A DNA stretch of 64,000 nt from positions 1,426,001 through 1,490,000 of the forward strand of contig NZ_CP081862.1 in NCBI RefSeq assembly GCF_019797765.1, in the 5' to 3' direction. Every line of letters starts with the position of its first letter. Positions within the stretch are counted from its first letter, which is position 1. This document shows, piece after piece, positions 1 to 64,000 of this stretch. The notes under the pieces were generated by a model. The model saw nothing but the letters and a program-made list of their open reading frames with translations. It searched no databases and was not told the origin of the DNA. The translations under genes and the position numbers were made by a program. Source of the DNA: Cellulomonas sp. C5510. GTDB taxonomy: Bacteria > Actinomycetota > Actinomycetes > Actinomycetales > Cellulomonadaceae.

Positions 1-785
1 ACGCGGCCGTTCTGCCCGGAGTCCGTCAGCAGGAACCCGAGCCCCATCGACGACGCGATGAGCTCGGCGGCCACCAGGAACAGCCACGCCTGCGCCATGC
101 CGAGTCGCAGGCCGGCCACCACCGCGGGCAGCGCGGCGGGCAGCTGCACGCCGCCCAGCAGCCGCGGCCCGCGCAGCCCGTAGGCGCGCCCGGCCTCCAC
201 CAGGTGCGGGTCGACGTGCCGCAGCGCGGCGACCACGGTCGTGTACACCGGGAAGAACGCGCCGATCGCGATGAGCGTGATCTTCGAGTCCTCGCCGATC
301 TTCAGCCACAGGATCAGCAGCGGCACCCACGCCAGCGACGGCACCGCGCGCACGGCCGCGAGCACCGGCTCCAGCAGGGCGCCGGCCAGCCGGGACAGCC
401 CGACCAGCGACCCGAGCGCGAGCCCCAGCGCGGCGCCCGCGACGAAGCCGAGCAGCACGCGCTGCGTCGAGATCGCCACGTACGGGCCCAGCAGGCCGCG
501 CTCTGTGAGGTCCACCGCGGCGGTCCACACGGACGCGGGGCTGGGCAGCTGGTACGGCGCGACCCGCCCCGTCGCCGTGACCCACTGCCACGCGAGCAGC
601 AGCAGGGCGGGGACGACGAGGCCGAGCGCCACGCGGACCGGGCGCCGGCCGAGCGGCCCCGCGGCGCGGGGTCCGGGCCCGAGGCCGGGGCTGAACGGGT
701 TCCGGCCGGGCCGGACGCGGCCGCGGTCGTCCGTCACCGGGGCGGACGTGCCCGCGACGGTGGCGGTGCCGAGCACCTGGGACAT
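1..785 (-). CDS. ssuC: ABC transporter permease, aliphatic sulfonate type (3' end cut by window edge)
   Basis: Integral membrane permease of a nitrate/sulfonate/taurine-type ABC importer. About 261 codons are visible, starting at ATG 785, and the C-terminus runs off the left edge. A Pro/Arg-rich cytoplasmic N-terminus of about 50 residues precedes the first membrane helix (LGLVVPALLLLAWQWV). The 'PYQLPSPASVW' segment after it is typical of SsuC/TauC proteins. The permease EAA loop is recognisable as 'EAGRAYGLRGPRLLGGVQLPAA' in shortened form: EAGRAYGLRG followed by LPAALP. It lies 59 bp downstream of the substrate-binding gene and is the last visible gene of the ssuB-ssuA-ssuC transcript. Substrate (sulfonate, taurine, nitrate) cannot be fixed from the permease; the sulfur assignment leans on the Cys leader upstream. 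Very confident of the family. Confidence 0.9.
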   Translation of the reverse strand, partial: MSQVLGTATVAGTSAPVTDDRGRVRPGRNPFSPGLGPGPRAAGPLGRRPVRVALGLVVPALLLLAWQWVTATGRVAPYQLPSPASVWTAAVDLTERGLLGPYVAISTQRVLLGFVAGAALGLALGSLVGLSRLAGALLEPVLAAVRAVPSLAWVPLLILWLKIGEDSKITLIAIGAFFPVYTTVVAALRHVDPHLVEAGRAYGLRGPRLLGGVQLPAALPAVVAGLRLGMAQAWLFLVAAELIASSMGLGFLLTDSGQNGR

Positions 786-844
786 GGGGGCTCCTCGGGA
801 GGGGTGGGGCCGGGGGCCGCGGGGGCGCGGCCGCCGGCGGGAGG

Positions 845-1906
845 TCAGTCCGCGATCGTGGACGGGTCCGCGGCCTCGGCGAGCTGCGGGTCGAACAGCT
901 CGTCGAGCGCGGTGTCGACCACGTCCTGCGAGGCCACGTCGCCGGACTCCACGAAGATCGGCCCCACCACCTCGAGCACCGCGCGCTGCGCGTCGCCCGG
1001 GACGGGGTCGATGTCGAGCGTCGTGCGCTCGGTGATCACCGTCTCGGCCACCGCCGGGTCGATGCCGGCGACGTCCGCGAGGATCGCGGCGACCTCGTCG
1101 GGGTTCTCCTGCGCCCACCCGCGCGCCTTCTCGTAGGCGTCGACGACCACCTGCGCGAGGTCCGGGCTGGCGTCCAGGAAGTCCTGCGTCGCGTTGAGGA
1201 ACCCGTAGGTGTTGAAGTCCACGTTCCGGTACAGCAGCGTCGACCCGGCCTCCGCCTCGCTGGCAGCCATCAGCGGGTCCAGGCCCGCCCAGGCGTCCAC
1301 GGAGCCGTTCTCGAGCGCGGCCTTGCCGTCGGCGTGCTGGAGGTTCTGCACCTCGACGTCCGCCGGGTCGACGCCCGCCGCATCGAGCGCCTGCAGCAGG
1401 AAGAAGTACGGGTCGGTGCCCTTCGTGGCGGCGACCGACCGACCCGCGAGGTCCGCGACGTCGGTGATGCCGGACCCCTCCGGCACGACGAGCGCCGACC
1501 ACTCGGGCTGGGAGTAGATGTCGATCGTCCGGATGGGGGAGCCGTTCGCGCGGGCCAGCAGCGCGGCCGATCCTGCGGTCGAGCCGACGTCGACCGCGCC
1601 GGCCCGCAGCGCCTCGTTGGCCTTGTTCGAACCGGCCGACTGCACCCACTCCACGGTGACGTCGTCGCCGAGGGTGGCCTCCAGCCAGCCCTGGTCCTTG
1701 ATGACGAGGCTCAGCGGGTTGTAGGTCGCGAAGTCCAGCGTGAGGGTGTCGGCGCTCCAGGTGGAGTCGTCGCCCCCCTCGGGGGCGGAGCCGGCCTGAG
1801 CCTCGCCCTCGCCGGCGACGCAGCCGCCGAGCAGCAGGGTCGCGGCGAGCACGGAGGCCACGGCGGCGGCGGGGCGGCGCACGGTGGCGCGGGATCGGGC
1901 GGTCAT
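845..1906 (-). CDS. ssuA: ABC transporter substrate-binding lipoprotein, aliphatic sulfonate type
   Basis: Extracytoplasmic receptor of the SsuA/TauA/NMT1 fold, 353 aa. The signal peptide ends in a lipobox (LLGGC near residue 29), so the mature protein is anchored by a diacylated Cys. The body has the family order: 'FATYNPLSLVIKDQGWLE' near the start (an unusual form of the TIGYQ segment), then 'GAVDVGSTAGSAALLARANG', then 'KGTDPYFFLLQALDAAG' and 'GSVDAWAGLDPLMAASE'. ATG 1906 is preceded by AGGAGT at a good distance. It sits between the ATPase gene (68 bp upstream) and the permease gene. The family binds alkanesulfonates, taurine or nitrate; the ligand here is inferred only from the sulfur-type regulatory leader. 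Confidence 0.88.
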   Translation of the reverse strand: MTARSRATVRRPAAAVASVLAATLLLGGCVAGEGEAQAGSAPEGGDDSTWSADTLTLDFATYNPLSLVIKDQGWLEATLGDDVTVEWVQSAGSNKANEALRAGAVDVGSTAGSAALLARANGSPIRTIDIYSQPEWSALVVPEGSGITDVADLAGRSVAATKGTDPYFFLLQALDAAGVDPADVEVQNLQHADGKAALENGSVDAWAGLDPLMAASEAEAGSTLLYRNVDFNTYGFLNATQDFLDASPDLAQVVVDAYEKARGWAQENPDEVAAILADVAGIDPAVAETVITERTTLDIDPVPGDAQRAVLEVVGPIFVESGDVASQDVVDTALDELFDPQLAEAADPSTIAD

Positions 1907-1974
1907 GTCGGTCGACTCCTCGGTGGGTGGGTGCCCGTCGGGGGCGGGTGGGGAAGGGCGTGGGGGAGGGCGGG

Positions 1975-2874
1975 TCAGATGGTGTGGTGCAGGTCGGGGT
2001 CGTGCACGTGGTGGTGGGTCGGGACGCCGAGGCCGTCGAGCAGCTCGGCGCGCAGCTCGGCGAGGCGGGCGTCGGCGCGGTCCCGGGGGCGGGCACCCGG
2101 CACGCGCAGGACACGGCGCACGGACGCCCGCTCCGCGTCGGGCGTGCCGAGCAGGACGACGCGGTCCGCGAGGAACAGCGCCTCCTCGACGTCGTGGGTC
2201 ACCAGCAGGACCGTCGTCGGACGCTCGGCGTGGACGTCGAGCAGCAGGTCCTGCATCCGGAGCCGGGTGAGCGCGTCCAGCGCCCCGAACGGCTCGTCGA
2301 GCAGCAGCACCGCCGGGCGCCGGGCGAGGGCCCGGGCGAGCGACGCGCGCTGCGCCATGCCGCCCGAGACCTGCCGGGGCCGCAGGCCCGCCGAGCCGGA
2401 CAGGCCGACGAGGTCCAGCAGCCGCGCCACCTGCTCACGGGCGTCGCGCCGCGGCGTGCCGCGAGGGAGCCCCAGCGCGACGTTCTGCGCGAGCGTCCGC
2501 CACGGCAGCAGCCGCGGCTCCTGGAACGCGACGGCCGTGCGCGGGTCGTACGGTCCGACGGGCGAGCCGCCCAGCAGGATCTCGCCCTCGTCCGGGCGGT
2601 CCAGCCCGGCGACCTGGCGCAGCAGCGTCGACTTGCCGCAGCCGGAGGGGCCGATGACGGCCACGACCTCGCCGGCGGCGACGTCGAGGTCGACGCCGGC
2701 GAGCACCGTGCGGGTGCCCTCCGGGGTGGCGAACGCCCGGGCGACGCCGCGCATCCCGACCGGGCGGGCGGTGCCGGTCGGCGCGGGCGTGGCGGGTGCC
2801 GAGGGCGCGGCGGTGGCGGTGGGCGCGGCGGTGGTCGCGGCGGGCGCCGTGGTGGAGCGGGTGGGGGAGGTCAT
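1975..2874 (-). CDS. ssuB: ABC transporter ATP-binding protein, aliphatic sulfonate type
   Basis: Cytoplasmic ATPase that powers the SsuAC importer, 299 aa from ATG 2874. Residues 1-38 are an Ala/Thr/Pro-rich tail; the ABC domain starts near residue 39. Walker A is GPSGCGKS at 75-82, the Q-loop segment is AFQEPRLLPW, the signature is VSGGMAQR, Walker B is VLLLDEPFG, and the H-loop is VTHDVEEALF; all are intact. The AFQEPRLLPW form is typical of the SsuB/TauB branch. The same frame stays open 369 bp further upstream, but that stretch is only Pro/Arg/Ala low complexity and overlaps the regulatory leader, so ATG 2874 is chosen. It is the first structural gene of the ssu transcript. Overall identity strong, substrate inferred. 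Confidence 0.9.
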   Translation of the reverse strand: MTSPTRSTTAPAATTAAPTATAAPSAPATPAPTGTARPVGMRGVARAFATPEGTRTVLAGVDLDVAAGEVVAVIGPSGCGKSTLLRQVAGLDRPDEGEILLGGSPVGPYDPRTAVAFQEPRLLPWRTLAQNVALGLPRGTPRRDAREQVARLLDLVGLSGSAGLRPRQVSGGMAQRASLARALARRPAVLLLDEPFGALDALTRLRMQDLLLDVHAERPTTVLLVTHDVEEALFLADRVVLLGTPDAERASVRRVLRVPGARPRDRADARLAELRAELLDGLGVPTHHHVHDPDLHHTI

Positions 2875-3252
2875 GCGAGGTCCCAGGTCGTCGGGCCACC
2901 GGCGGTGGCGGGCGGCGGTGCAGGGCGGGCGGTGCGGGGGTGGGCGGGGGCCCGGGGCCGATGGTGCGTGGTGCCGGCTGCACCAGGGGGCAGGTCCGGC
3001 CGGGTGCGCGGCCGGGCGCCTGCGGGCGGGGTCGGCGGGCGCCGGGCCGGGTGTGACCGGCGCGTCGCGCGCGGTGCCGGGACCGTGCGTGCCCCGGCCC
3101 GGACCGCCGGTCAGCGGTGGACGGGGCGGTGCGGGGGGCGGGTCCGGCGGTGCGGCCTGTCGGGCGGGGTCCGGTGGACCCGGGCGTCCCGGGCGGTGCC
3201 GGTCGGGCACCGCGGTGGGGCTCCTGAGCGGAGCCGGGGTCACCGGGTCCGG
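2875..3252 (-). other. Long C-rich untranslated leader of the ssu operon
   Basis: No gene is visible in these 378 bases. In the sense of ssuB transcription the strand is strongly C over G in its middle part (runs such as CCGCCCCCCGCACCGCCCC) and it separates the Cys-rich leader peptide from ssuB. Frames stay open only because of base composition. Such C-rich, G-poor RNA is the kind that Rho can load on, so Rho-dependent attenuation is a reasonable inference, not something seen. Confidence 0.5.
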
Positions 3253-3366
3253 TCAGGCGGCGCGACAGGCCTGCGGACAGCGCGGACAGCCGACGGCGCA
3301 GCGACAGCGGCCGGGCATCGGCCGGCCCGGGCGCTGGGTCGTGCGCGGGTGCGTCGACCGGGCCAC
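3253..3366 (-). CDS. Cys-rich leader peptide (putative attenuator) upstream of ssuBAC
   Basis: A 37-codon ORF too short for routine calling. It starts at GTG 3366 behind a perfect AGGAGG seven bases upstream and ends at TGA 3253. Its last 17 residues read CRCAVGCPRCPQACRAA: five Cys, of which four use TGT, while neighbouring genes such as clpX use TGC for all their zinc-finger cysteines. Codons 20-22 (CGC TGT CGC, 3301-3309) are exactly complementary to GCGACAGCG at 3381-3389 just upstream of the ribosome binding site, so a ribosome paused on the Cys codons would block that 9-bp stem. Cys-rich uORFs that act as cysteine-responsive attenuators of sulfur operons are known from mycobacteria. Function here is inferred; the ORF, its RBS and the pairing are seen. 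Confidence 0.72.
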   Translation of the reverse strand: MARSTHPRTTQRPGRPMPGRCRCAVGCPRCPQACRAA

Positions 3367-3397
3367 GGGCCGCCTCCTCTCGCTGTCGCGCGCCGTC

Positions 3398-3412
3398 ATG
3401 ACGTCTCGTCAT
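3398..3412. promoter_or_regulatory. Palindrome in the ssu leader (operator or stem)
   Basis: ATGACG-AGA-CGTCAT is a perfect 6-bp inverted repeat. An overlapping repeat, CGTCTC-N7-GAGACG, spans 3402-3420. Both lie about 30-45 bases downstream of the predicted start of transcription and upstream of the leader peptide. They could be a repressor site for a sulfur regulator or alternative RNA stems. Confidence 0.45.
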
Positions 3413-3449
3413 GTGAGACGTGGAAGTTCACGCCTCGGGATCGGGGTCG

Positions 3450-3479
3450 ACAGTAGCGGGGACCGGCGGCGCACCACAA
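3450..3479 (-). promoter_or_regulatory. Predicted promoter of the ssu operon
   Basis: Reading on the minus strand: -35 TTGTGG (3474-3479), 18-base spacer, -10 TACTGT (3450-3455). The same layout (TTGT-GG or CG, 18 bases, TACTGT) recurs in front of cysK. Predicted start of transcription is near 3443. Confidence 0.55.
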
Positions 3480-3519
3480 GCCCGGCGCGCCAGGTGCCCG
3501 GGGTGATCCCGGACGCGGG

Positions 3520-4728
3520 TCAGCGGCGGGCGCCGCGGAGCGCGAGGTGGCAGGCGAGGCCCGCGAGCAGCCCCCAGAACGCCGCGGAGATGCCGCCGAC
3601 CGCGATCCCCGACATCGTGACCAGGAACGTCACCGCCGCCGCCTCCCGGTGACCCGGCGCGCCGAAGGCGGCGCCGAGCGACGCCGCGAGCGTCCCGAGG
3701 AGCGCCAGACCCGCGGCTGCCGCGATCAGCCCGCCCGGCGCTGCCAGGGCCACCGCGGCCACCGCCGCCGCCCCGGCGCCCAGCACCACGTACCCCAGGC
3801 CGGCCACGACGGCGGCCCGCCAGCGCCGCCGCGGGTCGGGACCTCCGGCGGGCCCGGCGGCGAGGGCGGCGCTGATGGCCGCCAGGTTGATCGCGTGGCC
3901 GCCCCACGGCGCGGCCAGCACCGTCCCCAGCCCGGTCACGAGCATCACGGGGCGCAGCGGTGCCGCGTACCCGAAGCCCGCGAGCACGGCGAGCCCCGGG
4001 ATGTTCTGCGAGGCCATCGTCACCACGAACAGCGGCACGGCGACCGACACCACCGCGGTCCACGACAGCTGCGGAGTCGTCCACGCGAGCGTCGGCAGCA
4101 GGCTCGCGGCGTCCAGGTGGCGCACCGCGGGCGACGCGACGGCGATCCCCACGGCCAGGCCCATCGCCGCGGGCGTGGCCCAGCGGGGTGCGAGGCGCAG
4201 CAGCACGAGCCAGACGAGCACCACGGGACCCACCAGCAGCGGCCGGTCGGCGACGGCGCGCACCGGCTCCAGGCAGAGGTCCACCAGCACGCCCGCGAGC
4301 ATCGCGTTCGCGAGCGGCACCGGGATCAGCCGCACCCAGCGCTCGAGCCGCCGCCACAGGCCGAACGCGGCGAGCAGGACGCCGCACAGGGCGAACCCCG
4401 CGACCGCCTCCGGCCAGCTGCCGGCTGCCGCCCCCGTACCCGCCAGCAGCGCCGCGCCGGGTGTCGACCACGCGACGGTGATCGGCAGGCGCGTCCGCCA
4501 CGCGAGCAGCACCGTCGCGGCACCCATCGCGACCGTCACGGCGAGCAGGCCCGACGTCGCCTGCGCGGGCGTCGCCCCGACCGCGCGCAGGCCGGCCAGC
4601 ACCACCGCGAACGCGCTGGTGAACCCGACCAGCGCCGTGACGACGCCGGCGGACACGGACGTCGCGGTGTCCCGCGGCGCGGCCCGACCCTCCGGCGGGG
4701 CCGTGTCCAGGGGTGGCGGGGTGGTCAC
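3520..4728 (-). CDS. benE: Benzoate/H+ symporter family transporter (BenE-like)
   Basis: Polytopic inner-membrane protein, 402 aa, with about ten to twelve hydrophobic segments and short charged loops. Recognisable BenE features are the N-terminal 'TALVGFTSAFAVVLAGLRAVGATPAQA', given here by its core GFTSAF and GATPAQA, the 'WSTPGAALL' segment, 'IPVPLANAMLAGVL', and 'TMASQNIPGLAVL' followed by 'APWGGHAINLAAISAA'. These are the conserved blocks of the family, which imports benzoate or related aromatic acids with protons in characterised members. GTG 4728 is chosen because the protein begins directly before the first helix; an open frame further upstream overlaps the next gene and has no coding character. 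No catabolic genes adjoin it, so the substrate is unproven. Confidence 0.85.
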   Translation of the reverse strand: MTTPPPLDTAPPEGRAAPRDTATSVSAGVVTALVGFTSAFAVVLAGLRAVGATPAQATSGLLAVTVAMGAATVLLAWRTRLPITVAWSTPGAALLAGTGAAAGSWPEAVAGFALCGVLLAAFGLWRRLERWVRLIPVPLANAMLAGVLVDLCLEPVRAVADRPLLVGPVVLVWLVLLRLAPRWATPAAMGLAVGIAVASPAVRHLDAASLLPTLAWTTPQLSWTAVVSVAVPLFVVTMASQNIPGLAVLAGFGYAAPLRPVMLVTGLGTVLAAPWGGHAINLAAISAALAAGPAGGPDPRRRWRAAVVAGLGYVVLGAGAAAVAAVALAAPGGLIAAAAGLALLGTLAASLGAAFGAPGHREAAAVTFLVTMSGIAVGGISAAFWGLLAGLACHLALRGARR

Positions 4729-4783
4729 GCGGCGGACCGTAGCCGAGCCGTGTGTCGGCGACGTTGCGGGTGCCCCGGAGCCG

Positions 4784-5839
4784 TCAGCCGCCCGCGCGCG
4801 CCCCCGGTCCGAGCAGCGCGGCGATCTCCGGGAGCTGCTCCGGGCTCGCCTGCACCAGGAGCGTCGTGACGACCGTGCTGTCCCACGCGCGGGCCTGCTC
4901 CCGCACCGCGTCGGGCGGCCCGACCAGCGCGATGTCCTGCACGAGCTCCGTCGGGACCGCCGCGGCCGCCCGCGCGCGGTCGCCGGCCCGGTAGTGCGCC
5001 TGGACCTCCGCGCACGCCTCCGCGTAGCCGAGCCGCTCGAGGGCGTTCGCGTGGAAGTTGGCGCCCCGGGCCCCCATGCCGCCGGCATACAGGGCGACGA
5101 AGGGCCGCACGGCGTCGGCAGCGGTCTCGATGTCGGGGCCGAGCACCACCGGCACGGTCGCCGTCACCTCGAACTCCTCCACGGGTCGCGTGCCGGCGGC
5201 CCGCCGGGCGAAGCCGTCGGCGAGCAGCCCCCGCATCTCACCGTCCAGCCGCGGGGCGCAGAACAGCGGCAGCCAGCCGTCGGCGATCTCCGCCGCCAGG
5301 GCGATGTTGCGCGGCCCCTCGGCGGCGAGGTGGATCGGCAGGTCGGCGCGCAGCGGGTGCACGGTGGACCGCAGCGCCTTGCCGAGTCCGCTGCCCTCGC
5401 CCTCGGGCAGCGGCAGCCGGTAGAACTCCCCGTCCGCCCGCACCGGCGCCTCGCGGCGCAGCACGTCCCGCACGATCGCGACGAACTCCCGGGTGCGCGC
5501 CAGCGGACGGGGGTAGGGCAGCCCGTACCAGCCCTCGACCACCTGCGGGCCGGACACCCCGAGCCCGAGCGTGAACCGCCCGCCGGACAGGTGGTCGAGC
5601 GTCAGGGCCGCCATCGCGGTGGCCGTCGGGGTGCGGGCCGCGATCTGCGCGACGGCGGTGCCGAGCCGGACGCGCGACGTCGCGGACCCCCACCAGGCGA
5701 GCGGGGTGAACGCGTCGGACCCGTACGCCTCGGCGGTCCAGACGGAGTCCAGGCCCAGCCGGTCCGCGTCGCGCACCGCCTCGGCGGCGCCCGGGGGTGG
5801 ACCCGCGGACCAGTAGCCGGTGTGGTAGCCGAGCCGCAT
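4784..5839 (-). CDS. Luciferase-like (LLM class) flavin/F420-dependent oxidoreductase
   Basis: TIM-barrel oxidoreductase of the bacterial luciferase superfamily, 351 aa from ATG 5839, which has AGGAGG six bases upstream. Landmarks: N-terminal MRLGYHTGYW, 'DSVWTAEAYGSDAFTPLAW' near residues 31-49, the beta-strand/turn 'VRLGTAVAQIAARTPTATAM', 'GRFTLGLGVSGPQVVEGWYG', and a C-terminal 'LVGPPDAVREQARAW'. The 'TAEAYGSDAF' block resembles F420-dependent members found in actinobacteria. Three other F420-linked loci lie in this window, so F420 is the more likely cofactor than FMN, but this is inference. The substrate is unknown. It is not in an obvious operon; the benE start lies 55 bp downstream. Confidence 0.85.
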   Translation of the reverse strand: MRLGYHTGYWSAGPPPGAAEAVRDADRLGLDSVWTAEAYGSDAFTPLAWWGSATSRVRLGTAVAQIAARTPTATAMAALTLDHLSGGRFTLGLGVSGPQVVEGWYGLPYPRPLARTREFVAIVRDVLRREAPVRADGEFYRLPLPEGEGSGLGKALRSTVHPLRADLPIHLAAEGPRNIALAAEIADGWLPLFCAPRLDGEMRGLLADGFARRAAGTRPVEEFEVTATVPVVLGPDIETAADAVRPFVALYAGGMGARGANFHANALERLGYAEACAEVQAHYRAGDRARAAAAVPTELVQDIALVGPPDAVREQARAWDSTVVTTLLVQASPEQLPEIAALLGPGARAGG

Positions 5840-5913
5840 GCGTGCCTCCTCGTCGGCGCGCTCGCCGCTGAGCGCGCCGGACCCATGCTGCCTGGTCCGG
5901 GCCGGCCGCGCCG

Positions 5914-6936
5914 CTAGACGGTCGAGGTGCGCTGCCGGTCCGCGAGCGTCGTGAGCAGCGCCGCGCCGGTCGCTGCGTCGTCCACCGTCACGACGAAGGA
6001 CCGCCCGCGGGTGCGTCCCACCTCGATGGCCTCGCCGGTGCGGAGCACGTAGCCGACCTGCCCGGCCAGGCCGACCCGGAACCCCCAGCCGCCGAACTCC
6101 CGCAGCGGGCGGACCTGCCGCACGGTCACGGACTCCACCTCGTCGAGCGGGACGTGGAAGCGGGGCCAGCCGAGGGCGGACCGCGCGGTGAGACCTCGGG
6201 CGTCCACCGTGACGACGATGACCGCGCCGGTCAGGAGGAGCAGGAGGAGCGCGAGCACGAGCACGATCAGCCCAGGCATGTCGAGCACGGCGACCAGGAC
6301 GGCGACGACCAGGGTCGCTCCGCCTCCGACGCCGAGCGCGACGCGGCTCACGACCCGGCCCGTCCAGGCGGCGCGCTCCTGGGGGCCGAGCGGCAGACGC
6401 GCGCCGGTCAGCCCGGTGCGCCCGCGGTCCGCCGGCACGGGGGCGTCGCCGGGAGCGGCCCAGGCGCACAGGCCGCCGGCGACCAGCCCGGCGGCGAGCG
6501 CGAGGCCGATCACGGGGTCGACGTCGGGGGTGTCGGCCGCGTCGGCCAGGCCGCGCTGGAGCCACAGGGTCCCGGCCAGCACGAGCGAGCCGAACACAGC
6601 CAGGCCCGTCGACGTGCCCACGGCGATCCGGCGCGTCATCGAGTCCCGGCCGCGCAGCACGGCGAGCAGCCACATCGCCACCGTCAGCGTGCCGAACACG
6701 CCCAGCATGAGCGCGAGCGTCCCGCCGACCGACCCGTACCCGTCGGGGCGGTCCTGGCCGAAGTGGACCGCGACCGGGTCGGGCAGGTCGTCGCGCCACG
6801 ACGTGACGACCAGCGCCGTCGCGACCAGCACCGTCAGCCCCGGCACCAGCCCGAGCAGCGTGGTGGACAGCCGGTGCGGCACCGGTGGGCGTCCGGGCGT
6901 CCGGCCGTCGGTGGTGCGCGGCTCGGTGGCGGTCAT
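5914..6936 (-). CDS. DUF1648-domain membrane protein
   Basis: Membrane protein of 340 aa. The N-terminal third has the DUF1648 pattern: a helix, then 'LPDPVAVHFGQDRPDGYGS', then a further helix. This domain occurs in SdpI-like and related proteins. Several helices follow (about residues 70-130, 155-185, 210-250), including a Leu-rich helix with a run of seven Leu. The C-terminus is a soluble beta-rich segment ('VPLDEVESVTVRQVRPLREFGGWGFR') that looks like a PH-type domain. Its ATG overlaps the stop of the GntR regulator by four bases (ATGA), so the two are translationally coupled. The GntR/DUF1648 pairing suggests envelope-stress or antimicrobial-peptide responses as in YtrA/SdpI-like systems. 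Precise role unknown. Confidence 0.8.
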   Translation of the reverse strand: MTATEPRTTDGRTPGRPPVPHRLSTTLLGLVPGLTVLVATALVVTSWRDDLPDPVAVHFGQDRPDGYGSVGGTLALMLGVFGTLTVAMWLLAVLRGRDSMTRRIAVGTSTGLAVFGSLVLAGTLWLQRGLADAADTPDVDPVIGLALAAGLVAGGLCAWAAPGDAPVPADRGRTGLTGARLPLGPQERAAWTGRVVSRVALGVGGGATLVVAVLVAVLDMPGLIVLVLALLLLLLTGAVIVVTVDARGLTARSALGWPRFHVPLDEVESVTVRQVRPLREFGGWGFRVGLAGQVGYVLRTGEAIEVGRTRGRSFVVTVDDAATGAALLTTLADRQRTSTV

Positions 6937-7301
6937 CGGGTCTCCTGCGGGGCGAGGGCGTCCTTGACGAGGCTGAGCGTGGTGCTGGGGGCGAGGCCGG
7001 CGGACCCGGCGGCGGCGACGAGTGCCGCGACCGCGTCGTGCACGGGTGCGAGGTCGGCGGGCGGCCGGTGGGAGACGATCGCGCCGCGGCCCCGTCGCAG
7101 GTCGATCAGGCCCTCGTCCCGCAGGTCCTGGTAGGCCCGGAGCACGGTGTGCAGGTTGACGTCCAGGGACGCCGCGAGGTCCCGCGCCGACGGCAGGCGG
7201 GTCCCCGGTCGCAGCTCGCCGTGCAGGACGCCCGCGCGCACCTGGGCGGCGAGCTGCGCGAACAGCGGCTCGGCGGAGGTGGGGTCGATGCGGAACAGCA
7301 C
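6933..7301 (-). CDS. GntR-family (YtrA subfamily) transcriptional regulator
   Basis: Short GntR repressor, 122 aa: winged helix (residues about 10-75, 'EPLFAQLAAQVRAGVLHGEL...LPSARDLAASLDVNLHTVLRAYQDLRDEGLI' seen as its conserved blocks) plus a C-terminal tail of about 45 residues without a ligand-binding domain, the layout of the YtrA class. GTG 7301 follows a TAGGGT hexamer with exactly six bases between, so the message is probably leaderless. A perfect 8-bp inverted repeat overlaps that -10 element, strong evidence for autorepression. It forms a coupled operon with the DUF1648 membrane protein. Confidence 0.9.
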   Translation of the reverse strand: MLFRIDPTSAEPLFAQLAAQVRAGVLHGELRPGTRLPSARDLAASLDVNLHTVLRAYQDLRDEGLIDLRRGRGAIVSHRPPADLAPVHDAVAALVAAAGSAGLAPSTTLSLVKDALAPQETR

Positions 7302-7307
7302 GGGGCC

Positions 7308-7332
7308 ACCCTAGTTGTTCGATGACAACTAG
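7308..7332 (-). promoter_or_regulatory. Promoter -10 and GntR operator
   Basis: CTAGTTGT-N6-ACAACTAG (7311-7332) is a perfect 8-bp inverted repeat. It overlaps the minus-strand -10 hexamer TAGGGT (7308-7313), which sits six bases before the regulator start codon. The position lets a bound repressor occlude RNA polymerase. It could also affect the rightward promoter of mgsA. Confidence 0.75.
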
Positions 7333-7421
7333 AACAAGTGGGCGACCGCACGGCCGTGAGCCCTAGGGTGTGCCCCGGGACGTGCCGCACGTCCCGCCAG
7401 CCGCACGGAAGGACGCCCACC

Positions 7422-7868
7422 ATGCCCGGTGCAGCCCACCACATCGCCCTCGTGGCGCACGACAACAAGAAGGTCGAGCTGCTGCGGTGGGCGGAGTTCA
7501 ACCGCGGCACGCTCTCACGCCACCACCTCTACGCCACCGGCACCACCGGCACGATGATCGAGTACGAGCTCGGCCTTCCCGTGACGCGGCTGCTGTCCGG
7601 CCCGGTCGGCGGCGACCAGCAGATCGGCGCCAAGATCGCCGAGGGCCTCATCGACATGCTGATCTTCTTCTGGGACCCGCTCGAGCCGCAGCCGCACGAC
7701 CCCGACGTCAAGGCGCTGCTGCGCATCGGCGCGGTCTGGAACGTCCCCATGGCGAGCAACCGCGCCACCGCGGACATGCTGATCTCCAGCCCGATGCTCG
7801 CGGAGCGGTGGACGCACCGGCCGGAGCTGACCCCGCGCGGGTGGGACGGCAGCGCGCCGACGGAGTGA
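7422..7868 (+). CDS. mgsA: Methylglyoxal synthase
   Basis: Converts dihydroxyacetone phosphate to methylglyoxal and phosphate, a glycolytic bypass; cytoplasmic. The 148-aa product has the complete family pattern: 'ALVAHDNKK' near the start, 'ATGTTG' (residues 38-43), '[11 protein letters not shown]' with Asp65, 'FFWDPL' with Asp85, '[12 protein letters not shown]' with Asp95, and '[12 protein letters not shown]'. Asp65 and Asp95 correspond to the two Asp residues used in catalysis in the E. coli enzyme. ATG 7422 has GGAAGG upstream. It is a single gene between the divergent GntR unit and a bidirectional terminator. Confidence 0.95.
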
Positions 7869-7873
7869 CGCGA

Positions 7874-7911
7874 CACCGCGGGTCGGCCCCGTCCGGGGCC
7901 GGCTCGCGGTG
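7874..7911. terminator. Bidirectional hairpin between mgsA and cysE
   Basis: Arms 7874-7890 and 7895-7911 pair in 15 of 17 positions (CACCGCGGGTCGGCCCC against its near complement) with a four-base loop. It lies between the convergent ends of mgsA and cysE. No U-tract, as is common in high-GC actinobacteria. Confidence 0.7.
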
Positions 7912-7930
7912 CGTCAGGTCGGGCGGTGCC

Positions 7931-8653
7931 TCAGATGTAGATCGCCGGGTCGTCGACCTCTGGCTCCGGGGGAGCGGACACCGGGCGCTGGCGGATCGTC
8001 GCCGGCACCCCCACGGCGACGGCTCCCGGCGGCACGTCCTTGAGCACCACCGCGTTCGCGCCGACCTGCGCGTCGTCGCCGATCCACACCGGCCCCAGCA
8101 CCTTCGCCCCGGCGCCGATGACGACGCGGTCGCCGACCGTGGGGTGCCGCTTGCCCCGGCGCATCGTCTTGCCGCCGAGCGTCGCGCCGTGGAACAGCAC
8201 GACGTCGTCGCCGATCACGGCCGTCTCGCCGACCACCACGCCCATGCCGTGGTCGATGAACAGCCGCCGCCCGACGGTCGCGCCCGGGTGGATCTCCACC
8301 CCGGTCACCGCGCGGGACGCCTGGGACAGCAGCCGGGCCGGCAGGCGCAGGCCCGGCCGCTGCCACAGCCGGTGGGCCACCCGGTGCACCCACACGGCGT
8401 GCAGGCCCGGGTAGGCGAGCGCGACCTCCAGCCCCGACCGCGCGGCCGGGTCGCGGCGCTGGGCCGCGTCCAGGTCCTCGCGCAGCGTCCGCGCGAACGC
8501 CCGCAGACGGCGCCAGTGGTCCGACGCGCTGCGGGGACCGTCCGCGACGGGGCGGCCCGTCGCGGACGCCGGGCGCGCCGGCGACGGCACCCCGCGCCCC
8601 TCGTCGGGGCGGGAGGCGCCGTCGGGGCGCGGCAGCCGGGTGGTGGAGGTCAT
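7931..8653 (-). CDS. cysE: Serine O-acetyltransferase
   Basis: Acetylates L-serine with acetyl-CoA to give O-acetylserine, the substrate of CysK. The 240-aa protein has a disordered Pro/Arg/Ala-rich N-terminus (about 45 residues), a short helical domain, and a left-handed beta-helix of hexapeptide repeats ('[25 protein letters not shown]' and on). The active-site block '[16 protein letters not shown]' and '[20 protein letters not shown]' are intact. The very last residue is Ile (DDPAIYI), the residue that inserts into CysK in cysteine synthase complexes. ATG 8653 is 14 bp downstream of the cysK stop, so it is the second gene of the cysK-cysE transcript. Confidence 0.95.
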
Positions 8654-8667
8654 CGCGGGGTGTCCGA

Positions 8668-9603
8668 TCAGTCCAGGAGGTCGGCGTACAGGATGGAGGA
8701 CAGGTAGCGCTCGCCGAACGACGGGATGATCACCACGATCAGCTTCCCGGCGTTCTCCGGGCGCTTGCCCAGCTCGATGGCCGCGTGCAGCGCCGCGCCG
8801 GACGAGATGCCGACGAGCAGGCCCTCCTCCTTCGCGGCCCGGCGGGCCACGGCCACGGCCGTCTCGGCGTCCACGTCGACGATCTCGTCGTACACGCCGG
8901 TGTCGAGGATCTCGGGCACGAAGTTCGCGCCGATGCCCTGGATCTTGTGCGGGCCGGGCTGGCCGCCGTTGAGGATCGGCGACTCGGCGGGCTCGACGCC
9001 CACGACCTGCACGCCGGGCTTGCGCTCCTTGAGCACCTGGCCGACGCCCGTGATGGTGCCGCCCGTGCCGATGCCGGCGACGAGGATGTCGACCTCGCCG
9101 TCCGTGTCCGCCCAGATCTCCTCGGCGGTCGTGCGGCGGTGGATCGCGGGGTTCGCCTCGTTCGCGAACTGGCGGGCGAGGATGGCGCCCGGCCGCTCCT
9201 GGACGATCTCGTTCGCCCGGTTCACCGCACCCTTCATGCCCTCGGCGGCCGGCGTGAGGATCAGCTCCGCGCCGTACGCCCGCAGCAGCGCGCGCCGCTC
9301 CTTCGACATGGACTCCGGCATGGTCAGCACGACGTCGTACCCGCGCGCGGCGCCGACGAACGCCAGCGCGATGCCGGTGTTGCCGCTGGTCGCCTCGACG
9401 ATGGTCCCGCCCGGCTTCAGCTCGCCGGACGCCTCGGCGGCGTCGACGATCGCCACGCCGATGCGGTCCTTCACCGAGCTCGCGGGGTTGTAGAACTCGA
9501 GCTTGCCGACGACCGTCGCCCCGACACCCTCGGTCAGCTTGTTGATGCGGACCAGGGGGGTGTTGCCGATGAGCTTCGTCGCGTCGTCGTAGATGCGTGC
9601 CAT
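8668..9603 (-). CDS. cysK: Cysteine synthase A (O-acetylserine sulfhydrylase)
   Basis: PLP enzyme that makes cysteine from O-acetylserine and sulfide, 311 aa, cytoplasmic. The PLP lysine is Lys45 in '[12 protein letters not shown]', the substrate loop is '[13 protein letters not shown]', the phosphate-binding loop is '[12 protein letters not shown]', and the C-terminal '[12 protein letters not shown]' is present. All family landmarks and the length match. First gene of cysK-cysE; a 164-base leader separates it from an upstream Cys-codon leader peptide, so expression is likely attenuated by cysteine supply. ATG 9603 has AGAAGGA upstream. Confidence 0.97.
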
Positions 9604-9767
9604 GTCGCGTCCGTCCTTCTCTCGTCAGGTGGTGGGAGTACCGGGGATGACGGGTCCTGCATCGCACGGCACGGGCGGACGCCCTGCCGTGGGGTCCGAG
9701 GCGAGCGCTGGCCGGGGCGTGGCGGACCCGTCAGGGGTGCGACGCGGACGGCGGTGGGGCCAGCGCT

Positions 9768-9854
9768 CTACCGACAGCGACAGGTGCGCCGCGGGGCACG
9801 GGACGTCGCGGGGCGGGACAGGGAACGCACGGTGCTGGACGCGGTGACGCGCAT
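9768..9854 (-). CDS. Short leader peptide with terminal Cys codons upstream of cysK
   Basis: A 28-codon ORF, ATG 9854 to TAG 9768, with GGGAGAGGGAG just upstream. The end of the peptide is APRRTCRCR, and both Cys codons are the unusual TGT. The motif Cys-Arg-Cys is the same as in the ssu leader peptide 6.5 kb away, and the promoter in front has the same layout. Together they suggest cysteine-dependent attenuation of cysK-cysE. With only two Cys codons the case is weaker than for the ssu leader. The ORF and RBS are seen; the regulatory role is inferred. Confidence 0.6.
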   Translation of the reverse strand: MRVTASSTVRSLSRPATSRAPRRTCRCR

Positions 9855-9901
9855 GCCCGGCTCCCTCTCCCGTCAGGTCGGCGTCGGGGCCGACAGGCCC
9901 G

Positions 9902-9931
9902 ACAGTAACCGTAACGCGCGGACGGCGACAA
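9902..9931 (-). promoter_or_regulatory. Predicted promoter of cysK-cysE
   Basis: On the minus strand: -35 TTGTCG (9926-9931), 18-base spacer, -10 TACTGT (9902-9907). This is the same arrangement as the ssu promoter. A GC-rich imperfect hairpin (GTCGGGCC-TGTC-GGCCCCGAC) begins at the -10 end and may form at the 5' end of the transcript. Confidence 0.55.
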
Positions 9932-10068
9932 AGATGCCCGGGTCGTCCGCCGGGCGCCGTCAGTGCCGTCACCAGGGGTTCCTCCGCGCCCGTCGTCACC
10001 CGTCCACGGTGCGCCACGCCCCGCGTCCCCGCCACCGGGTGGTGCGCCGCCGTGGCACGATGCGCGGC

Positions 10069-11034
10069 ATGAGGCTGGACGACGCGGTCCCGGACGTGCT
10101 CGGCGGCGACTGGGTGCAGCGCACGATGCACCTGCGACCCGACGCGCTCGGCGACCCCGTCGCGACCCTGGTGCACCGCCGCGACGCCGCCGCCGACCGC
10201 ACCCGGCCCGCCGTGCTGTACGTGCACGGATTCGTCGACTACTTCTTCCAGGCCCACGTCGGGGACGCGCTCGCGGGCCGCGGCTACGACCTGTACGCGC
10301 TCGACCTGCGCGACTACGGCCGCTCCATCCGGCCCGGCCGGGTGCCGAACGACACCCACGACCTCGCCGTCCACGCCGAGGAGCTCGACGCCGCCGTGCG
10401 GGTGCTGCGCGCCGAGCACGACCGCGTGGTGCTGCTCGGCCACTCGACGGGCGGGCTCGTCGCCGCGCTGTGGGCGCATCACCGGCGCGGCCTCGGGCGG
10501 GTCGACGCGGTGGTGCTCAACAGCCCGTGGCTGGACCTGCGGGGCTCCCTGCTGGAGCGCACCGTCGCGACCTGGGCGATCGTGCACGTGCTGGGACGCG
10601 TCGCGCCGCGGCTGGTCGTCTCGCACCTCGGCGAGCACTACGGCCGCGCGCTGCACAGCGCCTCCGGCGGCGAGTGGGACTACGACCTCGGCTGGAAGCC
10701 GCACGAGGGGTTCCCGGTGCGGGCCGGCTTCGTCCGCGCGGTCCGGCGCGGCCACGCGGCCGTCGCGGCTGGGCTCGCCATCGACGTGCCCGTGCTGGTC
10801 CTGTCCTCCGACGCGACCGGCCCGGACGACCGCTGGCACGACGCGCTGCTCACCACCGACTCGGTGCTGGACGTCGCCGACATGCGGCGGCTCGCCCCCC
10901 GCCTCGGCGCGGACGTCACGAGCGTCGAGGTCCCGGGCGGGGCGCACGACCTGGCGCTGTCGCCCCTGCCGGCCCGCACCCGGTACCTGGACGAGGTGCT
11001 CGGGTGGCTGGACGTGACGCTCGCGCGGGCCTGA
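10069..11034 (+). CDS. Alpha/beta hydrolase (serine aminopeptidase/lysophospholipase-like)
   Basis: Cytoplasmic alpha/beta-hydrolase of 321 aa. The oxyanion segment is 'VLYVHGFVDYFF' (residues 49-60), the nucleophile elbow is GHSTGG with Ser126, and a C-terminal 'VPGGAHDLALS' supplies the catalytic His. The 'FVDYFFQ' and 'DLYALDLRDYGRS' blocks match the lysophospholipase-like Hydrolase_4 group. ATG 10069 follows CACGAT by six bases, the leaderless pattern of this genome; an in-frame ATG lies nine bases upstream. It is monocistronic, divergent from cysK, and convergent with the PIN toxin. Substrate unknown. Confidence 0.85.
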   Translation: MRLDDAVPDVLGGDWVQRTMHLRPDALGDPVATLVHRRDAAADRTRPAVLYVHGFVDYFFQAHVGDALAGRGYDLYALDLRDYGRSIRPGRVPNDTHDLAVHAEELDAAVRVLRAEHDRVVLLGHSTGGLVAALWAHHRRGLGRVDAVVLNSPWLDLRGSLLERTVATWAIVHVLGRVAPRLVVSHLGEHYGRALHSASGGEWDYDLGWKPHEGFPVRAGFVRAVRRGHAAVAAGLAIDVPVLVLSSDATGPDDRWHDALLTTDSVLDVADMRRLAPRLGADVTSVEVPGGAHDLALSPLPARTRYLDEVLGWLDVTLARA

Positions 11035-11064
11035 GACGCCGTCGCGCGGCACGACGCCGAGGGC

Positions 11065-11463
11065 TCAGGCCGCGAGCGTCAGTACCGGGCAGCGGGCGAC
11101 CCCGGCCCGCGCGATGCGGACGTCCGCGGTGACGAGGGTGAGGTCGTGCGCCTCCGCGGCGGCGACGTACGCGGCGTCGTAGCTGGAGAGGTTCTCCCGC
11201 AGCTGCCACATCCGGGGCACGAGCGGGGCGACGGCGGTGACCGCCACGGTCGCGGTGGACAGTGCCGCGACCGCTGCGTCCGCTCGCGCCGGGTCGAGCT
11301 TCCCGCCCCGCCAGAGCCCCCGGATCACGGACAGCACCTCGGTGTGCCACGTCTCCGGCACCAGCCACGCGGGGTCGGACCGCAGCGCGTGGTCGGCCGC
11401 TGCCGCGCGCGGGTCGTCGGCGGTGAAGGTCAGGGCGAACGCCGAGGCGTCCGGGACGATCAC
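11065..11463 (-). CDS. PIN-domain toxin (VapC/FitB-like)
   Basis: PIN-domain ribonuclease of 132 aa. The first acidic residue is in 'MIVPDASAFALTF' (Asp5), further acids are in 'PETWHTEVLSVIRGL' and 'YDAAYVAAAEAHDLTLVTADVRIARAG', which hold the last conserved Asp residues. These are the metal-binding acids of VapC proteins. Its ATG overlaps the antitoxin stop by four bases (11460-11463). Toxins of this family cut tRNA or rRNA and are held inactive by the partner protein. The target here is unknown. Its acid residues are intact, so it is probably functional. Confidence 0.88.
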   Translation of the reverse strand: MIVPDASAFALTFTADDPRAAAADHALRSDPAWLVPETWHTEVLSVIRGLWRGGKLDPARADAAVAALSTATVAVTAVAPLVPRMWQLRENLSSYDAAYVAAAEAHDLTLVTADVRIARAGVARCPVLTLAA

Positions 11464-11708
11464 GCTCCGCCGCCGGGACGTTCCTCGCGCGCCGCCGAGA
11501 GCGCGTCGAGCACGTCCTGGCCGGTCGCCGACCCGCCCTGACGCCAGCCGGCGATCGAGTCGAGCACGGCGACGTTGTGGGCGAACGACGCCTCCCGCAG
11601 CACCACCTCCCGGAGGAACGCCTGGAGGCTCTGGCCGCGCGACCGCGCGCGCTCGGTCAGCACGTCCCGGACGTCGTCCGGGACGTCACGGATCTGGATC
11701 GCCACCAT
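11460..11708 (-). CDS. Antitoxin of the VapB/FitA type (ribbon-helix-helix)
   Basis: An 82-aa partner of the PIN toxin. The N-terminus 'MVAIQIRDVPDDVRDVLTERARSRGQSLQAFLREVV' has the ribbon-helix-helix pattern of FitA antitoxins, which bind DNA as dimers; the C-terminal half would wrap the toxin. ATG 11708 is preceded by GGAGG at a suitable distance and is preferred over an ATG 15 bases upstream. A perfect inverted repeat lies 13 bases upstream of the start and suits autoregulation. Confidence 0.85.
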   Translation of the reverse strand: MVAIQIRDVPDDVRDVLTERARSRGQSLQAFLREVVLREASFAHNVAVLDSIAGWRQGGSATGQDVLDALSAAREERPGGGA

Positions 11709-11720
11709 GCCTCCATGATG

Positions 11721-11735
11721 CATGCAGATTGCATG
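11721..11735 (-). promoter_or_regulatory. Operator candidate of the toxin-antitoxin pair
   Basis: CATGCA-GAT-TGCATG, a perfect 6-bp inverted repeat, fills most of the 27-base gap between the SCO1664-family gene and the antitoxin start. FitA/VapB dimers usually bind such repeats in their own promoters. Confidence 0.6.
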
Positions 11736-12527
11736 TCAGAACAACGGCCACGGCACCGCGGGCATGTCCCCCTCCGGCCCCGGGAACCGGCCGTCGCGCA
11801 GCAGCCGCGCGCACCGGGCCGCCAGCGCGGCGACCTCCGCCTCGGCGAGGAGGTCCGCCAGCGCCGCGCCGAGCTCGCCCCCCAGCCCGTCGCGCACCCG
11901 CTCGACGCCCGCGCGCTCGTCGCCGTCCAGCGGCGCGCCGATCCAGCCCCACAGCACCGTCCGCAGCCGCGGCTCGACGTGGAACGTCACGCCGTGGTCG
12001 ACGCCGAACCGGTGGCCGCCCGGCACCGGCAGCACGTGCCCGCCCTTGCGGTCCGCGTTGTTGAGCAGCACGTCCAGCACCGCCATGCGGCGCAGCGCCG
12101 CCGAGTCCTCGTGGACCAGCACGACGGGGGAGCCGGCCTCGTCCTCGCCCTCGACGACCGCGCGCCAGCCCGCCCCCGGCACGCGGTCGGCCGGCAGCAC
12201 GTCGACGGGGTCCTGCGCCGCGTCGGGCTCCTGCCAGAGCTGCACCATCCCGGCGCCGAGCGGGCCGTCCCGCAGCCACGTGCGCGGCACGACGCCCCAG
12301 CCGGTGGCCTCGGAGACGAGGTACGCGGCGACCTCGCGCCGGGCGAGTGTGCCGTCCGGGAAGTCCCACAGCGGCTTCTCGCCGGCGACGGGCTTGTAGA
12401 CCACCGACGTCCCGCCGATCCGGGCCAGGAACGTCGCGTTCGAGGCCGTCGTGATCCGGCCCACCACCTCGAGGTCGCCGCGCTCCAGGTCCTCCTGCGG
12501 CGCGTCGCGGGTGTCGGGCGCGGTCAC
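11736..12527 (-). CDS. SCO1664 family protein (kinase-like fold)
   Basis: Conserved actinobacterial protein of 263 aa with similarity to phosphatidylinositol-kinase-like proteins. Blocks seen: 'GRITTASNATFLARI', 'VVYKPVAGEKPLWDFPDGTLARREVAAYLVSEATGWGVVP' (nucleotide-binding lysine region; given by its core YKPVAGEKPLWDFP), 'VLDVLLNNADRKGGH' and 'GVDHGVTFH', which resemble a kinase catalytic loop and metal site. The GTG start overlaps the DUF3090 stop (12524-12527), so the two are coupled. The set with the upstream phosphomutase is a recurrent actinobacterial cluster, often near mycothiol ligase mshC. Biochemical role not established. Confidence 0.85.
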   Translation of the reverse strand: MTAPDTRDAPQEDLERGDLEVVGRITTASNATFLARIGGTSVVYKPVAGEKPLWDFPDGTLARREVAAYLVSEATGWGVVPRTWLRDGPLGAGMVQLWQEPDAAQDPVDVLPADRVPGAGWRAVVEGEDEAGSPVVLVHEDSAALRRMAVLDVLLNNADRKGGHVLPVPGGHRFGVDHGVTFHVEPRLRTVLWGWIGAPLDGDERAGVERVRDGLGGELGAALADLLAEAEVAALAARCARLLRDGRFPGPEGDMPAVPWPLF

Positions 12528-13075
12528 GCGTCCCCGGGGTCGCACACGTGGCCGTCGGGGTCCACCGGCTCGCCGCACCGCGGGCACAGAGGCCGGCCGG
12601 CCCGCACGACCCGGCGGGCCCGCTCGGCGAACGCCCGCGCGCTGCCCACCGGCATCCGCAGGATCATCGCCTCCTCCGGCTCGATCTCCTCGAGCGCGGC
12701 GGCCTCGTCCTCCGACTCGACCTCCACCAGAGGGAACGCCTCGACGACGACCTGACCCGTCGCAGCGTCCCAGCTCAGCCGCATCGAGCCCAGCCGGAAG
12801 TCCTCCTCGACGGGCTGGTCGACCGGGTCCTCGTCGACGAGCTCGGGGGTGGCCTCCGCCGGGACGCTGTAGCGGTTGCCGTCCTCGGTCATGAGCTCGT
12901 CGAGGATGAGGTCGATCTTGTCCGCCAGGACTGCGGCCCACTCCTTCTCCATCGCGACGCTCGTGGTGCGGCGCCCCGTGCGGGCCTGCAGGTAGAACGT
13001 GCGCTGACCGGGACGGCCGACCGTGCCGATCACGGCGCGGTCGGGCCAGTCGTGCAGGTGGACGAGGGTCGGCAT
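12524..13075 (-). CDS. DUF3090 family protein
   Basis: Protein of 183 aa conserved in actinobacteria. The N-terminal 'PGQRTFYLQARTGRRTTSVAMEKEWAAVLADKIDLILDEL' core is family-typical, and the C-terminus has a CPRCGEPVD...C motif, a probable zinc ribbon ('PLCPRCGEPVDPDGHVC'). ATG 13075 follows TAGCAT by exactly six bases, so the message is likely leaderless. It lies between the phosphomutase gene and the SCO1664 gene in the same orientation. Function unknown; operon partners suggest a shared role. Confidence 0.88.
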   Translation of the reverse strand: MPTLVHLHDWPDRAVIGTVGRPGQRTFYLQARTGRRTTSVAMEKEWAAVLADKIDLILDELMTEDGNRYSVPAEATPELVDEDPVDQPVEEDFRLGSMRLSWDAATGQVVVEAFPLVEVESEDEAAALEEIEPEEAMILRMPVGSARAFAERARRVVRAGRPLCPRCGEPVDPDGHVCDPGDA

Positions 13076-13084
13076 GCACCCATG

Positions 13085-13804
13085 CTAGGAGCGCGGTCCG
13101 ACACCGTCACGGGGAGCACCCGCGGGCCCGGCGCCGCCACCGACCGGCGCGTCCCCGGCGGGCGCCGCGCCCCGCAGCCACGACAGGTCCCCGGCGTCGG
13201 TGTTCACCGCGACGACCTCGGGCCGCGCCGGTCCGTACCGCACCACCGACACCGACGCGGGCCCCGCCGCCAGCCGCTGGAACAGGTCCAGGTGCATCCC
13301 GAGCGCGTCCGCGAGCACCGCCTTGACGATGTCGCCGTGCGTGACGGCCGCCCACACCGCCCCGGGTCCGTGCTCCGCCTCGACGGCGGCGTCCTGCTCC
13401 CGCACCGCCGCGACCGCCCGCGCCTGCATCGCGGCCAGCGACTCGCCGCCCGGGAACGTCGCGGCGCTCGGCTGCGTCTGGACGGTCGCCCACAGCGGCT
13501 CGGCGGCCAGGTCCTTCAGCGTCCGGCCCTGCCAGGAGCCGTAGTCGCACTCCGTCAGGCGGGCGTCGACCCGGGCCGTGGGGGCGTCGGCCTGGCGGTC
13601 CGTGACCGCGCGCGCCGTCTGCCGGCACCGCTCCAGGGGGCTCGTCACCACCGCGACCAGCGGGACGGCGGCGAGCCGCTCCGCCGTCCGGACGGCCTGG
13701 TCCCGGCCCACCCGGTCGAGGCGGATCCCGGCGGTGCGGCCCGCGAGGAGACCCGAGGCGTTCGCGGTGGTGCGGCCGTGGCGGACGAGGAGGACGGTGG
13801 CCAT
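13085..13804 (-). CDS. Histidine phosphatase family protein (MSMEG_4193-type phosphomutase)
   Basis: Histidine-phosphatase superfamily enzyme of 239 aa. The catalytic 'LVRHGRTTANASGLLAGRTAGIRLD' motif (LVRHG with the phospho-acceptor His) is at the N-terminus, 'SPLERCRQTA' and 'DYGSWQGRTLKDL' follow, and the second His lies in 'AVTHGDIVKAVLADALGM'. This is the MSMEG_4193 type that neighbours DUF3090 and SCO1664 genes in many actinobacteria. ATG 13804 lies six bases after TAGGCT, a leaderless start. The last 30 residues are Gly/Pro/Ala-rich. Substrate not known. Confidence 0.87.
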   Translation of the reverse strand: MATVLLVRHGRTTANASGLLAGRTAGIRLDRVGRDQAVRTAERLAAVPLVAVVTSPLERCRQTARAVTDRQADAPTARVDARLTECDYGSWQGRTLKDLAAEPLWATVQTQPSAATFPGGESLAAMQARAVAAVREQDAAVEAEHGPGAVWAAVTHGDIVKAVLADALGMHLDLFQRLAAGPASVSVVRYGPARPEVVAVNTDAGDLSWLRGAAPAGDAPVGGGAGPAGAPRDGVGPRS

Positions 13805-13853
13805 GGCGCGAGCCTAGGCGGCGGGGTCGCCTGCGGCGGGTCGGGGGCGTCGG

Positions 13854-13924
13854 AGCGGATGACGGGAATCGAACCCGCGTAGCCAGTTTGGAAGACTGGG
13901 GCTCTACCATTGAGCTACATCCGC
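13854..13924 (-). tRNA. tRNA-Gly (TCC)
   Basis: Cloverleaf of 71 bases. Acceptor GCGGATG pairs with CATCCGC; the D-arm is GCTCAATGGTAGAGC; the anticodon loop is CTTCCAA with anticodon TCC; the T-arm is GCGGGTTCGATTCCCGT; the discriminator is T. No CCA is encoded. Confidence 0.97.
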
Positions 13925-14000
13925 GCAGGCCCGGCGTGCGGGCTGCCGGACAAGGGTACCCGCTCCGGCGGCACCGTCCCCGCCACTAGACTCGCCGCGA

Positions 14001-14074
14001 CGGGATGTGGCGCAGGTTGGTAGCGCGTCCGCTTTGGGAGCGGAAGGTCGTCGGTTCGAATCCGTCCATCCCGA
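14001..14074 (+). tRNA. tRNA-Pro (TGG)
   Basis: Cloverleaf of 74 bases: acceptor CGGGATG with CATCCCG, D-arm GCGCAGGTTGGTAGCGC, anticodon stem CCGCT/AGCGG with loop TTTGGGA (anticodon TGG), T-arm with GGTTCGAATCC, discriminator A. Divergent from tRNA-Gly, 76 bp away. Confidence 0.97.
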
Positions 14075-14132
14075 CCGAGACGCCGACGCGTCGCGTCGCC
14101 CGGTCGTCTGCGCGCGGCCGTAGCCTGGCGAG

Positions 14133-14708
14133 GTGCTCCATCCTGTTGCACGCCGTCCCGCCGCGTCGTGGCGCGAGGAGTGCCTGACGCTCCTCGCCGC
14201 CGGCGACTGGTACCCGCTGTCCCGGACCGCGATGGCCTGGCGGCTGGACGGCGGCGCGTACACGCCGGAGGCGTGGCTGGCGGACGTCAGCGCCGCGCTG
14301 CTCGACCAGCAGCCGAAGACGGCCGTGCACTGCTGCGACATGGCGCTGCACGTGTGGGTGGAGCGCCCGCAGGACCGGGCGGTGCTGCACCACGTGCGCG
14401 GCCTGCTGGTCGCCGACCACCTCCGGGACCCGGGCAGCGCGCTGCCCGACCTCGAGTTCTCCGCGGGCGGGCCGGCGTGGCTGCGCGACGACACACGCCG
14501 CGAGCTGGAGCGGGTGCGGGGGCGGGCCGCCACGTCGCGGGTGCGGGTGCCCCGGGCGCAGCCCGCACCGGAGTACGACGCCGCCTACCTCGACCTCGTC
14601 TCGGGCCCCTCGTCCTCGCCGCGGCCCCCGCGGCCGGACCCGTTCCCCGAGGACGGCGCGGAGCCCGCGCTGTGGGCCCGCACGCTGCCGCTGCTGACGC
14701 AGGCCTGA
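14133..14708 (+). CDS. Conserved hypothetical protein
   Basis: 191 aa, not recognised. No signal peptide or membrane helix. The first 135 residues have ordinary amino acid composition with several Trp and a Cys pair ('HCCDMALHVWVERPQD'); the last 40 are Pro/Ser-rich and probably disordered. GTG 14133 lies six bases after TAGCCT, which supports leaderless expression from this point. It stands alone, 59 bp after tRNA-Pro, and converges with the MFS gene. Confidence 0.7.
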   Translation: MLHPVARRPAASWREECLTLLAAGDWYPLSRTAMAWRLDGGAYTPEAWLADVSAALLDQQPKTAVHCCDMALHVWVERPQDRAVLHHVRGLLVADHLRDPGSALPDLEFSAGGPAWLRDDTRRELERVRGRAATSRVRVPRAQPAPEYDAAYLDLVSGPSSSPRPPRPDPFPEDGAEPALWARTLPLLTQA

Positions 14709-14739
14709 CGCGGGCGGTCGCACCTGCGGCGGTGGTGGC

Positions 14740-16158
14740 TCAGGCCGCTCGCCGTCCCGCGCCGTCCGCCGCCGTGCCCGTGACGTCCGGCCGCGCCGCC
14801 GCGAGCAGCCGCCGCACGACCACCACCGAGACCCCCAGCAGCACCGCGTACAGCACCCGGGCGCGGTCGACGGGCTCGGCCAGCAGCGCCGAGCCGCCCC
14901 CGAGCCACGCGTACGCGGCGGTGGTCGCCAGGGCCATGCCGACGGACTCCGCGAGGACGACCGCGGCGGCCACGCGGTCCTCGGAGATGCCGTCGTCGCG
15001 GGCGGGCGGGGTGAGGCACCGCCCGAGCAGGTCGGGGTAGACGATGCCCATGCCGGCTCCGAGCAGCCCGCCGCCGGCGACGAGGGCCGCGAGGACGCCC
15101 GCCCGGCCAGGGCCTGCCACGAGCACCGCCAGCAGCAGCACGAGCACGCCCGCGGCGAGGCTCCCGGACGCGAGCGCCGCGCGTCGTCGGAACGCCGCGT
15201 CCGTCGGCGCCGGGTGCGAGCCGGTCCACAGCGCCGCGACGGCCCACAGCAGGCCCGGCGCGGCCACCACGACGGCGACGTCACGCGTGCCGAGCCCCAG
15301 GGCGTCGTGCGCGACCACCGACAGCACCATCGTCGCGCCGAAGTACACGGCGGCCGTCACGCCCAGCGCGGTCAGCCCCGCCCGGCGCCCGGACCGCGCG
15401 CGGAGCGTCCCCGCGGGCAGGATCCGCGCCGCGGCGCCGACCATGAGCGCGGCGCCGGCGGGCAGGACGAGCGGCCACCAGGCGCCGACGGGCAGCGCGA
15501 GCACGGCGGACCCGGCGGCGAGCACCAGGGCCCACCCCCACGGTGCGGGCTCGGTCGGCACGGACTCCGGCCGCTCGGGCGCGGCCCGCGCGACCACGAG
15601 GCGCACGACCAGCAGCACGGGCAGGTACAGCACCATCGCCCACCGCCACCCCAGGGTGGTCGCGACCCCGGCCGCGTAGACCGGGCCGAGCACCGACGAC
15701 ACGAGCCACACGCCCGACATCGCGGCGAGCACGAGCTGCCGGTGCCGCGGCGGCAGACCCCGGGCGACGACCCCCATGCCGACGGTCGCGAGCGCCCCCG
15801 CCGCCGCCGCCCGGACGGCGGTGCCGGCGATGAACACGACCATGGAGGGCGCGAGCGCGCACAGCACCGCCCCGGCGACCGTCACGAGGGTCAGCACCAC
15901 CAGCAGCCGCCCGACGCAGAACCGCGACAGCAACCACGCGCCCAGGGGCATCGTGAGGAACATCGGCGCCTGCGCGGCGGCGTCCAGCGGCCCGTACAGG
16001 TGCGCCCCGTCGAGGTCCGCGGCGACCAGCGGCAGCACGGTCTGGGACAGGTAGCGCTGCATCCCCGCGAGGAGCTCGACGAGCACGAGGGACACCGCGA
16101 GGGTGAGCACGGAACGGCTCCGCGCCGGGGCGGCGGCCGGCGCGTCGTCCGCAGTCAT
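14740..16158 (-). CDS. MFS transporter (multidrug-efflux-like)
   Basis: Major facilitator of 472 aa with about twelve to fourteen helices. 'AGMQRYLSQTVLPLVAADL' marks helix 1, 'PLGAWLLSRFCVGRLLVV' holds the loop-2/3 region, and 'GVVARGLPPRHRQLVLAAMSGVWLVSSVLGPVYAAG' resembles the antiporter motif C segment (SVLGPVYAAG). This pattern is typical of drug/H+ antiporters. ATG 16158 has GGGAGGGGG about ten bases upstream; longer frames upstream are not coding. No linked regulator, substrate unknown. Confidence 0.85.
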   Translation of the reverse strand: MTADDAPAAAPARSRSVLTLAVSLVLVELLAGMQRYLSQTVLPLVAADLDGAHLYGPLDAAAQAPMFLTMPLGAWLLSRFCVGRLLVVLTLVTVAGAVLCALAPSMVVFIAGTAVRAAAAGALATVGMGVVARGLPPRHRQLVLAAMSGVWLVSSVLGPVYAAGVATTLGWRWAMVLYLPVLLVVRLVVARAAPERPESVPTEPAPWGWALVLAAGSAVLALPVGAWWPLVLPAGAALMVGAAARILPAGTLRARSGRRAGLTALGVTAAVYFGATMVLSVVAHDALGLGTRDVAVVVAAPGLLWAVAALWTGSHPAPTDAAFRRRAALASGSLAAGVLVLLLAVLVAGPGRAGVLAALVAGGGLLGAGMGIVYPDLLGRCLTPPARDDGISEDRVAAAVVLAESVGMALATTAAYAWLGGGSALLAEPVDRARVLYAVLLGVSVVVVRRLLAAARPDVTGTAADGAGRRAA

Positions 16159-16329
16159 CGGCTCGAGCCCCCTCCCGTGCACGACCCCGGCGACCCGTGC
16201 CCCCGGGTGCGACGCGAGCGAGCCTACGGAGCACGGCCCGGGCGCGCGAGGACCGCGCCGGACCGGGCGCGGCCGGCGCAGGACCGTGGTGGGATGCGAG
16301 CACACCCCGCGCCCACCTCGGAGGTCCCG

Positions 16330-16791
16330 ATGTCCCGCACCCCGGCCGAGCCCACCCGCCTGCTCGCCGACCCGCCCGGCGGTCGCCTCCGCACCGCGGG
16401 GCGTCTCGCGCTGGGCGCGGCCCTGGCGTTCGCGGGCACGGGCCACCTGACGTTCGCGCGCGAGGAGTTCCAGGCGCAGGTGCCGGGCTGGGTCCCCGTC
16501 GACGACGACGCGGTGGTGCTCGGCTCGGGCGTCGTCGAGATCGCGCTCGGGGCGGCGCTCGCGGTCGCCCCGCGGCGGTACCGGGCCGCCGTGGGCTGGG
16601 TGGCGGCAGCGTTCTTCGTCGCGGTGTTCCCGGGCAACGTGTCGCAGTACCTCACGCACACCGACGCCTTCGGGCTCGACTCGGACGCCAAGCGCGCGGC
16701 CCGGCTGCCGTTCCAGGTGGGGCTCGTGGCGTGGGCGCTGTGGTCGACGGGGGCGTGGCGGACCTGGCGGGACGCCCGGCGCATGCGCTGA
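16330..16791 (+). CDS. DoxX-like membrane protein
   Basis: 153-aa protein with four predicted helices: residues about 20-37, 62-80, 87-108 and 130-147. The motif 'ALAFAGTGHLTFAREEFQAQVPGWVP' and 'FPGNVSQYLTHTDAFGLDSD' match DoxX/YphA-type membrane proteins. Function of such proteins is mostly unknown; some take part in redox control. ATG 16330 with GGAGG six bases upstream is preferred over ATG 16294. It is divergent from the MFS gene. Confidence 0.75.
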   Translation: MSRTPAEPTRLLADPPGGRLRTAGRLALGAALAFAGTGHLTFAREEFQAQVPGWVPVDDDAVVLGSGVVEIALGAALAVAPRRYRAAVGWVAAAFFVAVFPGNVSQYLTHTDAFGLDSDAKRAARLPFQVGLVAWALWSTGAWRTWRDARRMR

Positions 16792-16850
16792 GGCCCGGGC
16801 GTCGCGAAGGCGTCCGGCCAGGGAGCGCCTGCCGTCCGCGCGCCCCCGCT

Positions 16851-16881
16851 TTGGCGGCGGTCCGGGCCCGTGGCGTAGGAT
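16851..16881 (+). promoter_or_regulatory. Possible tig promoter
   Basis: TTGGCG (16851-16856), a 19-base spacer and TAGGAT (16876-16881). The spacer is long, so the -35 is doubtful while the -10 fits the TAnnnT type used elsewhere here. The 5' leader to tig would be about 140 bases, in which nothing else is seen. Confidence 0.35.
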
Positions 16882-17028
16882 CGTCGGGCCGGTGCGAGCG
16901 ATCAGTCATGCCCGCACGCGCCGCAGCGTGCCGCCCACGGGGGAGCGAGGATCCGCCTCGCCGGTGCGCCCGAGCGCCCCACGCCGGACCCCCGGCACCG
17001 ACCGTCCGAGCAGTTGGAGAGCACTGAA

Positions 17029-18396
17029 GTGAAGAGCGCCGTCGAGACCCTGGAGCCCACCAAGGTCAGGCTGACCGTCGAGGTTCCGTACGACGAGCTC
17101 AAGCCGAGCATCGATCACGCCTACGCGCACATCGCGGAGCAGGTGAACATCCCCGGCTTCCGCAAGGGCAAGGTCCCGCCGCGGATCATCGACCAGCGCG
17201 TCGGCCGCCCGGCGGTCATGGAGCACGCCGTCAACGAGGGCCTGTCCGGCTTCTACGCCGAGGCCGTCCGCGAGAACAAGCTGCGCCCGCTCGGCCAGCC
17301 CGAGGTCGACGTCACGAAGGTCCCCGGCCTGGTGGCCGGCGACACCGACGGCGACCTGGTCTTCACGGCCGAGGTCGAGGTCCGCCCCGAGATCGAGATC
17401 CCCGAGATCGACGGCCTGTCCGTGACGGTCGACGACTCGGCGATCACCGACGAGGACGTGCAGGGCCGCCTGGACGCGCTGCGTGAGCGCTTCGGCTCGC
17501 TGGTCGGCGTCGACCGCCCGGCCGCCGAGAAGGACTTCGCGGTCATCGACCTGGTCGCCAAGATCGACGGCGAGGAGGTCGACACGGTCTCCGGCGTCTC
17601 CTACCAGATCGGCTCGGGCAACATGCTCGAGGGCCTCGACGAGGCGCTCACCGGGCTGTCGGCCGGCGAGACCACCACGTTCTCGACCACGCTGGTCGGC
17701 GGCGAGCACGCCGGCGAGCAGGCCGAGGTCACCGTCACCGCGACCTCCGTCAAGGAGCGCGAGCTGCCCGAGGCGGACGACGACTTCGCGCAGATGGCGT
17801 CCGAGTTCGACACCATCGACGAGCTCCTCGCGGACCTCCGTGAGCAGGCCGGCCGCATCAAGGGCCAGAACCAGGCGGTCCAGGCGCGGGACCTGCTGCT
17901 GGAGCAGCTGCTCGAGCAGATCGAGATCCCCGTCCCGCAGGGTGCCGTCGAGGCCGAGGTGCACCGCCACCTCGAGTCCGAGGGCCGCCTGGAGGACGAC
18001 ACGCACCGCGCCGAGGTGACCGAGCAGGCGCAGACCGCGCTGCGCAACCAGATCCTCCTGGACACCCTGGCCGAGAAGCTCGAGGTCAAGGTCAACCAGG
18101 GCGAGCTCGTCGACTACCTGGTGAGCGCGTCCCGCCAGTACGGCATGGACCCGAACACGTTCATCCAGACCATCGACCAGCAGGGCCAGATCCCGGCTAT
18201 GGTCGCCGAGGTCGCGCGCTCCAAGGCGCTGGCCGTCGCGCTGCGTCACGTGGCCGTCGTCGACGGCTCCGGTGCCGCGGTCGACCTGTCCGAGTACATC
18301 GGCTCGGACGAGGACGACGCCGCCCAGGAGGCCGCCGAGACCGACCAGCCCGAGGCCACCGAGCCGGAGGCCGCCGAGGCCGACGCCAAGGCCTGA
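17029..18396 (+). CDS. tig: Trigger factor (ribosome-associated chaperone/PPIase)
   Basis: Binds near the ribosomal exit tunnel and helps nascent chains fold, 455 aa. The ribosome-binding signature GFRKGK is at residues 43-48, followed by VPP. The central FKBP-type PPIase domain contains 'DLVAKIDGEEVD' and 'GSGNMLEGLDEALTGLSAGE', and a long helical C-domain ends in an acidic Ala/Glu tail ('DEDDAAQEAAETDQPEATE'). GTG 17029 with GGAGAG upstream is chosen; TTG 17014 in the same frame overlaps that site. It precedes clpP1-clpP2-clpX, a common actinobacterial order, but a strong terminator separates it from them. Confidence 0.97.
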   Translation: MKSAVETLEPTKVRLTVEVPYDELKPSIDHAYAHIAEQVNIPGFRKGKVPPRIIDQRVGRPAVMEHAVNEGLSGFYAEAVRENKLRPLGQPEVDVTKVPGLVAGDTDGDLVFTAEVEVRPEIEIPEIDGLSVTVDDSAITDEDVQGRLDALRERFGSLVGVDRPAAEKDFAVIDLVAKIDGEEVDTVSGVSYQIGSGNMLEGLDEALTGLSAGETTTFSTTLVGGEHAGEQAEVTVTATSVKERELPEADDDFAQMASEFDTIDELLADLREQAGRIKGQNQAVQARDLLLEQLLEQIEIPVPQGAVEAEVHRHLESEGRLEDDTHRAEVTEQAQTALRNQILLDTLAEKLEVKVNQGELVDYLVSASRQYGMDPNTFIQTIDQQGQIPAMVAEVARSKALAVALRHVAVVDGSGAAVDLSEYIGSDEDDAAQEAAETDQPEATEPEAAEADAKA

Positions 18397-18412
18397 GCAC
18401 CCGCACGACCCT

Positions 18413-18447
18413 GAGGGGCCCCGCACCGCACCGGTGCGGGGCCCCTC
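18413..18447 (+). terminator. Strong hairpin terminator after tig
   Basis: Perfect 16-bp stem: GAGGGGCCCCGCACCG (18413-18428) with its exact complement at 18432-18447 and a three-base loop. It starts 16 bases after the tig stop. The tail TGCATCCC lacks a U-run. Confidence 0.9.
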
Positions 18448-18485
18448 TGCATCCCACCGCCCCGCTCCGCTCCGACCCTGTCCCG

Positions 18486-18554
18486 CGAGTTCGGCAGTCC
18501 GAGGCGAGTTCGGCACCTGCGACTGCCGAACTCGCACCGGGAGTGCCGAGCTCG
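18486..18554. repeat. Four-unit intergenic repeat, copy A
   Basis: Two direct units CGAGTTCGGCA (18486-18496, 18505-18515) followed by two inverted units TGCCGAACTCG (18524-18534) and TGCCGAGCTCG (18544-18554), spaced by 8, 8 and 9 bases. The element lies between the tig terminator and the clpP1 control region. Matching copies occur at 30747-30815 and 54111-54179. It can fold into one long interrupted stem or two adjacent hairpins. Role unknown. Confidence 0.85.
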
Positions 18555-18597
18555 GCGGGGGGGCGAGCGGGAGGCGACGGCGGGCGCGCGGAGGGTG

Positions 18598-18611
18598 CGC
18601 CGACAGCGAAA
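18598..18611 (+). promoter_or_regulatory. ClgR-type activator box upstream of clpP1
   Basis: CGCCGACAGCGAAA fits the core CGCYNANRGCGWW of the ClgR site as I recall it from Corynebacterium clp genes. It lies about 40 bases upstream of a TAGGGT -10 candidate (18651-18656) that has no good -35, the arrangement expected for an activator-dependent promoter. The left half-site is degenerate. Confidence 0.55.
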
Positions 18612-18692
18612 CGGGGCGTCAGCGGGACGAACGGGCACCTGGGCGGGCGTTAGGGTCGGGCGCAAGCAACCAAGCCTGACGAGGGAGCCTTC

Positions 18693-19313
18693 GTGAACGA
18701 CCAGACGCCGGCGATCGCCCGGGCCGAGTCCGGGGGACTCGGCCTCAACGACTCCATCTACAACCGGCTCCTCAAGGAGCGGATCATCTGGCTCGGCTCG
18801 GAGGTCCGCGACGAGAACGCGAACGCCATCTGCGCGCAGATGATGCTGCTCGCGGCGGAGGACCCCGAGAAGGACATCTTCCTGTACATCAACTCGCCCG
18901 GCGGCTCGATCACGGCCGGCATGGCGATCTACGACACCATGCAGTACATCCAGCCGGACGTGGCGACGGTCGCGATGGGCATGGCCGCGTCGATGGGGCA
19001 GTTCCTGCTGTCGTCCGGCGCGAAGGGCAAGCGCTACGCCACCCCGCACGCCCGAGTGATGATGCACCAGCCGTCCGGCGGCATCGGGGGCACCGCGACG
19101 GACGTCCGCATCAACGCCCAGCTCATCCTGCACATGAAGACCGTGCTGGCCGAGCTGATCGCCGAGCAGACCGGCAAGACGGTCGAGCAGATCACCGCCG
19201 ACTCGGACCGCGACCGCTGGTTCACCGCCCCCGAGGCGCTCGAGTACGGGTTCGTCGACAAGGTCGTGACCCACGCGGGCGCCGTCACCGGCGGCGGCGG
19301 CACCGCCTCCTGA
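18693..19313 (+). CDS. clpP1: ATP-dependent Clp protease proteolytic subunit 1
   Basis: Serine peptidase of the Clp barrel, 206 aa. Catalytic Ser100 is in '[11 protein letters not shown]', His125 in '[10 protein letters not shown]', and the Asp in '[11 protein letters not shown]'. '[21 protein letters not shown]' is the conserved substrate/oxyanion strand region (INSPGGS). In actinobacteria ClpP1 and ClpP2 assemble into a mixed barrel with ClpX or ClpC1. GTG 18693 has GAGGGAG upstream. It is the first gene of clpP1-clpP2, with a ClgR-like box in front. Confidence 0.97.
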
Positions 19314-19353
19314 CGCGCCCCGCCGACCGACAGACCCCGCAGAAGGAGAACCC

Positions 19354-20058
19354 GTGAGCACCGAGTCGCAGTTCATCGCCCGCGCCGGGCGCCTCGCCGG
19401 CGGCTGGGGCGGCACCGCGCCCGCCCTGGCGCCGTCGTCCCGCTACGTGCTGCCCCAGTTCGAGGAGCGCACCGCGTACGGCTTCAAGCGGCAGGACCCG
19501 TACACCAAGCTGTTCGAGGACCGCATCATCTTCCTCGGCGTGCAGGTGGACGACGCCTCCGCGGACGACATCATGGCCCAGCTCCTGGTCCTGGAGTCCA
19601 CGGACCCGGACGGCGTCATCACGCTGTACATCAACTCGCCCGGCGGCTCGTTCACCGCGCTGACCGCGATCTACGACACGATGCAGTACATCAAGCCGCA
19701 GATCCAGACGGTGTGCCTCGGCCAGGCGGCCTCCGCCGCGGCCGTGCTGCTGGCGGCCGGCACGCCGGGCAAGCGGCTCGCGCTGCCGAACGCCCGCGTC
19801 CTGATCCACCAGCCCGCGATGGAGGGCGGCGGCTACGCCCAGGCCTCCGACATCGAGATCCACGCGAACGAGCTGATCCGGATGCGCGAGTGGCTCGAGG
19901 AGACCATCGCGCACCACACCGGCCAGCCGCTGGAGAAGGTCCGCCAGGACATCGAGCGCGACAAGATCCTCACCGCCGCGCAGGCGCACGAGTACGGGAT
20001 CGTCGACCAGGTGCTGGCGAGCCGCAAGGGCGTCACCGCCACGACCGTCGAGCCGTGA
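19354..20058 (+). CDS. clpP2: ATP-dependent Clp protease proteolytic subunit 2
   Basis: Second ClpP subunit, 234 aa. It has an N-terminal extension of about 45 residues rich in Gly/Ala/Arg before the fold. Ser127 lies in '[12 protein letters not shown]', His152 in '[12 protein letters not shown]', and '[21 protein letters not shown]' matches the INSPGGS block of ClpP1. GTG 19354 has AGAAGGAGA upstream, 40 bp after the clpP1 stop, so the pair is cotranscribed. It is followed by a hairpin terminator. Confidence 0.96.
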
Positions 20059-20061
20059 CCT

Positions 20062-20111
20062 CCCGCAGGCCCGTCCCACCCGGCTGAGCCGGGGCGGGGC
20101 GGGCCTGCGGG
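20062..20111 (+). terminator. Hairpin terminator after clpP2
   Basis: CCCGCAGGCCCG (20062-20073) pairs exactly with 20100-20111. The interior CACCCGGCTGAGCCGGGGC adds further pairs. It starts three bases after the clpP2 stop. Confidence 0.8.
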
Positions 20112-20320
20112 CCACCCCGCCCGGGGGCGTCGGCGCGACACGCCCGAGACCCGGATGCGCGCAGGGGAGACACCGCGCCCGCCGTGGTGTGCAATGGTCG
20201 GATGGCGGTGACGCAGCCGGTGCCGTGACGGCCGGCGGCACGCACGGGGCACGGCCAGACGCACCACGACACGCAGGACGACGCGACCGCACCGGTCGCA
20301 ACCGAGGGAAGGGGACGCAC

Positions 20321-21607
20321 GTGGCTCGCATCGGGGACGGCGCGGACCTTCTCAAGTGCTCGTTCTGCGGCAAGTCGCAGAAGCAGGTGAAGAAGCTCAT
20401 CGCGGGTCCGGGCGTCTACATCTGCGACGAGTGCATCGAGCTCTGCAACGAGATCATGGAGGAGGAGCGGGCGGAGGCCACCGAGATCGGCATGGTGGAG
20501 CTCCCCAAGCCGAAGGAGATCTTCGCGTTCCTCGAGCAGTACGTCGTGGGTCAGGACGCCGCGAAGCGGTCGCTGGCCGTCGCCGTCTACAACCACTACA
20601 AGCGGATCCAGGCAGGCGAGGCGACCCCGACGGTGGGGACCGCCCAGGCCGAGGACTCCGTCGAGATCGCGAAGTCGAACATCCTGCTGATCGGACCGAC
20701 GGGCTGCGGCAAGACGTACCTCGCGCAGACCCTCGCCCGGATGCTCAACGTCCCGTTCGCGATCGCGGACGCCACGGCCCTCACGGAGGCGGGCTACGTC
20801 GGCGAGGACGTCGAGAACATCCTGCTCAAGCTCATCCAGGCCGCCGACTTCGACGTGAAGAAGGCCGAGACCGGGATCATCTACATCGACGAGATCGACA
20901 AGATCGCCCGCAAGAGCGAGAACCCGTCGATCACGCGGGACGTGTCCGGCGAGGGCGTGCAGCAGGCGCTGCTGAAGATCCTCGAGGGCACGACGGCGTC
21001 GGTCCCGCCGCAGGGCGGCCGCAAGCACCCGCACCAGGAGTTCATCCAGATCGACACGACGAACGTGCTGTTCATCGTGGCGGGTGCGTTCGCCGGGCTG
21101 GACGAGATCATCACGTCGCGCGCCGGGCGCCGGGGGATCGGCTTCGGGGCCCCGCTGCACACCGCGGACGACCGCGACGTGTACGGCGACGTCATGCCGG
21201 AGGACCTGCTGAAGTTCGGGCTGATCCCCGAGTTCATCGGCCGCGTCCCGGTCATCACGACGGTCTCGCCGCTGGACAGGGGCGCGCTCGTGCAGATCCT
21301 CACCGAGCCGCGCAACGCCCTGGTGAAGCAGTACCAGCGGATGTTCGAGATCGACGGGGTGCAGCTCGAGTTCACCGACGACGCCGTGGACGCGATCGCG
21401 GACCAGGCGCTGCTGCGGGGCACCGGTGCCCGCGGCCTGCGCGCCATCATGGAGGAGGTCCTCCAGCAGGTGATGTTCGAGGTGCCGAGCCGCGACGACG
21501 TCGAGCGCGTCGTGGTGAACCGCGAGGTCGTGCTGGAGAACGTCAACCCCACCCTGGTGCCGCGTCAGGTCCCGGCCAAGCGCACGCCCCGCGAGAAGAG
21601 CGCCTGA
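20321..21607 (+). CDS. clpX: ATP-dependent Clp protease ATP-binding subunit ClpX
   Basis: AAA+ unfoldase that feeds substrates to ClpP, 428 aa. The N-terminal zinc-binding domain has Cys13, Cys16, Cys35 and Cys38. Walker A is GPTGCGKT (125-132), the pore loop is 'AGYVGEDVE', Walker B is '[11 protein letters not shown]', the ClpP-docking IGF loop appears as 'RGIGFGAP', and sensor 2 is '[13 protein letters not shown]'. All expected parts and length are present. GTG 20321 has GAGGGAAGGGG upstream. The gap of 262 bases after clpP2 holds a terminator, so clpX probably has its own promoter. Confidence 0.98.
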
Positions 21608-21638
21608 GGTCGACAGCGCGCCCCCTACGATCGGGGGC

Positions 21639-21974
21639 GTGACGACACCGGCCTCCAGCACCCCGCCCCCCGAGCTCGCGCGGCTGCGCGGCAGCATCGA
21701 CAACATCGACGCCGCGCTGATCCACCTGCTCGCCGAGCGGTTCAAGGCCACCCAGCAGGTCGGCGTCCTCAAGGCCCGTCTGGGGCTGCCCGCGTCCGAC
21801 CCCGGGCGTGAGGCGCAGCAGGTCGCCCGCCTGCGGGACCTCGCCCGGGAAGCCGACCTCGACCCGGTGTTCGCGGAGAAGTTCCTCGCGTTCATCGTCG
21901 AGGAGGTCATCCGGCACCACGAGGCGATCGCCGCCGGCCCGGACGGGCAGCGCACGGCGTCCGACACGTTCTGA
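21639..21974 (+). CDS. Chorismate mutase (AroQ type)
   Basis: Rearranges chorismate to prephenate for Phe/Tyr synthesis, 111 aa, all-helical AroQ fold. Landmarks: 'ELARLRGSIDNIDAALIHLLAERFKATQQVGVLKA' in its core LRGSIDNIDAALIHLLAER, 'ARLGLPASDPGREAQQVARLRDLA', and 'FAEKFLAFIVEEVIRHHE'. GTG 21639 follows TACGAT by seven bases, so transcription probably starts at the start codon. That -10 sits inside a CGCCCCC/GGGGGCG inverted repeat just after clpX. Family is clear; it may be feedback-inhibited or activated by a DAHP synthase partner, as some actinobacterial AroQ proteins are, which cannot be judged here. Confidence 0.85.
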   Translation: MTTPASSTPPPELARLRGSIDNIDAALIHLLAERFKATQQVGVLKARLGLPASDPGREAQQVARLRDLAREADLDPVFAEKFLAFIVEEVIRHHEAIAAGPDGQRTASDTF

Positions 21975-22141
21975 GGCGGCCGCGCTCCAGCGGCGGTGGC
22001 CGGTGCGGACGCGGGTCGCCCGAGGGGTGGCGCGAGCGGCCCGGCTGTCAGAGGGTGGGAGGGGTCAGGACCGGTCGGCCGGTGCGGCCCGGCAGGCGCC
22101 CCGCCGGTGGACCGACCCACCCGAACCCTCGGAGGTCGCTC

Positions 22142-23344
22142 GTGGAACTGCACTGGCTCAAGCCCCTGCTCGGCCGTCCCGCCCCGTTCGTGACGGTCCA
22201 CCTGGACGCCACCCGCGCGGACGCGTCCGGGGATGAGGAGGTCGCGGGCCGCTGGCGGGCGTTGCGCAAGGAGCTCGAGCGCTCGGGTGCGGCCGTCGCC
22301 GTGCTCGACGACATCGAGGGTCGGGTGACCCGTCCGACCGGGGTCGCCGGGCCGCACGGGCGCGTGGTGATCGCGGACGCCGAGGGCGTCGTCGTGGACC
22401 GCGTGCTCAAGGAGTCGCCGGCGCAGTCGACGGCGGTGCTCGACGACGTGCCGGTGCTGCTGCCGGCCGTGCGCGCCGCCGACCAGGCGACCCGGTTCCT
22501 GCTGGTCGAGGTGGACCGGCAGGGCGCGGACCTCACGTGGTCCGACGGGTCGGGCCTGAAGGCGGCGCAGAAGGAGACGGTCGAGGGCAACCACGACGAG
22601 CTGCGCAAGGTCAAGGAGACGGGCGACGGCTGGAAGAGCCGGCGCGTGCAGATGCGCGCCGAGGACTCCTGGGAGCGCAACGCCGAGACCGTCGCGGCCG
22701 ACCTGGACCGCCAGGTGGTCGAGAAGAAGCCGGAGATCGTGCTGGTGACGGGCGACGTCCGGGCGGTGTCGCTGCTCTGCCACGCCGTCGCGCCGCGCAC
22801 GCGGGACCTCGTCGTGGAGGTGCCGGGCGGCTCGCGCGCCGACGGGGTCAAGCAGGAGGTGTTCCACCAGCGCGTCGCGGAGGCGCTCGAGGCGTTCCGG
22901 CAGCGGCGGCGGGAGGACACCCTGGACCGCTACCGCTCGGAGCTGGGGCGCGGGGGAGCGGCAGTGACGTCCGTGGACGACGTGGTGACGGTGCTGCAGC
23001 GCGGCCAGGTGCGGGAGCTCGTACTGCACGAGGACGTCACGCTGCCCGGCTCGTCGCTGGCGGAGCGGCACCTCTGGGTCGGCCCGGAGCCGCTGCAGAT
23101 CGCGTCGCGCGAGGCCGACCTGGAGGGCATCGGCGTGACGTCGGGCATCCGGCGCATGCCGGCGGACGTCGCGCTGCTGCGTGCCGCGCTCGGGCAGGAC
23201 GCGGGCCTGACGATCGCGCTCGACGGCCAGGTGGAGCTGGTCGACGGCGTCGGCGCGGTGCTGCGGTGGAACGACGACTCCACGCCGAGCGAGTCGGTGC
23301 CCGCGTCGTCAGAGGACCAGCGCCGGCTGCACCGGGTGGTGTGA
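22142..23344 (+). CDS. Rv2629-family ribosome hibernation/eRF1-like protein
   Basis: 400-aa protein resembling the actinobacterial Rv2629 group, which has an eRF1-like three-part fold and has been linked to ribosome hibernation. Seen: 'PFVTVHLDATRADASGDEEVAGRWRALRKEL' near the start, a middle 'VLLPAVRAADQATRFLLVEVDRQGADL' and 'IVLVTGDVRAVSLLCHAV', and a C-terminal domain with 'LVLHEDVTLPGSSLAERHLWVG'. No signal peptide. GTG 22142 has TCGGAGGTCG upstream; a longer open frame to 22055 is not coding. Single gene, ended by a bidirectional hairpin. Family assignment from memory of sequence blocks. Confidence 0.75.
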   Translation: MELHWLKPLLGRPAPFVTVHLDATRADASGDEEVAGRWRALRKELERSGAAVAVLDDIEGRVTRPTGVAGPHGRVVIADAEGVVVDRVLKESPAQSTAVLDDVPVLLPAVRAADQATRFLLVEVDRQGADLTWSDGSGLKAAQKETVEGNHDELRKVKETGDGWKSRRVQMRAEDSWERNAETVAADLDRQVVEKKPEIVLVTGDVRAVSLLCHAVAPRTRDLVVEVPGGSRADGVKQEVFHQRVAEALEAFRQRRREDTLDRYRSELGRGGAAVTSVDDVVTVLQRGQVRELVLHEDVTLPGSSLAERHLWVGPEPLQIASREADLEGIGVTSGIRRMPADVALLRAALGQDAGLTIALDGQVELVDGVGAVLRWNDDSTPSESVPASSEDQRRLHRVV

Positions 23345-23349
23345 CCGCA

Positions 23350-23391
23350 CGCGAGGGCGGTGGCCGGCAGGGGTCGGACGCCGCCCTCGCG
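23350..23391. terminator. Bidirectional terminator
   Basis: CGCGAGGGCGG (23350-23360) pairs exactly with CCGCCCTCGCG (23381-23391). It lies between the convergent Rv2629-family and acyl-CoA ligase genes and overlaps the last bases before the latter's stop. Confidence 0.75.
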
Positions 23392-23393
23392 GC

Positions 23394-25205
23394 TCACTTC
23401 GCGCGCGTGTCCACGTACAGCTCCTCGACGTCCGCGGCGAAGTCCTTCAGCACGAGGGCGCGCTTCACCTTGAGCGACGGCGTGAGGTAGCCGTTGGCCT
23501 CCGTGAAGTCGCCGTCGAGCACCCGCACCTTGCGGATGGACTCGGCGCGGGAGACGGCCTCGTTGGCCCGGGCGGCGGCGCGGTCGAGCGCGGCGAGCAC
23601 CTGGGGGTGCCGGGCGGCGGCGCGGACGTCCATCGGGGGCAGGCCGTGCATGGACAGCCAGCCCGGGAGCATGTCGGCGTCCAGCGTGACGAGGGCGCCG
23701 ATGAAGGGCCGTCCGTCCCCGACGACGACGACCTGGCTGACCAGCGGGTGGCCGCGGAACCGGTCCTCCAGCACGGCGGGCGCGACGTTCTTGCCGCCCG
23801 CGGTGACGATGAGCTCCTTGGCCCGCCCGGTCAGCCGCAGGTAGCCGTCGTCGTCGAGCATGCCGATGTCGCCCGTCGCGAACCAGCCGTCCCGCAGCAC
23901 CTCCGCCGTGGCCTCGGCGTTGTCGTGGTACCCGCGGAACACGTGCGGACCCTTGGCGTACACGTTGCCCTCGTCGTCGACGCGCAGTGACGTGCCCGGG
24001 TACGCGGGGCCGACGGTGCCGATCTTGATGAGCCCGGGCCGGTTCACGCTGGAGGGCGCCGTCGTCTCGGTCAGCCCGTAGCCCTCCAGCACCACGAGGC
24101 CGAGCCCGCGGTAGTAGTGGCCGAGGCGCTCGCCGAGCGGCGCGCCGCCCGAGATGGCGTACCGCAGCGCGCCACCCATGGCGTCCTTGAGCTTGCGCAG
24201 CACGAGCGCCGTCGCCACGGTGTGGGCCGCGCGGAGCTGCGCGGACGGGCCGGCCGGCGTGTCGAGGGCGCGCGAGTAGGTGATGGAGACCTTCGCCGCC
24301 CAGCGGAACATCTTGAGCCGGAACCCGTGGCCGGCCTTCTGCTCCGCGGAGTTGTAGACCTTCTCGAACACCCGCGGTACCGCGAGGATGTACGTCGGAC
24401 GGAACGACGCGAAGTCGGCGAGCAGGTTCCGGGTGTCCGGCGTGTGGCCGAGCGGGGAGCCCGCCTCGATCGCGACCATCTGGATGAACCGCGCGAACAC
24501 GTGCGCCAGCGGCATGAACAGCAGGGTGCGCGAGCCCGGGGTGGCGCAGACCTCGGCGAGCGCGGCGACGCCGTTGCGGGCGTTGTCGACGAAGTTGCCG
24601 TGCGACAGCTCGACGCCCTTCGGGCGGCCGGTGGTGCCGGAGGTGTAGATGATGGTCGCGAGGTCGTCCGCGCTCGCGAGGGAGCGGCGGCGCTCGATCT
24701 CCGCGTCGGCCACGTCGGAACCGCCCGCGACGAGCTGCGCGAGGCCGCCTTCGTCGATGACGAAGACGTCCCGCAGTGCCGGCACGGCGTTGCGGACCTG
24801 GCCGACGACGGCGGCGTGCGCGGCGGACTCGACGACGGCGAGCGACGCCCCGGAGTTCGACAGGATCCACTCGACCTGCTCGGCGGACGAGGTCTCGTAC
24901 ACCGGCACGCCCACGCCGCCCGCGAACCACACGGCGAAGTCGGTCAGGGTCCACTCGTAGCGGGTGCGGGACATGATCGCCACACGGTCGCCCGGCTCGA
25001 GCCCGCGCGCGACCAGTCCCTTGGCCAGCGCCGTGACCTCCGAGACGAACTCCGCCACGGTGACGGGTGCCCAGGACCCACCCAGCCCGGTGGACCGCTC
25101 GATGACGACGCTCGACGCCCCGCGCTCGAGGCGCCGCAGCAGCAGCCCCGGGACGTTCAGGGCGGGGTCGTGCGGGACGGGGGTGTCGGCGCTGAACTCG
25201 CGCAT
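23394..25205 (-). CDS. Long-chain fatty acid-CoA ligase (AMP-binding)
   Basis: ANL-superfamily enzyme of 603 aa that activates fatty acids to acyl-CoA through an acyl-AMP. The AMP-binding P-loop is 'IIYTSGTTGRPKGVELSHGN'; 'YGLTETTAPSS' is the A5 motif; 'DGWFATGDIGMLDDDGYLRLTGRAKELIV' holds A7/A8; the A10 lysine lies in 'NGYLTPSLKVKRA'. The pattern fits the FadD15-like actinobacterial group. ATG 25205 is the first Met before the fold. It stands alone. Chain-length preference cannot be told. Confidence 0.92.
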   Translation of the reverse strand: MREFSADTPVPHDPALNVPGLLLRRLERGASSVVIERSTGLGGSWAPVTVAEFVSEVTALAKGLVARGLEPGDRVAIMSRTRYEWTLTDFAVWFAGGVGVPVYETSSAEQVEWILSNSGASLAVVESAAHAAVVGQVRNAVPALRDVFVIDEGGLAQLVAGGSDVADAEIERRRSLASADDLATIIYTSGTTGRPKGVELSHGNFVDNARNGVAALAEVCATPGSRTLLFMPLAHVFARFIQMVAIEAGSPLGHTPDTRNLLADFASFRPTYILAVPRVFEKVYNSAEQKAGHGFRLKMFRWAAKVSITYSRALDTPAGPSAQLRAAHTVATALVLRKLKDAMGGALRYAISGGAPLGERLGHYYRGLGLVVLEGYGLTETTAPSSVNRPGLIKIGTVGPAYPGTSLRVDDEGNVYAKGPHVFRGYHDNAEATAEVLRDGWFATGDIGMLDDDGYLRLTGRAKELIVTAGGKNVAPAVLEDRFRGHPLVSQVVVVGDGRPFIGALVTLDADMLPGWLSMHGLPPMDVRAAARHPQVLAALDRAAARANEAVSRAESIRKVRVLDGDFTEANGYLTPSLKVKRALVLKDFAADVEELYVDTRAK

Positions 25206-25318
25206 CGGTGCTCCTGGTCGACGGGTGGGGGCCACGAGGTCGCCGCGGTCCACCGCGACGTCCGGCCGGTCCGTCATGCTATCGGCGCGGCAGCCCGGCC
25301 CCGGCACACCCGGTCCGC

Positions 25319-26092
25319 TCAGGCCGCGCCGGAGCCGCTCGCGTGCGTCGGGTCGAGCACCCGCTGCAGGAACGCCTGCGTCCGCGGCTCCGTGGGGGCG
25401 CCGATGACCTGGTCCGCCGGGCCCTGCTCGACGACGACGCCGCCGTCCATGAACACCACCCGGTCGCCGACCTCGCGGGCGAACGCCATCTCGTGCGTGA
25501 CGACCATCATCGTCATGCCGCCGTCGGCGAGGTCCCGCATCACCGCCAGCACGTCGCCGACCAGCTCCGGGTCCAGCGCGGACGTGGGCTCGTCGAACAG
25601 CATGAGCTGCGGGTCCATGGACAGCGCCCGGGCGATCGCCACCCGCTGCTGCTGGCCGCCCGAGAGCTGCGCGGGGTGGGCGTCGGCGCGGTCGCCGAGA
25701 CCGACCCGCTCGAGGTTCGCCCGGGCGATGCGCTCGGCCTCGGCCGCGGGGCGCCGGAGCACCTGCCGCTGCGCCATCGTGCAGTTCTCCAGCACCGTCT
25801 TGTGGCTGAACAGGTTGAACTGCTGGAACACCATGCCGACGTGCGTCCGGACCCGGTCGATGTCGACGTCGGGGTCGGTGACGTCGACGCCCAGCACGTC
25901 GATGCGGCCGGCCGTGGGCTGCTCCAGGAGGTTCACGCAGCGCAGCAGCGTCGACTTGCCGGAGCCGGACGGCCCGATGACGCACACCACCTCGCCGGCG
26001 TGGACGTCCAGGTCGATGCCGGTGAGCACTTCGCGCTCGCCGAAGGACTTGTGCAGCCCGGCGATGCGGACGACGGGGGAGTCGGTGGTCAT
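25319..26092 (-). CDS. Polar amino acid ABC transporter ATP-binding protein
   Basis: ATPase of the GlnQ/HisP type, 257 aa. Walker A is GPSGSGKS, the Q-loop is '[18 protein letters not shown]', the signature is LSGGQQQR, Walker B is '[20 protein letters not shown]', and the H-loop is '[12 protein letters not shown]'. These blocks are diagnostic of amino acid importers. ATG 26092 overlaps the permease stop (26089), so it is coupled. Third gene of SBP-permease-ATPase. Confidence 0.95.
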
Positions 26093-26931
26093 GAGCGGCT
26101 CCTCGCGCCGGTGCGCTTCTCCAGGTACCGGGCGAGCTGCCCGAGCGGCAGGGTGATGAGCAGGTAGCAGGCGCCGATGAGGAACAGCGGCGTGAGCCCG
26201 CCCTGGGCGGTGTTGAGGGCGTTCTGCCCGATGCGCGTGAGGTCGAACTGGTCCGTCGCCAGGCCGAGCAGGAACACCAGCGAGGTGTCCTTCGTCAGCA
26301 GGATGAACTCGTTCGTCATGGGCGGCAGCACGATGCGGAACGCCTGCGGCACGACGACGCTGCGCAGGGTCCGCCCGTGCGACATGCCGAGCGACCGCGC
26401 CGCCTCGACCTGCCCGCGCGGCACCGCCTGCAGGCCGGCGCGCAGCGTCTCGGCGATGTACGCGGCCGACACCATGCCGAGCGCCAGCGCGGCCTTGAGC
26501 GTCACCGACCCGAGCTGGATGCCGAAGGCCAGCGGCACGGCGTACCCGAACGAGATGACGACGAGCAGCGCCGGGATGCCGCGGAAGAACTCGATGTAGG
26601 CCGTGGCGACCCAGCGGTAGACCCGCACGGAGGACAGGCGCATGAGCGCGAGGGCGGTCCCGAGCGACAGGCCCACCGCGAACCCCGCGAGCGTGTACTG
26701 CACCGTGTTGAGGAACGCCTGCGGGATCGTCGGGGCGATCTGCCGCACGGTCTCCCAGTTGAAGAAGTTGTCCCCGACGGCCGACCAGTCGACCGCCAGC
26801 GCGACGGCGGCCAGGACCGCCACGGCCACGGCGTACTGGACGCCGCGCACCACGCGGGCGCGGCGGCGCGGGCTCCACCGGCGCCGGGGCGAGGAGATCT
26901 GCCCCGGTGCCGGTGCGGGCGTGGTCGTCAC
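26089..26931 (-). CDS. Polar amino acid ABC transporter permease
   Basis: HisM/GlnP-type permease, 280 aa, with an arginine-rich cytoplasmic start and about five to six helices. '[27 protein letters not shown]' begins the transmembrane domain; '[19 protein letters not shown]' and the EAA loop '[46 protein letters not shown]' (core EAARSLGMS) are family hallmarks. GTG 26931 lies one base after the SBP stop. Forms one importer with its neighbours. Confidence 0.94.
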
Positions 26932-26932
26932 C

Positions 26933-27748
26933 TCAGCTGCCCGCGGAGGCCGACGCGTCGCCCGACGGCGCGACGCCGATCCGGTCGGTGTAGATCGCGT
27001 CGTACGTGCCGTCCTCGCGGATGCGGTCGAGCGTGGCGTTCACGGCGTCGAGCAGGGCGGTGTTGCCCTTCTTCACGCCGATGCCGTACTGCTCGCCGGT
27101 CGGGAACGTCGCCGCGACCTCGAAGCCCTCGGAGACGAACGGGCCGAGCACGGCGATGTCGTTGACGGCGGCGTCGACCTGGCCGGTCTTGAGCGCCTGG
27201 ATCTGCAGCCCGAGGTCCTGGAACTGGATCGGGGTGAGCCCGTTGTCGGTGACCCAGGCCTCGCCCGTCGTCGCCTGCTGCACGGCGATCTGCTTGCCCT
27301 CGAGGTCCTCGACGGTGCTGAGGTCCGAGCCCTCCGGGACCAGCAGGCCCTGGTCGGCGTCGAAGTACGGCTCCGAGAAGTCGAACTTCCCCTGGCGCTC
27401 CTCGGTGATCGTGATGCCGGAGGCGACCACGTCGCAGTTGCCGCTGTTCAGGTCGGCGCCGGACTGGATGCCCTCGAACGGGGACACGCGCGGGGTCAGC
27501 GTGACGCCCAGGTCCTTCGCGACCTCCCCGACGATGTCCATGTCGAGGCCGACGACGGTGCCGTCCTCCTCGAACTCGAAGGGCTCGAACGGCGGGTTGG
27601 TGCAGACGGTGAGCGTCCCGGCCTGCACCAGGTCGACACCGCCCTCGGTGGCGTCGCCGGAGCCCTCGGAGTCCCCGCCGCCGCACGCGGCGAGCAGGAG
27701 GGCCGCGGCGACGGCGGCGGGCAGGGCGGCGAGATGACGGGTGCGCAT
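26933..27748 (-). CDS. Amino acid ABC transporter substrate-binding lipoprotein
   Basis: Periplasm-side receptor of bacterial SBP family 3, 271 aa. Signal peptide with lipobox LLAAC (Cys near residue 22), followed by a Gly/Ser/Asp linker. 'GTLTVCTNPPFEPFEFEEDGTVVGLDMDIVGEVAKDLG' opens the fold; 'FEGIQSGADLNSGNCDVVASGITITEERQGKFDFSEPYF' and 'GEQYGIGVKKGNTALLDAVNATLDRIREDGTYDAIY' are the standard family 3 blocks. Ligand is probably a polar amino acid; which one is not visible. First gene of its operon. Confidence 0.94.
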   Translation of the reverse strand: MRTRHLAALPAAVAAALLLAACGGGDSEGSGDATEGGVDLVQAGTLTVCTNPPFEPFEFEEDGTVVGLDMDIVGEVAKDLGVTLTPRVSPFEGIQSGADLNSGNCDVVASGITITEERQGKFDFSEPYFDADQGLLVPEGSDLSTVEDLEGKQIAVQQATTGEAWVTDNGLTPIQFQDLGLQIQALKTGQVDAAVNDIAVLGPFVSEGFEVAATFPTGEQYGIGVKKGNTALLDAVNATLDRIREDGTYDAIYTDRIGVAPSGDASASAGS

Positions 27749-27783
27749 CGGAACTACTCCTCGTGTGGAAAACCGGCCGCAAG

Positions 27784-27814
27784 ACTATACGTCGCAGACG
27801 ATACGTATGCACAA
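27784..27814 (-). promoter_or_regulatory. Predicted promoter of the amino acid ABC operon
   Basis: Minus strand: TTGTGC (27809-27814), a 19-base spacer and TATAGT (27784-27789). The spacer contains two ATACGT palindromes, one on each side of CGTCTGCG, which may be a regulator site. Confidence 0.5.
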
Positions 27815-27931
27815 CGCGTCGTCCCGGGACCAGAGTCCCACCCAGGGGCCCCAGGCGCCGCCGGGGCGACCGCGCCGGCCGCCCCGGCGGCGCCCGAGGT
27901 GGTCGTCCGCCCGGGCAGCGCCCGGGGGCTC

Positions 27932-30637
27932 TCAGGCCGTGGGCTGCTTCGGCTCCGGCGGCAGGAGCTCGGCGTCCCGGGCGACGACCGCCGCGTCGGC
28001 GGAGTCCGGGACCTCGACCACGTCGAGCGGGCCGGTCACGCGGCCCGCCGCGCGGACGTCCCCCAGCGCCACCTGCACGCCCGGCAGCAGCGAGGCCGGG
28101 ACCTCGAGGCGCGCCCGCAGGATCTCCGTGCGCATCGAGACCTTCGCCTCGGACTTCACCTTGCGCAGCGCCGCCAGGGCGGCACCCGCCGCGCCGACGA
28201 CCGCCGGGTCGCCGTCGCCCGCTGCCGCGCGCAGCGGCTCCGCGACCGGCCACGGCGCGCGGTGCACCGAGCCCTCGCGCCACCACGACCAGACCTCCTC
28301 GGTCGCGAACGGCAGCACCGGGGCGAACAGCCGCAGCATCACGTCGAGCGCGAGGCTCAGCGCGGCACGCGCCGACGCCGTCTCCGGCGTCACGTCCGCC
28401 GCGCCCGCGCCCGCTCCGTACGCGCGGTCCTTGACCAGCTCCAGGTAGTCGTCGCAGAACGTCCAGAAGAACGTCTCCGTGAGCTCCAGCGCACGCGTGT
28501 GGTCGTACGCCTCCAGCGCGGCCGTCGCGCGGTCCACCACATCCGCCAGCCCCGCGAGCATCGCCCGGTCCAGCGGGTCCGTCACGAGGGAGGCGTCCAG
28601 CGCGGACGCGCCCTGCTCGGCGGGGCCGAACGACAGCGCGAACTTGGACGCGTTCAGCACCTTGATGGCCAGGCGGCGGCCGATCTTCATCTGGCCGACC
28701 TCGAACGCCGCGTCCGTGCCCAGGCGGGCGCTCGCCGCCCAGTAGCGGACCGCGTCGGAGCCGTGCTCCTCGAGCAGGCCCATCGGGGTGACGACGTTGC
28801 CCTTGGACTTCGACATCTTCTTGCGGTCGGGGTCGAGGATCCAGCCGCTGATCGCCGCGTCCGCCCACGGCAGCGAGCCGTGCTCCAGGTGCGAGCGGAC
28901 CACCGTCGAGAACAGCCAGGTCCGGATGATGTCCTGGCCCTGGGGGCGCAGGTCCATCGGGAACACCCGAGCGAACAGGTCCGGGTCGGAGCGCCAGCCG
29001 CCCGCGATCTGCGGGGTCAGCGACGACGTCGCCCACGTATCCATGATGTCCGGGTCGCCGACGAAGCCGCCCGGCACGCCCCGCTGCTCCGCCGTGTAGC
29101 CGGCGGGGACGTCCGAGGACGGGTCGACCGGGAGCTGGTCCTCCGACGGCAGCAGCGGGTGGTCGTAGTCCGGCTCGCCGTCCGCGTCCAGCGCGTACCA
29201 GACGGGGAACGGCACGCCGAAGAACCGCTGGCGCGAGATCAGCCAGTCGCCGTTGAGGCCGCCGACCCAGTTCTCGTACCGCACGCGCATGAAGTCCGGG
29301 TGGAACCCGAGCTCCTGGCCGCGCTGCAGCAGCTCGGCACGCAGCGACTCGTCGCGGCCGCCGTTGCGGATGTACCACTGGCGGGACGTGACGATCTCGA
29401 GCGGCTTGTCGCCCTTCTCGAAGAAGTTCGCCATGCGGTCGGTCTTCTGCGGCTCGCCGTCCAGGTCGCCCGACGCGCGCAGCCCGGCCACGACGGCCTC
29501 GCGCGCCGAGAACGTCGTCTTGCCGGCGATCTCCTCGTAGCGGGCGCGGCCCTCGGGCGACGTCACCCACTCCGGGACCTCGCGCAGCAGCCGGCCGTCA
29601 CGGCCGATCACCGAGCGAGTCGGGAGCTGCAGCTCGCGCCACCACTGCACGTCGGTCAGGTCGCCGAACGTGCAGCACATCGCGATGCCGGCGCCCTTGT
29701 CGGGCTCGGCGGCCGGGTGCGCCAGCACGGGCACCTCGACGCCGAACAGCGGGCTGGTCACCGTCGTGCCGAACAGGTGCTGGTAGCGCTCGTCGTCCGG
29801 GTGGGCGATCAGCGCGACGCACGCCGGGAGGAGCTCGGGGCGGGTGGTCTCGATGTGCACCGGCTCGGCGCCCGCGCGGTGGAACGCCACCCGGTGGAAC
29901 GCGCCCGGGTACGGGCGGGCCTCCAGCTCGGCCTGCGCGACCGCGGTCTGGAACGTCACGTCCCACAGCCCGGGGGCCTCGGCCTGGTACGCCTCGCCGC
30001 GCGACAGGTTCCGCAGGAACGCCTGCTGCGCGACCGCGCGGGCCTCGGCGCTGATCGTCTGGTACGTCATGCCCCAGTCGACGGACAGGCCCAGGCGGCG
30101 CCACAGCGCCTCGAACTGCTGCTCGTCCTCGACGGTCAGGCGCTCGCACAGCTCGACGAAGTTGCGGCGGCTCACCGGCACCTGGTCGGCGGCCTTGACG
30201 CTCTTGCCCTCACCGCCGACGTGCGGCGGCTCGAAGTCCGGGTCGTACGGCAGCGACGGGTCGCAGCGCACGCCGAAGTAGTTCTGCACGCGGCGCTCGG
30301 TGGGCAGGCCGTTGTCGTCCCAGCCCATCGGGTAGAACACCTCGGCGCCCCGCATCCGGCGGAACCGCGCGACGACGTCGGTGTGCGTGTACGAGAAGAC
30401 GTGGCCGACGTGCAGGGAGCCGGAGACCGTCGGCGGCGGCGTGTCGATCGAGAACACCTGCTCGCGCGTCGCGGACCGGTCGAACGCGTACGTGCCCTGC
30501 TCCGTCCAGGCGCCGTCCCAGCGGGCCTCGACGCCGTCGAGGGACACCCGGTCCGGTACCTCGCGGACCGCGCGTACGGCCGCGGCGGCGGTCGTCGAGG
30601 GGTCGGCGGCGGTCGAGGCGGGGGACAGATCGGTCAT
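27932..30637 (-). CDS. valS: Valine-tRNA ligase
   Basis: Class I aminoacyl-tRNA synthetase of 901 aa. The HIGH motif is 'PPPTVSGSLHVGH' (HVGH), followed by 'MGWDDNGLPTERRVQNYFGVRCDPSLPYDPDF', whose core GWDDNGLPTE is typical of ValS. The editing domain contains 'HIETTRPELLPACVALIAHPDDERYQ'; the KMSKS signature is 'KKMSKSKGN'; a helical anticodon-binding domain follows. The 'TVSGSLHVGH' form differs from the 'NVTGxLHxGH' form of many bacteria and looks like the ValS type shared by some actinobacteria and archaea. ATG 30637 is chosen; the preceding frame extends through a repeat and is not coding. No T-box leader is seen. Confidence 0.93.
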   Translation of the reverse strand: MTDLSPASTAADPSTTAAAAVRAVREVPDRVSLDGVEARWDGAWTEQGTYAFDRSATREQVFSIDTPPPTVSGSLHVGHVFSYTHTDVVARFRRMRGAEVFYPMGWDDNGLPTERRVQNYFGVRCDPSLPYDPDFEPPHVGGEGKSVKAADQVPVSRRNFVELCERLTVEDEQQFEALWRRLGLSVDWGMTYQTISAEARAVAQQAFLRNLSRGEAYQAEAPGLWDVTFQTAVAQAELEARPYPGAFHRVAFHRAGAEPVHIETTRPELLPACVALIAHPDDERYQHLFGTTVTSPLFGVEVPVLAHPAAEPDKGAGIAMCCTFGDLTDVQWWRELQLPTRSVIGRDGRLLREVPEWVTSPEGRARYEEIAGKTTFSAREAVVAGLRASGDLDGEPQKTDRMANFFEKGDKPLEIVTSRQWYIRNGGRDESLRAELLQRGQELGFHPDFMRVRYENWVGGLNGDWLISRQRFFGVPFPVWYALDADGEPDYDHPLLPSEDQLPVDPSSDVPAGYTAEQRGVPGGFVGDPDIMDTWATSSLTPQIAGGWRSDPDLFARVFPMDLRPQGQDIIRTWLFSTVVRSHLEHGSLPWADAAISGWILDPDRKKMSKSKGNVVTPMGLLEEHGSDAVRYWAASARLGTDAAFEVGQMKIGRRLAIKVLNASKFALSFGPAEQGASALDASLVTDPLDRAMLAGLADVVDRATAALEAYDHTRALELTETFFWTFCDDYLELVKDRAYGAGAGAADVTPETASARAALSLALDVMLRLFAPVLPFATEEVWSWWREGSVHRAPWPVAEPLRAAAGDGDPAVVGAAGAALAALRKVKSEAKVSMRTEILRARLEVPASLLPGVQVALGDVRAAGRVTGPLDVVEVPDSADAAVVARDAELLPPEPKQPTA

Positions 30638-30746
30638 GGTCACCCATCTTCCCAGATCCGAACACCCCGCCCGACCGCCCCGCCGCGGCCCCGCGCGGAC
30701 GGCCGCGCCCCGCCGCTCCGCGCCGCGTCCGCCGCTCCGCGTCCCG

Positions 30747-30815
30747 CGAGTTCGGCACTCCCAGTCGAGTTCGGCAGCTCGGACTGCCGAACTCGCACGC
30801 GGACTGCCGAACTCG
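30747..30815. repeat. Four-unit intergenic repeat, copy B
   Basis: CGAGTTCGGCA at 30747-30757 and 30766-30776, then TGCCGAACTCG at 30785-30795 and 30805-30815, spacers 8, 8 and 9 bases. All four units are perfect, making this the best-conserved of three copies. It lies between the valS start and the end of the MFS gene. Confidence 0.88.
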
Positions 30816-30860
30816 CGGGGAGGGGGAGGGGCGGGGCGCGGGGCGCGGGGGGTGGGGGTG

Positions 30861-32324
30861 TTAGGCGGCGGCCGGGGCCGGGGCCGGGGTCGGGCGGTGG
30901 GTGAAGCGGTGGAACGTCGCGCGGGTGCCGCCCTCGCTGCGCCGGGCCAGGGCGAGGCCGACGACGACCGCGCCGAGCAGCGGCCCGACGCCGCACGCGA
31001 CCATGCCGGCCCGCGCGCCGAGGTGCTCGCACACCCAGCCGATGAGCGTCCCGGACACGGCCTGCGCGCCGAGCAGCACCAGGACGTACAGCGCCATGAC
31101 GCGGCCGCGGACGTGCGGGGCGACCGTCGTCTGCACCAGGGTGTTCGAGCCCGTGAGGTACAGCAGCGTGGCGACGCCCATCGCGATGAGCACGGCGACG
31201 AACACCGGCCGGCTCGGCGCGGCGGCCGCGAGCAGCTGCAGCACGCCGACGGCCCCCGCGAGCACGACGAGGTGGGTGATGCGGCTGCCTCGGCGTCGGG
31301 TGGACAGCAGCGCGCCGGTGAGCGCACCGACCGCGAGCATCGACGTCAGCAGCGCGTAGCCACCGGCGTCGGTGTGGAACACCTGGTCGGTGTACGCGGC
31401 GAGCACGGTGGCCATGTTGACGCCGGTGACGGCCACGAAGCCGACGAGCACGACCGACCACAGGATGCGCGGCGTCCGGCGGACGTACGCGAGGCCCTCG
31501 CGGAGCTGGCCCTTGGCGCGTGCGACCACCGGGGCGGCCGTGAGCTCGGAGGTGCGCATCACGGCGAGCAGTGCGACGGCGACGAGGCACGCGACGGCGT
31601 TGAGCAGGAACGTCCAGCCCTCGCCGACCGCGCTGATGAGCCCGCCGGCGACCGCCGGGCCGACCAGCCCGCCGAGCTGGAACACCGCGGAGTTGACGCT
31701 GATCGCCTGCCGCAGGTGCTGCGGGCCGGCGACCTCGTGCACGAACGCCTGACGCGCGGGGTTGTCGAACACGGTCGCGAGACCGCTGACGAACGCGGCG
31801 ACGAGCACGTGCCACGCCTGGACGTGACCGGACAGCGCGAGCACGCCCACGGCCAGCGTGGACAGGCCGAACACCGACTGGGTGACCATGAGCACGCGGC
31901 GCCGGGGGTAGCGGTCGGCGACGACCCCGCCGACCAGGCCGAGCAGCAGCATCGGGACGAACTGCAGCGTCACCGTCAGCCCCACCAGCGCGGCCGAGCC
32001 GGTCAGGGTCAGCACGAGCCAGTCCTGGGCGACGCGGGCCGCCCAGCCGCAGGTGTTGGTGAGCACCTGCGAGGAGACGTAGAGCCGGAAGTTCCGGACG
32101 CCGAGCGCGGCGAGCGTGGCGTTGCGGGGGCGCGGGCCGTCGACGGCGACGGGAACGGGCCGACGGTGCAGGGCGAGGCGCGGCCGGTGCAGGGTCCGGC
32201 GGGGCCGGCTGGAGGTCGCGGAGGACGCGGGGGCGGTGCGGTCGGCCTGCGGTGCGCGGCCGGCGCGGGGGGAGGGGCGGCGGGTGCGGGTCGGGGACGA
32301 GGACGGGCGGCGGGCCGAGGGCAC
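30861..32324 (-). CDS. MFS transporter (EntS/MFS_3-like)
   Basis: 487-aa major facilitator with a long basic, Pro/Arg-rich cytoplasmic N-terminus (about 65 residues) before helix 1. The blocks 'NFRLYVSSQVLTNTCGWAARVAQDWLVLTLTGSAALVGLTVTLQF', 'VVADRYPRRRVLMVTQ' and 'DNPARQAFVHEVAGPQHLRQAISVNSAVFQLGGLVGPAVAG' are typical of the EntS-like MFS_3 family, which includes siderophore and drug exporters. The start is ATG 32324; a start nearer helix 1 is possible. It is divergent from a LysR regulator that may control it. Confidence 0.85.
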   Translation of the reverse strand: MPSARRPSSSPTRTRRPSPRAGRAPQADRTAPASSATSSRPRRTLHRPRLALHRRPVPVAVDGPRPRNATLAALGVRNFRLYVSSQVLTNTCGWAARVAQDWLVLTLTGSAALVGLTVTLQFVPMLLLGLVGGVVADRYPRRRVLMVTQSVFGLSTLAVGVLALSGHVQAWHVLVAAFVSGLATVFDNPARQAFVHEVAGPQHLRQAISVNSAVFQLGGLVGPAVAGGLISAVGEGWTFLLNAVACLVAVALLAVMRTSELTAAPVVARAKGQLREGLAYVRRTPRILWSVVLVGFVAVTGVNMATVLAAYTDQVFHTDAGGYALLTSMLAVGALTGALLSTRRRGSRITHLVVLAGAVGVLQLLAAAAPSRPVFVAVLIAMGVATLLYLTGSNTLVQTTVAPHVRGRVMALYVLVLLGAQAVSGTLIGWVCEHLGARAGMVACGVGPLLGAVVVGLALARRSEGGTRATFHRFTHRPTPAPAPAAA

Positions 32325-32441
32325 AGGTGTTCCTAGCTGAGGTGGTGCGGCGGTGTGGGTGCGGAAGCGTTGCGGACGCGTCGGGGTGGCTCCAGCCTAC
32401 GTCCGGAGGGTCGATTTTCAGAGGTGATGACGGGAATGACT

Positions 32442-32449
32442 GTGATCAC
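32442..32449. promoter_or_regulatory. LysR-type operator candidate
   Basis: GTGATCAC, an 8-bp palindrome, lies midway between the divergent MFS and LysR genes, inside a local AT-richer stretch (32412-32465) that also contains GTGATGA and TGTGATGATG repeats. It is the natural place for LysR binding. Confidence 0.4.
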
Positions 32450-32514
32450 GTTCTGTGATGATGTGGTGGTGGCGCCGCAGGTCAGCGGCACCGCCTGAGA
32501 CCGGGAGGGCAGCC

Positions 32515-33363
32515 GTGTTTGACCCCGACCAGCTCCGCACTTTCCTCGCCGTTTCCGAGACGTTGAACTTCACGCGCGCCGCAGCCCGGCTGTCCCTGTC
32601 GCAGCCCACGGTCAGCCAGCACGTCCGCAAGCTCGAGGACGCCGCGGGCCGCCGGCTGCTCGACCGCGACACCCGCGGCGTGCAGCTGACCGACGACGGG
32701 CAGGCGATGGCGACGTTCGCCCGGACGATCCTCGCGGCGCACGACGAGGCGACGCGCTACTTCACCGGGTCGGCGATGCACGGCCGGCTGCGGTTCGGCG
32801 CGGCGGACGACCTGGCGCTCGCCCAGCTCCCGCGCGTGCTGCGCGACTTCCGGCGCCTGCACCCGCGGATCAACCTGGAGCTCACCGTGGCGCAGAGCGG
32901 CACCCTGCACCGCCGGCTGCACGCGGGCCAGCTCGACCTCGTCTACATCAAGGAGGCGACCGGGCAGTCCGACGGCCAGCTCGTGCGCCGGGACCGGCTC
33001 GTGTGGGTGGCGGTCCCGGGCACGGCGGTCGAGGCCGACGCCCCCGTGCCGCTCATCACCTACCAGGGTGCCTCGCTCACCCGGCAGGCCGCCGTCCGGG
33101 CGCTCACCGAGGCGGGACGCCCCTGGCGGACCACGTGCAAGGTCGTCGAGGTCAACGGCGTGCTCGCCGCGCTGCGGGCCGGACTCGGCATCGCGGTGCT
33201 GCCGCAGAGCCTGCTGCCGGACGACCTGGTGCAGCTCCCCGCGGCGGCGCTGGGCCTGCCGGACCTCGGCGACGTCGACATCACCCTCGTCGCGAACCCG
33301 CGGTCGCCGCGGGAGCCGATCGAGGCGCTCACGTCGGCGATCCTCGGGCACGCACCGCGCTGA
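32515..33363 (+). CDS. LysR-family transcriptional regulator
   Basis: 282 aa. N-terminal winged helix-turn-helix 'LRTFLAVSETLNFTRAAARLSLSQPTVSQHVRKLEDAAGRRLLDRDTRGVQLT' (residues about 6-58; core RAAARLSLSQPTVSQHVRKL) and a two-lobed effector domain with 'GRLRFGAADDLALAQLPRVLRDFRRLHPRINLEL'. GTG 32515 with GGGAGGG upstream is chosen. It is divergent from the MFS exporter, the classical regulator-target layout. Effector unknown. Confidence 0.93.
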   Translation: MFDPDQLRTFLAVSETLNFTRAAARLSLSQPTVSQHVRKLEDAAGRRLLDRDTRGVQLTDDGQAMATFARTILAAHDEATRYFTGSAMHGRLRFGAADDLALAQLPRVLRDFRRLHPRINLELTVAQSGTLHRRLHAGQLDLVYIKEATGQSDGQLVRRDRLVWVAVPGTAVEADAPVPLITYQGASLTRQAAVRALTEAGRPWRTTCKVVEVNGVLAALRAGLGIAVLPQSLLPDDLVQLPAAALGLPDLGDVDITLVANPRSPREPIEALTSAILGHAPR

Positions 33364-33470
33364 CCGCGCCGGCCGCTCCGGGTCGCCGGAAATACTGCCG
33401 TCATCGACGCTGGTTAGGCTCGACGAGGACCCGTGGCAGCGCGGGCGGACCGGCACGAGGGAGAGCGTTC

Positions 33471-34490
33471 GTGGCACAGGGTGTGGTGGCCGACGGCCTG
33501 CAGGTGGGGTACGCGGCGATGCTGGAGCAGTTCCATCCGACGGAGGCCGTGGAGCTGTCCGCGTACGCCGAGTCCCAGGGGTTCCTCGGGACGATGGCCG
33601 CCGACCACTTCCAGCCGTGGGTCCCGCAGCAGGGGCACTCCGCGTTCGTCTGGAACGTGCTGGCCGCGCTCGGCGAGCGCACGACCGGCGACATGGGGCC
33701 GGGCGTCACCGCGCCGACGTTCCGGTGGCACCCGGCGATGGTGGCGCAGGCGTCGGCGACGCTCGCGGCGATGTACCCGGGACGGCACTGGCTGGGCCTG
33801 GGGTCCGGCGAGGCGCTGAACGAGCACATCACGGCGCAGTACTGGCCGGAGGCGCCGGAGCGCATCAACCGGATGTTCGAGGCGATCGACATCATCAAGA
33901 AGCTGTTCTCGGCGTCGCTGGCCGGCAAGGACGTGAAGCACGCCGGGCAGTTCTACAAGCTCGAGTCGACGCGGCTGTGGACGATGCCGGAGGTCCCGCC
34001 GGAGATCCTCGTCGCGACCGCGGGGCCCGTCACCGCCAAGCGGGCGGGCCGCCACGCGGACGGTCTGATCACCGTCGGGGCCCCGCTGGAGAAGATCAGC
34101 GGGCTGTTCGGCAAGTTCGACGAGGGCGTGCGGGAGTCCGGCCGGGACCCCGAGGACCTGCCGAAGGTGCTGCAGCTCCACCTGTCGTGGGCGGAGACCG
34201 ACGAGCAGGCGATGGAGAACGCCATGGTCGAGTGGCCGAACGGCGGCATGAAGTTCCCCAAGGGTGACATCCGCTCGCCGTTCGACTTCGCCCAGATGGC
34301 CAAGCTGGTGCGCCCGGAGGACTTCGAGGGCCGCATGGTCATCTCCGCCGACCCCGACGTGCACCGCGCGGAGATCCAGAAGTACGTCGACCTCGGCTTC
34401 GACCGCGTCTACCTGCACAACGTGGGCCGCAACCAGCGCGAGTGGATCGACGTGTTCGGGCGCGACGTGCTCCCGAAGCTGGTGCGCTGA
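33471..34490 (+). CDS. F420-dependent LLM-class oxidoreductase (FGD-like, TIGR03557 type)
   Basis: Luciferase-like oxidoreductase, 339 aa, close to F420-dependent glucose-6-phosphate dehydrogenase in its blocks: '[27 protein letters not shown]', '[27 protein letters not shown]', '[25 protein letters not shown]' and '[25 protein letters not shown]'. The 'DHFQPW' and 'GSGEALNEH' motifs mark the F420-binding TIGR03557 family. The next gene, two bases after its stop, is cofE, which supports F420 as cofactor. GTG 33471 has GAGGGAGAG upstream. Substrate unknown; glucose-6-phosphate is possible but not shown. Confidence 0.9.
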
Positions 34491-34492
34491 CC

Positions 34493-35308
34493 GTGCCCGG
34501 TGCGCCCGACGACGTCCGGTCGTCCGCCGCGGACGTCCTCACCGCCTGGGCGGTTCCCGGGATCGGTGAGGTGCGTCCCGGGGACGACCTGGCGACGCTG
34601 CTGGGCGACGCGCTCGCGGGGGACGCGGCCGCCCGGCCCGCGACGGCGCTCGCGGACGGGGACGTCGTGGTCGTGACCAGCAAGATCGTGTCCAAGGCCG
34701 AGGGGCGCGTCGTGCGGGCCGCCGACCGCGAGGCGGCGATCACCGCCGAGACGGTGCGCGTCGTCGCGACCCGCGAGCACCCCGGCGGCGTCACGCGGAT
34801 CGTGGAGAACCGGCTCGGTCTCGTCATGGCGGCGGCCGGCGTCGACGCGTCGAACACCGACGAGGGCACGGTGCTGCTGCTCCCGGAGGACCCCGACGCC
34901 ACCGCCCGCGTGCTGCGCTCCGCGCTGGCGGAGCGGTTCGGCGTGCGGCTGGGCGTGCTCGTGACCGACACCGCCGGGCGGCCGTGGCGGCAGGGGCAGA
35001 CCGACATCGCGATCGGCGCCGCCGGCGTGCGCGTGCTGGAGGACCTGCGCGGCACCACCGACACGCACGGCCGCACCCTGCAGGTCAGCGTCGCGGCGCT
35101 CGCGGACGAGATCGCCGCGGCCGCCGAGCTGGTCAAGGGCAAGGCCACCGGCCGGCCGGTCGCGGTCGTGCGGGGGATGGCCCACGCGGTCACGGACGAG
35201 GACGGGCCGGGTGCGCGGGCGCTCGTGCGGGTCGGGCCGGACGACATGTTCGCCGAGGGCACCGCCGAGGCCTACGCCCGCGGCTGGAAGGACGCGACGG
35301 AGCGCTGA
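34493..35308 (+). CDS. cofE: Coenzyme F420-0:L-glutamate ligase
   Basis: Adds glutamate residues to F420-0, using GTP. The 271-aa protein has '[17 protein letters not shown]' near residue 60, '[33 protein letters not shown]' in the middle, and '[26 protein letters not shown]'. These are CofE blocks. It is a single-domain form and lacks the FMN-binding C-terminal domain of mycobacterial FbiB, so dehydro-F420 reduction must be done elsewhere. GTG 34493 starts two bases after the oxidoreductase stop, so the two genes form an operon. Confidence 0.93.
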
Positions 35309-35432
35309 CGCGCGCGGCGTCAGGCGAGCGCGAGGTGGAGCAGCAGCGCGTCGTCGAGGGCGGACACGGTCTCGGTGTCGAGCGACCCCAGGCGTCCGCC
35401 GGGGCGTGGGACGTCCTGTCGGTGGTGCCCGG

Positions 35433-36266
35433 TCACCCCGCCGGTCGCGCGAGCACCGCCAGCCACTCCGCGTCCGCGTGCCAGGGATCGCCGGACAGCG
35501 ACGCCCAGTGCGCGTCGACCCGCAGGCCGGCGCCGGCGAGCACCGGGGTGAGCGTCTGCGGGACGTAGTCGCGGAACCACATGCGGTACGTCGTGACGTC
35601 GTCGGCCCCGGTCGCGACGGTGTACTGCCGGCACCGCACGTCTCCGGGGTAGCGGTGCGTGCGCGCCAGGACGAGGTGCCGCCCGGGACGCCAGAGCCCG
35701 CCGTCCGCGACGGCCCACTCGTCCTGCGGGCCGGTGCCCGCCTGCGCGGGGGTGGAGACGTCGAGCACCAGCGCCCCGCCCGGGGCCAGCGCGGCGCGGG
35801 CCCGGCCCAGCACGTCGTCGCGGACGTCGTCGGGGAACGTCGAGAGCTCCCCGTACGCCTGGAGCACCAGGTCGAACCGACCGGGCTCGTCGAGCGTCCG
35901 GAAGTCCTGCTGCCGGTACTCGATCTCCAGGCCCGCGGCGTCGGCCGCGCGGCGCGCGTGGGCCAGGGAGCCGGCGCTGAGGTCCACGCCCGTCACCCGG
36001 CACCCGAGGGCGGCCAGGCGCTGCGCGATCAGGCCGGGGCCGCACCCCAGGTCCAGCACGCGCGCGCCGGGACGGGCGAGCCCCAGCGCGGTGAGGTGCG
36101 CGACCGTGCGGTCGAGCTCCGCGGGGCGGCGGCTCGCGGCGTCGTGCGACGGGTCCAGGTGGGCCGCGAGCAGCTGCGTCGCGATGTACGGGTCGTCCCA
36201 GAACGGGCCGTCACCCGGGGCGAAGGGCTCCGGGCGGGCGGTCGCGGCGGCGAGGTCGGTCGGCAC
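35433..36266 (-). CDS. SAM-dependent class I methyltransferase
   Basis: 277 aa, cytoplasmic. The SAM site is 'ARVLDLGCGPGLIAQRLAALG' followed by 'GVDLSAGSLAHARRAA' and 'YRQQDFRTLDEPGRFDLVLQAYGELSTF'. The C-terminal third has 'YRMWFRDYVPQTLTPVLAGAGL', usual for small-molecule methyltransferases. GTG 36266 begins the conserved part. Nothing nearby defines the substrate. It converges with cofE. Confidence 0.87.
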   Translation of the reverse strand: MPTDLAAATARPEPFAPGDGPFWDDPYIATQLLAAHLDPSHDAASRRPAELDRTVAHLTALGLARPGARVLDLGCGPGLIAQRLAALGCRVTGVDLSAGSLAHARRAADAAGLEIEYRQQDFRTLDEPGRFDLVLQAYGELSTFPDDVRDDVLGRARAALAPGGALVLDVSTPAQAGTGPQDEWAVADGGLWRPGRHLVLARTHRYPGDVRCRQYTVATGADDVTTYRMWFRDYVPQTLTPVLAGAGLRVDAHWASLSGDPWHADAEWLAVLARPAG

Positions 36267-36318
36267 GGGGTCAGCGTGGCGGACCCGGCGCCCACCGCGC
36301 CACGGGATTCGGGCCGGG

Positions 36319-36690
36319 TCAGCCCTGCGCGGCGATCTGCGCCGACTGGCCGGTCGCGCCCGGCTCACCGGCCGGGATCGGCTCGGCGATCACCGCGGTG
36401 CCGTAGGCGCACACCTCGGAGAACTGCCCGATGGAGTCGGTGTCGAACCGCATCGCGACGATCGCGTTCGCGCCGCGCTGCGCCGCCTCCTCCGTCATGC
36501 GCCGCATCACCTCGTGGCGGCTGTCGTACATGATCTTCGTGAACTCGGGGATCTCGCCGCCGCCGATCGACCGGAACCCGGCCGTGAAGCTCTGGCCGAT
36601 GTTCGTCGACCGGACCGTCAGGCCCATGACCTCGCCCAGCACGGCCTGGATGCGGTAGCCGGGGATCTCGTTGCTCGTCACCACGATCAT
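36319..36690 (-). CDS. YbjQ/UPF0145 family protein
   Basis: 123-aa protein with 'MIVVTSNEIPGYRIQAVLGEVMGLTVRSTNIGQSF' at its start and 'RRMTEEAAQRGANAIVAMRFDTDSI' in the middle, the pattern of the YbjQ family, which folds as a small beta/alpha pentameric ring in structural studies. Biological role unknown; some are called heavy-metal-binding. It precedes the methyltransferase gene in the same direction. Confidence 0.9.
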   Translation of the reverse strand: MIVVTSNEIPGYRIQAVLGEVMGLTVRSTNIGQSFTAGFRSIGGGEIPEFTKIMYDSRHEVMRRMTEEAAQRGANAIVAMRFDTDSIGQFSEVCAYGTAVIAEPIPAGEPGATGQSAQIAAQG

Positions 36691-36787
36691 GCTCCGATGC
36701 TGCCACGCGGGCCGGGCAGGTCGCGCCGGCACGCGGGGCTGCCGGGTCGCCAGCACGCCGGGCGCGAGGCCCGGGGTGGTCCGTCTG

Positions 36788-36846
36788 CCCGAACGGATCC
36801 GATCGCACCCCTGCGCGGTGGGACGCGCACCCGAACGGATCCGATC
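36788..36846. repeat. Direct repeat of 17 bp in a gene-free gap
   Basis: CCCGAACGGATCCGATC occurs at 36788-36804 and 36830-36846 (period 42). The gap 36691-36945 has no gene. Each copy contains GGATCC and CGGATCCG palindromes. It could be a regulator site pair or a remnant of a tandem duplication. Confidence 0.7.
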
Positions 36847-36945
36847 AGCGCGAGGCCTCGCGGAGGCCGTGGCAGCGGGACGCGCGGGCGGTCTCGACGA
36901 CCAGCCGATCTCGAGGGCGCGGGCCGCCCGACCCCGCGCCGTCGC

Positions 36946-37518
36946 TCACGCCCGGGCTGCGCGCGCGGCTGCCTTCGCGGCCTTCTTCGTCTCGCGGACC
37001 TTCCCGAGCGTGACCTGGTCGCGCACGTCCGCGATCGAGCGCGGCACGTCGTCCCCGTACGCGCCGGCGGCTTCCCGCCAGCCCGTCGGTTCGACACCGC
37101 GCTGCTTGCCGAGCAGGGCCAGGAATATGCGGGCCTTCTGGTCGCCGAAGCCCGGCAACGCCGTCAGGCGCTTCAGCACCGTGGCGCCGTCAGGGTCGCC
37201 GTCGGTCCACAGCCGGGTGACGTCGCCGTCGTACGCGTCCACGACGGCCCGCGCGACCGCCTGGATGCGCCCCGCCATCGACCCGGGGAACCGGTGCACC
37301 GCCGGCGGCGTGGCGCACAGCGCGGCGAACTCGTCGGGGTCGGCCTCCGCGATGCGGTGGACGTCGAAGCCGCCCATGCGTGCGGCGATCTTCGCCGGGC
37401 CGGCGAAGGCCGACTCCATCGTGACCTGCTGGTCGAGGAGCATGCCGGTCAGGAGCGCGAACGGGTCCGCGTCGAGCAGGCGGTCCGCCTCGGGGTCGCC
37501 GGTGAGCCAGAGCGTCAT
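36946..37518 (-). CDS. HhH-GPD-type base excision DNA repair protein
   Basis: 190-aa putative DNA glycosylase. The helix-hairpin-helix region is 'VLKRLTALPGFGDQKARIFLALLGKQ' (GFGDQKA core), preceded by 'LLTGMLLDQQVTMESAFAGPAKIAARMG'. The catalytic-side Asp is probable in 'DDVPRSIADV'. The C-terminus is a basic Lys/Ala tail (KKAAKAAARAARA). ATG 37518 lies six bases after GACGAT, a likely leaderless start. Lesion specificity unknown; it lacks an obvious Fe-S cluster loop. Confidence 0.87.
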   Translation of the reverse strand: MTLWLTGDPEADRLLDADPFALLTGMLLDQQVTMESAFAGPAKIAARMGGFDVHRIAEADPDEFAALCATPPAVHRFPGSMAGRIQAVARAVVDAYDGDVTRLWTDGDPDGATVLKRLTALPGFGDQKARIFLALLGKQRGVEPTGWREAAGAYGDDVPRSIADVRDQVTLGKVRETKKAAKAAARAARA

Positions 37519-37601
37519 GCGCTCATCGTCGCACCTGGGTCGGACGGGGCCGTGGCTGCGGTGCCCGCGCCCGGTGGCGACGGGTCCGGAGGCCGGGCGC
37601 G

Positions 37602-37820
37602 TCAGGGTCGTGTCGCCGCGGCGGCGTCCGCGTCGTCCGGCAGCGCGCCGCCGGACGCGGGGACGACGGTGCCGGCGGGCCAGTGCAGGTCCGGGCACTC
37701 GGCGGCCGTGCGGCAGAACCGCGGCGGCTCGTGCGCACCCCACCCCAGGGGGATCGCGACGATGCCCGCCAGGCAGCCGGCGAGGGTGAGCACGGACATC
37801 GCGCGCTGGCGTCGGCCCAC
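37602..37820 (-). CDS. Small membrane/secreted hypothetical protein
   Basis: 72 aa, not recognised. A hydrophobic segment at about residues 9-25 (MSVLTLAGCLAGIVAIPLGW) is followed by 'RFCRTAAECPDLHWPAG' with two Cys and an Asp/Ala-rich tail. GTG 37820 has GGGAGGTGGGG upstream. It could be a single-pass protein with an external disulfide, or a lipoprotein if the LAGC-like box is used. It lies alone. Confidence 0.5.
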   Translation of the reverse strand: MGRRQRAMSVLTLAGCLAGIVAIPLGWGAHEPPRFCRTAAECPDLHWPAGTVVPASGGALPDDADAAAATRP

Positions 37821-38007
37821 GTCCCCACCTCCCGTCGCGTGCCCGCCCGGTGCGTGCGCTTCCGCCTCTCCCATCGGCCGGCGTCGCGGGCGGTGCAGCG
37901 CCCGTCCGGGTGAGACGCGTCGCACGGCGAGGCGGGTGGGCACCTGCTGGGCAGCGGCGGCTCCGACGAGGAGGATCGTCGGGACGCACCGACGGAGGGA
38001 GCGACGG

Positions 38008-38373
38008 GTGGGCGAGGTGACGGAGTACCTGGCGACGCTGGAGGGTGCCGAGCGCGAGGTGGTCGGGCGGCTGCTCGACCGGGTCCGCGCGGCGGTCCCG
38101 GAGGTCGAGGAGGGCCGGTCCTACGGGTTGGCGGCCTACCGGTACCGCGGGCGGCCCCTGATCGCGGTGGTGACCGGGTCGCGCGGCTGCACGGCGTACC
38201 CGTTCAGCGCGGAGGTCACGGCGGCGGTGCTGGCGACGCTCGACGGGTTCGACGCGACCAAGGGCGGGATCCGGTTCACGGTCGACCGGCCGCTACCGGA
38301 CGGTGCGGTGGACGCGCTCGTGCGGGGGCGGCGGGCCGAGATCGACGCGGCGCTGGACCGGCCGCGGGGCTGA
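38008..38373 (+). CDS. DUF1801-like (iron chaperone type) protein
   Basis: 121-aa protein. 'VTEYLATLEGAEREVVGRLLDRVRAAVPEVEEGRSYGLAAYRYRGRPLIAVV' and 'FSAEVTAAVLATLDGFDATKGGIRFTVDRPLP' match the YdhG/DUF1801 fold (core EGRSYGLAAYRYRGRPL and GGIRF). Such proteins are sometimes called iron chaperones; function is uncertain. GTG 38008 has GGAGGGAG upstream; a second GTG nine bases on is possible. The frame stays open far upstream only by composition. Confidence 0.75.
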   Translation: MGEVTEYLATLEGAEREVVGRLLDRVRAAVPEVEEGRSYGLAAYRYRGRPLIAVVTGSRGCTAYPFSAEVTAAVLATLDGFDATKGGIRFTVDRPLPDGAVDALVRGRRAEIDAALDRPRG

Positions 38374-38469
38374 GCCCGCCCGGGCGTCCGGTCAGGCCGT
38401 CCCGACCGGCGCGGGTCGCCGTCGGAGCCTCCGGACGGTGGCGGCGCCGCGGGCGCGTAGGGTGCCTGC

Positions 38470-39150
38470 GTGCTGGTCGGTCGGTGGGTGGTCGTCGTGC
38501 CCGTGAAGGACGCGCGCCGCGGCAAGTCGCGCCTCGCGGACGTCCTGGAGCCCGGCGCCCGCGCGGCCCTGGTGCGGGCGATGGCGCTCGACACGGTGGA
38601 CGCCGTGCTCGCGGCGCCACGCGTCGCCCGGGTGGTGGTCGTCACCGCGGACCCCGAGGTCACCGCCGCGGCCGGCGCGCTGCGGCGGGTCCGGGTGCTG
38701 CCCGAGCCGGCGGCCGGTGCCGCCGACCCGCCCGGCGGCTGGCACGCGCTGAACCGGGCCGTCGCCGCAGGGGTGGCCGCCGCGCGCGCCGAGGCGCCGA
38801 CGGCGCACGCCGGCGTGCTCCTGGGCGACCTGCCGGGGCTCGACCCCGCCGAGCTGGACGCCGTGCTCGGGGACGCCGAGGCCCACCCCCTCGCGGTGCT
38901 GCCGGACGCGGACGGCACGGGGACGACGCTGCTCACAGCGGCCCCGGGCGCCGGGGTGGAGCCGCGGTTCGGCGGCGGGTCGGCCGCCGCGCACGCCGCG
39001 GCCGGGCACGTGGTGCTCGACGTGCCGGCGGGGTCCGCCCTGCGCCACGACGTCGACGTGCCGGCCGACCTCGCGGCGCTGGCCGCGCGCGGCGTCGAGG
39101 GCCGGACGGGCGCGCTGCTGCGCCGCCTGGCGCCGCTGCCGCTGGACTGA
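38470..39150 (+). CDS. cofC: 2-phospho-L-lactate (or PEP) guanylyltransferase
   Basis: Makes the activated lactyl- or phosphoenolpyruvyl-guanosine diphosphate used by CofD in F420 synthesis (FbiD in mycobacteria). 226 aa. 'WVVVVPVKDARRGKSRLADVL' is the nucleotide-binding start, 'VVVVTADPEVTAAA' and 'AGVLLGDLPGLDPAELDAVL' follow (LLGDLPGL core with the metal Asp), and 'ADGTGTTLL' and 'FGGGSAAAHAAAG' are family blocks. GTG 38470 follows TAGGGT by six bases, a leaderless start. It converges with cofD, 59 bp away. Confidence 0.94.
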   Translation: MLVGRWVVVVPVKDARRGKSRLADVLEPGARAALVRAMALDTVDAVLAAPRVARVVVVTADPEVTAAAGALRRVRVLPEPAAGAADPPGGWHALNRAVAAGVAAARAEAPTAHAGVLLGDLPGLDPAELDAVLGDAEAHPLAVLPDADGTGTTLLTAAPGAGVEPRFGGGSAAAHAAAGHVVLDVPAGSALRHDVDVPADLAALAARGVEGRTGALLRRLAPLPLD

Positions 39151-39209
39151 GCGGCGCTGCAGGTCACCGGGCGGTCGCGCGGCGTCCGGTCCCGGCGGGG
39201 GTCACCGCG

Positions 39210-40189
39210 TCAGCGCCCGACCAGCGCCAGCGCGGCGGCGGCGATCCGGGCGGTCGCCGGCACGTCCCGCATGAGGGTGTCCGCGGCGGCTGCCCGCCAG
39301 CCGCTCGCCCGGAGCCGCCCGACCGCGTCCTCGTCCGCCGTGTCGAGCAGCCAGGCGTCGAGCACCCCGGGCGTCCCATCGGCTCCGAGCGCACCGCCCC
39401 GCAAGCCGTAGTGCCGGGCGACGGCCTCCGCGGTCGCGTCGACGCCGATCGTCGCGAGGCACTCGGCCGCCATGCCGCGCACCGGCGCACCGCCGATGAT
39501 CGGCGACACCCCGACGACCGGCGCCGGCGTCGTCGCCAGCGCGTCGCGGACGCCCGGGACGGCGAGGATCGTGCCGACCGAGACCACGGGGTTCGACGGC
39601 GGCACGACGACGACGTCCGCGTCCCGCACCGCCTCCAGCACGCCGGGCGCCGGCGCCGCGGACTCGAGGCCCACCTGGACGAACGCGGTCGCCGGCAGCG
39701 CGGCCCGGTGCCGCACCCACCACTCCTCGAAGTGCAGCAGGTCGCCGCCCGCGACGCGGACGTGCGTCTCCACCGGCTCGTCGGCCATGGGCAGCAGCCG
39801 GACACCCTGCGCGGCCAGGCCCCAGCGCCGGCACAGCCGCTCCGTCGCCTGCGACAGCGTCAGCCCCTCGCGCAGCCACTGCGTGCGGGCGAGGTGCGTC
39901 GCGAGGTCCAGGTCGCCGAGCGTGAACCACTCCCAGCCGACGTCGTAGGCGGCGAGGTCCGCCGACACGCGTGACGACTCGTCGCGCCGGCCCCAGCCCT
40001 GCTCCTCGTGGACGGCGCCGCCCAGGGTGTACATGAGCGTGTCGAGGTCGGGGCAGACCCGCACGCCGTGCAGCCACATGTCGTCGCCGGTGTTCGCGAC
40101 GACGGTGACGTCGGCGTCGTCGTCGAGCAGGGCCAGCAGCCCCCGGGTGAACCGGGCGCCCCCGACGCCGCCGGACAGGACGGTGACCT

Positions 40190-40193
<4 letters not shown>
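39210..40193 (-). CDS. cofD: 2-phospho-L-lactate transferase
   Basis: Joins the activated phospho-lactyl/enolpyruvyl group to FO to make F420-0 or its dehydro form (FbiA in mycobacteria). 327 aa. The N-terminus 'VLSGGVGGARFTRGLLALL' is the signature of the family, with 'VVANTGDDMWLHGVRVCPDLDTLMYTLGG' next (core NTGDDMWLHG) and 'VVVPPSNPVVSVGTILAVPGVRDAL' later. ATG 40193 overlaps the stop of the upstream ATPase gene by four bases, so cofD is coupled to the putative F420-0 importer. Confidence 0.95.
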
Positions 40194-40989
<796 letters not shown>

Positions 40990-40999
<10 letters not shown>

Positions 41000-42108
41000 G
41001 CGCTGCCCCTCCCGCGTCGCAGCAGCACCGCGAAGACCGGCACCCCGATCAGCGCGGTCACGATGCCGACCGGCAGCTCGCGCGGGTCGAACAGCGTCCG
41101 CGCGCCCGTGTCGGCCCACACCAGGAAGATCGCGCCCGTGACGGCGGCGACCGGCAGCAGCCGGCGGTGCGCGGGCCCGGTCAGCGCCGACACCGCGTGC
41201 GGCAGCACCAGCCCGACGAACCCGATGGACCCGCTGACCGCGACCATCGCGCCGGTCAGCAGCGCGACGAGCGTCATCAGGGTCCACCGGGTGCGGTCGA
41301 CGTCGATGCCGAGCGCCGCAGCCGCCGTGTCGCCGAACGCGAACGCGTCCAGCCGGATCGCCGACGCGACCAGCACGGTCCCGACCGCGAGCAGCGCCAC
41401 GCCGGCGATCGTGACCGACTGCCACGTCGACCCTGCCAGCGACCCCAGCAGCCAGTTGAGGATCTCCCGGTAGGAGTCGCCGGTCGCCGACCAGAAGATG
41501 ACGAACGACGTCCCCGCGGCCGCGAGCTGCGACACCGCGAGGCCGGCCAGCACCGCGCGCCCCGGCGTCAGCACGCCACCGACGCGCGCCAGGCTCAGCG
41601 TCGCGACCAGCGCGGCGAGCGCCCCCGCGAACGCCGCGACCGGCAGCAGCAGACCCACTCCGACCACCAGCACCGCCACCGCGCCGAGCGAGGCCCCCGA
41701 CGACAGGCCGAGCAGGTAGGGGTCGGCCAGCGGGTTGCGGGTCAGCGACTGCATGACCGCGCCCGCCAGCGCCAGCCCGGCGCCGACCGCCGCCCCCGTG
41801 AGGACGCGCGGCAGCCGCAGGTCCCACACGATCGCGTCCGTCAGCACCGGCACGCCGCCGTCCGCGCCCGCGGCCGGGCTGAGCCCGAGGTGCCCGGCGA
41901 TGCTCCGGGCGACGTCCGGCACCGCGATGTCCGCCGGCCCGATCGTGACGCACACCAGCACCGTCGCCACGAGCAGCAGCAGGCCGACGCCGAGCACCGG
42001 CAGCAGCGGCAGGCGCCGGGCCCGGCCGGTCGGCGGCGCGGCGGACCGGCCCGGCCCGGAGGCGGGTGGGGCGGGCGCGGCGCGTGCCGGGCGGCGGTCG
42101 ACGGTCAC
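40990..42108 (-). CDS. Putative F420-0 ABC transporter permease (FecCD family)
   Basis: 372-aa permease with a basic Pro/Ala N-terminus and about ten helices. 'LRLPRVLTGAAVGAGLALAGAVMQSLTRNPLADPYLLGLSSGASLGAV' is the FecCD landmark (core GAVMQSLTRNPLADPYLLG), and 'GFVGLVLPHAVSALTGPAHRRLLP' near the C-terminus is the ATPase-coupling loop region (FVGLVLPH). It overlaps the ATPase gene by ten bases and follows the binding-protein gene by seven. Same context as the other importer subunits. Confidence 0.9.
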
Positions 42109-42115
42109 GGCCGGG

Positions 42116-43129
42116 TCAGCCCTCCAGGTCCGCGAGCTGCTCGGACAGGCTCACGACGGCCTGGGCGTTGCGCACGCCCGCCTCCGCCGCGGGGAACGGC
42201 AGCGTCAGGTAGCGGTGCTCCCGGACGGCGGTCAGCTGGGAGGTCGCCGGGTTGGACTCCAGCAGCTCGATCTTCGACGCGGCGGTGTTCCACGTCGCGT
42301 CGACCAGCACGATGACGTCTGGGTCGGCGGCGACGACCTGCTCCCAGCCGGCCGACGTCCAGGTGTCGTGGACGTCCGCGAAGATGTTCGTCAGCCCCGC
42401 CGCGTCCAGCATCATCTGCGGGGCGCCGATGCCCGCCCCGACGTACGGGGTGTCGGTGCCCGAGGAGTACCAGAGCGCCGTCGTCTCCTCCGCCGGGGGC
42501 GTGACGGAGTCGAGCAGCTCCTGCTCCTGGGCGATGAGGTCCTCCGCGCGGTCCGTCACGCCGAACACCGAGGCGATCTCCCGCTGCTCGTCGAACAGCC
42601 CGTCGAACGTCAGCGGGTCCGGCATGTAGCCCTGCTCCTTGCAGGCGGCGGGCGACACGTAGGTGCCGATGCCGAGGCCCTGCAGGGCGGAGCGCTCGCC
42701 GGCGCCGTCGTCGGAGAAGTTCGACTCCCAGCCCGCGTAGACGAAGTCGGGCTGCACCTCCAGCAGCGCCTCCTGGCCGGGGACCTTGTCGGAGAGCACC
42801 GGGACGGCGTCGTAGGCGTCCGCCCACTCGTCGGGGACGGGGCCGTCGGCGAACGCGGTGCCGACCAGGCGGTCCTGCAGCCCGAGCGCCAGCATCGTCT
42901 CGATCGACGTGGACTTGATGGCGACGACGCGCTCCGGCGGGGTGTCGACGGTGACCTCGGTGCCGCAGTTGTCGAGCGTGACGGGGGTGAAGGCGGCGCC
43001 GGTCGACGACGAGGAGGACGGGCCGCCGGGGGACACGCCCGGTTCGGCCGGGTTGCCGGCGCACGCCGCGAGGGCCAGGGCCAGGGCGGCCGCGGGGACG
43101 GCGAGGACGAGACGGCGGGTGCTGCGCAC
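42116..43129 (-). CDS. Putative F420-0 ABC transporter substrate-binding lipoprotein
   Basis: Type III (BtuF/FepB-like) binding protein, 337 aa. Signal peptide with lipobox LAAC (Cys near 23), a Ser/Gly/Pro linker, then 'VTLDNCGTEVTVDTPPERVVAIKSTSIETMLALGLQDRLVGTAF'. The distinctive 'YAGWESNFSDDGAGERSALQGLGIGTYVSPAACKEQGYMPDPLTFDGLF' (core GIGTYVSPAACK) matches the clade found beside cofC/cofD. Two internal Cys could form a disulfide. First gene of importer-cofD operon. Confidence 0.87.
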   Translation of the reverse strand: MRSTRRLVLAVPAAALALALAACAGNPAEPGVSPGGPSSSSSTGAAFTPVTLDNCGTEVTVDTPPERVVAIKSTSIETMLALGLQDRLVGTAFADGPVPDEWADAYDAVPVLSDKVPGQEALLEVQPDFVYAGWESNFSDDGAGERSALQGLGIGTYVSPAACKEQGYMPDPLTFDGLFDEQREIASVFGVTDRAEDLIAQEQELLDSVTPPAEETTALWYSSGTDTPYVGAGIGAPQMMLDAAGLTNIFADVHDTWTSAGWEQVVAADPDVIVLVDATWNTAASKIELLESNPATSQLTAVREHRYLTLPFPAAEAGVRNAQAVVSLSEQLADLEG

Positions 43130-43602
43130 AGGGGCTCCTGGGGGTGCGGTGACGTCGCGCGGTCGGCCCGCGGCGACGTCGCGGTGCGGCCCGCGGCGGC
43201 CGGCGCCGGCGCTCGCGGGCCGGACGGCGGGGTGCCGCGGTCCGACGGTGGACGCTGGACGGCCCGCGCGGGACCGGGGGTCCGCCGCGGCGGGTCGGGG
43301 GAGGGTGCACGTCGCGCCCGGTGGCTGCGCCGCCCATGCGCGGGCGGCGACATCCAGGCCAACGTCCGGCCTGGTCCGGGGCCCACCCTACGCCCGCTCC
43401 ACCCGCGCGCCCCACCCGGCCCCGTCCTGCTCAGCCCCCGCGTCCCGCCCGTCCCGCCCAGGCGCGCGTCCTGCCCAGCCCGACCCGTCCCGGGCCCTGA
43501 CCGTCGTCGAAGTTGCAGTAGATGCGCGGTTCGGGCCGTCGAACCCCGCATCTATCGCAATCTCGATGGGCGGAGGCGTGGGCGGACGGGCGGGCGGGCG
43601 GG
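43130..43602. other. Gene-free interval upstream of the F420-0 importer
   Basis: 473 bases without a convincing gene. It contains a 7-bp inverted repeat CCAGGCC-N7-GGCCTGG (43354-43374), which may be an operator for the importer operon, and a 21-bp imperfect inverted repeat (43513-43560, listed separately). GC-rich direct iterations (CGACGTCGC) lie near 43150-43190. No riboswitch consensus was recognised. Confidence 0.6.
43513..43560. repeat. Imperfect 21-bp inverted repeat
   Basis: Arms 43513-43533 and 43540-43560 pair in 18 of 21 positions with a six-base loop. Arm cores are GTAGATGCG and CGCATCTA. Base composition is clearly lower in GC than the surroundings. It follows the stop of the MocR-like gene on the minus strand by about 40 bases, so it could terminate that gene, or be a mobile repeat. 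Confidence 0.7.
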
Positions 43603-45009
43603 TCAGGGGGCCGCGGCCAGCGCGAGGGCTCGGGCCGCGCGGGCGACCACGTCCGGCCCGCCCGCCAGGGCGCCGACCGTGACCCGCACATGCCCGGGTC
43701 CGTCCGGCGGGGGTACCGCCCGGAACGGCCGGCCGCGCGCGACCTTGATCCCGGCGGCCTCCAGCCGGACCAGCGCGGTGGCCTCGTCGGCGACGGGCAC
43801 CCAGAGGTTGATCCCGTCGCCGGGCTGCACCTCCAGGCCGTGGCCGGCGAGCGCCGTCGTGAGCGCCCGCTGCCGCGCGTAGTAGATCCGCCGGGCCTGG
43901 GCGACCGCCGCGAGCGCCTCGCCGTCGACGAGCAGGTCCGCGAGCAGCCGCTGCAGCAGCCGGCTGGTCCAGCCGGGGCCGAGCATCCGGCGCGCGACGA
44001 CCCGGTCGAGCACGCCCGCGGGTCCGCCGACGGCCGCGATCCGCAGGTCCGGGCCGTGCGACTTGGAGTACGACCGCACGTGCACGACCCGGTCGGGCAG
44101 CGACGTGCCGAGCGACACGTCCGCGGACGACGCGATCTCCCCGGAGTGGTCGTCCTCGATCACGTGCACGTCGGCGCCCGGCGTGGCGGCGAGGTGCCGG
44201 CGGATGACGGCCGCGAGCTCCCGGGCGCGCGTCGAGGTCATGGAGACGCCGGTCGGGTTGTGCGCCCGCGGCTGCAGGACGACGACCTCGGCGCCGGTGC
44301 GCAGCGCGGCCTCCAGGGCGTCGGGACGCAGGCCGTGCCGGTCGAGCGGGACGGGGACGCGCTCCAGGCCGAGCTGGTCGCACAGGTCGAAGACCGGCGG
44401 GAACGACGGGTCCTCCACGATGACGCGGTCCCCGAACCCGGCGAGCTGCTCGAGCGTGCGGCTCATCGCGTCGACCGCGCCGTCCACGACCGTGACGCGC
44501 TGCGGTGTGAACGGCCACGAGGCGCGCACCAGGCGTTCGAGCGGCTCGACCACGGGGGCGCCCAGGTAGGTGCCCGTGCCGGCGGCGGGGGTGGCGGCGG
44601 CGACCCGCCCGAGCGCCCGCTCCAGCGGGGGCAGCAGGTCCGGGTCGGGCGTGCCGGTCGACAGGTCGAGCCGCACCGCCGGGCGCGCGGCCGCCGACGC
44701 GGTGGGGTCGGCCGGGCCGCGCCCTCCGGCGGCCATGTCGCGGTACCGCGGCGGCAGCCACGCGGCCGGCTCCGGGAGCACGACCGTGCCCGCCCGCCCG
44801 CGCGACGTCACCAGCCCGACGGCGGCGAGCGCCTGCCACGCGCCGGACACCGTCGCGGGGCTGACCCCGAGGTCCGCCGCGAGCCGCCGGACCGTGGGCA
44901 GGCGGTCGCCGGGGCGCAGCTCGCCGCTGCGCACCAGCCGCGAGACGGCGGCGGCGATCCCCCGGGGACTGCGGTCCTCCACGTGCTGGGCCACGTCCAT
45001 GGCGGTCAT
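43603..45009 (-). CDS. MocR-family regulator (GntR DNA-binding + aminotransferase-like domain)
   Basis: 468 aa. Residues about 10-80 are a GntR winged helix ('GIAAAVSRLVRSGELRPGDRLPTVRRLAADLGVSPATVSGAWQALAAVGLV', core LRPGDRLPTVRRLAADLGVS). Residues 120-465 are a fold-type I aminotransferase-like domain with 'LQPRAHNPTGVSMT' and the PLP lysine in 'VRSYSKSHGPDLRIAA'. This is the MocR/PdxR architecture, where PLP and amino compounds act as effectors. It is divergent from the pyrimidine catabolic operon across a 207-base gap, so control of that operon, perhaps by beta-alanine-PLP, is a reasonable inference. Confidence 0.9.
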   Translation of the reverse strand: MTAMDVAQHVEDRSPRGIAAAVSRLVRSGELRPGDRLPTVRRLAADLGVSPATVSGAWQALAAVGLVTSRGRAGTVVLPEPAAWLPPRYRDMAAGGRGPADPTASAAARPAVRLDLSTGTPDPDLLPPLERALGRVAAATPAAGTGTYLGAPVVEPLERLVRASWPFTPQRVTVVDGAVDAMSRTLEQLAGFGDRVIVEDPSFPPVFDLCDQLGLERVPVPLDRHGLRPDALEAALRTGAEVVVLQPRAHNPTGVSMTSTRARELAAVIRRHLAATPGADVHVIEDDHSGEIASSADVSLGTSLPDRVVHVRSYSKSHGPDLRIAAVGGPAGVLDRVVARRMLGPGWTSRLLQRLLADLLVDGEALAAVAQARRIYYARQRALTTALAGHGLEVQPGDGINLWVPVADEATALVRLEAAGIKVARGRPFRAVPPPDGPGHVRVTVGALAGGPDVVARAARALALAAAP

Positions 45010-45216
45010 CGTGCCCCCCGCGCGGGCGCCCAGCGCACCGGTGACGGGGCCCGCGGCGCAGTGTTTACCGCCCCGTCATACGCGTTCTCGGCGCCGAAAC
45101 GGGCAGAAACGCCGCGGAAATGTTCAACCCCCACAGTCACATTCCCATCGGGGCCGAGCAGCCGGCGCGCAGACGCGGCAGCCCCCCGGCTCCGGACGAT
45201 CCAGCGGAGGTTTCAC

Positions 45217-46065
45217 ATGGCAGTCGTGCGCGTCGCCTTCACCCAGGCCACCTGGACGGGCGACAAGGAGTCGATGATCCAGCTCCACGAGGACTGGACG
45301 CGCAAGGCCGCGGCCGAGGGCGCCCAGGTCATCGGGTTCCAGGAGCTGTTCTACGGCCCGTACTTCGGGATCACGCAGGACACGAGGTACTACGAGTACG
45401 CCGAGACGATCCCCGGCCCGACCACCGAGCGGTTCAGCGCGCTGGCCAAGGAGCTCGGCATCGTCATCGTGCTGCCGATCTACGAGGAGGACCAGCCGGG
45501 CGTCCTGTACAACACGGCTGCGGTCATCGACGCGGACGGCACGCTGCTGGGCACCTACCGCAAGCACCACATCCCGCACCTGCCGAAGTTCTGGGAGAAG
45601 TTCTACTTCCGTCCCGGCAACCTCGGGTACCCGGTGTTCGAGACGGCGGTCGGCAGGATCGGCGTGAACATCTGCTACGACCGGCACTTCCCGGAGGGCT
45701 GGCGGGTGCTCGCGCTGAACGGCGCCGAGATCGTGTTCAACCCGAACGCCACCGCCCCCGGCATCTCCAACAAGCTGTGGGAGGTCGAGCAGCCGGCCGC
45801 GGCCATCGCCAACGGCTACTTCGTCATCGCGAACAACCGCGTCGGGCTCGAGGACAACGAGTACGGCGACGACGCGGTCAACTTCTACGGCTCGTCGTAC
45901 GCGGTCGGCCCGGACGGCAACTACGTCGGCGAGGTCGGGTCGACGTCGGAGAACCAGCTGCTGATCCGCGACCTCGACCTGGACCAGATCCGCACGACGC
46001 GCGAGCGCTGGCAGTTCTTCCGTGACCGCCGGCCGGACGCCTACGGCCCCGTCGTCGCGCCCTGA
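45217..46065 (+). CDS. Nitrilase-family amidohydrolase (beta-ureidopropionase-like)
   Basis: Carbon-nitrogen hydrolase of 282 aa with the catalytic triad Glu43 ('GFQELFYGPYF'), Lys116 ('TYRKHHIPH') and Cys153 ('GVNICYDRHFPEGWR'). 'HHIPHLPKFWEKFYFRPGNLGYPVF' is close to N-carbamoyl-beta-alanine/N-carbamoylputrescine amidases. Next to dihydropyrimidinase the expected reaction is N-carbamoyl-beta-alanine to beta-alanine, CO2 and ammonia. ATG 45217 has GCGGAGG upstream. First gene of a seven-gene operon; 31 bp to the next start. Confidence 0.92.
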   Translation: MAVVRVAFTQATWTGDKESMIQLHEDWTRKAAAEGAQVIGFQELFYGPYFGITQDTRYYEYAETIPGPTTERFSALAKELGIVIVLPIYEEDQPGVLYNTAAVIDADGTLLGTYRKHHIPHLPKFWEKFYFRPGNLGYPVFETAVGRIGVNICYDRHFPEGWRVLALNGAEIVFNPNATAPGISNKLWEVEQPAAAIANGYFVIANNRVGLEDNEYGDDAVNFYGSSYAVGPDGNYVGEVGSTSENQLLIRDLDLDQIRTTRERWQFFRDRRPDAYGPVVAP

Positions 46066-46096
46066 CCCGCTGCGCCCGGACCTGCGAGGAGCCCGC

Positions 46097-47530
46097 ATGA
46101 AGACCCTCATCACCGGCGGCACCGTCGTCAACGCGACGGGGCGCGGCGCCGCGGACGTGCTCATCGACGGCGAGACGATCGTCGCGCTGCTGCAGCCCGG
46201 CTCGACGGCGCTCGGCGTCGACCTGACCGCGACGGTCGACCGCGTGATCGACGCGACCGGCAAGTACGTGATCCCCGGCGGCATCGACGCGCACACGCAC
46301 ATGGAGATGCCGTTCGGCGGCACGTTCGCCTCCGACACGTTCGCCACCGGCACGACGGCGGCGGCCTGGGGCGGCACCACCACGATCGTCGACTTCGTCG
46401 TGCAGTACCCGCACGAGAACCCGCTCGACCAGTACGCGCTGTGGCACGCCAAGGCGGCCGGGAGCTGCGCGGTGGACTACGCGTTCCACCAGATCCTGTC
46501 CGACGTCCAGGACTCGTCGCTGCACGCGATGGACGAGCTGATCGCCGAGGGCGTGACCAGCTTCAAGCTGTTCATGGCCTACAAGGGCGTGTTCCTGTCG
46601 GACGACGGCCAGATCGTGCGGGCCATGCAGAAGGCGTCGGACAACGGCGCGATGATCATGATGCACGCGGAGAACGGCTCGGTCATCGACACCCTCGTGC
46701 AGCAGCACCTGGCCCGCGGCGAGACCACGCCGTACTACCACGGGGTGTCCCGGCCGTGGCAGGCCGAGGAGGAGGCCACCCACCGGGCGATCATGCTGGC
46801 CGACCTGACGGGCGCGCCGCTGTACGTCGTCCACGTGTCGGCGAAGCAGGCGGCCGAGCAGATCGCCCAGGCGCGCGACCGCGGCCAGAACGTGTTCGGC
46901 GAGACCTGCCCGCAGTACCTGTACCTGTCGCTGGAGGACCACCTCGCGGCGCAGGGCAAGGAGTGGGGCGACTTCGAGGGCGCCAAGTGGGTGTGCTCCA
47001 CGCCGCTGCGCTCGAAGCACGAGGGCCACCAGCACCAGATGTGGAACAGCCTGCGGACCAACGACCTGCAGCTCGTGTCGACCGACCACTGCCCGTTCTG
47101 CATGAAGGACCAGAAGGAGATGGGGATCGGGGACTTCTCGAAGATCCCCAACGGCATCGGCTCCGTCGAGCACCGGATGGACCTGCTCTACCAGGGCGTC
47201 GTCACCGGCGAGATCTCGCTGGAGCGCTGGGTGGAGATCTGCTGCACCACGCCCGCGCGGATGTTCGGCATGTACGGGCGCAAGGGCGTCCTCGCACCCG
47301 GCGCGGACGCGGACGTCGTGGTCTACGACCCGGACGGCCACACCTCCATCGGCGTCGGGAAGACCCACCACATGGCCATGGACTACTCCGCCTGGGAGGG
47401 CTTCGAGGTCGACGGCCACGTCGACACGGTGCTGTCCCGCGGCGAGGTCGTCGTCGACGGCGGCGCGTTCCTGGGCCGCGTGGGCCACGGGCAGTACGTC
47501 AAGCGCGGCCTGTCGCAGTACCTCATCTGA
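46097..47530 (+). CDS. hydA: Dihydropyrimidinase (D-hydantoinase)
   Basis: Zinc amidohydrolase that opens dihydrouracil/dihydrothymine or hydantoin rings, 477 aa. Metal ligands are His66 and His68 in 'GGIDAHTHMEMPFGG', the carboxylated Lys157 in 'GVTSFKLFMAYKG', and later His and Asp residues in 'MMHAENGS', 'LYVVHVSAK' and 'LVSTDHCPFCMKDQK'. 'GETCPQYLYLSLED' is typical of dihydropyrimidinases. The product is the substrate of the nitrilase encoded just upstream. ATG 46097 has GAGGAG in front. Same operon. Confidence 0.95.
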   Translation: MKTLITGGTVVNATGRGAADVLIDGETIVALLQPGSTALGVDLTATVDRVIDATGKYVIPGGIDAHTHMEMPFGGTFASDTFATGTTAAAWGGTTTIVDFVVQYPHENPLDQYALWHAKAAGSCAVDYAFHQILSDVQDSSLHAMDELIAEGVTSFKLFMAYKGVFLSDDGQIVRAMQKASDNGAMIMMHAENGSVIDTLVQQHLARGETTPYYHGVSRPWQAEEEATHRAIMLADLTGAPLYVVHVSAKQAAEQIAQARDRGQNVFGETCPQYLYLSLEDHLAAQGKEWGDFEGAKWVCSTPLRSKHEGHQHQMWNSLRTNDLQLVSTDHCPFCMKDQKEMGIGDFSKIPNGIGSVEHRMDLLYQGVVTGEISLERWVEICCTTPARMFGMYGRKGVLAPGADADVVVYDPDGHTSIGVGKTHHMAMDYSAWEGFEVDGHVDTVLSRGEVVVDGGAFLGRVGHGQYVKRGLSQYLI

Positions 47531-47559
47531 CCGTCCCCACCGCAGGAAGGAGGCCCGGC

Positions 47560-48591
47560 ATGGAGTTCGGCGTCGTCATGCAGAACGACCCGCCCGCGTC
47601 GCGCGTGGTGGACCTGGCCCGCCAGGCGGAGACGCACGGGTTCGACTACGTGTGGACCTTCGACTCGCACCTGCTGTGGCAGGAGCCGTTCGTGGTGTTC
47701 TCGCAGATCCTGGCCGCGACCCGCAAGGTCAAGGTCGGCCCGATGGTCACGAACCCGGCCACCCGGGACTGGACGGTGCTCGCGTCGTCGTTCGCCACGC
47801 TGAACGAGATGTACGGCAACCGCACCGTGTGCGGGATCGGCCGCGGCGACTCGGCGGTCCGCACGCTGGCCGGCAAGCCGTCGAACCTCGCGACGCTGCG
47901 CGAGTCCATCCACGTGATCCGGGAGCTCGCCAACTCCCGCGCCGTCGAGCACAACGGCCGCACGGTCCAGTTCCCGTGGTCGACGGGGTCCGAGCTGGAG
48001 GTGTGGGTGGCCGCGTACGGCCCGCTCGCGCTGAAGCTCACCGGCGAGGTCGGGGACGGGTTCATCCTGCAGCTCGCGGACCCGGACATCGCGGCGTGGA
48101 TGATCCGCACCGTGCGGGACTCCGCGGAGGCGGCGGGGCGCGACCCCGACGCCATCACGTTCTGCGTCGCGGCCCCCATGTACGTCGGCGACGGCGACTC
48201 CCCGGCGGCCCGCGCGCACATGCGCGAGCAGTGCCGGTGGTTCGGGGGCATGGTCGGCAACCACGTCGCGGACATCGTGGCGAAGTACGGCCAGGGGTCG
48301 TCCGTGCCGAAGGCGCTGACCGACTACATCGCCGGCCGGCAGGGCTACGACTACAACGAGCACGGCCGCGCGGGGAACTCGCACACGCAGTTCGTCCCGG
48401 ACGAGATCGTCGAGCGGTTCTGCCTGCTCGGCAGCCCGCGCGAGCACGTCGAGAAGCTGCAGGCGCTGCGCGAGCTCGGCGTCACGCAGTTCGCGGGGTA
48501 CCTGCAGCACGACAACAAGGACGAGACGCTGCGGATGTACGGCGAGCGCGTCATCCCGGCGATGGCCGAGCACGTGGTGGCGACGGCATGA
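47560..48591 (+). CDS. LLM-class oxidoreductase of the pyrimidine operon (TIGR03842-like)
   Basis: Luciferase-like oxidoreductase, 343 aa. 'MEFGVVMQNDPPASRVVDLARQAETHGFDYVWTFDSHLLWQEPFVVFSQI' begins the barrel (core DYVWTFDSHLLWQEP); 'GPMVTNPATRDWTVLASSFATLNEMYGNRTVCGIGRGDSAVRTL' (core GPMVTNPATRDWTV) and 'EVWVAAYGPLALKLTGEVGDGFILQLADPD' follow. The family is annotated F420-dependent, but FMN relatives exist. Its place between dihydropyrimidinase and the importer suggests a redox step on the pyrimidine or hydantoin. ATG 47560 has GGAAGGAGG upstream; its stop overlaps the next ATG. Confidence 0.88.
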   Translation: MEFGVVMQNDPPASRVVDLARQAETHGFDYVWTFDSHLLWQEPFVVFSQILAATRKVKVGPMVTNPATRDWTVLASSFATLNEMYGNRTVCGIGRGDSAVRTLAGKPSNLATLRESIHVIRELANSRAVEHNGRTVQFPWSTGSELEVWVAAYGPLALKLTGEVGDGFILQLADPDIAAWMIRTVRDSAEAAGRDPDAITFCVAAPMYVGDGDSPAARAHMREQCRWFGGMVGNHVADIVAKYGQGSSVPKALTDYIAGRQGYDYNEHGRAGNSHTQFVPDEIVERFCLLGSPREHVEKLQALRELGVTQFAGYLQHDNKDETLRMYGERVIPAMAEHVVATA

Positions 48592-49535
48592 CGGCCGGCG
48601 TCGACGCGGCGGTGGTGACCGCGGCGGCCGCACCGGCGCCCCGCGCCCGGCGGGCGTGGCCGCGTCCCGTGCGCGCGCTGCGGCCGGTCGCCCTCGGCCT
48701 CGTGGCGCTCGTGCTCCTCGCCGCGGTCTGGGAGCTGGTCAAGGCCGTGGTCCCGGACACCGGCTGGAGCATCGGGGAGCGCCTGGTGCTGCCGCGCACC
48801 ACGGACCTCGCGATGCCGCACGTCACCGACATGCTCGCCCGCCTGGGCGAGCCGCTCACCGCCCAGCCGGGAGCCGACCCGCTGTGGCTGGCGGTGCTCC
48901 GCGCCGGGGGCACGAGCCTGCGGATCGCGGCCGTGTCCTGGGTCATCGGGGTCGTCGTCGGCCTGCTGCTCGCCCTGCTCATGGCGCGGTTCCGCATCGC
49001 CCGGTCGGCCGTGCTGCCGCTGGTCGTGCTGAGCCAGACCGTCCCGCTCATCGCCCTCGCGCCGCTGGTCAAGGGCTGGGGGTCCAAGCTCGAGCTCGGG
49101 TTCACCTGGGAGCCCTGGATGTCGGTGGCGGTCATCGCCTCCTACCTGGCGTTCTTCCCGGTGGCGGTCGGCGCGCTGCGCGGCCTGACCTCCCCGGACG
49201 CCCTGCACCGCGACCTGTTCGCGGCCTACGCCACCTCGTGGACCCAGGAGCTCGTGCGCCTGCGGCTGCCCGCGAGCGTGCCGCACCTGCTGCCCGCCCT
49301 CCGCCTGGCGGCCACGAGCGCCGTGCTCGGCGTCGTCGTCGCGGAGGTCTCGACCGGGATGCCCGGAGGTATCGGACGCATGATCCTCGAGTTCGCCAAC
49401 TTCGCCAGCAGCGACCCCGCCAAGCCGTGGGCGCCCATCTTCGGCGCCGTGCTGCTCGGCCTGGTCGCCTCCGGGGCGGTCGCCCTGCTCGGCACCGGCC
49501 TGGGCCGGTTCCACCGGGCGGAGGTGGCCGCGTGA
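48588..49535 (+). CDS. Pyrimidine-type ABC transporter permease 1
   Basis: BPD_transp_1 permease, 315 aa, of the SsuC/NMT1 importer class. Long Ala/Arg/Pro-rich start, first helix about residues 27-45, then a wide external loop, then the core domain: 'SLRIAAVSWVIGVVVGLLLALLMARFRIARSAVLPLVVLSQTVPLIALAPLV' and the coupling loop 'DLFAAYATSWTQELVRLRLPASVPHLLPALR' (core AAYATSWTQELVRLRLPAS). It overlaps the oxidoreductase stop (ATGA) and the ATPase start (GTGA), so all are coupled. Confidence 0.9.
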   Translation: MTAGVDAAVVTAAAAPAPRARRAWPRPVRALRPVALGLVALVLLAAVWELVKAVVPDTGWSIGERLVLPRTTDLAMPHVTDMLARLGEPLTAQPGADPLWLAVLRAGGTSLRIAAVSWVIGVVVGLLLALLMARFRIARSAVLPLVVLSQTVPLIALAPLVKGWGSKLELGFTWEPWMSVAVIASYLAFFPVAVGALRGLTSPDALHRDLFAAYATSWTQELVRLRLPASVPHLLPALRLAATSAVLGVVVAEVSTGMPGGIGRMILEFANFASSDPAKPWAPIFGAVLLGLVASGAVALLGTGLGRFHRAEVAA

Positions 49536-50386
49536 CCGCCCCGGCGGTGACGTCCCCGGGTGCGGCGCCGACGACCGCGCCGGCGGTGCAGGTCAGCGGG
49601 GTGTCGCGGGTGTTCGCGTCGGGCGGCGACCGGGCCGCGGTGGTGGCGCTCGAGCACGTCGACCTGACCGTGGGCGCGGGGGAGTTCGTCTCTCTCATCG
49701 GGCCGTCCGGCTGCGGCAAGTCGACGCTGCTGCGCCTCGTCGCGGACCTCGACCGGCCGACCGGCGGCACGATCAGCGTGTTCGGCCGGACCGCGGAGCA
49801 GGCGCGGCTCGGGCACGACTACGGCATCGCGTTCCAGCAGGCGGGCATGCTGCCGTGGCGGACCGTGCGGGCCAACATCGAGCTGCCGCTGTCGCTGCAC
49901 GGCGTCGGGCGCGCGGCCCGGCGGGAGCGCGCGGACGAGATGCTCGCGCTGGTCGGCCTCGCCGACTTCGCGGACCACTTCCCGGACCAGCTCTCCGGCG
50001 GCATGCAGCAGCGCGTCGCGATCGCCCGGGCGCTCGCCGAGCGGCCCAGCCTGCTGCTCATGGACGAGCCGTTCGGCGCGCTGGACGAGATGACCCGCGA
50101 GCGGCTGCAGTCCGAGCTCGTGCGGATCTGCGCCGAGACGCGGGCGGCCGTCGTGTTCGTCACCCACTCGATCCCCGAGGCCGTGTTCCTGTCCGACCGG
50201 GTCGTGGTGATGTCCGCCCGCCCGGGGCGGATCGCGGGCATCGTCGACGTGCGGCTCGGGCGGTCGGGGGAGCGCGGGGACGACCTGCGCGAGGACGAGG
50301 CGTACTTCGCGGCGGTGACAGCGGTGCGCGAGGCCCTGCACGGCGGCGCGGGCACCGTCCCGAGCCGCGGGGTGGAGACCCGGTGA
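49532..50386 (+). CDS. Pyrimidine-type ABC transporter ATP-binding protein
   Basis: SsuB/TauB-like ATPase, 284 aa. N-terminal tail of about 20 Ala/Thr/Pro residues, Walker A GPSGCGKS, Q-loop 'FQQAGMLPWRTVRANI', signature LSGGMQQR, Walker B 'LLLMDEPFGALDEMTRE', H-loop 'VTHSIPEAVF'. The 'LDEMTRERLQSEL' form is common in NMT1/pyrimidine importers. Overlaps both neighbouring permease genes by four bases. Confidence 0.92.
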   Translation: MTAPAVTSPGAAPTTAPAVQVSGVSRVFASGGDRAAVVALEHVDLTVGAGEFVSLIGPSGCGKSTLLRLVADLDRPTGGTISVFGRTAEQARLGHDYGIAFQQAGMLPWRTVRANIELPLSLHGVGRAARRERADEMLALVGLADFADHFPDQLSGGMQQRVAIARALAERPSLLLMDEPFGALDEMTRERLQSELVRICAETRAAVVFVTHSIPEAVFLSDRVVVMSARPGRIAGIVDVRLGRSGERGDDLREDEAYFAAVTAVREALHGGAGTVPSRGVETR

Positions 50387-51153
50387 GCGGCGGCTGGTCG
50401 CGCGCGCTGCACCGCGCCGCGCCCGTGCTGCTCGCCGTCGCGCTGCTCGCGGCGTGGCAGGCGGTGGTCGTCGTCGGGGAGGTCCCGGCGTTCCTGCTGC
50501 CCAGCCCGACGGCCATCGCGGGGGAGCTCACGACGTACCTGCCGGCCATCGCGTCCGCGGCGCTCGTCACCGGCACCAACGCGCTCGTCGGCCTCGTGCT
50601 CGGCGCGGTCGTCGCGATCGCGGCGGCCGTGCTCGCGTCGGCCGTGCGCACCGTCGACGCCCTGCTGAACCCGGTCGTCGCGGCGCTCGCGGTCGTGCCG
50701 ATCGTCGCGCTCGCCCCGGTGCTGTACACGATGTACGGCGCGTCGGTGGAGACCGGCCGGCAGATCGTCGTGGCGATCGCCGTCGCGGTGCCCGTGTTCG
50801 TCACGACGCTGCGCGGACTGCGCCAGGTGCGGCCCGTGCACCGGGACCTCATGCGGGCCTACGCCGCCACCCCGCGGCAGGCGGTGCGGGCGGTCACGAT
50901 CCCGACGGCCCTGCCGTTCGTGTTCACCGGCCTGCGGATGGCGTCCTCGCTCGCGGTCATCTCCGCGATCGTCGCCGAGTACTTCGGCGGCCCGCGTAGC
51001 GGCATCGGGTCGTTCATCACGACCGCGGCCGCCGGGTCCAACTACGCCCGCGCGTGGGCGTACGTGCTCGGCGGCGTCGTCGTCGGGCTGCTGTTCTACG
51101 GGGTCACCCTCGCCGTCGAGCGACGGGGGAGCCGCGGGGCGCGCACCACCTGA
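50383..51153 (+). CDS. Pyrimidine-type ABC transporter permease 2
   Basis: Second permease subunit, 256 aa, so the importer is probably a heterodimer of this and the 48588 product. 'VPAFLLPSPTAIAGELTTYLP' after helix 1, 'LNPVVAALAVVPIVALAPVLYTMYGA' in the core, and the coupling loop 'LMRAYAATPRQAVRAVTIPTALPFVFTGLRM' (core MRAYAATPRQAVRAVTIP). About six helices. GTG 50383 overlaps the ATPase stop. Confidence 0.9.
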   Translation: MSGGWSRALHRAAPVLLAVALLAAWQAVVVVGEVPAFLLPSPTAIAGELTTYLPAIASAALVTGTNALVGLVLGAVVAIAAAVLASAVRTVDALLNPVVAALAVVPIVALAPVLYTMYGASVETGRQIVVAIAVAVPVFVTTLRGLRQVRPVHRDLMRAYAATPRQAVRAVTIPTALPFVFTGLRMASSLAVISAIVAEYFGGPRSGIGSFITTAAAGSNYARAWAYVLGGVVVGLLFYGVTLAVERRGSRGARTT

Positions 51154-51269
51154 GGCGCCCGCCACCACACGTCCCGCGGCCGGGGGTCCGCGGGCCGGCC
51201 AACCCCTTCCTGCCGACGACGTCAGGAGGGCCAGTCACGCAGGTCAGAGGCAGGACGGAAGGGGATGAC

Positions 51270-52436
51270 ATGAGGAACTCCAGGAGTCGCGCGTGGGCAG
51301 GGGCCGGCGCGCTCGGGCTCGCGGCGGCGCTCGCGCTCACCGCGTGCTCGAGCGGGTCCGACGACGACACGGCCGGGTCCGGCGGCGACGAGACGTCGGC
51401 GTCCGGCGAGCTCACGCCGGTGAAGCTGCAGCTCCAGTGGCTGACTCAGGCCCAGTTCTCCGGCTACTACGCCGCGCTGGACCAGGGGTACTACGAGGAC
51501 GAGGGCCTCGACGTCGAGATCATCCCGAGCGGCGGCGACATCGTCCCGCAGGACGCGCTCGCCAACGGGGAGGTCGACTACGCCATCGCGTGGGTCCCGA
51601 AGGTGCTCGGCTCCATCGAGCAGGGCGCTGACATCACCGACGTCGCGCAGATCTTCGAGCGCTCCGCGACGTTGCAGGTCTCGTTCGCCGACGCCGGCAT
51701 CGACTCCGTCGCCGACCTCGAGGGCAAGACGATCGGGTCCTGGGGCTACGGCAACGAGTGGGAGCTGTTCGCCGGGCTGAACAAGGCCGGGGTCACCGAC
51801 TTCGAGATCGTCCAGCAGGCGTTCGACATGAACGCGTTCCTCGCGGGCGACATCGACGCCGCGCAGGCCATGACGTACAACGAGTACGCCCAGCTGCTCG
51901 AGACCGAGAACCCCGAGACCGGCGAGCTCTACACGCCCGAGGACTTCTCCGTCATCGACTGGAACGACGAGGGCACCGCCATGCTCCAGGACGCCATCTG
52001 GGCGGACGCGGGCCGGCTCGCCGACGACCCGGACTACGCCGAGACCACGGTGAAGTTCATCAAGGCGTCCCTCAAGGGCTGGGTGTTCGCCCGCGACAAC
52101 GCCCAGGAGGCCGCCGACATCGTCACCGCGGCCGGCTCGACGCTCGGCACCAGCCACCAGCTCTGGATGACGAACGAGGTCAACGAGCTCATCTGGCCGT
52201 CCACGTCGGGCGGCATCGGCATGATCGACGCCGACGCGTGGGACGCGACCGTCGAGATGGCCAAGCAGACGTCCAACGAGACGGGCGCGACGATCATCAC
52301 GGCCGACCCGCCGGAGACCGCGTGGTCGAACGAGTACGTGCAGCAGGCGCTGGACGAGCTCACCGCCGAGGGCGTCGACGTCGAGGGCGCGGACTTCGAG
52401 CCCATCGAGGTCGAGCTGCAGCCCGGCGGGAACTGA
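51270..52436 (+). CDS. Pyrimidine-type ABC transporter substrate-binding lipoprotein (NMT1/THI5-like)
   Basis: 388 aa. Signal peptide with lipobox LTAC (Cys near residue 26), then an acidic Ser/Gly linker. 'VKLQLQWLTQAQFSGYYAALDQGYYEDEGLDVEIIPSGGDIVPQDALANGEVDYAIAW' is the NMT1/THI5 start (core QFSGYYAALDQGYY), typical of receptors for thiamine-like pyrimidines, and the operon makes uracil-type or hydantoin ligands likely. ATG 51270 has GGAAGGGG upstream, 116 bp after the permease. It ends the operon; a strong hairpin follows. Confidence 0.92.
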   Translation: MRNSRSRAWAGAGALGLAAALALTACSSGSDDDTAGSGGDETSASGELTPVKLQLQWLTQAQFSGYYAALDQGYYEDEGLDVEIIPSGGDIVPQDALANGEVDYAIAWVPKVLGSIEQGADITDVAQIFERSATLQVSFADAGIDSVADLEGKTIGSWGYGNEWELFAGLNKAGVTDFEIVQQAFDMNAFLAGDIDAAQAMTYNEYAQLLETENPETGELYTPEDFSVIDWNDEGTAMLQDAIWADAGRLADDPDYAETTVKFIKASLKGWVFARDNAQEAADIVTAAGSTLGTSHQLWMTNEVNELIWPSTSGGIGMIDADAWDATVEMAKQTSNETGATIITADPPETAWSNEYVQQALDELTAEGVDVEGADFEPIEVELQPGGN

Positions 52437-52444
52437 CCGGCCCG

Positions 52445-52479
52445 CCCCGGGCCGCGGACCCCGCGTCCGCGGCCCGGGG
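52445..52479 (+). terminator. Terminator of the pyrimidine operon
   Basis: Perfect 15-bp stem CCCCGGGCCGCGGAC (52445-52459) with 52465-52479 and a five-base loop, eight bases after the substrate-binding gene. It means the following aminotransferase has its own promoter. Confidence 0.85.
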
Positions 52480-52497
52480 CCGCTCGCGCCCGTGTTC

Positions 52498-52620
52498 CGC
52501 GCACCCGCACCCGTGCCCCTCGCACCCACTCACCCGCGCCCAGCCGCACCCGCTCCCGCACCCACCCGCTCACGCACCCAACCGCATCCGCACCCACCCG
52601 CACACGCACCCGCACCCAGC
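52498..52620. repeat. C-rich low-complexity tract of CACCCG-type units
   Basis: About 120 bases of degenerate six-base iterations (CACCCG, CACCCA, CATCCG, CTCCCG), with almost no G runs. It encodes nothing credible in any frame. The opposite strand is a G-rich tract that might form quadruplexes. Confidence 0.65.
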
Positions 52621-52627
52621 CCGTCGC

Positions 52628-52685
52628 CGAGAATCCAGGACACGCCGGGCGCCGGGCTCTCCGCTCGGCGTGTCCTGGATTCTCG
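52628..52685. repeat. Perfect 20-bp inverted repeat
   Basis: Arms CGAGAATCCAGGACACGCCG (52628-52647) and its exact complement (52666-52685) with an 18-base loop. The arm core GAATCCAGGACAC has lower GC than the surroundings. It lies 44 bases before the aminotransferase start, after the operon's terminator. Confidence 0.85.
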
Positions 52686-52728
52686 CCGCCGCTCACCGGA
52701 ACGCACCCCACGAAAGGCCACCGCAGCC

Positions 52729-54045
52729 ATGACTCTCGACGCCGACGGCCGGCTCGCGCTCGAGCTCGACCGCGCGCATGTGTTCCACTCCTGGTCCGCG
52801 CAGGGCTCGCTGTCGCCCCTCGTGGTGGACGGGGCGTCCGGGTGCGAGGTGCACCTGGCCGACGGCCGCACGATGCTCGACTTCAGCAGCCAGCTCGTCA
52901 ACACCAACATCGGCCACCAGCACCCGCGCGTGACGGCTGCGATCGCCGAGCAGGCGGGCCGGCTCGCGACGATCGCCCCGGCGCACGCCGTCCTGCCGCG
53001 CGGCCGGGCCGCGGAGGCGATCCTGCGGCACGCACCGGAGGGCTTCTCGAAGGTCTTCTTCACGAACGCGGGCGCGGACGCCAACGAGAACGCGATCCGC
53101 ATGGCCCGGCAGGCCACCGGGCGGGACAAGATCCTGTCGTTCTACCGCTCGTACCACGGCAACACCGGCGCGGCCGTCGTCGCGACCGGCGACTGGCGGC
53201 GGGTGCCCAACGAGTACGCCCGCGGTCACGTCCACGTCTTCGGGCCGTACCTGTACCGGTCGGATTTCTGGGCGAGCACCCCGGAGCAGGAGTGCGAGCG
53301 CGCGCTGCACCACCTCGAGCGGGTGGTCGCGTCGGAAGGCCCGGGGTCGATCGCGGCGATCCTGCTCGAGACGGTCGTCGGCACCGGCGGCGTGCTCGTG
53401 CCACCGCCCGGGTACCTCGCCGGTGTGCGGGAGATCGCGGACCGGCACGGCATCCTGCTGATCCTCGACGAGGTCATGGCGGGGTTCGGCCGCACCGGCT
53501 CGTGGTTCGCGTTCGAGCAGCACGACGTGGTGCCGGACCTCATCACGTTCGCGAAGGGGGTCAACTCCGGCTACGTGCCGGCCGGCGGCGTGGTGATCTC
53601 CGACCCCGTGGCCGCCGTCTTCGACGACCGCGTCTTCCCCGGGGGCCTCACGTACTCCGGCCACCCGCTCGCGATGGCCGCCGTCGTCGCGACGATCGAG
53701 GCGATGGAGGACGAGAAGATCGTCGAGAACGCCGCCCGCATCGGCGCGGACGTGCTCGGGCCCGGCCTGCGGGCGCTCGCGGACGCGCATCCCTGCGTCG
53801 GCGAGGTCCGCGGGACCGGCGTGTTCTGGGCCCTGGAGCTCGTCACCGACCGCGCCACCCGGGAGCCCGTGCCCGCGGCGGCGATGGGCGCCGTGAAGTC
53901 CGCGCTGCTCGCCGGCGGCATGCTCCCGTTCGTCCAGGACAACCGCATCCACGTCGTCCCGCCGTGCGTCGTCACGGACACCGAGGTCGCCCGCGCCCTC
54001 GCGATCTACGACGCCGCCCTTACCGCCCTGGACGCCACCCTCTAG
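52729..54045 (+). CDS. Class III aminotransferase (beta-alanine/omega-amino acid:pyruvate type)
   Basis: PLP enzyme of 438 aa. 'HVFHSWSAQGSLSPLVVDGASGCEVHLADGRTMLDFSSQLVNTNIGHQHPRV' is the class III start (core FSSQLVNTNIGHQHPRV); 'FFTNAGADANENAIRMAR', 'LLILDEVMAGFGRTG' and the PLP lysine in 'LITFAKGVNSGYVPAGGV' are intact. Next to pyrimidine degradation, the likely donor is beta-alanine, giving malonate semialdehyde. Alternatives are other omega-amino acids. ATG 52729 begins after GAAAGG. Own transcription unit. Confidence 0.9.
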   Translation: MTLDADGRLALELDRAHVFHSWSAQGSLSPLVVDGASGCEVHLADGRTMLDFSSQLVNTNIGHQHPRVTAAIAEQAGRLATIAPAHAVLPRGRAAEAILRHAPEGFSKVFFTNAGADANENAIRMARQATGRDKILSFYRSYHGNTGAAVVATGDWRRVPNEYARGHVHVFGPYLYRSDFWASTPEQECERALHHLERVVASEGPGSIAAILLETVVGTGGVLVPPPGYLAGVREIADRHGILLILDEVMAGFGRTGSWFAFEQHDVVPDLITFAKGVNSGYVPAGGVVISDPVAAVFDDRVFPGGLTYSGHPLAMAAVVATIEAMEDEKIVENAARIGADVLGPGLRALADAHPCVGEVRGTGVFWALELVTDRATREPVPAAAMGAVKSALLAGGMLPFVQDNRIHVVPPCVVTDTEVARALAIYDAALTALDATL

Positions 54046-54110
54046 CCCCACCCCACACCCCGCCCCGCCCGACCCCGCCCCGCCCCACCCCGCCCCGCCC
54101 GCCCCGCCCG

Positions 54111-54179
54111 CGAGTTCGGCACCTCCGGTGCGAGTTCGGCACCCGGGACTGCCGACCTCGCCTGCAACTGCCGACCTCG
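54111..54179. repeat. Four-unit intergenic repeat, copy C
   Basis: CGAGTTCGGCA at 54111-54121 and 54131-54141, then TGCCGACCTCG at 54150-54160 and 54169-54179, spacers 9, 8 and 8. Both inverted units share the same A-to-C change relative to copies A and B. It follows a CCCCGCCC-rich tract (54046-54110) and lies between two co-directional genes. Confidence 0.85.
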
Positions 54180-54291
54180 CCGGGGGAAGGGGGAGGGGGA
54201 GGGGCGGCGCCTGGCTCGTCAGGTCGGCGGCTCCCGGGGCGGGCAGGGGGCTCGGTACAGTCGTCGTCGCCTCCACGGAAGGAACCGCCGC

Positions 54292-55056
54292 ATGTCCAGC
54301 ACCACCGCCCGCACCACCCTCCGCGCCGTCGTCACCGGCGCGTCCAGCGGGATCGGTGCCGCGACCGTCCGCCGGCTGCGCGCCGAGGGCTGGGAGGTCG
54401 TCGCCGTGGCGCGCCGTGCCGACCGGCTCGCCGCCCTCGCGGAGGAGACGGGCGCGGAGGCGTTCCCCGCGGACCTCACCTCCGACGAGGACGTCGCCCG
54501 GCTCGTCGCGCACGTCGAGGCGACCGGCGGCCTCACGTCGCTGGTGAACAACGCCGGCGGCGCGCTCGGCCTGGACCGGGTGGCGGACGCCGACGTCGAG
54601 GGCTGGCGCCGGATGTACGACCTCAACGTGCTCGGCACGCTCCGGGTGACGAAGGCGCTGCTCCCGGCGCTGAAGGCCAGCGGACGCGGCGACGTGCTCG
54701 TCGTGACGTCGACCGCCGCGATCGCCCCGTACGAGGGCGGTGCGGGCTACACCGGCGTCAAGCACGCTGAGCGGATGCTCACGACGACGCTGCGCCTGGA
54801 GCTCATCGGCGAGCCGGTGCGCGTCATCGACATCGCCCCGGGCAACGTCGCGACCGAGGAGTTCTCGCTCGTGCGGTTCGCCGGCGACGCCTCGCGCGCC
54901 GCGAAGGTGTACGAGGGCTACCAGCCGCTGCTCGCGGAGGACGTCGCCGACGTGATCGCGTTCGCCCTCACGCGGCCGCACCACGTCAACATCGACACGC
55001 TCGTGGTCCGGCCGCGCGCGCAGGTCAGCAACACGCAGATCGCCCGCGACGCCTGA
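54292..55056 (+). CDS. Short-chain dehydrogenase/reductase (YdfG-like)
   Basis: Classical SDR of 254 aa. NAD(P) motif 'TGASSGIGAATVRRL', 'NNAGGALGL', catalytic Ser in 'VVTSTAAIAPYEGG' and Tyr-x3-Lys in 'GYTGVKHAERML'. 'EFSLVRFAGDASRAAKVYEGYQPLLAEDVADVIAFALTRPHHVNIDTLVV' in its core EDVADVIAFALTRPHHVNID is typical of YdfG, which reduces malonate semialdehyde and 3-hydroxy acids. Following an omega-aminotransferase it may clear malonate semialdehyde to 3-hydroxypropionate; this is inference. ATG 54292 has GGAAGGA upstream. Confidence 0.9.
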   Translation: MSSTTARTTLRAVVTGASSGIGAATVRRLRAEGWEVVAVARRADRLAALAEETGAEAFPADLTSDEDVARLVAHVEATGGLTSLVNNAGGALGLDRVADADVEGWRRMYDLNVLGTLRVTKALLPALKASGRGDVLVVTSTAAIAPYEGGAGYTGVKHAERMLTTTLRLELIGEPVRVIDIAPGNVATEEFSLVRFAGDASRAAKVYEGYQPLLAEDVADVIAFALTRPHHVNIDTLVVRPRAQVSNTQIARDA

Positions 55057-55081
55057 GCGCGCGCGAGCCCGGGCGCCGACA

Positions 55082-55120
55082 GGGCGGCCCGGCGGGAGTC
55101 AGCCACCCGCCGGACCGCCC
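55082..55120. terminator. Bidirectional terminator between SDR and POT genes
   Basis: GGGCGGCCCGGCGGG (55082-55096) pairs with 55106-55120 in 14 of 15 positions, loop of nine bases, between convergent gene ends. Confidence 0.75.
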
Positions 55121-55127
55121 GTCCGGG

Positions 55128-56651
55128 TCACGCCCCCGGCGCCCCGGCACGCTCGAGCTCGTCCGCCCGCCGGATGTGCCGCGTCACCCACGGGGACAGC
55201 GCGAGCAGCAGGAGGGCGAACACGAGGGCGACGCCGCCGATCCCGCCGAAGTACGCCGTGTCGGACGTGCCCTCGGTGGCCTTGATGAGCTGGGCGGTGA
55301 TCGCCTGCCCCGCGGCGGGCGCGAGGAACCACACCGCCATGGCCTGCGTGCGGAACGCCCGCGGCGCGAGCAGCGTGGTGGCGGCCAGGCCGACGGGCGA
55401 CAGGCACAGCTCGCCGAGCGTCTGGACGACGTAGACGAGCACCAGCACCCACGCGGGTGCCTTGCCGTCGCCGATGACCGCCGACGCCGCGGACATCACG
55501 AGGAACGACACCGCCGCCAGCCCCAGGCCCATCGCGAACTTCGTGGCGGTGGGGGGCCGGTCGTGCGTCTTCGTCCAGATCCACGCGAACACCGGCGCGA
55601 GCAGGATGATCGACAGCGGGTTGACCGACTGGAAGAACTCGGGGCTGATCGTGAAGCCGAAGAACGACAGCTCGGTGCGGTTCTGCGCGAACGCCGCGAG
55701 CGTCGTGGCCGCCTGCTCGAAGATCATCCAGAACAGCATCGCCGCGACGAACAGCGGGATGTAGGCCACGACGCGGGGCCGCTCGGCGTCCGTCACCTTC
55801 GGTGACCGGTACATGGCGACGAAGTAGGCGACCGGCGCGAGGAACGCCAGGTACGACATCGTGTCGATGAACGTGTCCAGGTTGAACCCGCCGGACACCA
55901 GCGCCGCGACCGCGGCCACGGCGACGACCGCCAGCACGATGACGCCGAGTCCGCGCAGCAGCTTCGCGTGCTCCTCCGGGCGGACCGGGTTCGGCGCGCT
56001 GCCTCCCGCACGGCCCAGGTACCTGCCGCCCGCGACGAAGAACACCAGCGCGATCGCCATGCCCACCGCGGCGACGAGGAACCCGGCGTGGTAGCCGCCC
56101 CACGCCCGCGCCGCCCCGACCAGGAACGGTGCGCTGAACGACCCGATGTTGATGCCCATGTAGAAGATCGAGAACGCGGAGTCGCGGCGGTCGTCGTCGC
56201 GGGCGTACAGGTCGCCGACCATGCTCGACACGTTCGGCTTCAGCAGCCCCGTCCCGAGCGCGACGAGGGCGATGCCGAGGTACGACATCGTCGCCGCGGG
56301 CAGCGCCAGCGAGACGTGGCCCGCAGCGATGACGATCCCGCCGATCAGCGTGGCGCGGCGTGAACCGATCAGGCGGTCCGCCAGCCAGCCGCCGATGACC
56401 GACAGCAGGTAGACGCTGGTGCCGTAGATCGACACGAGGGCCAGGCCGGTGCGCTCACCGATGCCGAGGCCGCCGTCCGCGACCGCGTCCGTCAGGTAGT
56501 ACAGCAGGATGGCGCGCATCCCGTAGTAGCTGAACCGCTCCCACAGCTCCGTGGTGAACAGCGTCATCAGCCCGCGCGGGTGGCCGAAGAACGCGCGGTC
56601 GCCCGCCAGCTCGCCGGCCGCGCGCCCCTGCGGGGTCGAGGGGGTGGTCAT
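55128..56651 (-). CDS. Proton-dependent oligopeptide transporter (POT/PTR2 family)
   Basis: Di-/tripeptide:H+ symporter, 507 aa, about fourteen helices. Family signatures: 'TTELWERFSYYGMRAILLYYL' (the ExxERFxYY element; core ELWERFSYYGMRAI), 'GTGLLKPNVSSMVGDLYARDDDRRDSAFSIFYMGINIGSF' (core FSIFYMGINIGSF), and 'FFQSVNPLSIILLAPVFAWIWT' in the C-half. ATG 56651 begins shortly before helix 1. Single gene with a 260-base upstream gap in which no other gene is seen. Confidence 0.95.
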   Translation of the reverse strand: MTTPSTPQGRAAGELAGDRAFFGHPRGLMTLFTTELWERFSYYGMRAILLYYLTDAVADGGLGIGERTGLALVSIYGTSVYLLSVIGGWLADRLIGSRRATLIGGIVIAAGHVSLALPAATMSYLGIALVALGTGLLKPNVSSMVGDLYARDDDRRDSAFSIFYMGINIGSFSAPFLVGAARAWGGYHAGFLVAAVGMAIALVFFVAGGRYLGRAGGSAPNPVRPEEHAKLLRGLGVIVLAVVAVAAVAALVSGGFNLDTFIDTMSYLAFLAPVAYFVAMYRSPKVTDAERPRVVAYIPLFVAAMLFWMIFEQAATTLAAFAQNRTELSFFGFTISPEFFQSVNPLSIILLAPVFAWIWTKTHDRPPTATKFAMGLGLAAVSFLVMSAASAVIGDGKAPAWVLVLVYVVQTLGELCLSPVGLAATTLLAPRAFRTQAMAVWFLAPAAGQAITAQLIKATEGTSDTAYFGGIGGVALVFALLLLALSPWVTRHIRRADELERAGAPGA

Positions 56652-56915
56652 GGTGTCGTCTCCTGCACTCGTCGTGCCGGACGGGCGCAGGTCCCGCGAC
56701 CCCTGGCCCCGGGGCTCGCGCCGCTCCGGCGGGACCCGCCGTCCAGGATGTGGCCACGTCGGGAGGGGCGGCAAGACGAAGGTCCCCGGTGCGGAGCCGT
56801 CCGTGGCATCTGCGGTGATCGGCCGCGCGGACGGTGACGCAGGTCACGGGCGCGCCAGCGGGGCCGCGCCGAGGCGGGCGCAGGCGACCGGGCGTGGGCC
56901 GGACGCAGCCGGGGG

Positions 56916-56989
56916 TGGGCCAGGTGGGGCTTGAACCCACGACCGACGGATTATGAGTCCGCTGCTCTGACCGGCTGAGCTACTGGCCC
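56916..56989 (-). tRNA. tRNA with CAT anticodon, probably tRNA-Ile2 (lysidine type)
   Basis: 74-base cloverleaf: acceptor GGGCCAG/CTGGCCC, D-arm GCTCAGCCGGTCAGAGC, anticodon loop CTCATAA, T-arm GTGGGTTCAAGCCCCAC, discriminator A. The GGTCG variable region and GGTTCAAG T-loop resemble E. coli tRNA-Ile2 more than elongator tRNA-Met. CAT reading depends on TilS modification, which the sequence cannot show. Confidence 0.85.
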
Positions 56990-57045
56990 CGGTTGGCGGC
57001 CAGGGTACCGGCCGCTCACAGCGGCGCGGACTACGGTGTGTGCCC

Positions 57046-57555
57046 GTGCCGATGTTCTCGCGCCGCCGCGCGCTCCCCGACGACGTCCGCCGGTCCCTGG
57101 ACCTGCCGCCCGGCGACAAGGTCCTGGCGTGGGCGGAGGCATCGGGCGGCCGGTGGCTGGTGGCGACGCGTCGCGCGCTGCACGTGCTCGGGGCGCAGGA
57201 CGTCGCGCGGCACCCGTGGTCGGACGTGGACCGTGCCTCGTTCGCGCCGGAGCCGGCCGCGATCACGGTGCACTGGGTGACCGGCTCGGTCGAGGAGCTG
57301 GAGCTGACGCCGCCGCTGCCCGTGTCGTTCGCGCAGACGTTCCGGGAGCGTGTGCAGTCCTCGGTGGTCCACGTGGAGACGCTCACCGTGCCGGGCGCCG
57401 GCCCCGTGCGGGTGGCGTTGCGCCGGGGCGACGGGGACGAGCTGTTCACGCAGGTCATCGGCACCGGGCGCGTCGACCTGCACGACCCCGGTGTCGCGGC
57501 GCTGCTCGAGGCTGCGGAGGCCCGGGTGCGGGCCGAGGCAGGTCTGCGGGGCTGA
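57046..57555 (+). CDS. Conserved hypothetical protein (PH-like)
   Basis: 169 aa, no signal peptide or helix. 'GDKVLAWAEASGGRWLVATRRALHVLG' followed by 'HPWSDVDRASFAPEPAAITVHW' looks like a bacterial PH-type beta domain at about residues 20-95. The rest is alpha/beta with 'ELFTQVIGTGRVDLHDPGVAALLEAAEARVR'. GTG 57046 lies eight bases after TACGGT, consistent with a leaderless message; GTG 57040 is too close to it. Function unknown. Confidence 0.72.
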   Translation: MPMFSRRRALPDDVRRSLDLPPGDKVLAWAEASGGRWLVATRRALHVLGAQDVARHPWSDVDRASFAPEPAAITVHWVTGSVEELELTPPLPVSFAQTFRERVQSSVVHVETLTVPGAGPVRVALRRGDGDELFTQVIGTGRVDLHDPGVAALLEAAEARVRAEAGLRG

Positions 57556-57609
57556 GCCGCGCGGTGGCCGGACCACCCCCGGCGGGCTGCTAGAGTTCTT
57601 CCCGCGCGA

Positions 57610-57682
<73 letters not shown>

Positions 57683-57687
57683 CACCC

Positions 57688-57718
57688 GACCCCCGTCAGC
57701 GAGCCGCTGGCGGGGGTC
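57688..57718 (+). terminator. Terminator after tRNA-Asn
   Basis: GACCCCCGTCAGCG (57688-57701) pairs with 57705-57718 apart from one G-U, loop AGC, followed by TTCTGC. Confidence 0.85.
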
Positions 57719-57749
57719 TTCTGCGTCGACGGGCACGCGGGTCGGCGTG

Positions 57750-58340
57750 TCAGCGGCGCCGCGCCGCCGCCCGTGCCGGGAACGTCACGAGCACGGTCAG
57801 CGTGAGCAGTCCGGCCACGACGGCCACCAGGTTCTCCTGCAGCGCGACGACCGCGTACCCGACGTGCGGCACCGACCCGAGCACCTGCCCGACCTCCGCG
57901 ACGGCGTACGGCTGGGCGTCGGGCTCGGTGTTCGCGTCGCCCTGCAGCCGCAGCTCGGTGGCGCCGGCGACGCCGCCGGCCAGGGGGGTCGTCTCGATGA
58001 CGCGGTGGGTGACGAGGCCCCGGCCGTCGGTGCGGGGGACGGTGACGACGTCGCCGACGGCCACCGAGTCAGCGGGGACGGAGCGTGCGAGGGTGACGGC
58101 ACCCACGGGGATGCCGGGGGCCATCGAGCCGGAGACGACGACCGCGGGCCGGACGCCGAGCGCGAGGCAGGCGGCGACGGCGAGCAGGCTCAGCGCGCCG
58201 ACGACGGCGGCGACGTTCAGCAGCAGGCGCTGGGCGCGCACCGCCAGTCGGGCGGCGAGGCCCGGGCGGCGGTCCGCGGCGGTCGCGCGCCGCGCACGGC
58301 GGGTCGGCAGGGTGGCGGGGGTGATGGCGGCGGTGGTCAC
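57750..58340 (-). CDS. sipW: Signal peptidase I, SipW/ER type
   Basis: Membrane serine peptidase of 196 aa. Helix 1 at about residues 40-61, then 'PAVVVSGSMAPGIPVGAV' with nucleophile Ser72, and 'GRGLVTHRVIETTP' with His112 in place of the Lys of standard type I enzymes, the Ser-His pattern of SipW. 'LRLQGDANTEPDAQPYAVAEVGQVLG' holds the conserved GDAN; a second helix lies near residues 160-185. GTG 58340 overlaps the next gene upstream by four bases. Its substrates are the four neighbouring proteins. Confidence 0.93.
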   Translation of the reverse strand: MTTAAITPATLPTRRARRATAADRRPGLAARLAVRAQRLLLNVAAVVGALSLLAVAACLALGVRPAVVVSGSMAPGIPVGAVTLARSVPADSVAVGDVVTVPRTDGRGLVTHRVIETTPLAGGVAGATELRLQGDANTEPDAQPYAVAEVGQVLGSVPHVGYAVVALQENLVAVVAGLLTLTVLVTFPARAAARRR

Positions 58341-59047
58341 GCGTCCTCCTCGGTGGACGTGGCGTCGAGACGGGCGGTCAGGTGGGCCTGGGCCCCGTTG
58401 AGGGCCTCGGTGGCGGGGTCGTCCAGCAGGTGCACCCGGATGGTCAGGCTGGTGACGGAGCCGGGCGCCGCGTCGAGCCACGCGCCGGCGTCCGGCAGCG
58501 GCTCGGCGCCACGGGGGGCGAGCGTGCCGAGGTCGGCGGGGGTACCCGGCCGGGCGCCGTCCTGGGGCCGGTCGGCGCCGGAGCCGAGCAGCACGGTCCC
58601 GTCCTCGGCCAGCACCGTCACCCGCAGGAACGGGGTGATGTCCGGCGTACCCGGCACGGGCTCCGCGGCGAGCGTGGCGGAGACCGCGGAGGCGATGTCG
58701 GGGTGGTTGTTCGCGACCCGGAGCGTCGCATCGACGGTGCGCCCGGGCACGAGCTGGTCGTGATCGGGCAGGTCCAGCGGCAGCGGCGTCCCCGGGGCGG
58801 CCTGGTGGACCGTCCCGTCGGCCGCGAGCAGCACGACGTCGAACGGCTGGGCCGAGCCGACGCCCGCCGTCCCGAGGCCCAGGTGCGCCTCGTCGGTGTA
58901 CGACGCGGCCGTGAGCGCGGTGGTGCCGAGCACGGCCGCCGTGACGACCGTCGTGCCGACGAGCGCGACGAGGCTGGTGCGCCGGCGGGACCGCGCGTGG
59001 CGGGTGGTGCGGAGGTCCCGCCGGCGGGGGGCGACGTGGCGGCTCAT
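58337..59047 (-). CDS. Secreted protein with SipW-type signal (TasA-like), 1
   Basis: 236 aa. Arg-rich start, helix about residues 25-45, then the SipW-type cleavage block ALTAASYTDEAHLGLG. The mature part has TasA-like features: 'PFDVVLLAADG', a 'DHDQLVPGRTVDATLRVANNHPDIASAVSATL' strand region (core LVPGRTVDATLRVANNHPD), and a C-terminal 'VTSLTIRVHLLDDPATEALNGAQAHLTARLDAT'. No sortase motif is seen. Coupled to sipW and the RCC1 gene by four-base overlaps. Confidence 0.82.
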   Translation of the reverse strand: MSRHVAPRRRDLRTTRHARSRRRTSLVALVGTTVVTAAVLGTTALTAASYTDEAHLGLGTAGVGSAQPFDVVLLAADGTVHQAAPGTPLPLDLPDHDQLVPGRTVDATLRVANNHPDIASAVSATLAAEPVPGTPDITPFLRVTVLAEDGTVLLGSGADRPQDGARPGTPADLGTLAPRGAEPLPDAGAWLDAAPGSVTSLTIRVHLLDDPATEALNGAQAHLTARLDATSTEEDA

Positions 59048-60498
59048 GCGGCGGCCCGCTCGGTGCCCGGCATGACCAGCTCGGTCAGGCCGTGCGACGT
59101 GGCCGTGGTCGGCCGGGCGGACGCGAAGCCGTCCCGCACCAGGTGGAACGTGTTGTGGCTGCCGCCCTGGGTGGTGCCGCCCCACAGCACGATCGTGCCG
59201 TCGCCGCGCAGCGCCGCCCCGGAGTACCCGAACCCCACGACGTGCTCGACGGGGCCGAGCGCGCTGATGCGGGTGGGGACGCGGATGTTGGCCGCGGAGG
59301 TCGCGCCGGTCGTCGGGTGCGGGCCCCAGGCGTAGGAGTACCGGCCCCAGACGTACACGAGGCTGTCGCTGCCGCGGACGAGCACGTAGTCCTCGGTCGC
59401 GGCGACCTGCACGGCGGTGACGCCGGGGGCCAGCGTGACGGCGGTGGGTCGGTTGTTGGCGACCACGCCGCCGTCGGCCCTGGCGGTGCCCCACTCGAGG
59501 TAGTTGCCCCACGTGAGCAGGGTGCCGTCGGCCAGCACGGCCTGGCTGCCGTAGTAGTGCCCGGTCAGCGACCGGATGCCGCACGTGTCCTGCGGCGACC
59601 CGGCGACCACGCCGACGGCCTCGCAGCCGCTGGTGGTGTGCTGCGACAGCGCGACCGACTGCGTCGGGGTCCCGTGGCTGACCCGGACGTCGTCGCCCGA
59701 CGGCGAGCCGGCGTACGCCCCCGCGCCGTTGGCCCAGCCCCACCACAGCACGCCCGTCGACGGGTCGCCGGGGACGGTGTTGCCGCGGACGGCCCACCCG
59801 TTCCACACGCCGGCGCCGATCGAGTGCACGCCGGTGAGGATGCGGGCGGGCGCGGCCGAGGACGCCGTCAGGGAGCCCTGACCGGTCACGCCGCGCCCCT
59901 GCGGGTAGCCCCAGGTGTACAGATCGCCCGTCGAGGTCAGCGCCATGAACACGGACGCCGAGGACACCAGGTCCACCACGGTGCCCGGGATCGCGACCTG
60001 CCCCGGCTTCGTGAACGGCACGGCGCTGCCGGTGCGGCCCATGACGTGCGCCGCCTGGTTCCCGCCCCACGTGTACACCCGGCCGTCGTCGGAGAGCGCG
60101 GCCAGGCCCGTGTAGGCGGCGTCCGCGGCGAAGTAGTTGTCCAGGCTCACGCCGGCGAGCTTCACCGCGCGGCGCGCGCCGTCGGGGTGCCCGTCGGAGG
60201 GCAGGGTCACGAGGCTCACGGGGGCCGCGGAGTCGACGCTCGCGACGCCGGTACCGGCGAGGCCGCCGCCGCGGTAGCCCCAGACGGCGACGGTGCCGTC
60301 GTCCTGGAGCGCGGTCGCGGTGCCGGCGAGGAACGTCTGCTGCGGGACGAAGCGGGTCGTCGGGGACCGGAACACCTCGGTGACGGCCTCGGCGCGGTCG
60401 GTGTAGGCAGCGGTGGTGGTGCCGACGGCGACGGCGGGCACGACGACGGCGAGACCGGCGACGGCGGCCAGGGCGCGGCGGATGCGGCGGTGGGTCAC
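59044..60498 (-). CDS. Secreted RCC1-repeat protein with SipW-type signal
   Basis: 484 aa. Signal helix at residues 8-26, then GTTTAAYTDRAEA, the same cleavage block as its neighbours. The rest is made of RCC1-type blades: repeated 'WGYRGGG', 'VYTWGGNQAAHVMG', 'LYTWGYPQGRGVTGQG', 'VLWWGWANGAGAYAG', 'LLTWGNYLEWGT', 'VYVWGRYSYAWG', 'IVLWGGTTQGG', giving a probable seven-bladed propeller. Two Cys (GCEAV, DTCGI) may form a disulfide. Coupled to the downstream TasA-like gene. An extracellular RCC1 propeller exported by SipW is unusual; its binding partner is unknown. Confidence 0.85.
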   Translation of the reverse strand: MTHRRIRRALAAVAGLAVVVPAVAVGTTTAAYTDRAEAVTEVFRSPTTRFVPQQTFLAGTATALQDDGTVAVWGYRGGGLAGTGVASVDSAAPVSLVTLPSDGHPDGARRAVKLAGVSLDNYFAADAAYTGLAALSDDGRVYTWGGNQAAHVMGRTGSAVPFTKPGQVAIPGTVVDLVSSASVFMALTSTGDLYTWGYPQGRGVTGQGSLTASSAAPARILTGVHSIGAGVWNGWAVRGNTVPGDPSTGVLWWGWANGAGAYAGSPSGDDVRVSHGTPTQSVALSQHTTSGCEAVGVVAGSPQDTCGIRSLTGHYYGSQAVLADGTLLTWGNYLEWGTARADGGVVANNRPTAVTLAPGVTAVQVAATEDYVLVRGSDSLVYVWGRYSYAWGPHPTTGATSAANIRVPTRISALGPVEHVVGFGYSGAALRGDGTIVLWGGTTQGGSHNTFHLVRDGFASARPTTATSHGLTELVMPGTERAAA

Positions 60499-60601
60499 GG
60501 GTCCTCCTTCGGGCGTGCGGGGCGGTCGGGCGTGTGGGCCGGGGTGGTGCGTGGGGCCGTGCGCGGGACGGTGCGGCCGCTGGGTGCGCGGCGGCGGCAG
60601 G

Positions 60602-61285
60602 TCAGCCGGTCGTCCCGTCGAACCGGAGGCCGAGGACCATCGCCCGGCCGGAGTAGTAGGGGTTGCCGAGCGCGGGGTCGAGCGTCGCGGCGACCTGGAC
60701 ACGGCGGGGGACGCCGGTCTCGAAGCCGGTGAGCGTGAGGGGCCCGAGGCCGTCGGCGGGCTCAGACGCCACGACCTGGCCGTCCACCGACACGGTGAAC
60801 CGGGCGACGTCGTACGGGTCGGCACCGGGACCGGGAACCCCCGGGTCGGTCGGCAGCGGGGCGGTGCGGGCGTTCTCGACGGTCAGCGTCACGGTGCCGG
60901 TCGCGGCGGTCGTGGTCACCACGTCCACTTCGATCGCCGTCGCCCCGTCGGGGCCCGGCACGACGGTGTCCACCACGAGCGGGTGGTCGTCGCCCTGCAC
61001 GGTCGCGCCGGAGCCGTCGACGAGCGCGATGTCGTACGCGCCGCCCACGGTGCCGAGGTCGGCCTCCGCGGTGTCGGTGAACGCCGCGTGCGTGATGGTC
61101 GTCCCGGTGGCCAGCACGACGACGCCCGCGAGGCCGCCGAGAGCGAGCAGCGCGCGGCGGGGCCGTCGTGCGGGGCCGGGTGCACGGTGCCGGGCGGGGC
61201 CGGCGGGACGTGCGGTGGCGGGCGACGGGCGGGAGGGGTCGGAGAGCGCGGGGGTCGTGGTGCGGCGACGGGCCGTGGTGCGCAT
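60602..61285 (-). CDS. Secreted protein with SipW-type signal, 2
   Basis: 227 aa. A long basic Pro/Arg/Thr start (about 45 residues), one helix (LLALGGLAGVVVLATGTTI), then THAAFTDTAEADLGTVGG. The mature part is beta-rich with 'VEVDVVTTTAATGTVTLTVENARTAPL' in the middle. TasA/camelysin-like but more divergent. ATG 61285 has AGGAGGA upstream. 103 bases separate it from the RCC1 gene. Confidence 0.8.
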   Translation of the reverse strand: MRTTARRRTTTPALSDPSRPSPATARPAGPARHRAPGPARRPRRALLALGGLAGVVVLATGTTITHAAFTDTAEADLGTVGGAYDIALVDGSGATVQGDDHPLVVDTVVPGPDGATAIEVDVVTTTAATGTVTLTVENARTAPLPTDPGVPGPGADPYDVARFTVSVDGQVVASEPADGLGPLTLTGFETGVPRRVQVAATLDPALGNPYYSGRAMVLGLRFDGTTG

Positions 61286-61363
61286 CTGTCCTCCTCCTGG
61301 GGCGTGGGTGCGGGGGCCGCACCGGCGGCCGGGACTGGCGCCCCGGCCGCCGGAGGGCGGGTG

Positions 61364-62005
61364 TCAGATGGACGAGCCGTTCAGCGACGCCTGCAGGTAG
61401 GCGCCCTTCCCGGACAGGGAGTTGTCGTCGAACGCGGCGCCCGACTCGGCCTGCGTCAGCAGGCTGACGGAGAGCGTCACGCTGCTCTCCTCGCCCGGCG
61501 CCAGCTGGTTCAGGACGAGGTGGGACAGCTCGCCGAACGTCAGGCGGGTCGCGCTGACCTCCTCCGCCTCGCGCGAGGTGGACGGCATGTGCACGTCGAA
61601 CCGCAGGCTCGACAGGTAGTCGGCGTCGGTCGCGCCGCCGCCGGGCAGGTCCGCCAGCTCGAGTGCGAGCGTCGACGGGTACGTCGGGGAGTCGTTCCGG
61701 ACGGGGATGTCGACGCTGATCGGCCCGGAGCCCGGGAACAGCGACTCGGCGCCGTCGAGCGCGATCGGCACGGCCGTGCCGGACGCCTCCTGCCACCCGG
61801 GGACGAACTGTCCCTGGGCGTCGGTCGCACCGACCTGGATGTTGTAGCTGCTGTCCGCGCCGCCGAGGCCGTTGCTGCCGATCTGCAGACGGGCCACGTC
61901 AGTGAACGCGGCGGTGGTCGCGAGGGCGGCGACGCCTGCGAGGGCGCCCCAGGCCACGAGGGCCTTGCGGCGGCGCGAGCGGTCGTCGGTGCTCTGTGCG
62001 GTCAT
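61364..62005 (-). CDS. Secreted TasA-like protein with SipW-type signal, 3
   Basis: 213 aa. Helix at residues 14-31, then TTAAFTDVARLQIG. Mature part: 'SSYNIQVGATDAQGQFVPGWQEASGTAVPIAL', 'ISVDIPVRNDSPTYPSTLALELADLPGG' and a C-terminal 'LNQLAPGEESSVTLSVSLLTQAESGAAFDDNSLSGKGAYLQASLNG'. The PVRNDSPTYPSTL strand and the C-terminal 'L.P.E...V.L.V.L' pattern match TasA/camelysin proteins. ATG 62005 has AGGAGGA upstream. First gene of the secreted cluster. Confidence 0.85.
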   Translation of the reverse strand: MTAQSTDDRSRRRKALVAWGALAGVAALATTAAFTDVARLQIGSNGLGGADSSYNIQVGATDAQGQFVPGWQEASGTAVPIALDGAESLFPGSGPISVDIPVRNDSPTYPSTLALELADLPGGGATDADYLSSLRFDVHMPSTSREAEEVSATRLTFGELSHLVLNQLAPGEESSVTLSVSLLTQAESGAAFDDNSLSGKGAYLQASLNGSSI

Positions 62006-62399
62006 GGGGTCCTCCTGGGGATCCGTCCCGGTCGTTCCGGGGTCGACTCCAGTAGGCCCTCCCGGGGCGCTGCGGCCCCGTGTGACCCGCGTCATGCGTA
62101 GGTAGGTCGTCGGCCGTGTCGTGGTGCTGAGCGCGTCGTCCCAGGTCAGCGGGGTGCCCGGCGTCCGGGCCGGGGGTGACCGGGCGGGGCGTGCGCGGGT
62201 GCTCAGTGGTGCCGTGCCGGACTGCGTGGTGCTGCCGCGGACGGCCCGGCCCCGCGTCCGGACGGCTGCGGCACGCCTCCCGTGCGGTGCGGGGACGCCG
62301 TGGTCCACAGGCGGGAGGCCCGCGCTGGGACGGACCCGGGGCGGTCGGTACTGTCGGGACCTCAGCCGCGCTCACCCGACCTCGACACCGGAGCGATCC
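62006..62399. other. Divergent promoter region without a gene
   Basis: 394 bases with no supported gene. Leftward -10 candidates TACTGG (near 62050) and TACGCA (near 62098) could serve the SipW cluster. A rightward TACTGT at 62349-62354 lies 46 bases before the next gene. Confidence 0.5.
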
Positions 62400-63590
62400 T
62401 TGAGCGCACCCCACCCCGTGCCGTCCCGGCGCGTGGACTCTCCCGGCCCTCGTGCCGTCCCCGGCCACGTCGACCACGTCGACCACCCGGGCGACGCCTG
62501 CCGGACTGCGCCGGACCGCCGCGCGTCGTCGCCGCGGTCGGGACGTCGCCGCGGCCTCCTGCCCCTGGTGATCCTCCTCGCGGCGGCCCTCGTCACGTCG
62601 GTCGTGCTCGTGCGCTGGGACGTCGTCCGGACGCGCCGGGTCGAGACCGCCCTCGCGGAGCTCGACCGGGCGGCTGCCTCGCTCACCGTCGCGCGACGTG
62701 ACGGCAGCGCGGCGCTCGCTGCGTCGGCCGGGCGGGTGAACGACCAGCGGGCGCGGCGCGACCTGAGCGCGCTCCTGGTCGGGCTACCGACGTGGGACCC
62801 GCCGGGGAACGGCTCACCCCAGGCGCGCGCGGAGCGGGCCGGGCGGCAGGCCGGTGCCGTGCGTGCGCGCGTCGTGGCCCTGACGGACGCGACCGCCGTG
62901 GTGCGGGAGGAGCACGCCCGGTGGCTGCTCGCCACGGCGACCGCCGAGCGCATGGCGGTCCACGCCAGCCTCGGCGCCGCCGTCGCGGAGGCAGGGGCGG
63001 CGCTCGTGGCCTCCGAGGGGAGGGTGCTGGACGACGCCCCACGAGCGGCCCTGCGGGCGGCGGTCCACGAGGCCGGCACCGCGCGGCAGGCGGGCGCCCA
63101 GGGTCCCCGTGCCGTCGGCGCGTCCGCGGAGCGGCTGCTGGACCCCCGTCCCACCCCGCGCACCGGCGGACGTGCCCGGGCGGTGCTCGACGCGGCGGAG
63201 GCGCGTGCGACGGTGCTGCGGGAGGAGACCGCCGTCCTGCGCTCGCACGTCGACAGGCTCGCGGCGGCCCGAGCCGCGGTCGGGACGGCCGAGAGCGCCT
63301 GGCAGGCGGAGCAGGACCGTCGTGCCGCGGAGCGCGAGGCGGCGGAGCGCGCGGCGCGGGTCCCGGCCCGTGCGACCGGGAGCGGTCCCAGATCTGCGCC
63401 CGGGCGCGGACCCGGCGGGAGCCCGGCGGCCGGCGGCGCGGGTGGGTCCGCGGCGTCCCCGGGGCCGTCGACCACCCCGACCGGGCTCTCCGGCGCCGCC
63501 CCCGAGCTGCCTCCGGGGTGGACGACGGTCGTGGAGACCGAGGGCGGTGCCTGGTGCGGCGACGAGTTCGGCGCGTCGTGGGAGTGCTGA
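62400..63590 (+). CDS. Single-pass membrane protein with coiled-coil exterior
   Basis: 396 aa, not recognised. A basic cytoplasmic start (about 55 residues, with the repeat VDHVDH), one helix (LLPLVILLAAALVTSVVLV), then about 230 residues rich in Ala/Glu/Arg with heptad-like spacing, a disordered Gly/Ser/Pro stretch, and the ending AWCGDEFGASWEC with two Cys. TTG 62400 is chosen for its GGAG six bases upstream; in-frame GTGs lie downstream. It is divergent from the SipW cluster and may share its surface role, which is a guess. Confidence 0.65.
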   Translation: MSAPHPVPSRRVDSPGPRAVPGHVDHVDHPGDACRTAPDRRASSPRSGRRRGLLPLVILLAAALVTSVVLVRWDVVRTRRVETALAELDRAAASLTVARRDGSAALAASAGRVNDQRARRDLSALLVGLPTWDPPGNGSPQARAERAGRQAGAVRARVVALTDATAVVREEHARWLLATATAERMAVHASLGAAVAEAGAALVASEGRVLDDAPRAALRAAVHEAGTARQAGAQGPRAVGASAERLLDPRPTPRTGGRARAVLDAAEARATVLREETAVLRSHVDRLAAARAAVGTAESAWQAEQDRRAAEREAAERAARVPARATGSGPRSAPGRGPGGSPAAGGAGGSAASPGPSTTPTGLSGAAPELPPGWTTVVETEGGAWCGDEFGASWEC

Positions 63591-63688
63591 CGCGGCGCAG
63601 GCGCGTCCGGCCGGGCGCGTCCGGGGTCGGGGGCCGTCGTCGGCGAGGAGGCGCCGTGACCTGATCCCCGAACGCCGACCCCGTACGT

Positions 63689-63720
63689 GAGGGGCCCGGT
63701 GCTGGCACACCGGACCCCTC
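63689..63720 (+). terminator. Hairpin before the last gene
   Basis: GAGGGGCCCGGTG (63689-63701) pairs with CACCGGACCCCTC (63708-63720) apart from one position, loop of six bases. It is likely the terminator of the 62400 gene. Confidence 0.75.
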
Positions 63721-63752
63721 TGCCCGCTCGACAGCTCTTCTGGAGACCTGAC

Positions 63753-64000
63753 ATGCAAGCACGCCCATCCTGGCACGCCCCGAGACGGCCGTCCGCGCTG
63801 CTCGGCGCCGTCCTCGCCGTCACCGCGCTGGCCGCGGCCGCCACCGTGGCGGTCCCTCCCGCGGCATCCGCCGCCGTCCCGGCGCACGGCATCGTCATCC
63901 ACCCCGACGGACACGGACCTGTCCGTCTCGGTCCGCTCGAGGGCACGGCCGTCTCGGACGAGCACGGCTACTGCCTGCAGGGCCGCGTCCTCGCCTCCGG
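63753..64000 (+). CDS. Secreted protein, N-terminus only (cut by window edge)
   Basis: 82 complete codons are visible from ATG 63753, which has CTGGAGA upstream. A classical Sec signal peptide: basic start, helix about residues 15-34, cleavage probable after AASA near 41. The mature start 'AVPAHGIVIHPDGHGPVRLGPLEGTAVSDEHGYCLQGRVLASG' has a lone Cys in 'EHGYCLQGR', a pattern seen in thioester-type or VaFE-repeat surface proteins; this is a guess. It lies beside a surface-protein region. Confidence 0.75.
   Translation, partial: MQARPSWHAPRRPSALLGAVLAVTALAAAATVAVPPAASAAVPAHGIVIHPDGHGPVRLGPLEGTAVSDEHGYCLQGRVLAS

Follow-up and report, generated by a model that had tools for sequence, protein, structure and literature searches.

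The cysteine-rich open reading frame (ORF) that lies upstream of ssuB is probably a leader that senses cysteinyl-tRNA for ssuBAC, such that ribosomes stalled at its Cys codons would counter Rho-dependent termination; we infer the cysteine response, its direction and the role of Rho from comparisons among genomes. We further propose, tentatively and with slightly more doubt than belief, that this leader belongs to a two-part sulfur switch, consisting of a Cys cluster and a stop-codon helix that shields the RNA from Rho, which would serve cysK and ssu in Cellulomonas, Actinotalea and other Micrococcales and would need neither a terminator nor a consistent competing stem. The ssu leader of the window, by which we mean the whole 64,000-nucleotide stretch of DNA that was analysed, would then be a derived form whose sensor is kept and whose helix has been reshaped or lost.

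The leader ORF and the operon it precedes

The leader and the genes that follow it are located in the window as listed here.

3253..3366, minus strand: Cys-rich leader ORF VARSTHPRTTQRPGRPMPGRCRCAVGCPRCPQACRAA, from GTG at 3366 to TGA at 3253, 37 codons
3373..3378, minus strand: leader Shine-Dalgarno (SD) sequence AGGAGG, 6 nt spacing to the GTG
1975..2874, minus strand: ssuB-type ABC transporter ATPase gene; the top NCBIfam model is an aliphatic sulfonate ATPase, under its curated cut-off
845..1906, minus strand: ssuA, aliphatic sulfonate-binding protein; SsuA_fam above cut-off
3..785, minus strand: ssuC-type permease, truncated by the window edge; top model SsuC, below cut-off

The first-pass annotation described this ORF correctly as having 37 codons, a perfect AGGAGG and a C-terminal end that reads CRCAVGCPRCPQACRAA. 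Its start is SD-led, with a 5' UTR that we place at roughly 80 nt, and hence it is not a leaderless ORF. The five Cys codons (21 TGT, 23 TGC, 27 TGT, 30 TGT and 34 TGT) form one C-R-C and three single Cys, with no two of them contiguous. The earlier observation that four of the five are TGT, whereas nearby genes use TGC, is borne out: the TGT:TGC ratio is 4:1 in the leader versus 8:79 in a crudely chosen set of 33 window ORFs (Fisher p 0.0008). Among the 28 SD-preceded start codons in the window that open ORFs of 15-60 codons, the leader is the richest in Cys, with five against three for the runner-up. The CTGTC repeats of this stretch, once considered as a protein site, are mostly a by-product of TGT-C codons, and they stand out less in the main ssu subtype. 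Rfam at gathering scores matched only tRNAs in the whole window, and nothing but two sub-threshold mir-598 matches at ten ssu loci.

Conservation of the leader among relatives

We surveyed 81 genomes of the same genus; 37 of them encode a close SsuA, and for each of these we extracted the sequence upstream of ssuA, contigs permitting. A complete Cys-rich leader precedes ssuB in 30 of these 37 genomes, and a partial one in three: the leader of G041 is truncated by a contig end after 11 codons, G078 displays the leader end only, and G006 is counted as partial since it was reached through an RNA model alone and not by reading the ORF. In the other four (G001, G068, G037 and G007) the contig ends before the leader. 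Within the genus, no readable ssu locus is without a Cys-rich leader. Because the leader recurs in this way, and because it has the highest Cys count in the window, we regard it as more than a chance ORF.

The 30 complete leaders comprise nine of the window subtype (for example, VARSMHPRTTQRPGLPMSASARCCRPSASCPRTSRAA) and 21 others, many of which take the form M...CRCCPCCxMQPxTGPR. Between ssu loci the peptides differ as widely as VARSMHPRTTQRPGLPMSASARCCRPSASCPRTSRAA and MTVARPLLAACCRCCSCCLMQPCTGPR. AGGAG and the hexamer TACTGT, a likely promoter element described below, are each kept in all nine other loci of the window subtype, and CC is present in seven of the nine same-subtype leaders. In an alignment of nine same-subtype sequences, the gaps within the ORF, counted per row, are all multiples of three (20 of length 3, one of 21), and those upstream of the ORF have lengths of 1, 5, 6, 17 and 18. 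Divergence by codon position in these leaders is 0.20, 0.20 and 0.18, and the Cys-bearing half of the ORF drifts faster (0.26-0.33) than the first half (0.09-0.11); these values therefore do not demonstrate selection at the level of the peptide.

The preserved reading frame would suit a working Cys-rich small protein, such as a metal or thiol sensor, in place of a cis-acting leader. We consider this highly improbable, given that the ssu peptides of the different subtypes and the cysK leader peptides described below have little in common besides their Cys clusters, and that none of six leaders scanned (6/6) matched an NCBIfam family.

In named records, the Cys leader also occurs in C. fimi, C. 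cellasea, C. timonensis, C. carbonis and seven Actinotalea, some of these leaders being seen only under a relaxed screen of two Cys; the screen covered 79 of 80 loci. Screening found no Cys leader in Actinotalea K2, a doubtful one in C. aerilata, and no clear SD-led one at the Georgenia, Frigoribacterium, Promicromonospora and Arthrobacter loci; across the named loci outside Cellulomonas and Actinotalea, the screen yielded no convincing SD-led Cys leader. About 1.1 kb upstream of ssuA, three Arthrobacter loci (L163, L165, L167) carry short Cys-clustered ORFs (CFCVDCY, SCDCYLVCY) that have no clear SD. A further record, L178, labelled Vibrio cholerae 35D, has a 65% SsuA match among Arthrobacter records; it is probably a mislabelled or contaminated contig, and was not used.

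Judged from sequence, then, the leader has the anatomy of an attenuator, namely a conserved Cys-rich short ORF directly upstream of a sulfur gene, and the suggestion that it is a Cys-rich attenuator leader of the ssu operon is strongly supported by comparison across the genus.

The stem around the leader's ribosome binding site

The first-pass annotation went further, and proposed an autogenous switch in which a ribosome at Cys21 would break a 9-bp stem enclosing the leader's own ribosome binding site.

3381..3389, minus strand: 5' arm of this stem, not conserved
3301..3309, minus strand: 3' arm of this stem, not conserved

The stem does exist in the window, where the two arms are perfectly complementary (9/9). 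In eight aligned relatives only 0-3 of the nine pairs can form, because the 5' arm sits in an insertion, specific to the window's own species, that is missing in whole or in part from all eight. Furthermore, perfect 9-bp stems arise in 22% of 500 dinucleotide shuffles of the leader, so that the stem is no rarer than expected by chance. We therefore reject it as the switch, and give the autogenous reading almost no credence. Conservation of the ORF and its Cys codons in relatives had been named beforehand as the observation by which the idea should be judged; the leader came through that comparison, and the stem did not.

A helix between the ORF tail and the RNA beyond the stop codon

A different pairing recurs among relatives. 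Of 40 leaders tested, 30 have an ORF tail that, downstream of the Cys codons, can pair with RNA past the stop codon, and the arms of this putative helix differ in sequence among four groups. In the main type (15 leaders, alignment A1), the ORF tail is GCACCGGC, or GCGCCGGC in one case, and its partner is an invariant GCCGGTGC located 32-36 nt after the stop. Both main-type arms recur in four C. xylanilytica-type leaders (one with the same G for A), where they lie one codon nearer the stop at an identical distance from a Cys codon. Eight of nine Actinotalea-type leaders, two of them from Cellulomonas records, have arms GCGCTGGC(G) and (C)GCCAGCGC; in the ninth, APG4, both arms are altered and the pairing is retained. 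Two further genera, found only by the covariance model R1, have arms GCGCCGG/CCGGCGC and CGCGCCGG/CCGGCGTG, in each case between a Cys leader and ssuB.

The 5' arm begins 15-17 nt downstream of the first nucleotide of a Cys codon at all 30 loci of the four groups, a regularity to be read with the caveat that loci are related within groups and that Cys codons are numerous. This distance is about where a ribosome halted at a Cys codon would end.

Model R1 matched 22 of 221 genomes of the family, once in each. Of its 20 Cellulomonas matches, 19 are training sequences, and the other, in G006, lies just before ssuB; G006 was outside the training set but is close to G011 by its cysK leader. An alignment of 21 distinct sequences, fitted to R1 and so leaning towards the model, has 97.5% of its cells paired, versus 37-46% when the partners are slid. 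Three pairs are changed on both sides, which was equalled in 2 of 500 shuffles, and one of these three lies in the ORF-tail helix; further pair types are not in excess of shuffles (184/500). Sequence by sequence, the shuffle significance of the ssu helix is weak, with p of 0.03-0.25 in three groups and 0.43-0.46 in the two other genera, and shuffles that score the ORF-tail pairing by duplex energy also give a weak result for single sequences. The argument for the ssu helix is carried by the comparative pattern, and not by single-sequence statistics.

The helix was not found in C. fimi (p 0.69), in C. cellasea (p 0.90) or in six of eight window-type loci tested; G028 has an 8-bp stem elsewhere (p 0.15), and G057, G035, G015, G009 and G017 have no stem longer than 6 bp. 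Window-type leaders likewise went unmatched by R1 up to E 1, one window-type locus being matched elsewhere at E 0.85. The window itself and G076 share a weak candidate.

3263..3271, minus strand: candidate ORF-tail helix, 5' arm GGCCTGTCG, which includes the Cys34 codon; weak
3154..3162, minus strand: candidate ORF-tail helix, 3' arm CGACAGGCC; weak

This 9-bp stem (3271-3263/3162-3154) is common only to the window and G076, with shuffle p of 0.13 and 0.23, and its start lies 17 nt past Cys27; it may have replaced the helix in this lineage or have arisen by chance. The helix tests, like the tests of C-over-G skew given below, omit G038, G041, G043, G063, G078, C. aerilata and C. timonensis.

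A second Cys leader, before cysK

The window holds another sulfur gene with a leader of this kind; this leader and its nearly invariant stop-codon helix together take up 9695-9854 on the minus strand.

9768..9854, minus strand: second Cys leader MRVTASSTVRSLSRPATSRAPRRTCRCR, upstream of cysK
9703..9768, minus strand: putative cysK leader helix; 5' arm 9768-9758 (GAGCGCTGGCC, which begins in the stop codon), 3' arm 9713-9703
8668..9603, minus strand: cysK, cysteine synthase A, model above cut-off; target of the second leader

We located cysK in 44 of 45 genomes of the genus and fetched 30 loci. A Cys leader ending ...TGTCGCTGTCNNTAG, or nearly so, is present in 29 of them; the thirtieth, L258, offers just 183 nt of upstream sequence. 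The stop codon starts the arm GAGCGCTGG(CC), whose partner is (GG)CCAGCGCTC; the CCAG core of the 3' arm lies 42-62 nt after the stop, and the loop is unconserved. This pairing is the best stem of the scan in 26 of 29 loci, another stem scoring higher in L255, L259 and L263, and it beats shuffles at p of 0.05 or less in 29/29. Across all 28 distinct rows the nine pairs nearest the stop are kept, and the last two often fail. One C-G pair has become G-U, with both sides changed, in L242, and by eye A-U replaces G-C in L297. A stem competing for the 3' arm was sought as well: its median p is 0.95, and it reached p < 0.05 in one locus of 29.

The corresponding covariance model, R2, matched 47 of 347 genomes of the order, in eight of 104 genera and at one place each; ten of the 47 are of the same genus, nine of those being training genomes. 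In all 30 matched loci that were read cysK follows, with a Cys leader seen in 29, and 20 of the 30 lie outside the genus. Across 345 genomes of the class, R2 found just the window's genome and one weak match. Rfam gave no match at 9500-9950 up to E 1. Five Actinotalea loci (L142, L136, L134, L140, L131) have R2 matches at about 284-443, some 3 kb upstream of ssuA, which are perhaps cysK leaders; in L119 an R2 match at 2324-2440 coincides with the ssu leader.

The existence of this sister element favours attenuation as the role of the ssu leaders too, and a stop-codon helix, as opposed to a stem at the ribosome binding site, as their usual RNA part.

The tract between the leader and ssuB

2875..3252, minus strand: C-over-G untranslated region, candidate Rho-loading stretch by its skew; no intrinsic terminator found

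The tract from the leader stop to the ssuB ATG (2874) is 378 nt long, with 54% C and 31% G on the sense strand, in the top 0.5% of 378-nt windows on both strands of the 64 kb. The length and C-richness noted in the first-pass annotation are thus correct for the window, but the length is not typical: only G076, at 373 nt, comes near it, and six other measured relatives of the subtype have 148-247 nt. Both the sequence and the length of the tract (99-378 nt) drift among 38 loci, in all of which (38/38) the C-over-G skew is 0.18-0.39, versus 0.00-0.16 in the first 600 nt of ssuB. Elsewhere in the window, 31941-32578 and 52361-52878 have a strand skew equal to that of the ssu leader tract.

A scan of the window from 2700 to 3600 found no intrinsic terminator, the mark of a classical transcription attenuator. 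C-rich, G-poor untranslated RNA after a leader is the sequence pattern of a Rho attenuator; it is circumstantial for Rho itself, and a Rho-dependent off-state is the simplest reading of it. Given C-over-G RNA in 38/38 loci together with the absence of a terminator in the scan, we therefore favour the explanation that stalling at Cys codons antagonises Rho.

Translational attenuation would account for the leader differently: its RNA would hide the ssuB start and a stalled ribosome would open it, which is how papers describe the mycobacterial polycysteine ORFs. The ssuB SD is indeed weak (GGGA, GGA or AGGA) in the relatives inspected, and in five of nine Actinotalea-type leaders the predicted ssuB start opens by more than 0.05 on stalling. 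The mean predicted opening, taken as the stalled state minus the stop-codon state, hardly changes: it is +0.01 in 15 main-type, +0.04 in four xylanilytica-type, -0.01 in eight window-type and +0.035 in nine Actinotalea-type leaders. The mean being so alike in both states, hiding of the start is unsupported by the model, even though single loci differ. The cysK starts inspected, moreover, mostly have a good SD, and the competing stem described above reaches p < 0.05 at a single cysK locus of 29. We therefore judge translational attenuation unlikely. Long-range pairing of the conserved leader start with the ssuB start was also considered for the window subtype, and proved no better than pairing with other downstream windows.

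A GTG at 3243, 9 nt beyond the stop codon of the leader, shares the ssuB frame, which is open across the whole tract. Counting the window, 8/8 window-type genomes have an open ssuB frame that reaches upstream as far as the leader stop or falls at most 13 nt short of it, which is expected because T is very rare there. An in-frame extension of SsuB from this GTG was rejected, since among these genomes the window alone offers start codons immediately after the leader.

The promoter and its palindrome

3450..3455, minus strand: likely -10 element TACTGT, with a weak -35 TTGTGG about 18 nt upstream
3401..3421, no strand assigned: palindrome ACGTCTC-N7-GAGACGT, just downstream of the inferred transcription start; possibly an IclR-type (NdgR-like) operator

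The likely -10 element lies about 85 nt upstream of the leader GTG; an automatic sigma-70 scan found no promoter at the ssu leader. A search for the dyad in the window's genome, allowing up to three mismatches, gave ten matches versus 16 for a reversed control, and the match count is therefore uninformative. Two of the matches are palindromic by eye, one upstream of a metY-like gene and the other between an IclR-type gene and leuC. The exact sequence GTCTCA-N5-TGAGAC occurs in 35 of 221 family genomes, versus four for the reversed control, and the 30 loci fetched comprise nine between IclR and leuC, two at ssuB, one at metY, two near distant ABC ATPases and 16 unassigned. We take the IclR protein beside leuC to be NdgR-like from its gene position; none of the NCBIfam models names it. 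In Streptomyces, NdgR is reported to control leucine and cysteine genes via GTCCA-N5-GGAC-like sites (PMC4340878). At one locus, L215 (G062), the palindrome is followed by a short ORF ending CPCPCQA, perhaps another Cys leader, and by a gene with no assignment.

Since this type of dyad recurs beside IclR and leuC, and NdgR governs leucine and cysteine genes, control of ssu may have two layers, an NdgR-like operator and the leader. The same recurrence, together with the copy before the metY-like gene, could be taken to mean that the palindrome alone controls ssu and that the ORF is a passenger. We find this improbable: it leaves unexplained both the Cys clusters in unlike leaders at two sulfur genes and the helices tied to stop codons.

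Comparison with known systems

Our leaders resemble the mycobacterial polycysteine ORFs in being short, in lying upstream of sulfur genes and in having a Cys cluster that is supposed to slow ribosomes at low cysteine. Candidates are given by Shell et al. 2015 (PMC4633059), and the ORFs of Canestrari et al. 2020 are taken as cited in PMC9031893, PMC9094748 and PMC13236596. The mycobacterial ORFs are leaderless and have other targets, whereas the Cellulomonas leaders are SD-led, precede ssu and cysK, and in cysK and many ssu cases have an additional candidate helix.

Candidate Cys leaders were reported by Seliverstov et al. 2005 (PMC1262725) for the cys operons of Mycobacterium and P. acnes and for cbs of B. 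longum. That paper describes Cys runs near the stop, no terminators and polyY stretches, and suggests Rho-dependent termination; these features and the Rho reading are shared with our leaders, with no terminator found in the window at 2700-3600. It reports no conserved hairpins, in contrast to the conserved stop-proximal helix predicted here for the leaders of cysK and for many of those of ssu. In the uORFC-8-2 motif of cysS from Rhodobacterales (PMC8632094), a short ORF has tandem Cys codons accompanied by conserved stems; the motif belongs to another phylum and another gene, and ends in an intrinsic-terminator-like stem with a U run, whereas none was found here at 2700-3600.

Gating of Rho by a leader peptide has a precedent in E. 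coli tnaC, which stalls by means of its nascent peptide plus tryptophan. The proposed Rho gating is shared, and the difference is that codon starvation is proposed here.

By its anatomy, then, the ORF would be classed as a cysteine leader-peptide attenuator, set apart from the mycobacterial ones by its SD-led start, its targets and the helix of many relatives. For Micrococcales, we met no account of Cys leaders at ssu or cysK in a literature search that mostly did not reach subscription papers.

Proposed mechanism and its meaning

When cysteine is ample, ribosomes would translate the leader to its stop and leave, whereupon the C-rich untranslated RNA would recruit Rho and most transcripts would end before ssuB. 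When cysteine is scarce, ribosomes would halt at the leader Cys codons. In many relatives, the halted ribosome would free the ORF tail to pair beyond the stop, covering the stop codon and the C-rich start of the tract; this helix would keep Rho off, and ssu would be transcribed. In the window subtype, the helix would be missing, or replaced by 3263-3271/3154-3162.

If this proposal is right, cysteine attenuation extends from mycobacteria to Micrococcales, at two sulfur genes in one genome. A compact conserved helix would make the step from stall to expression, in organisms where terminators are rare, testable by a few mutations. The comparison also suggests that such switches turn over, with the sensor staying in place while the RNA part changes.
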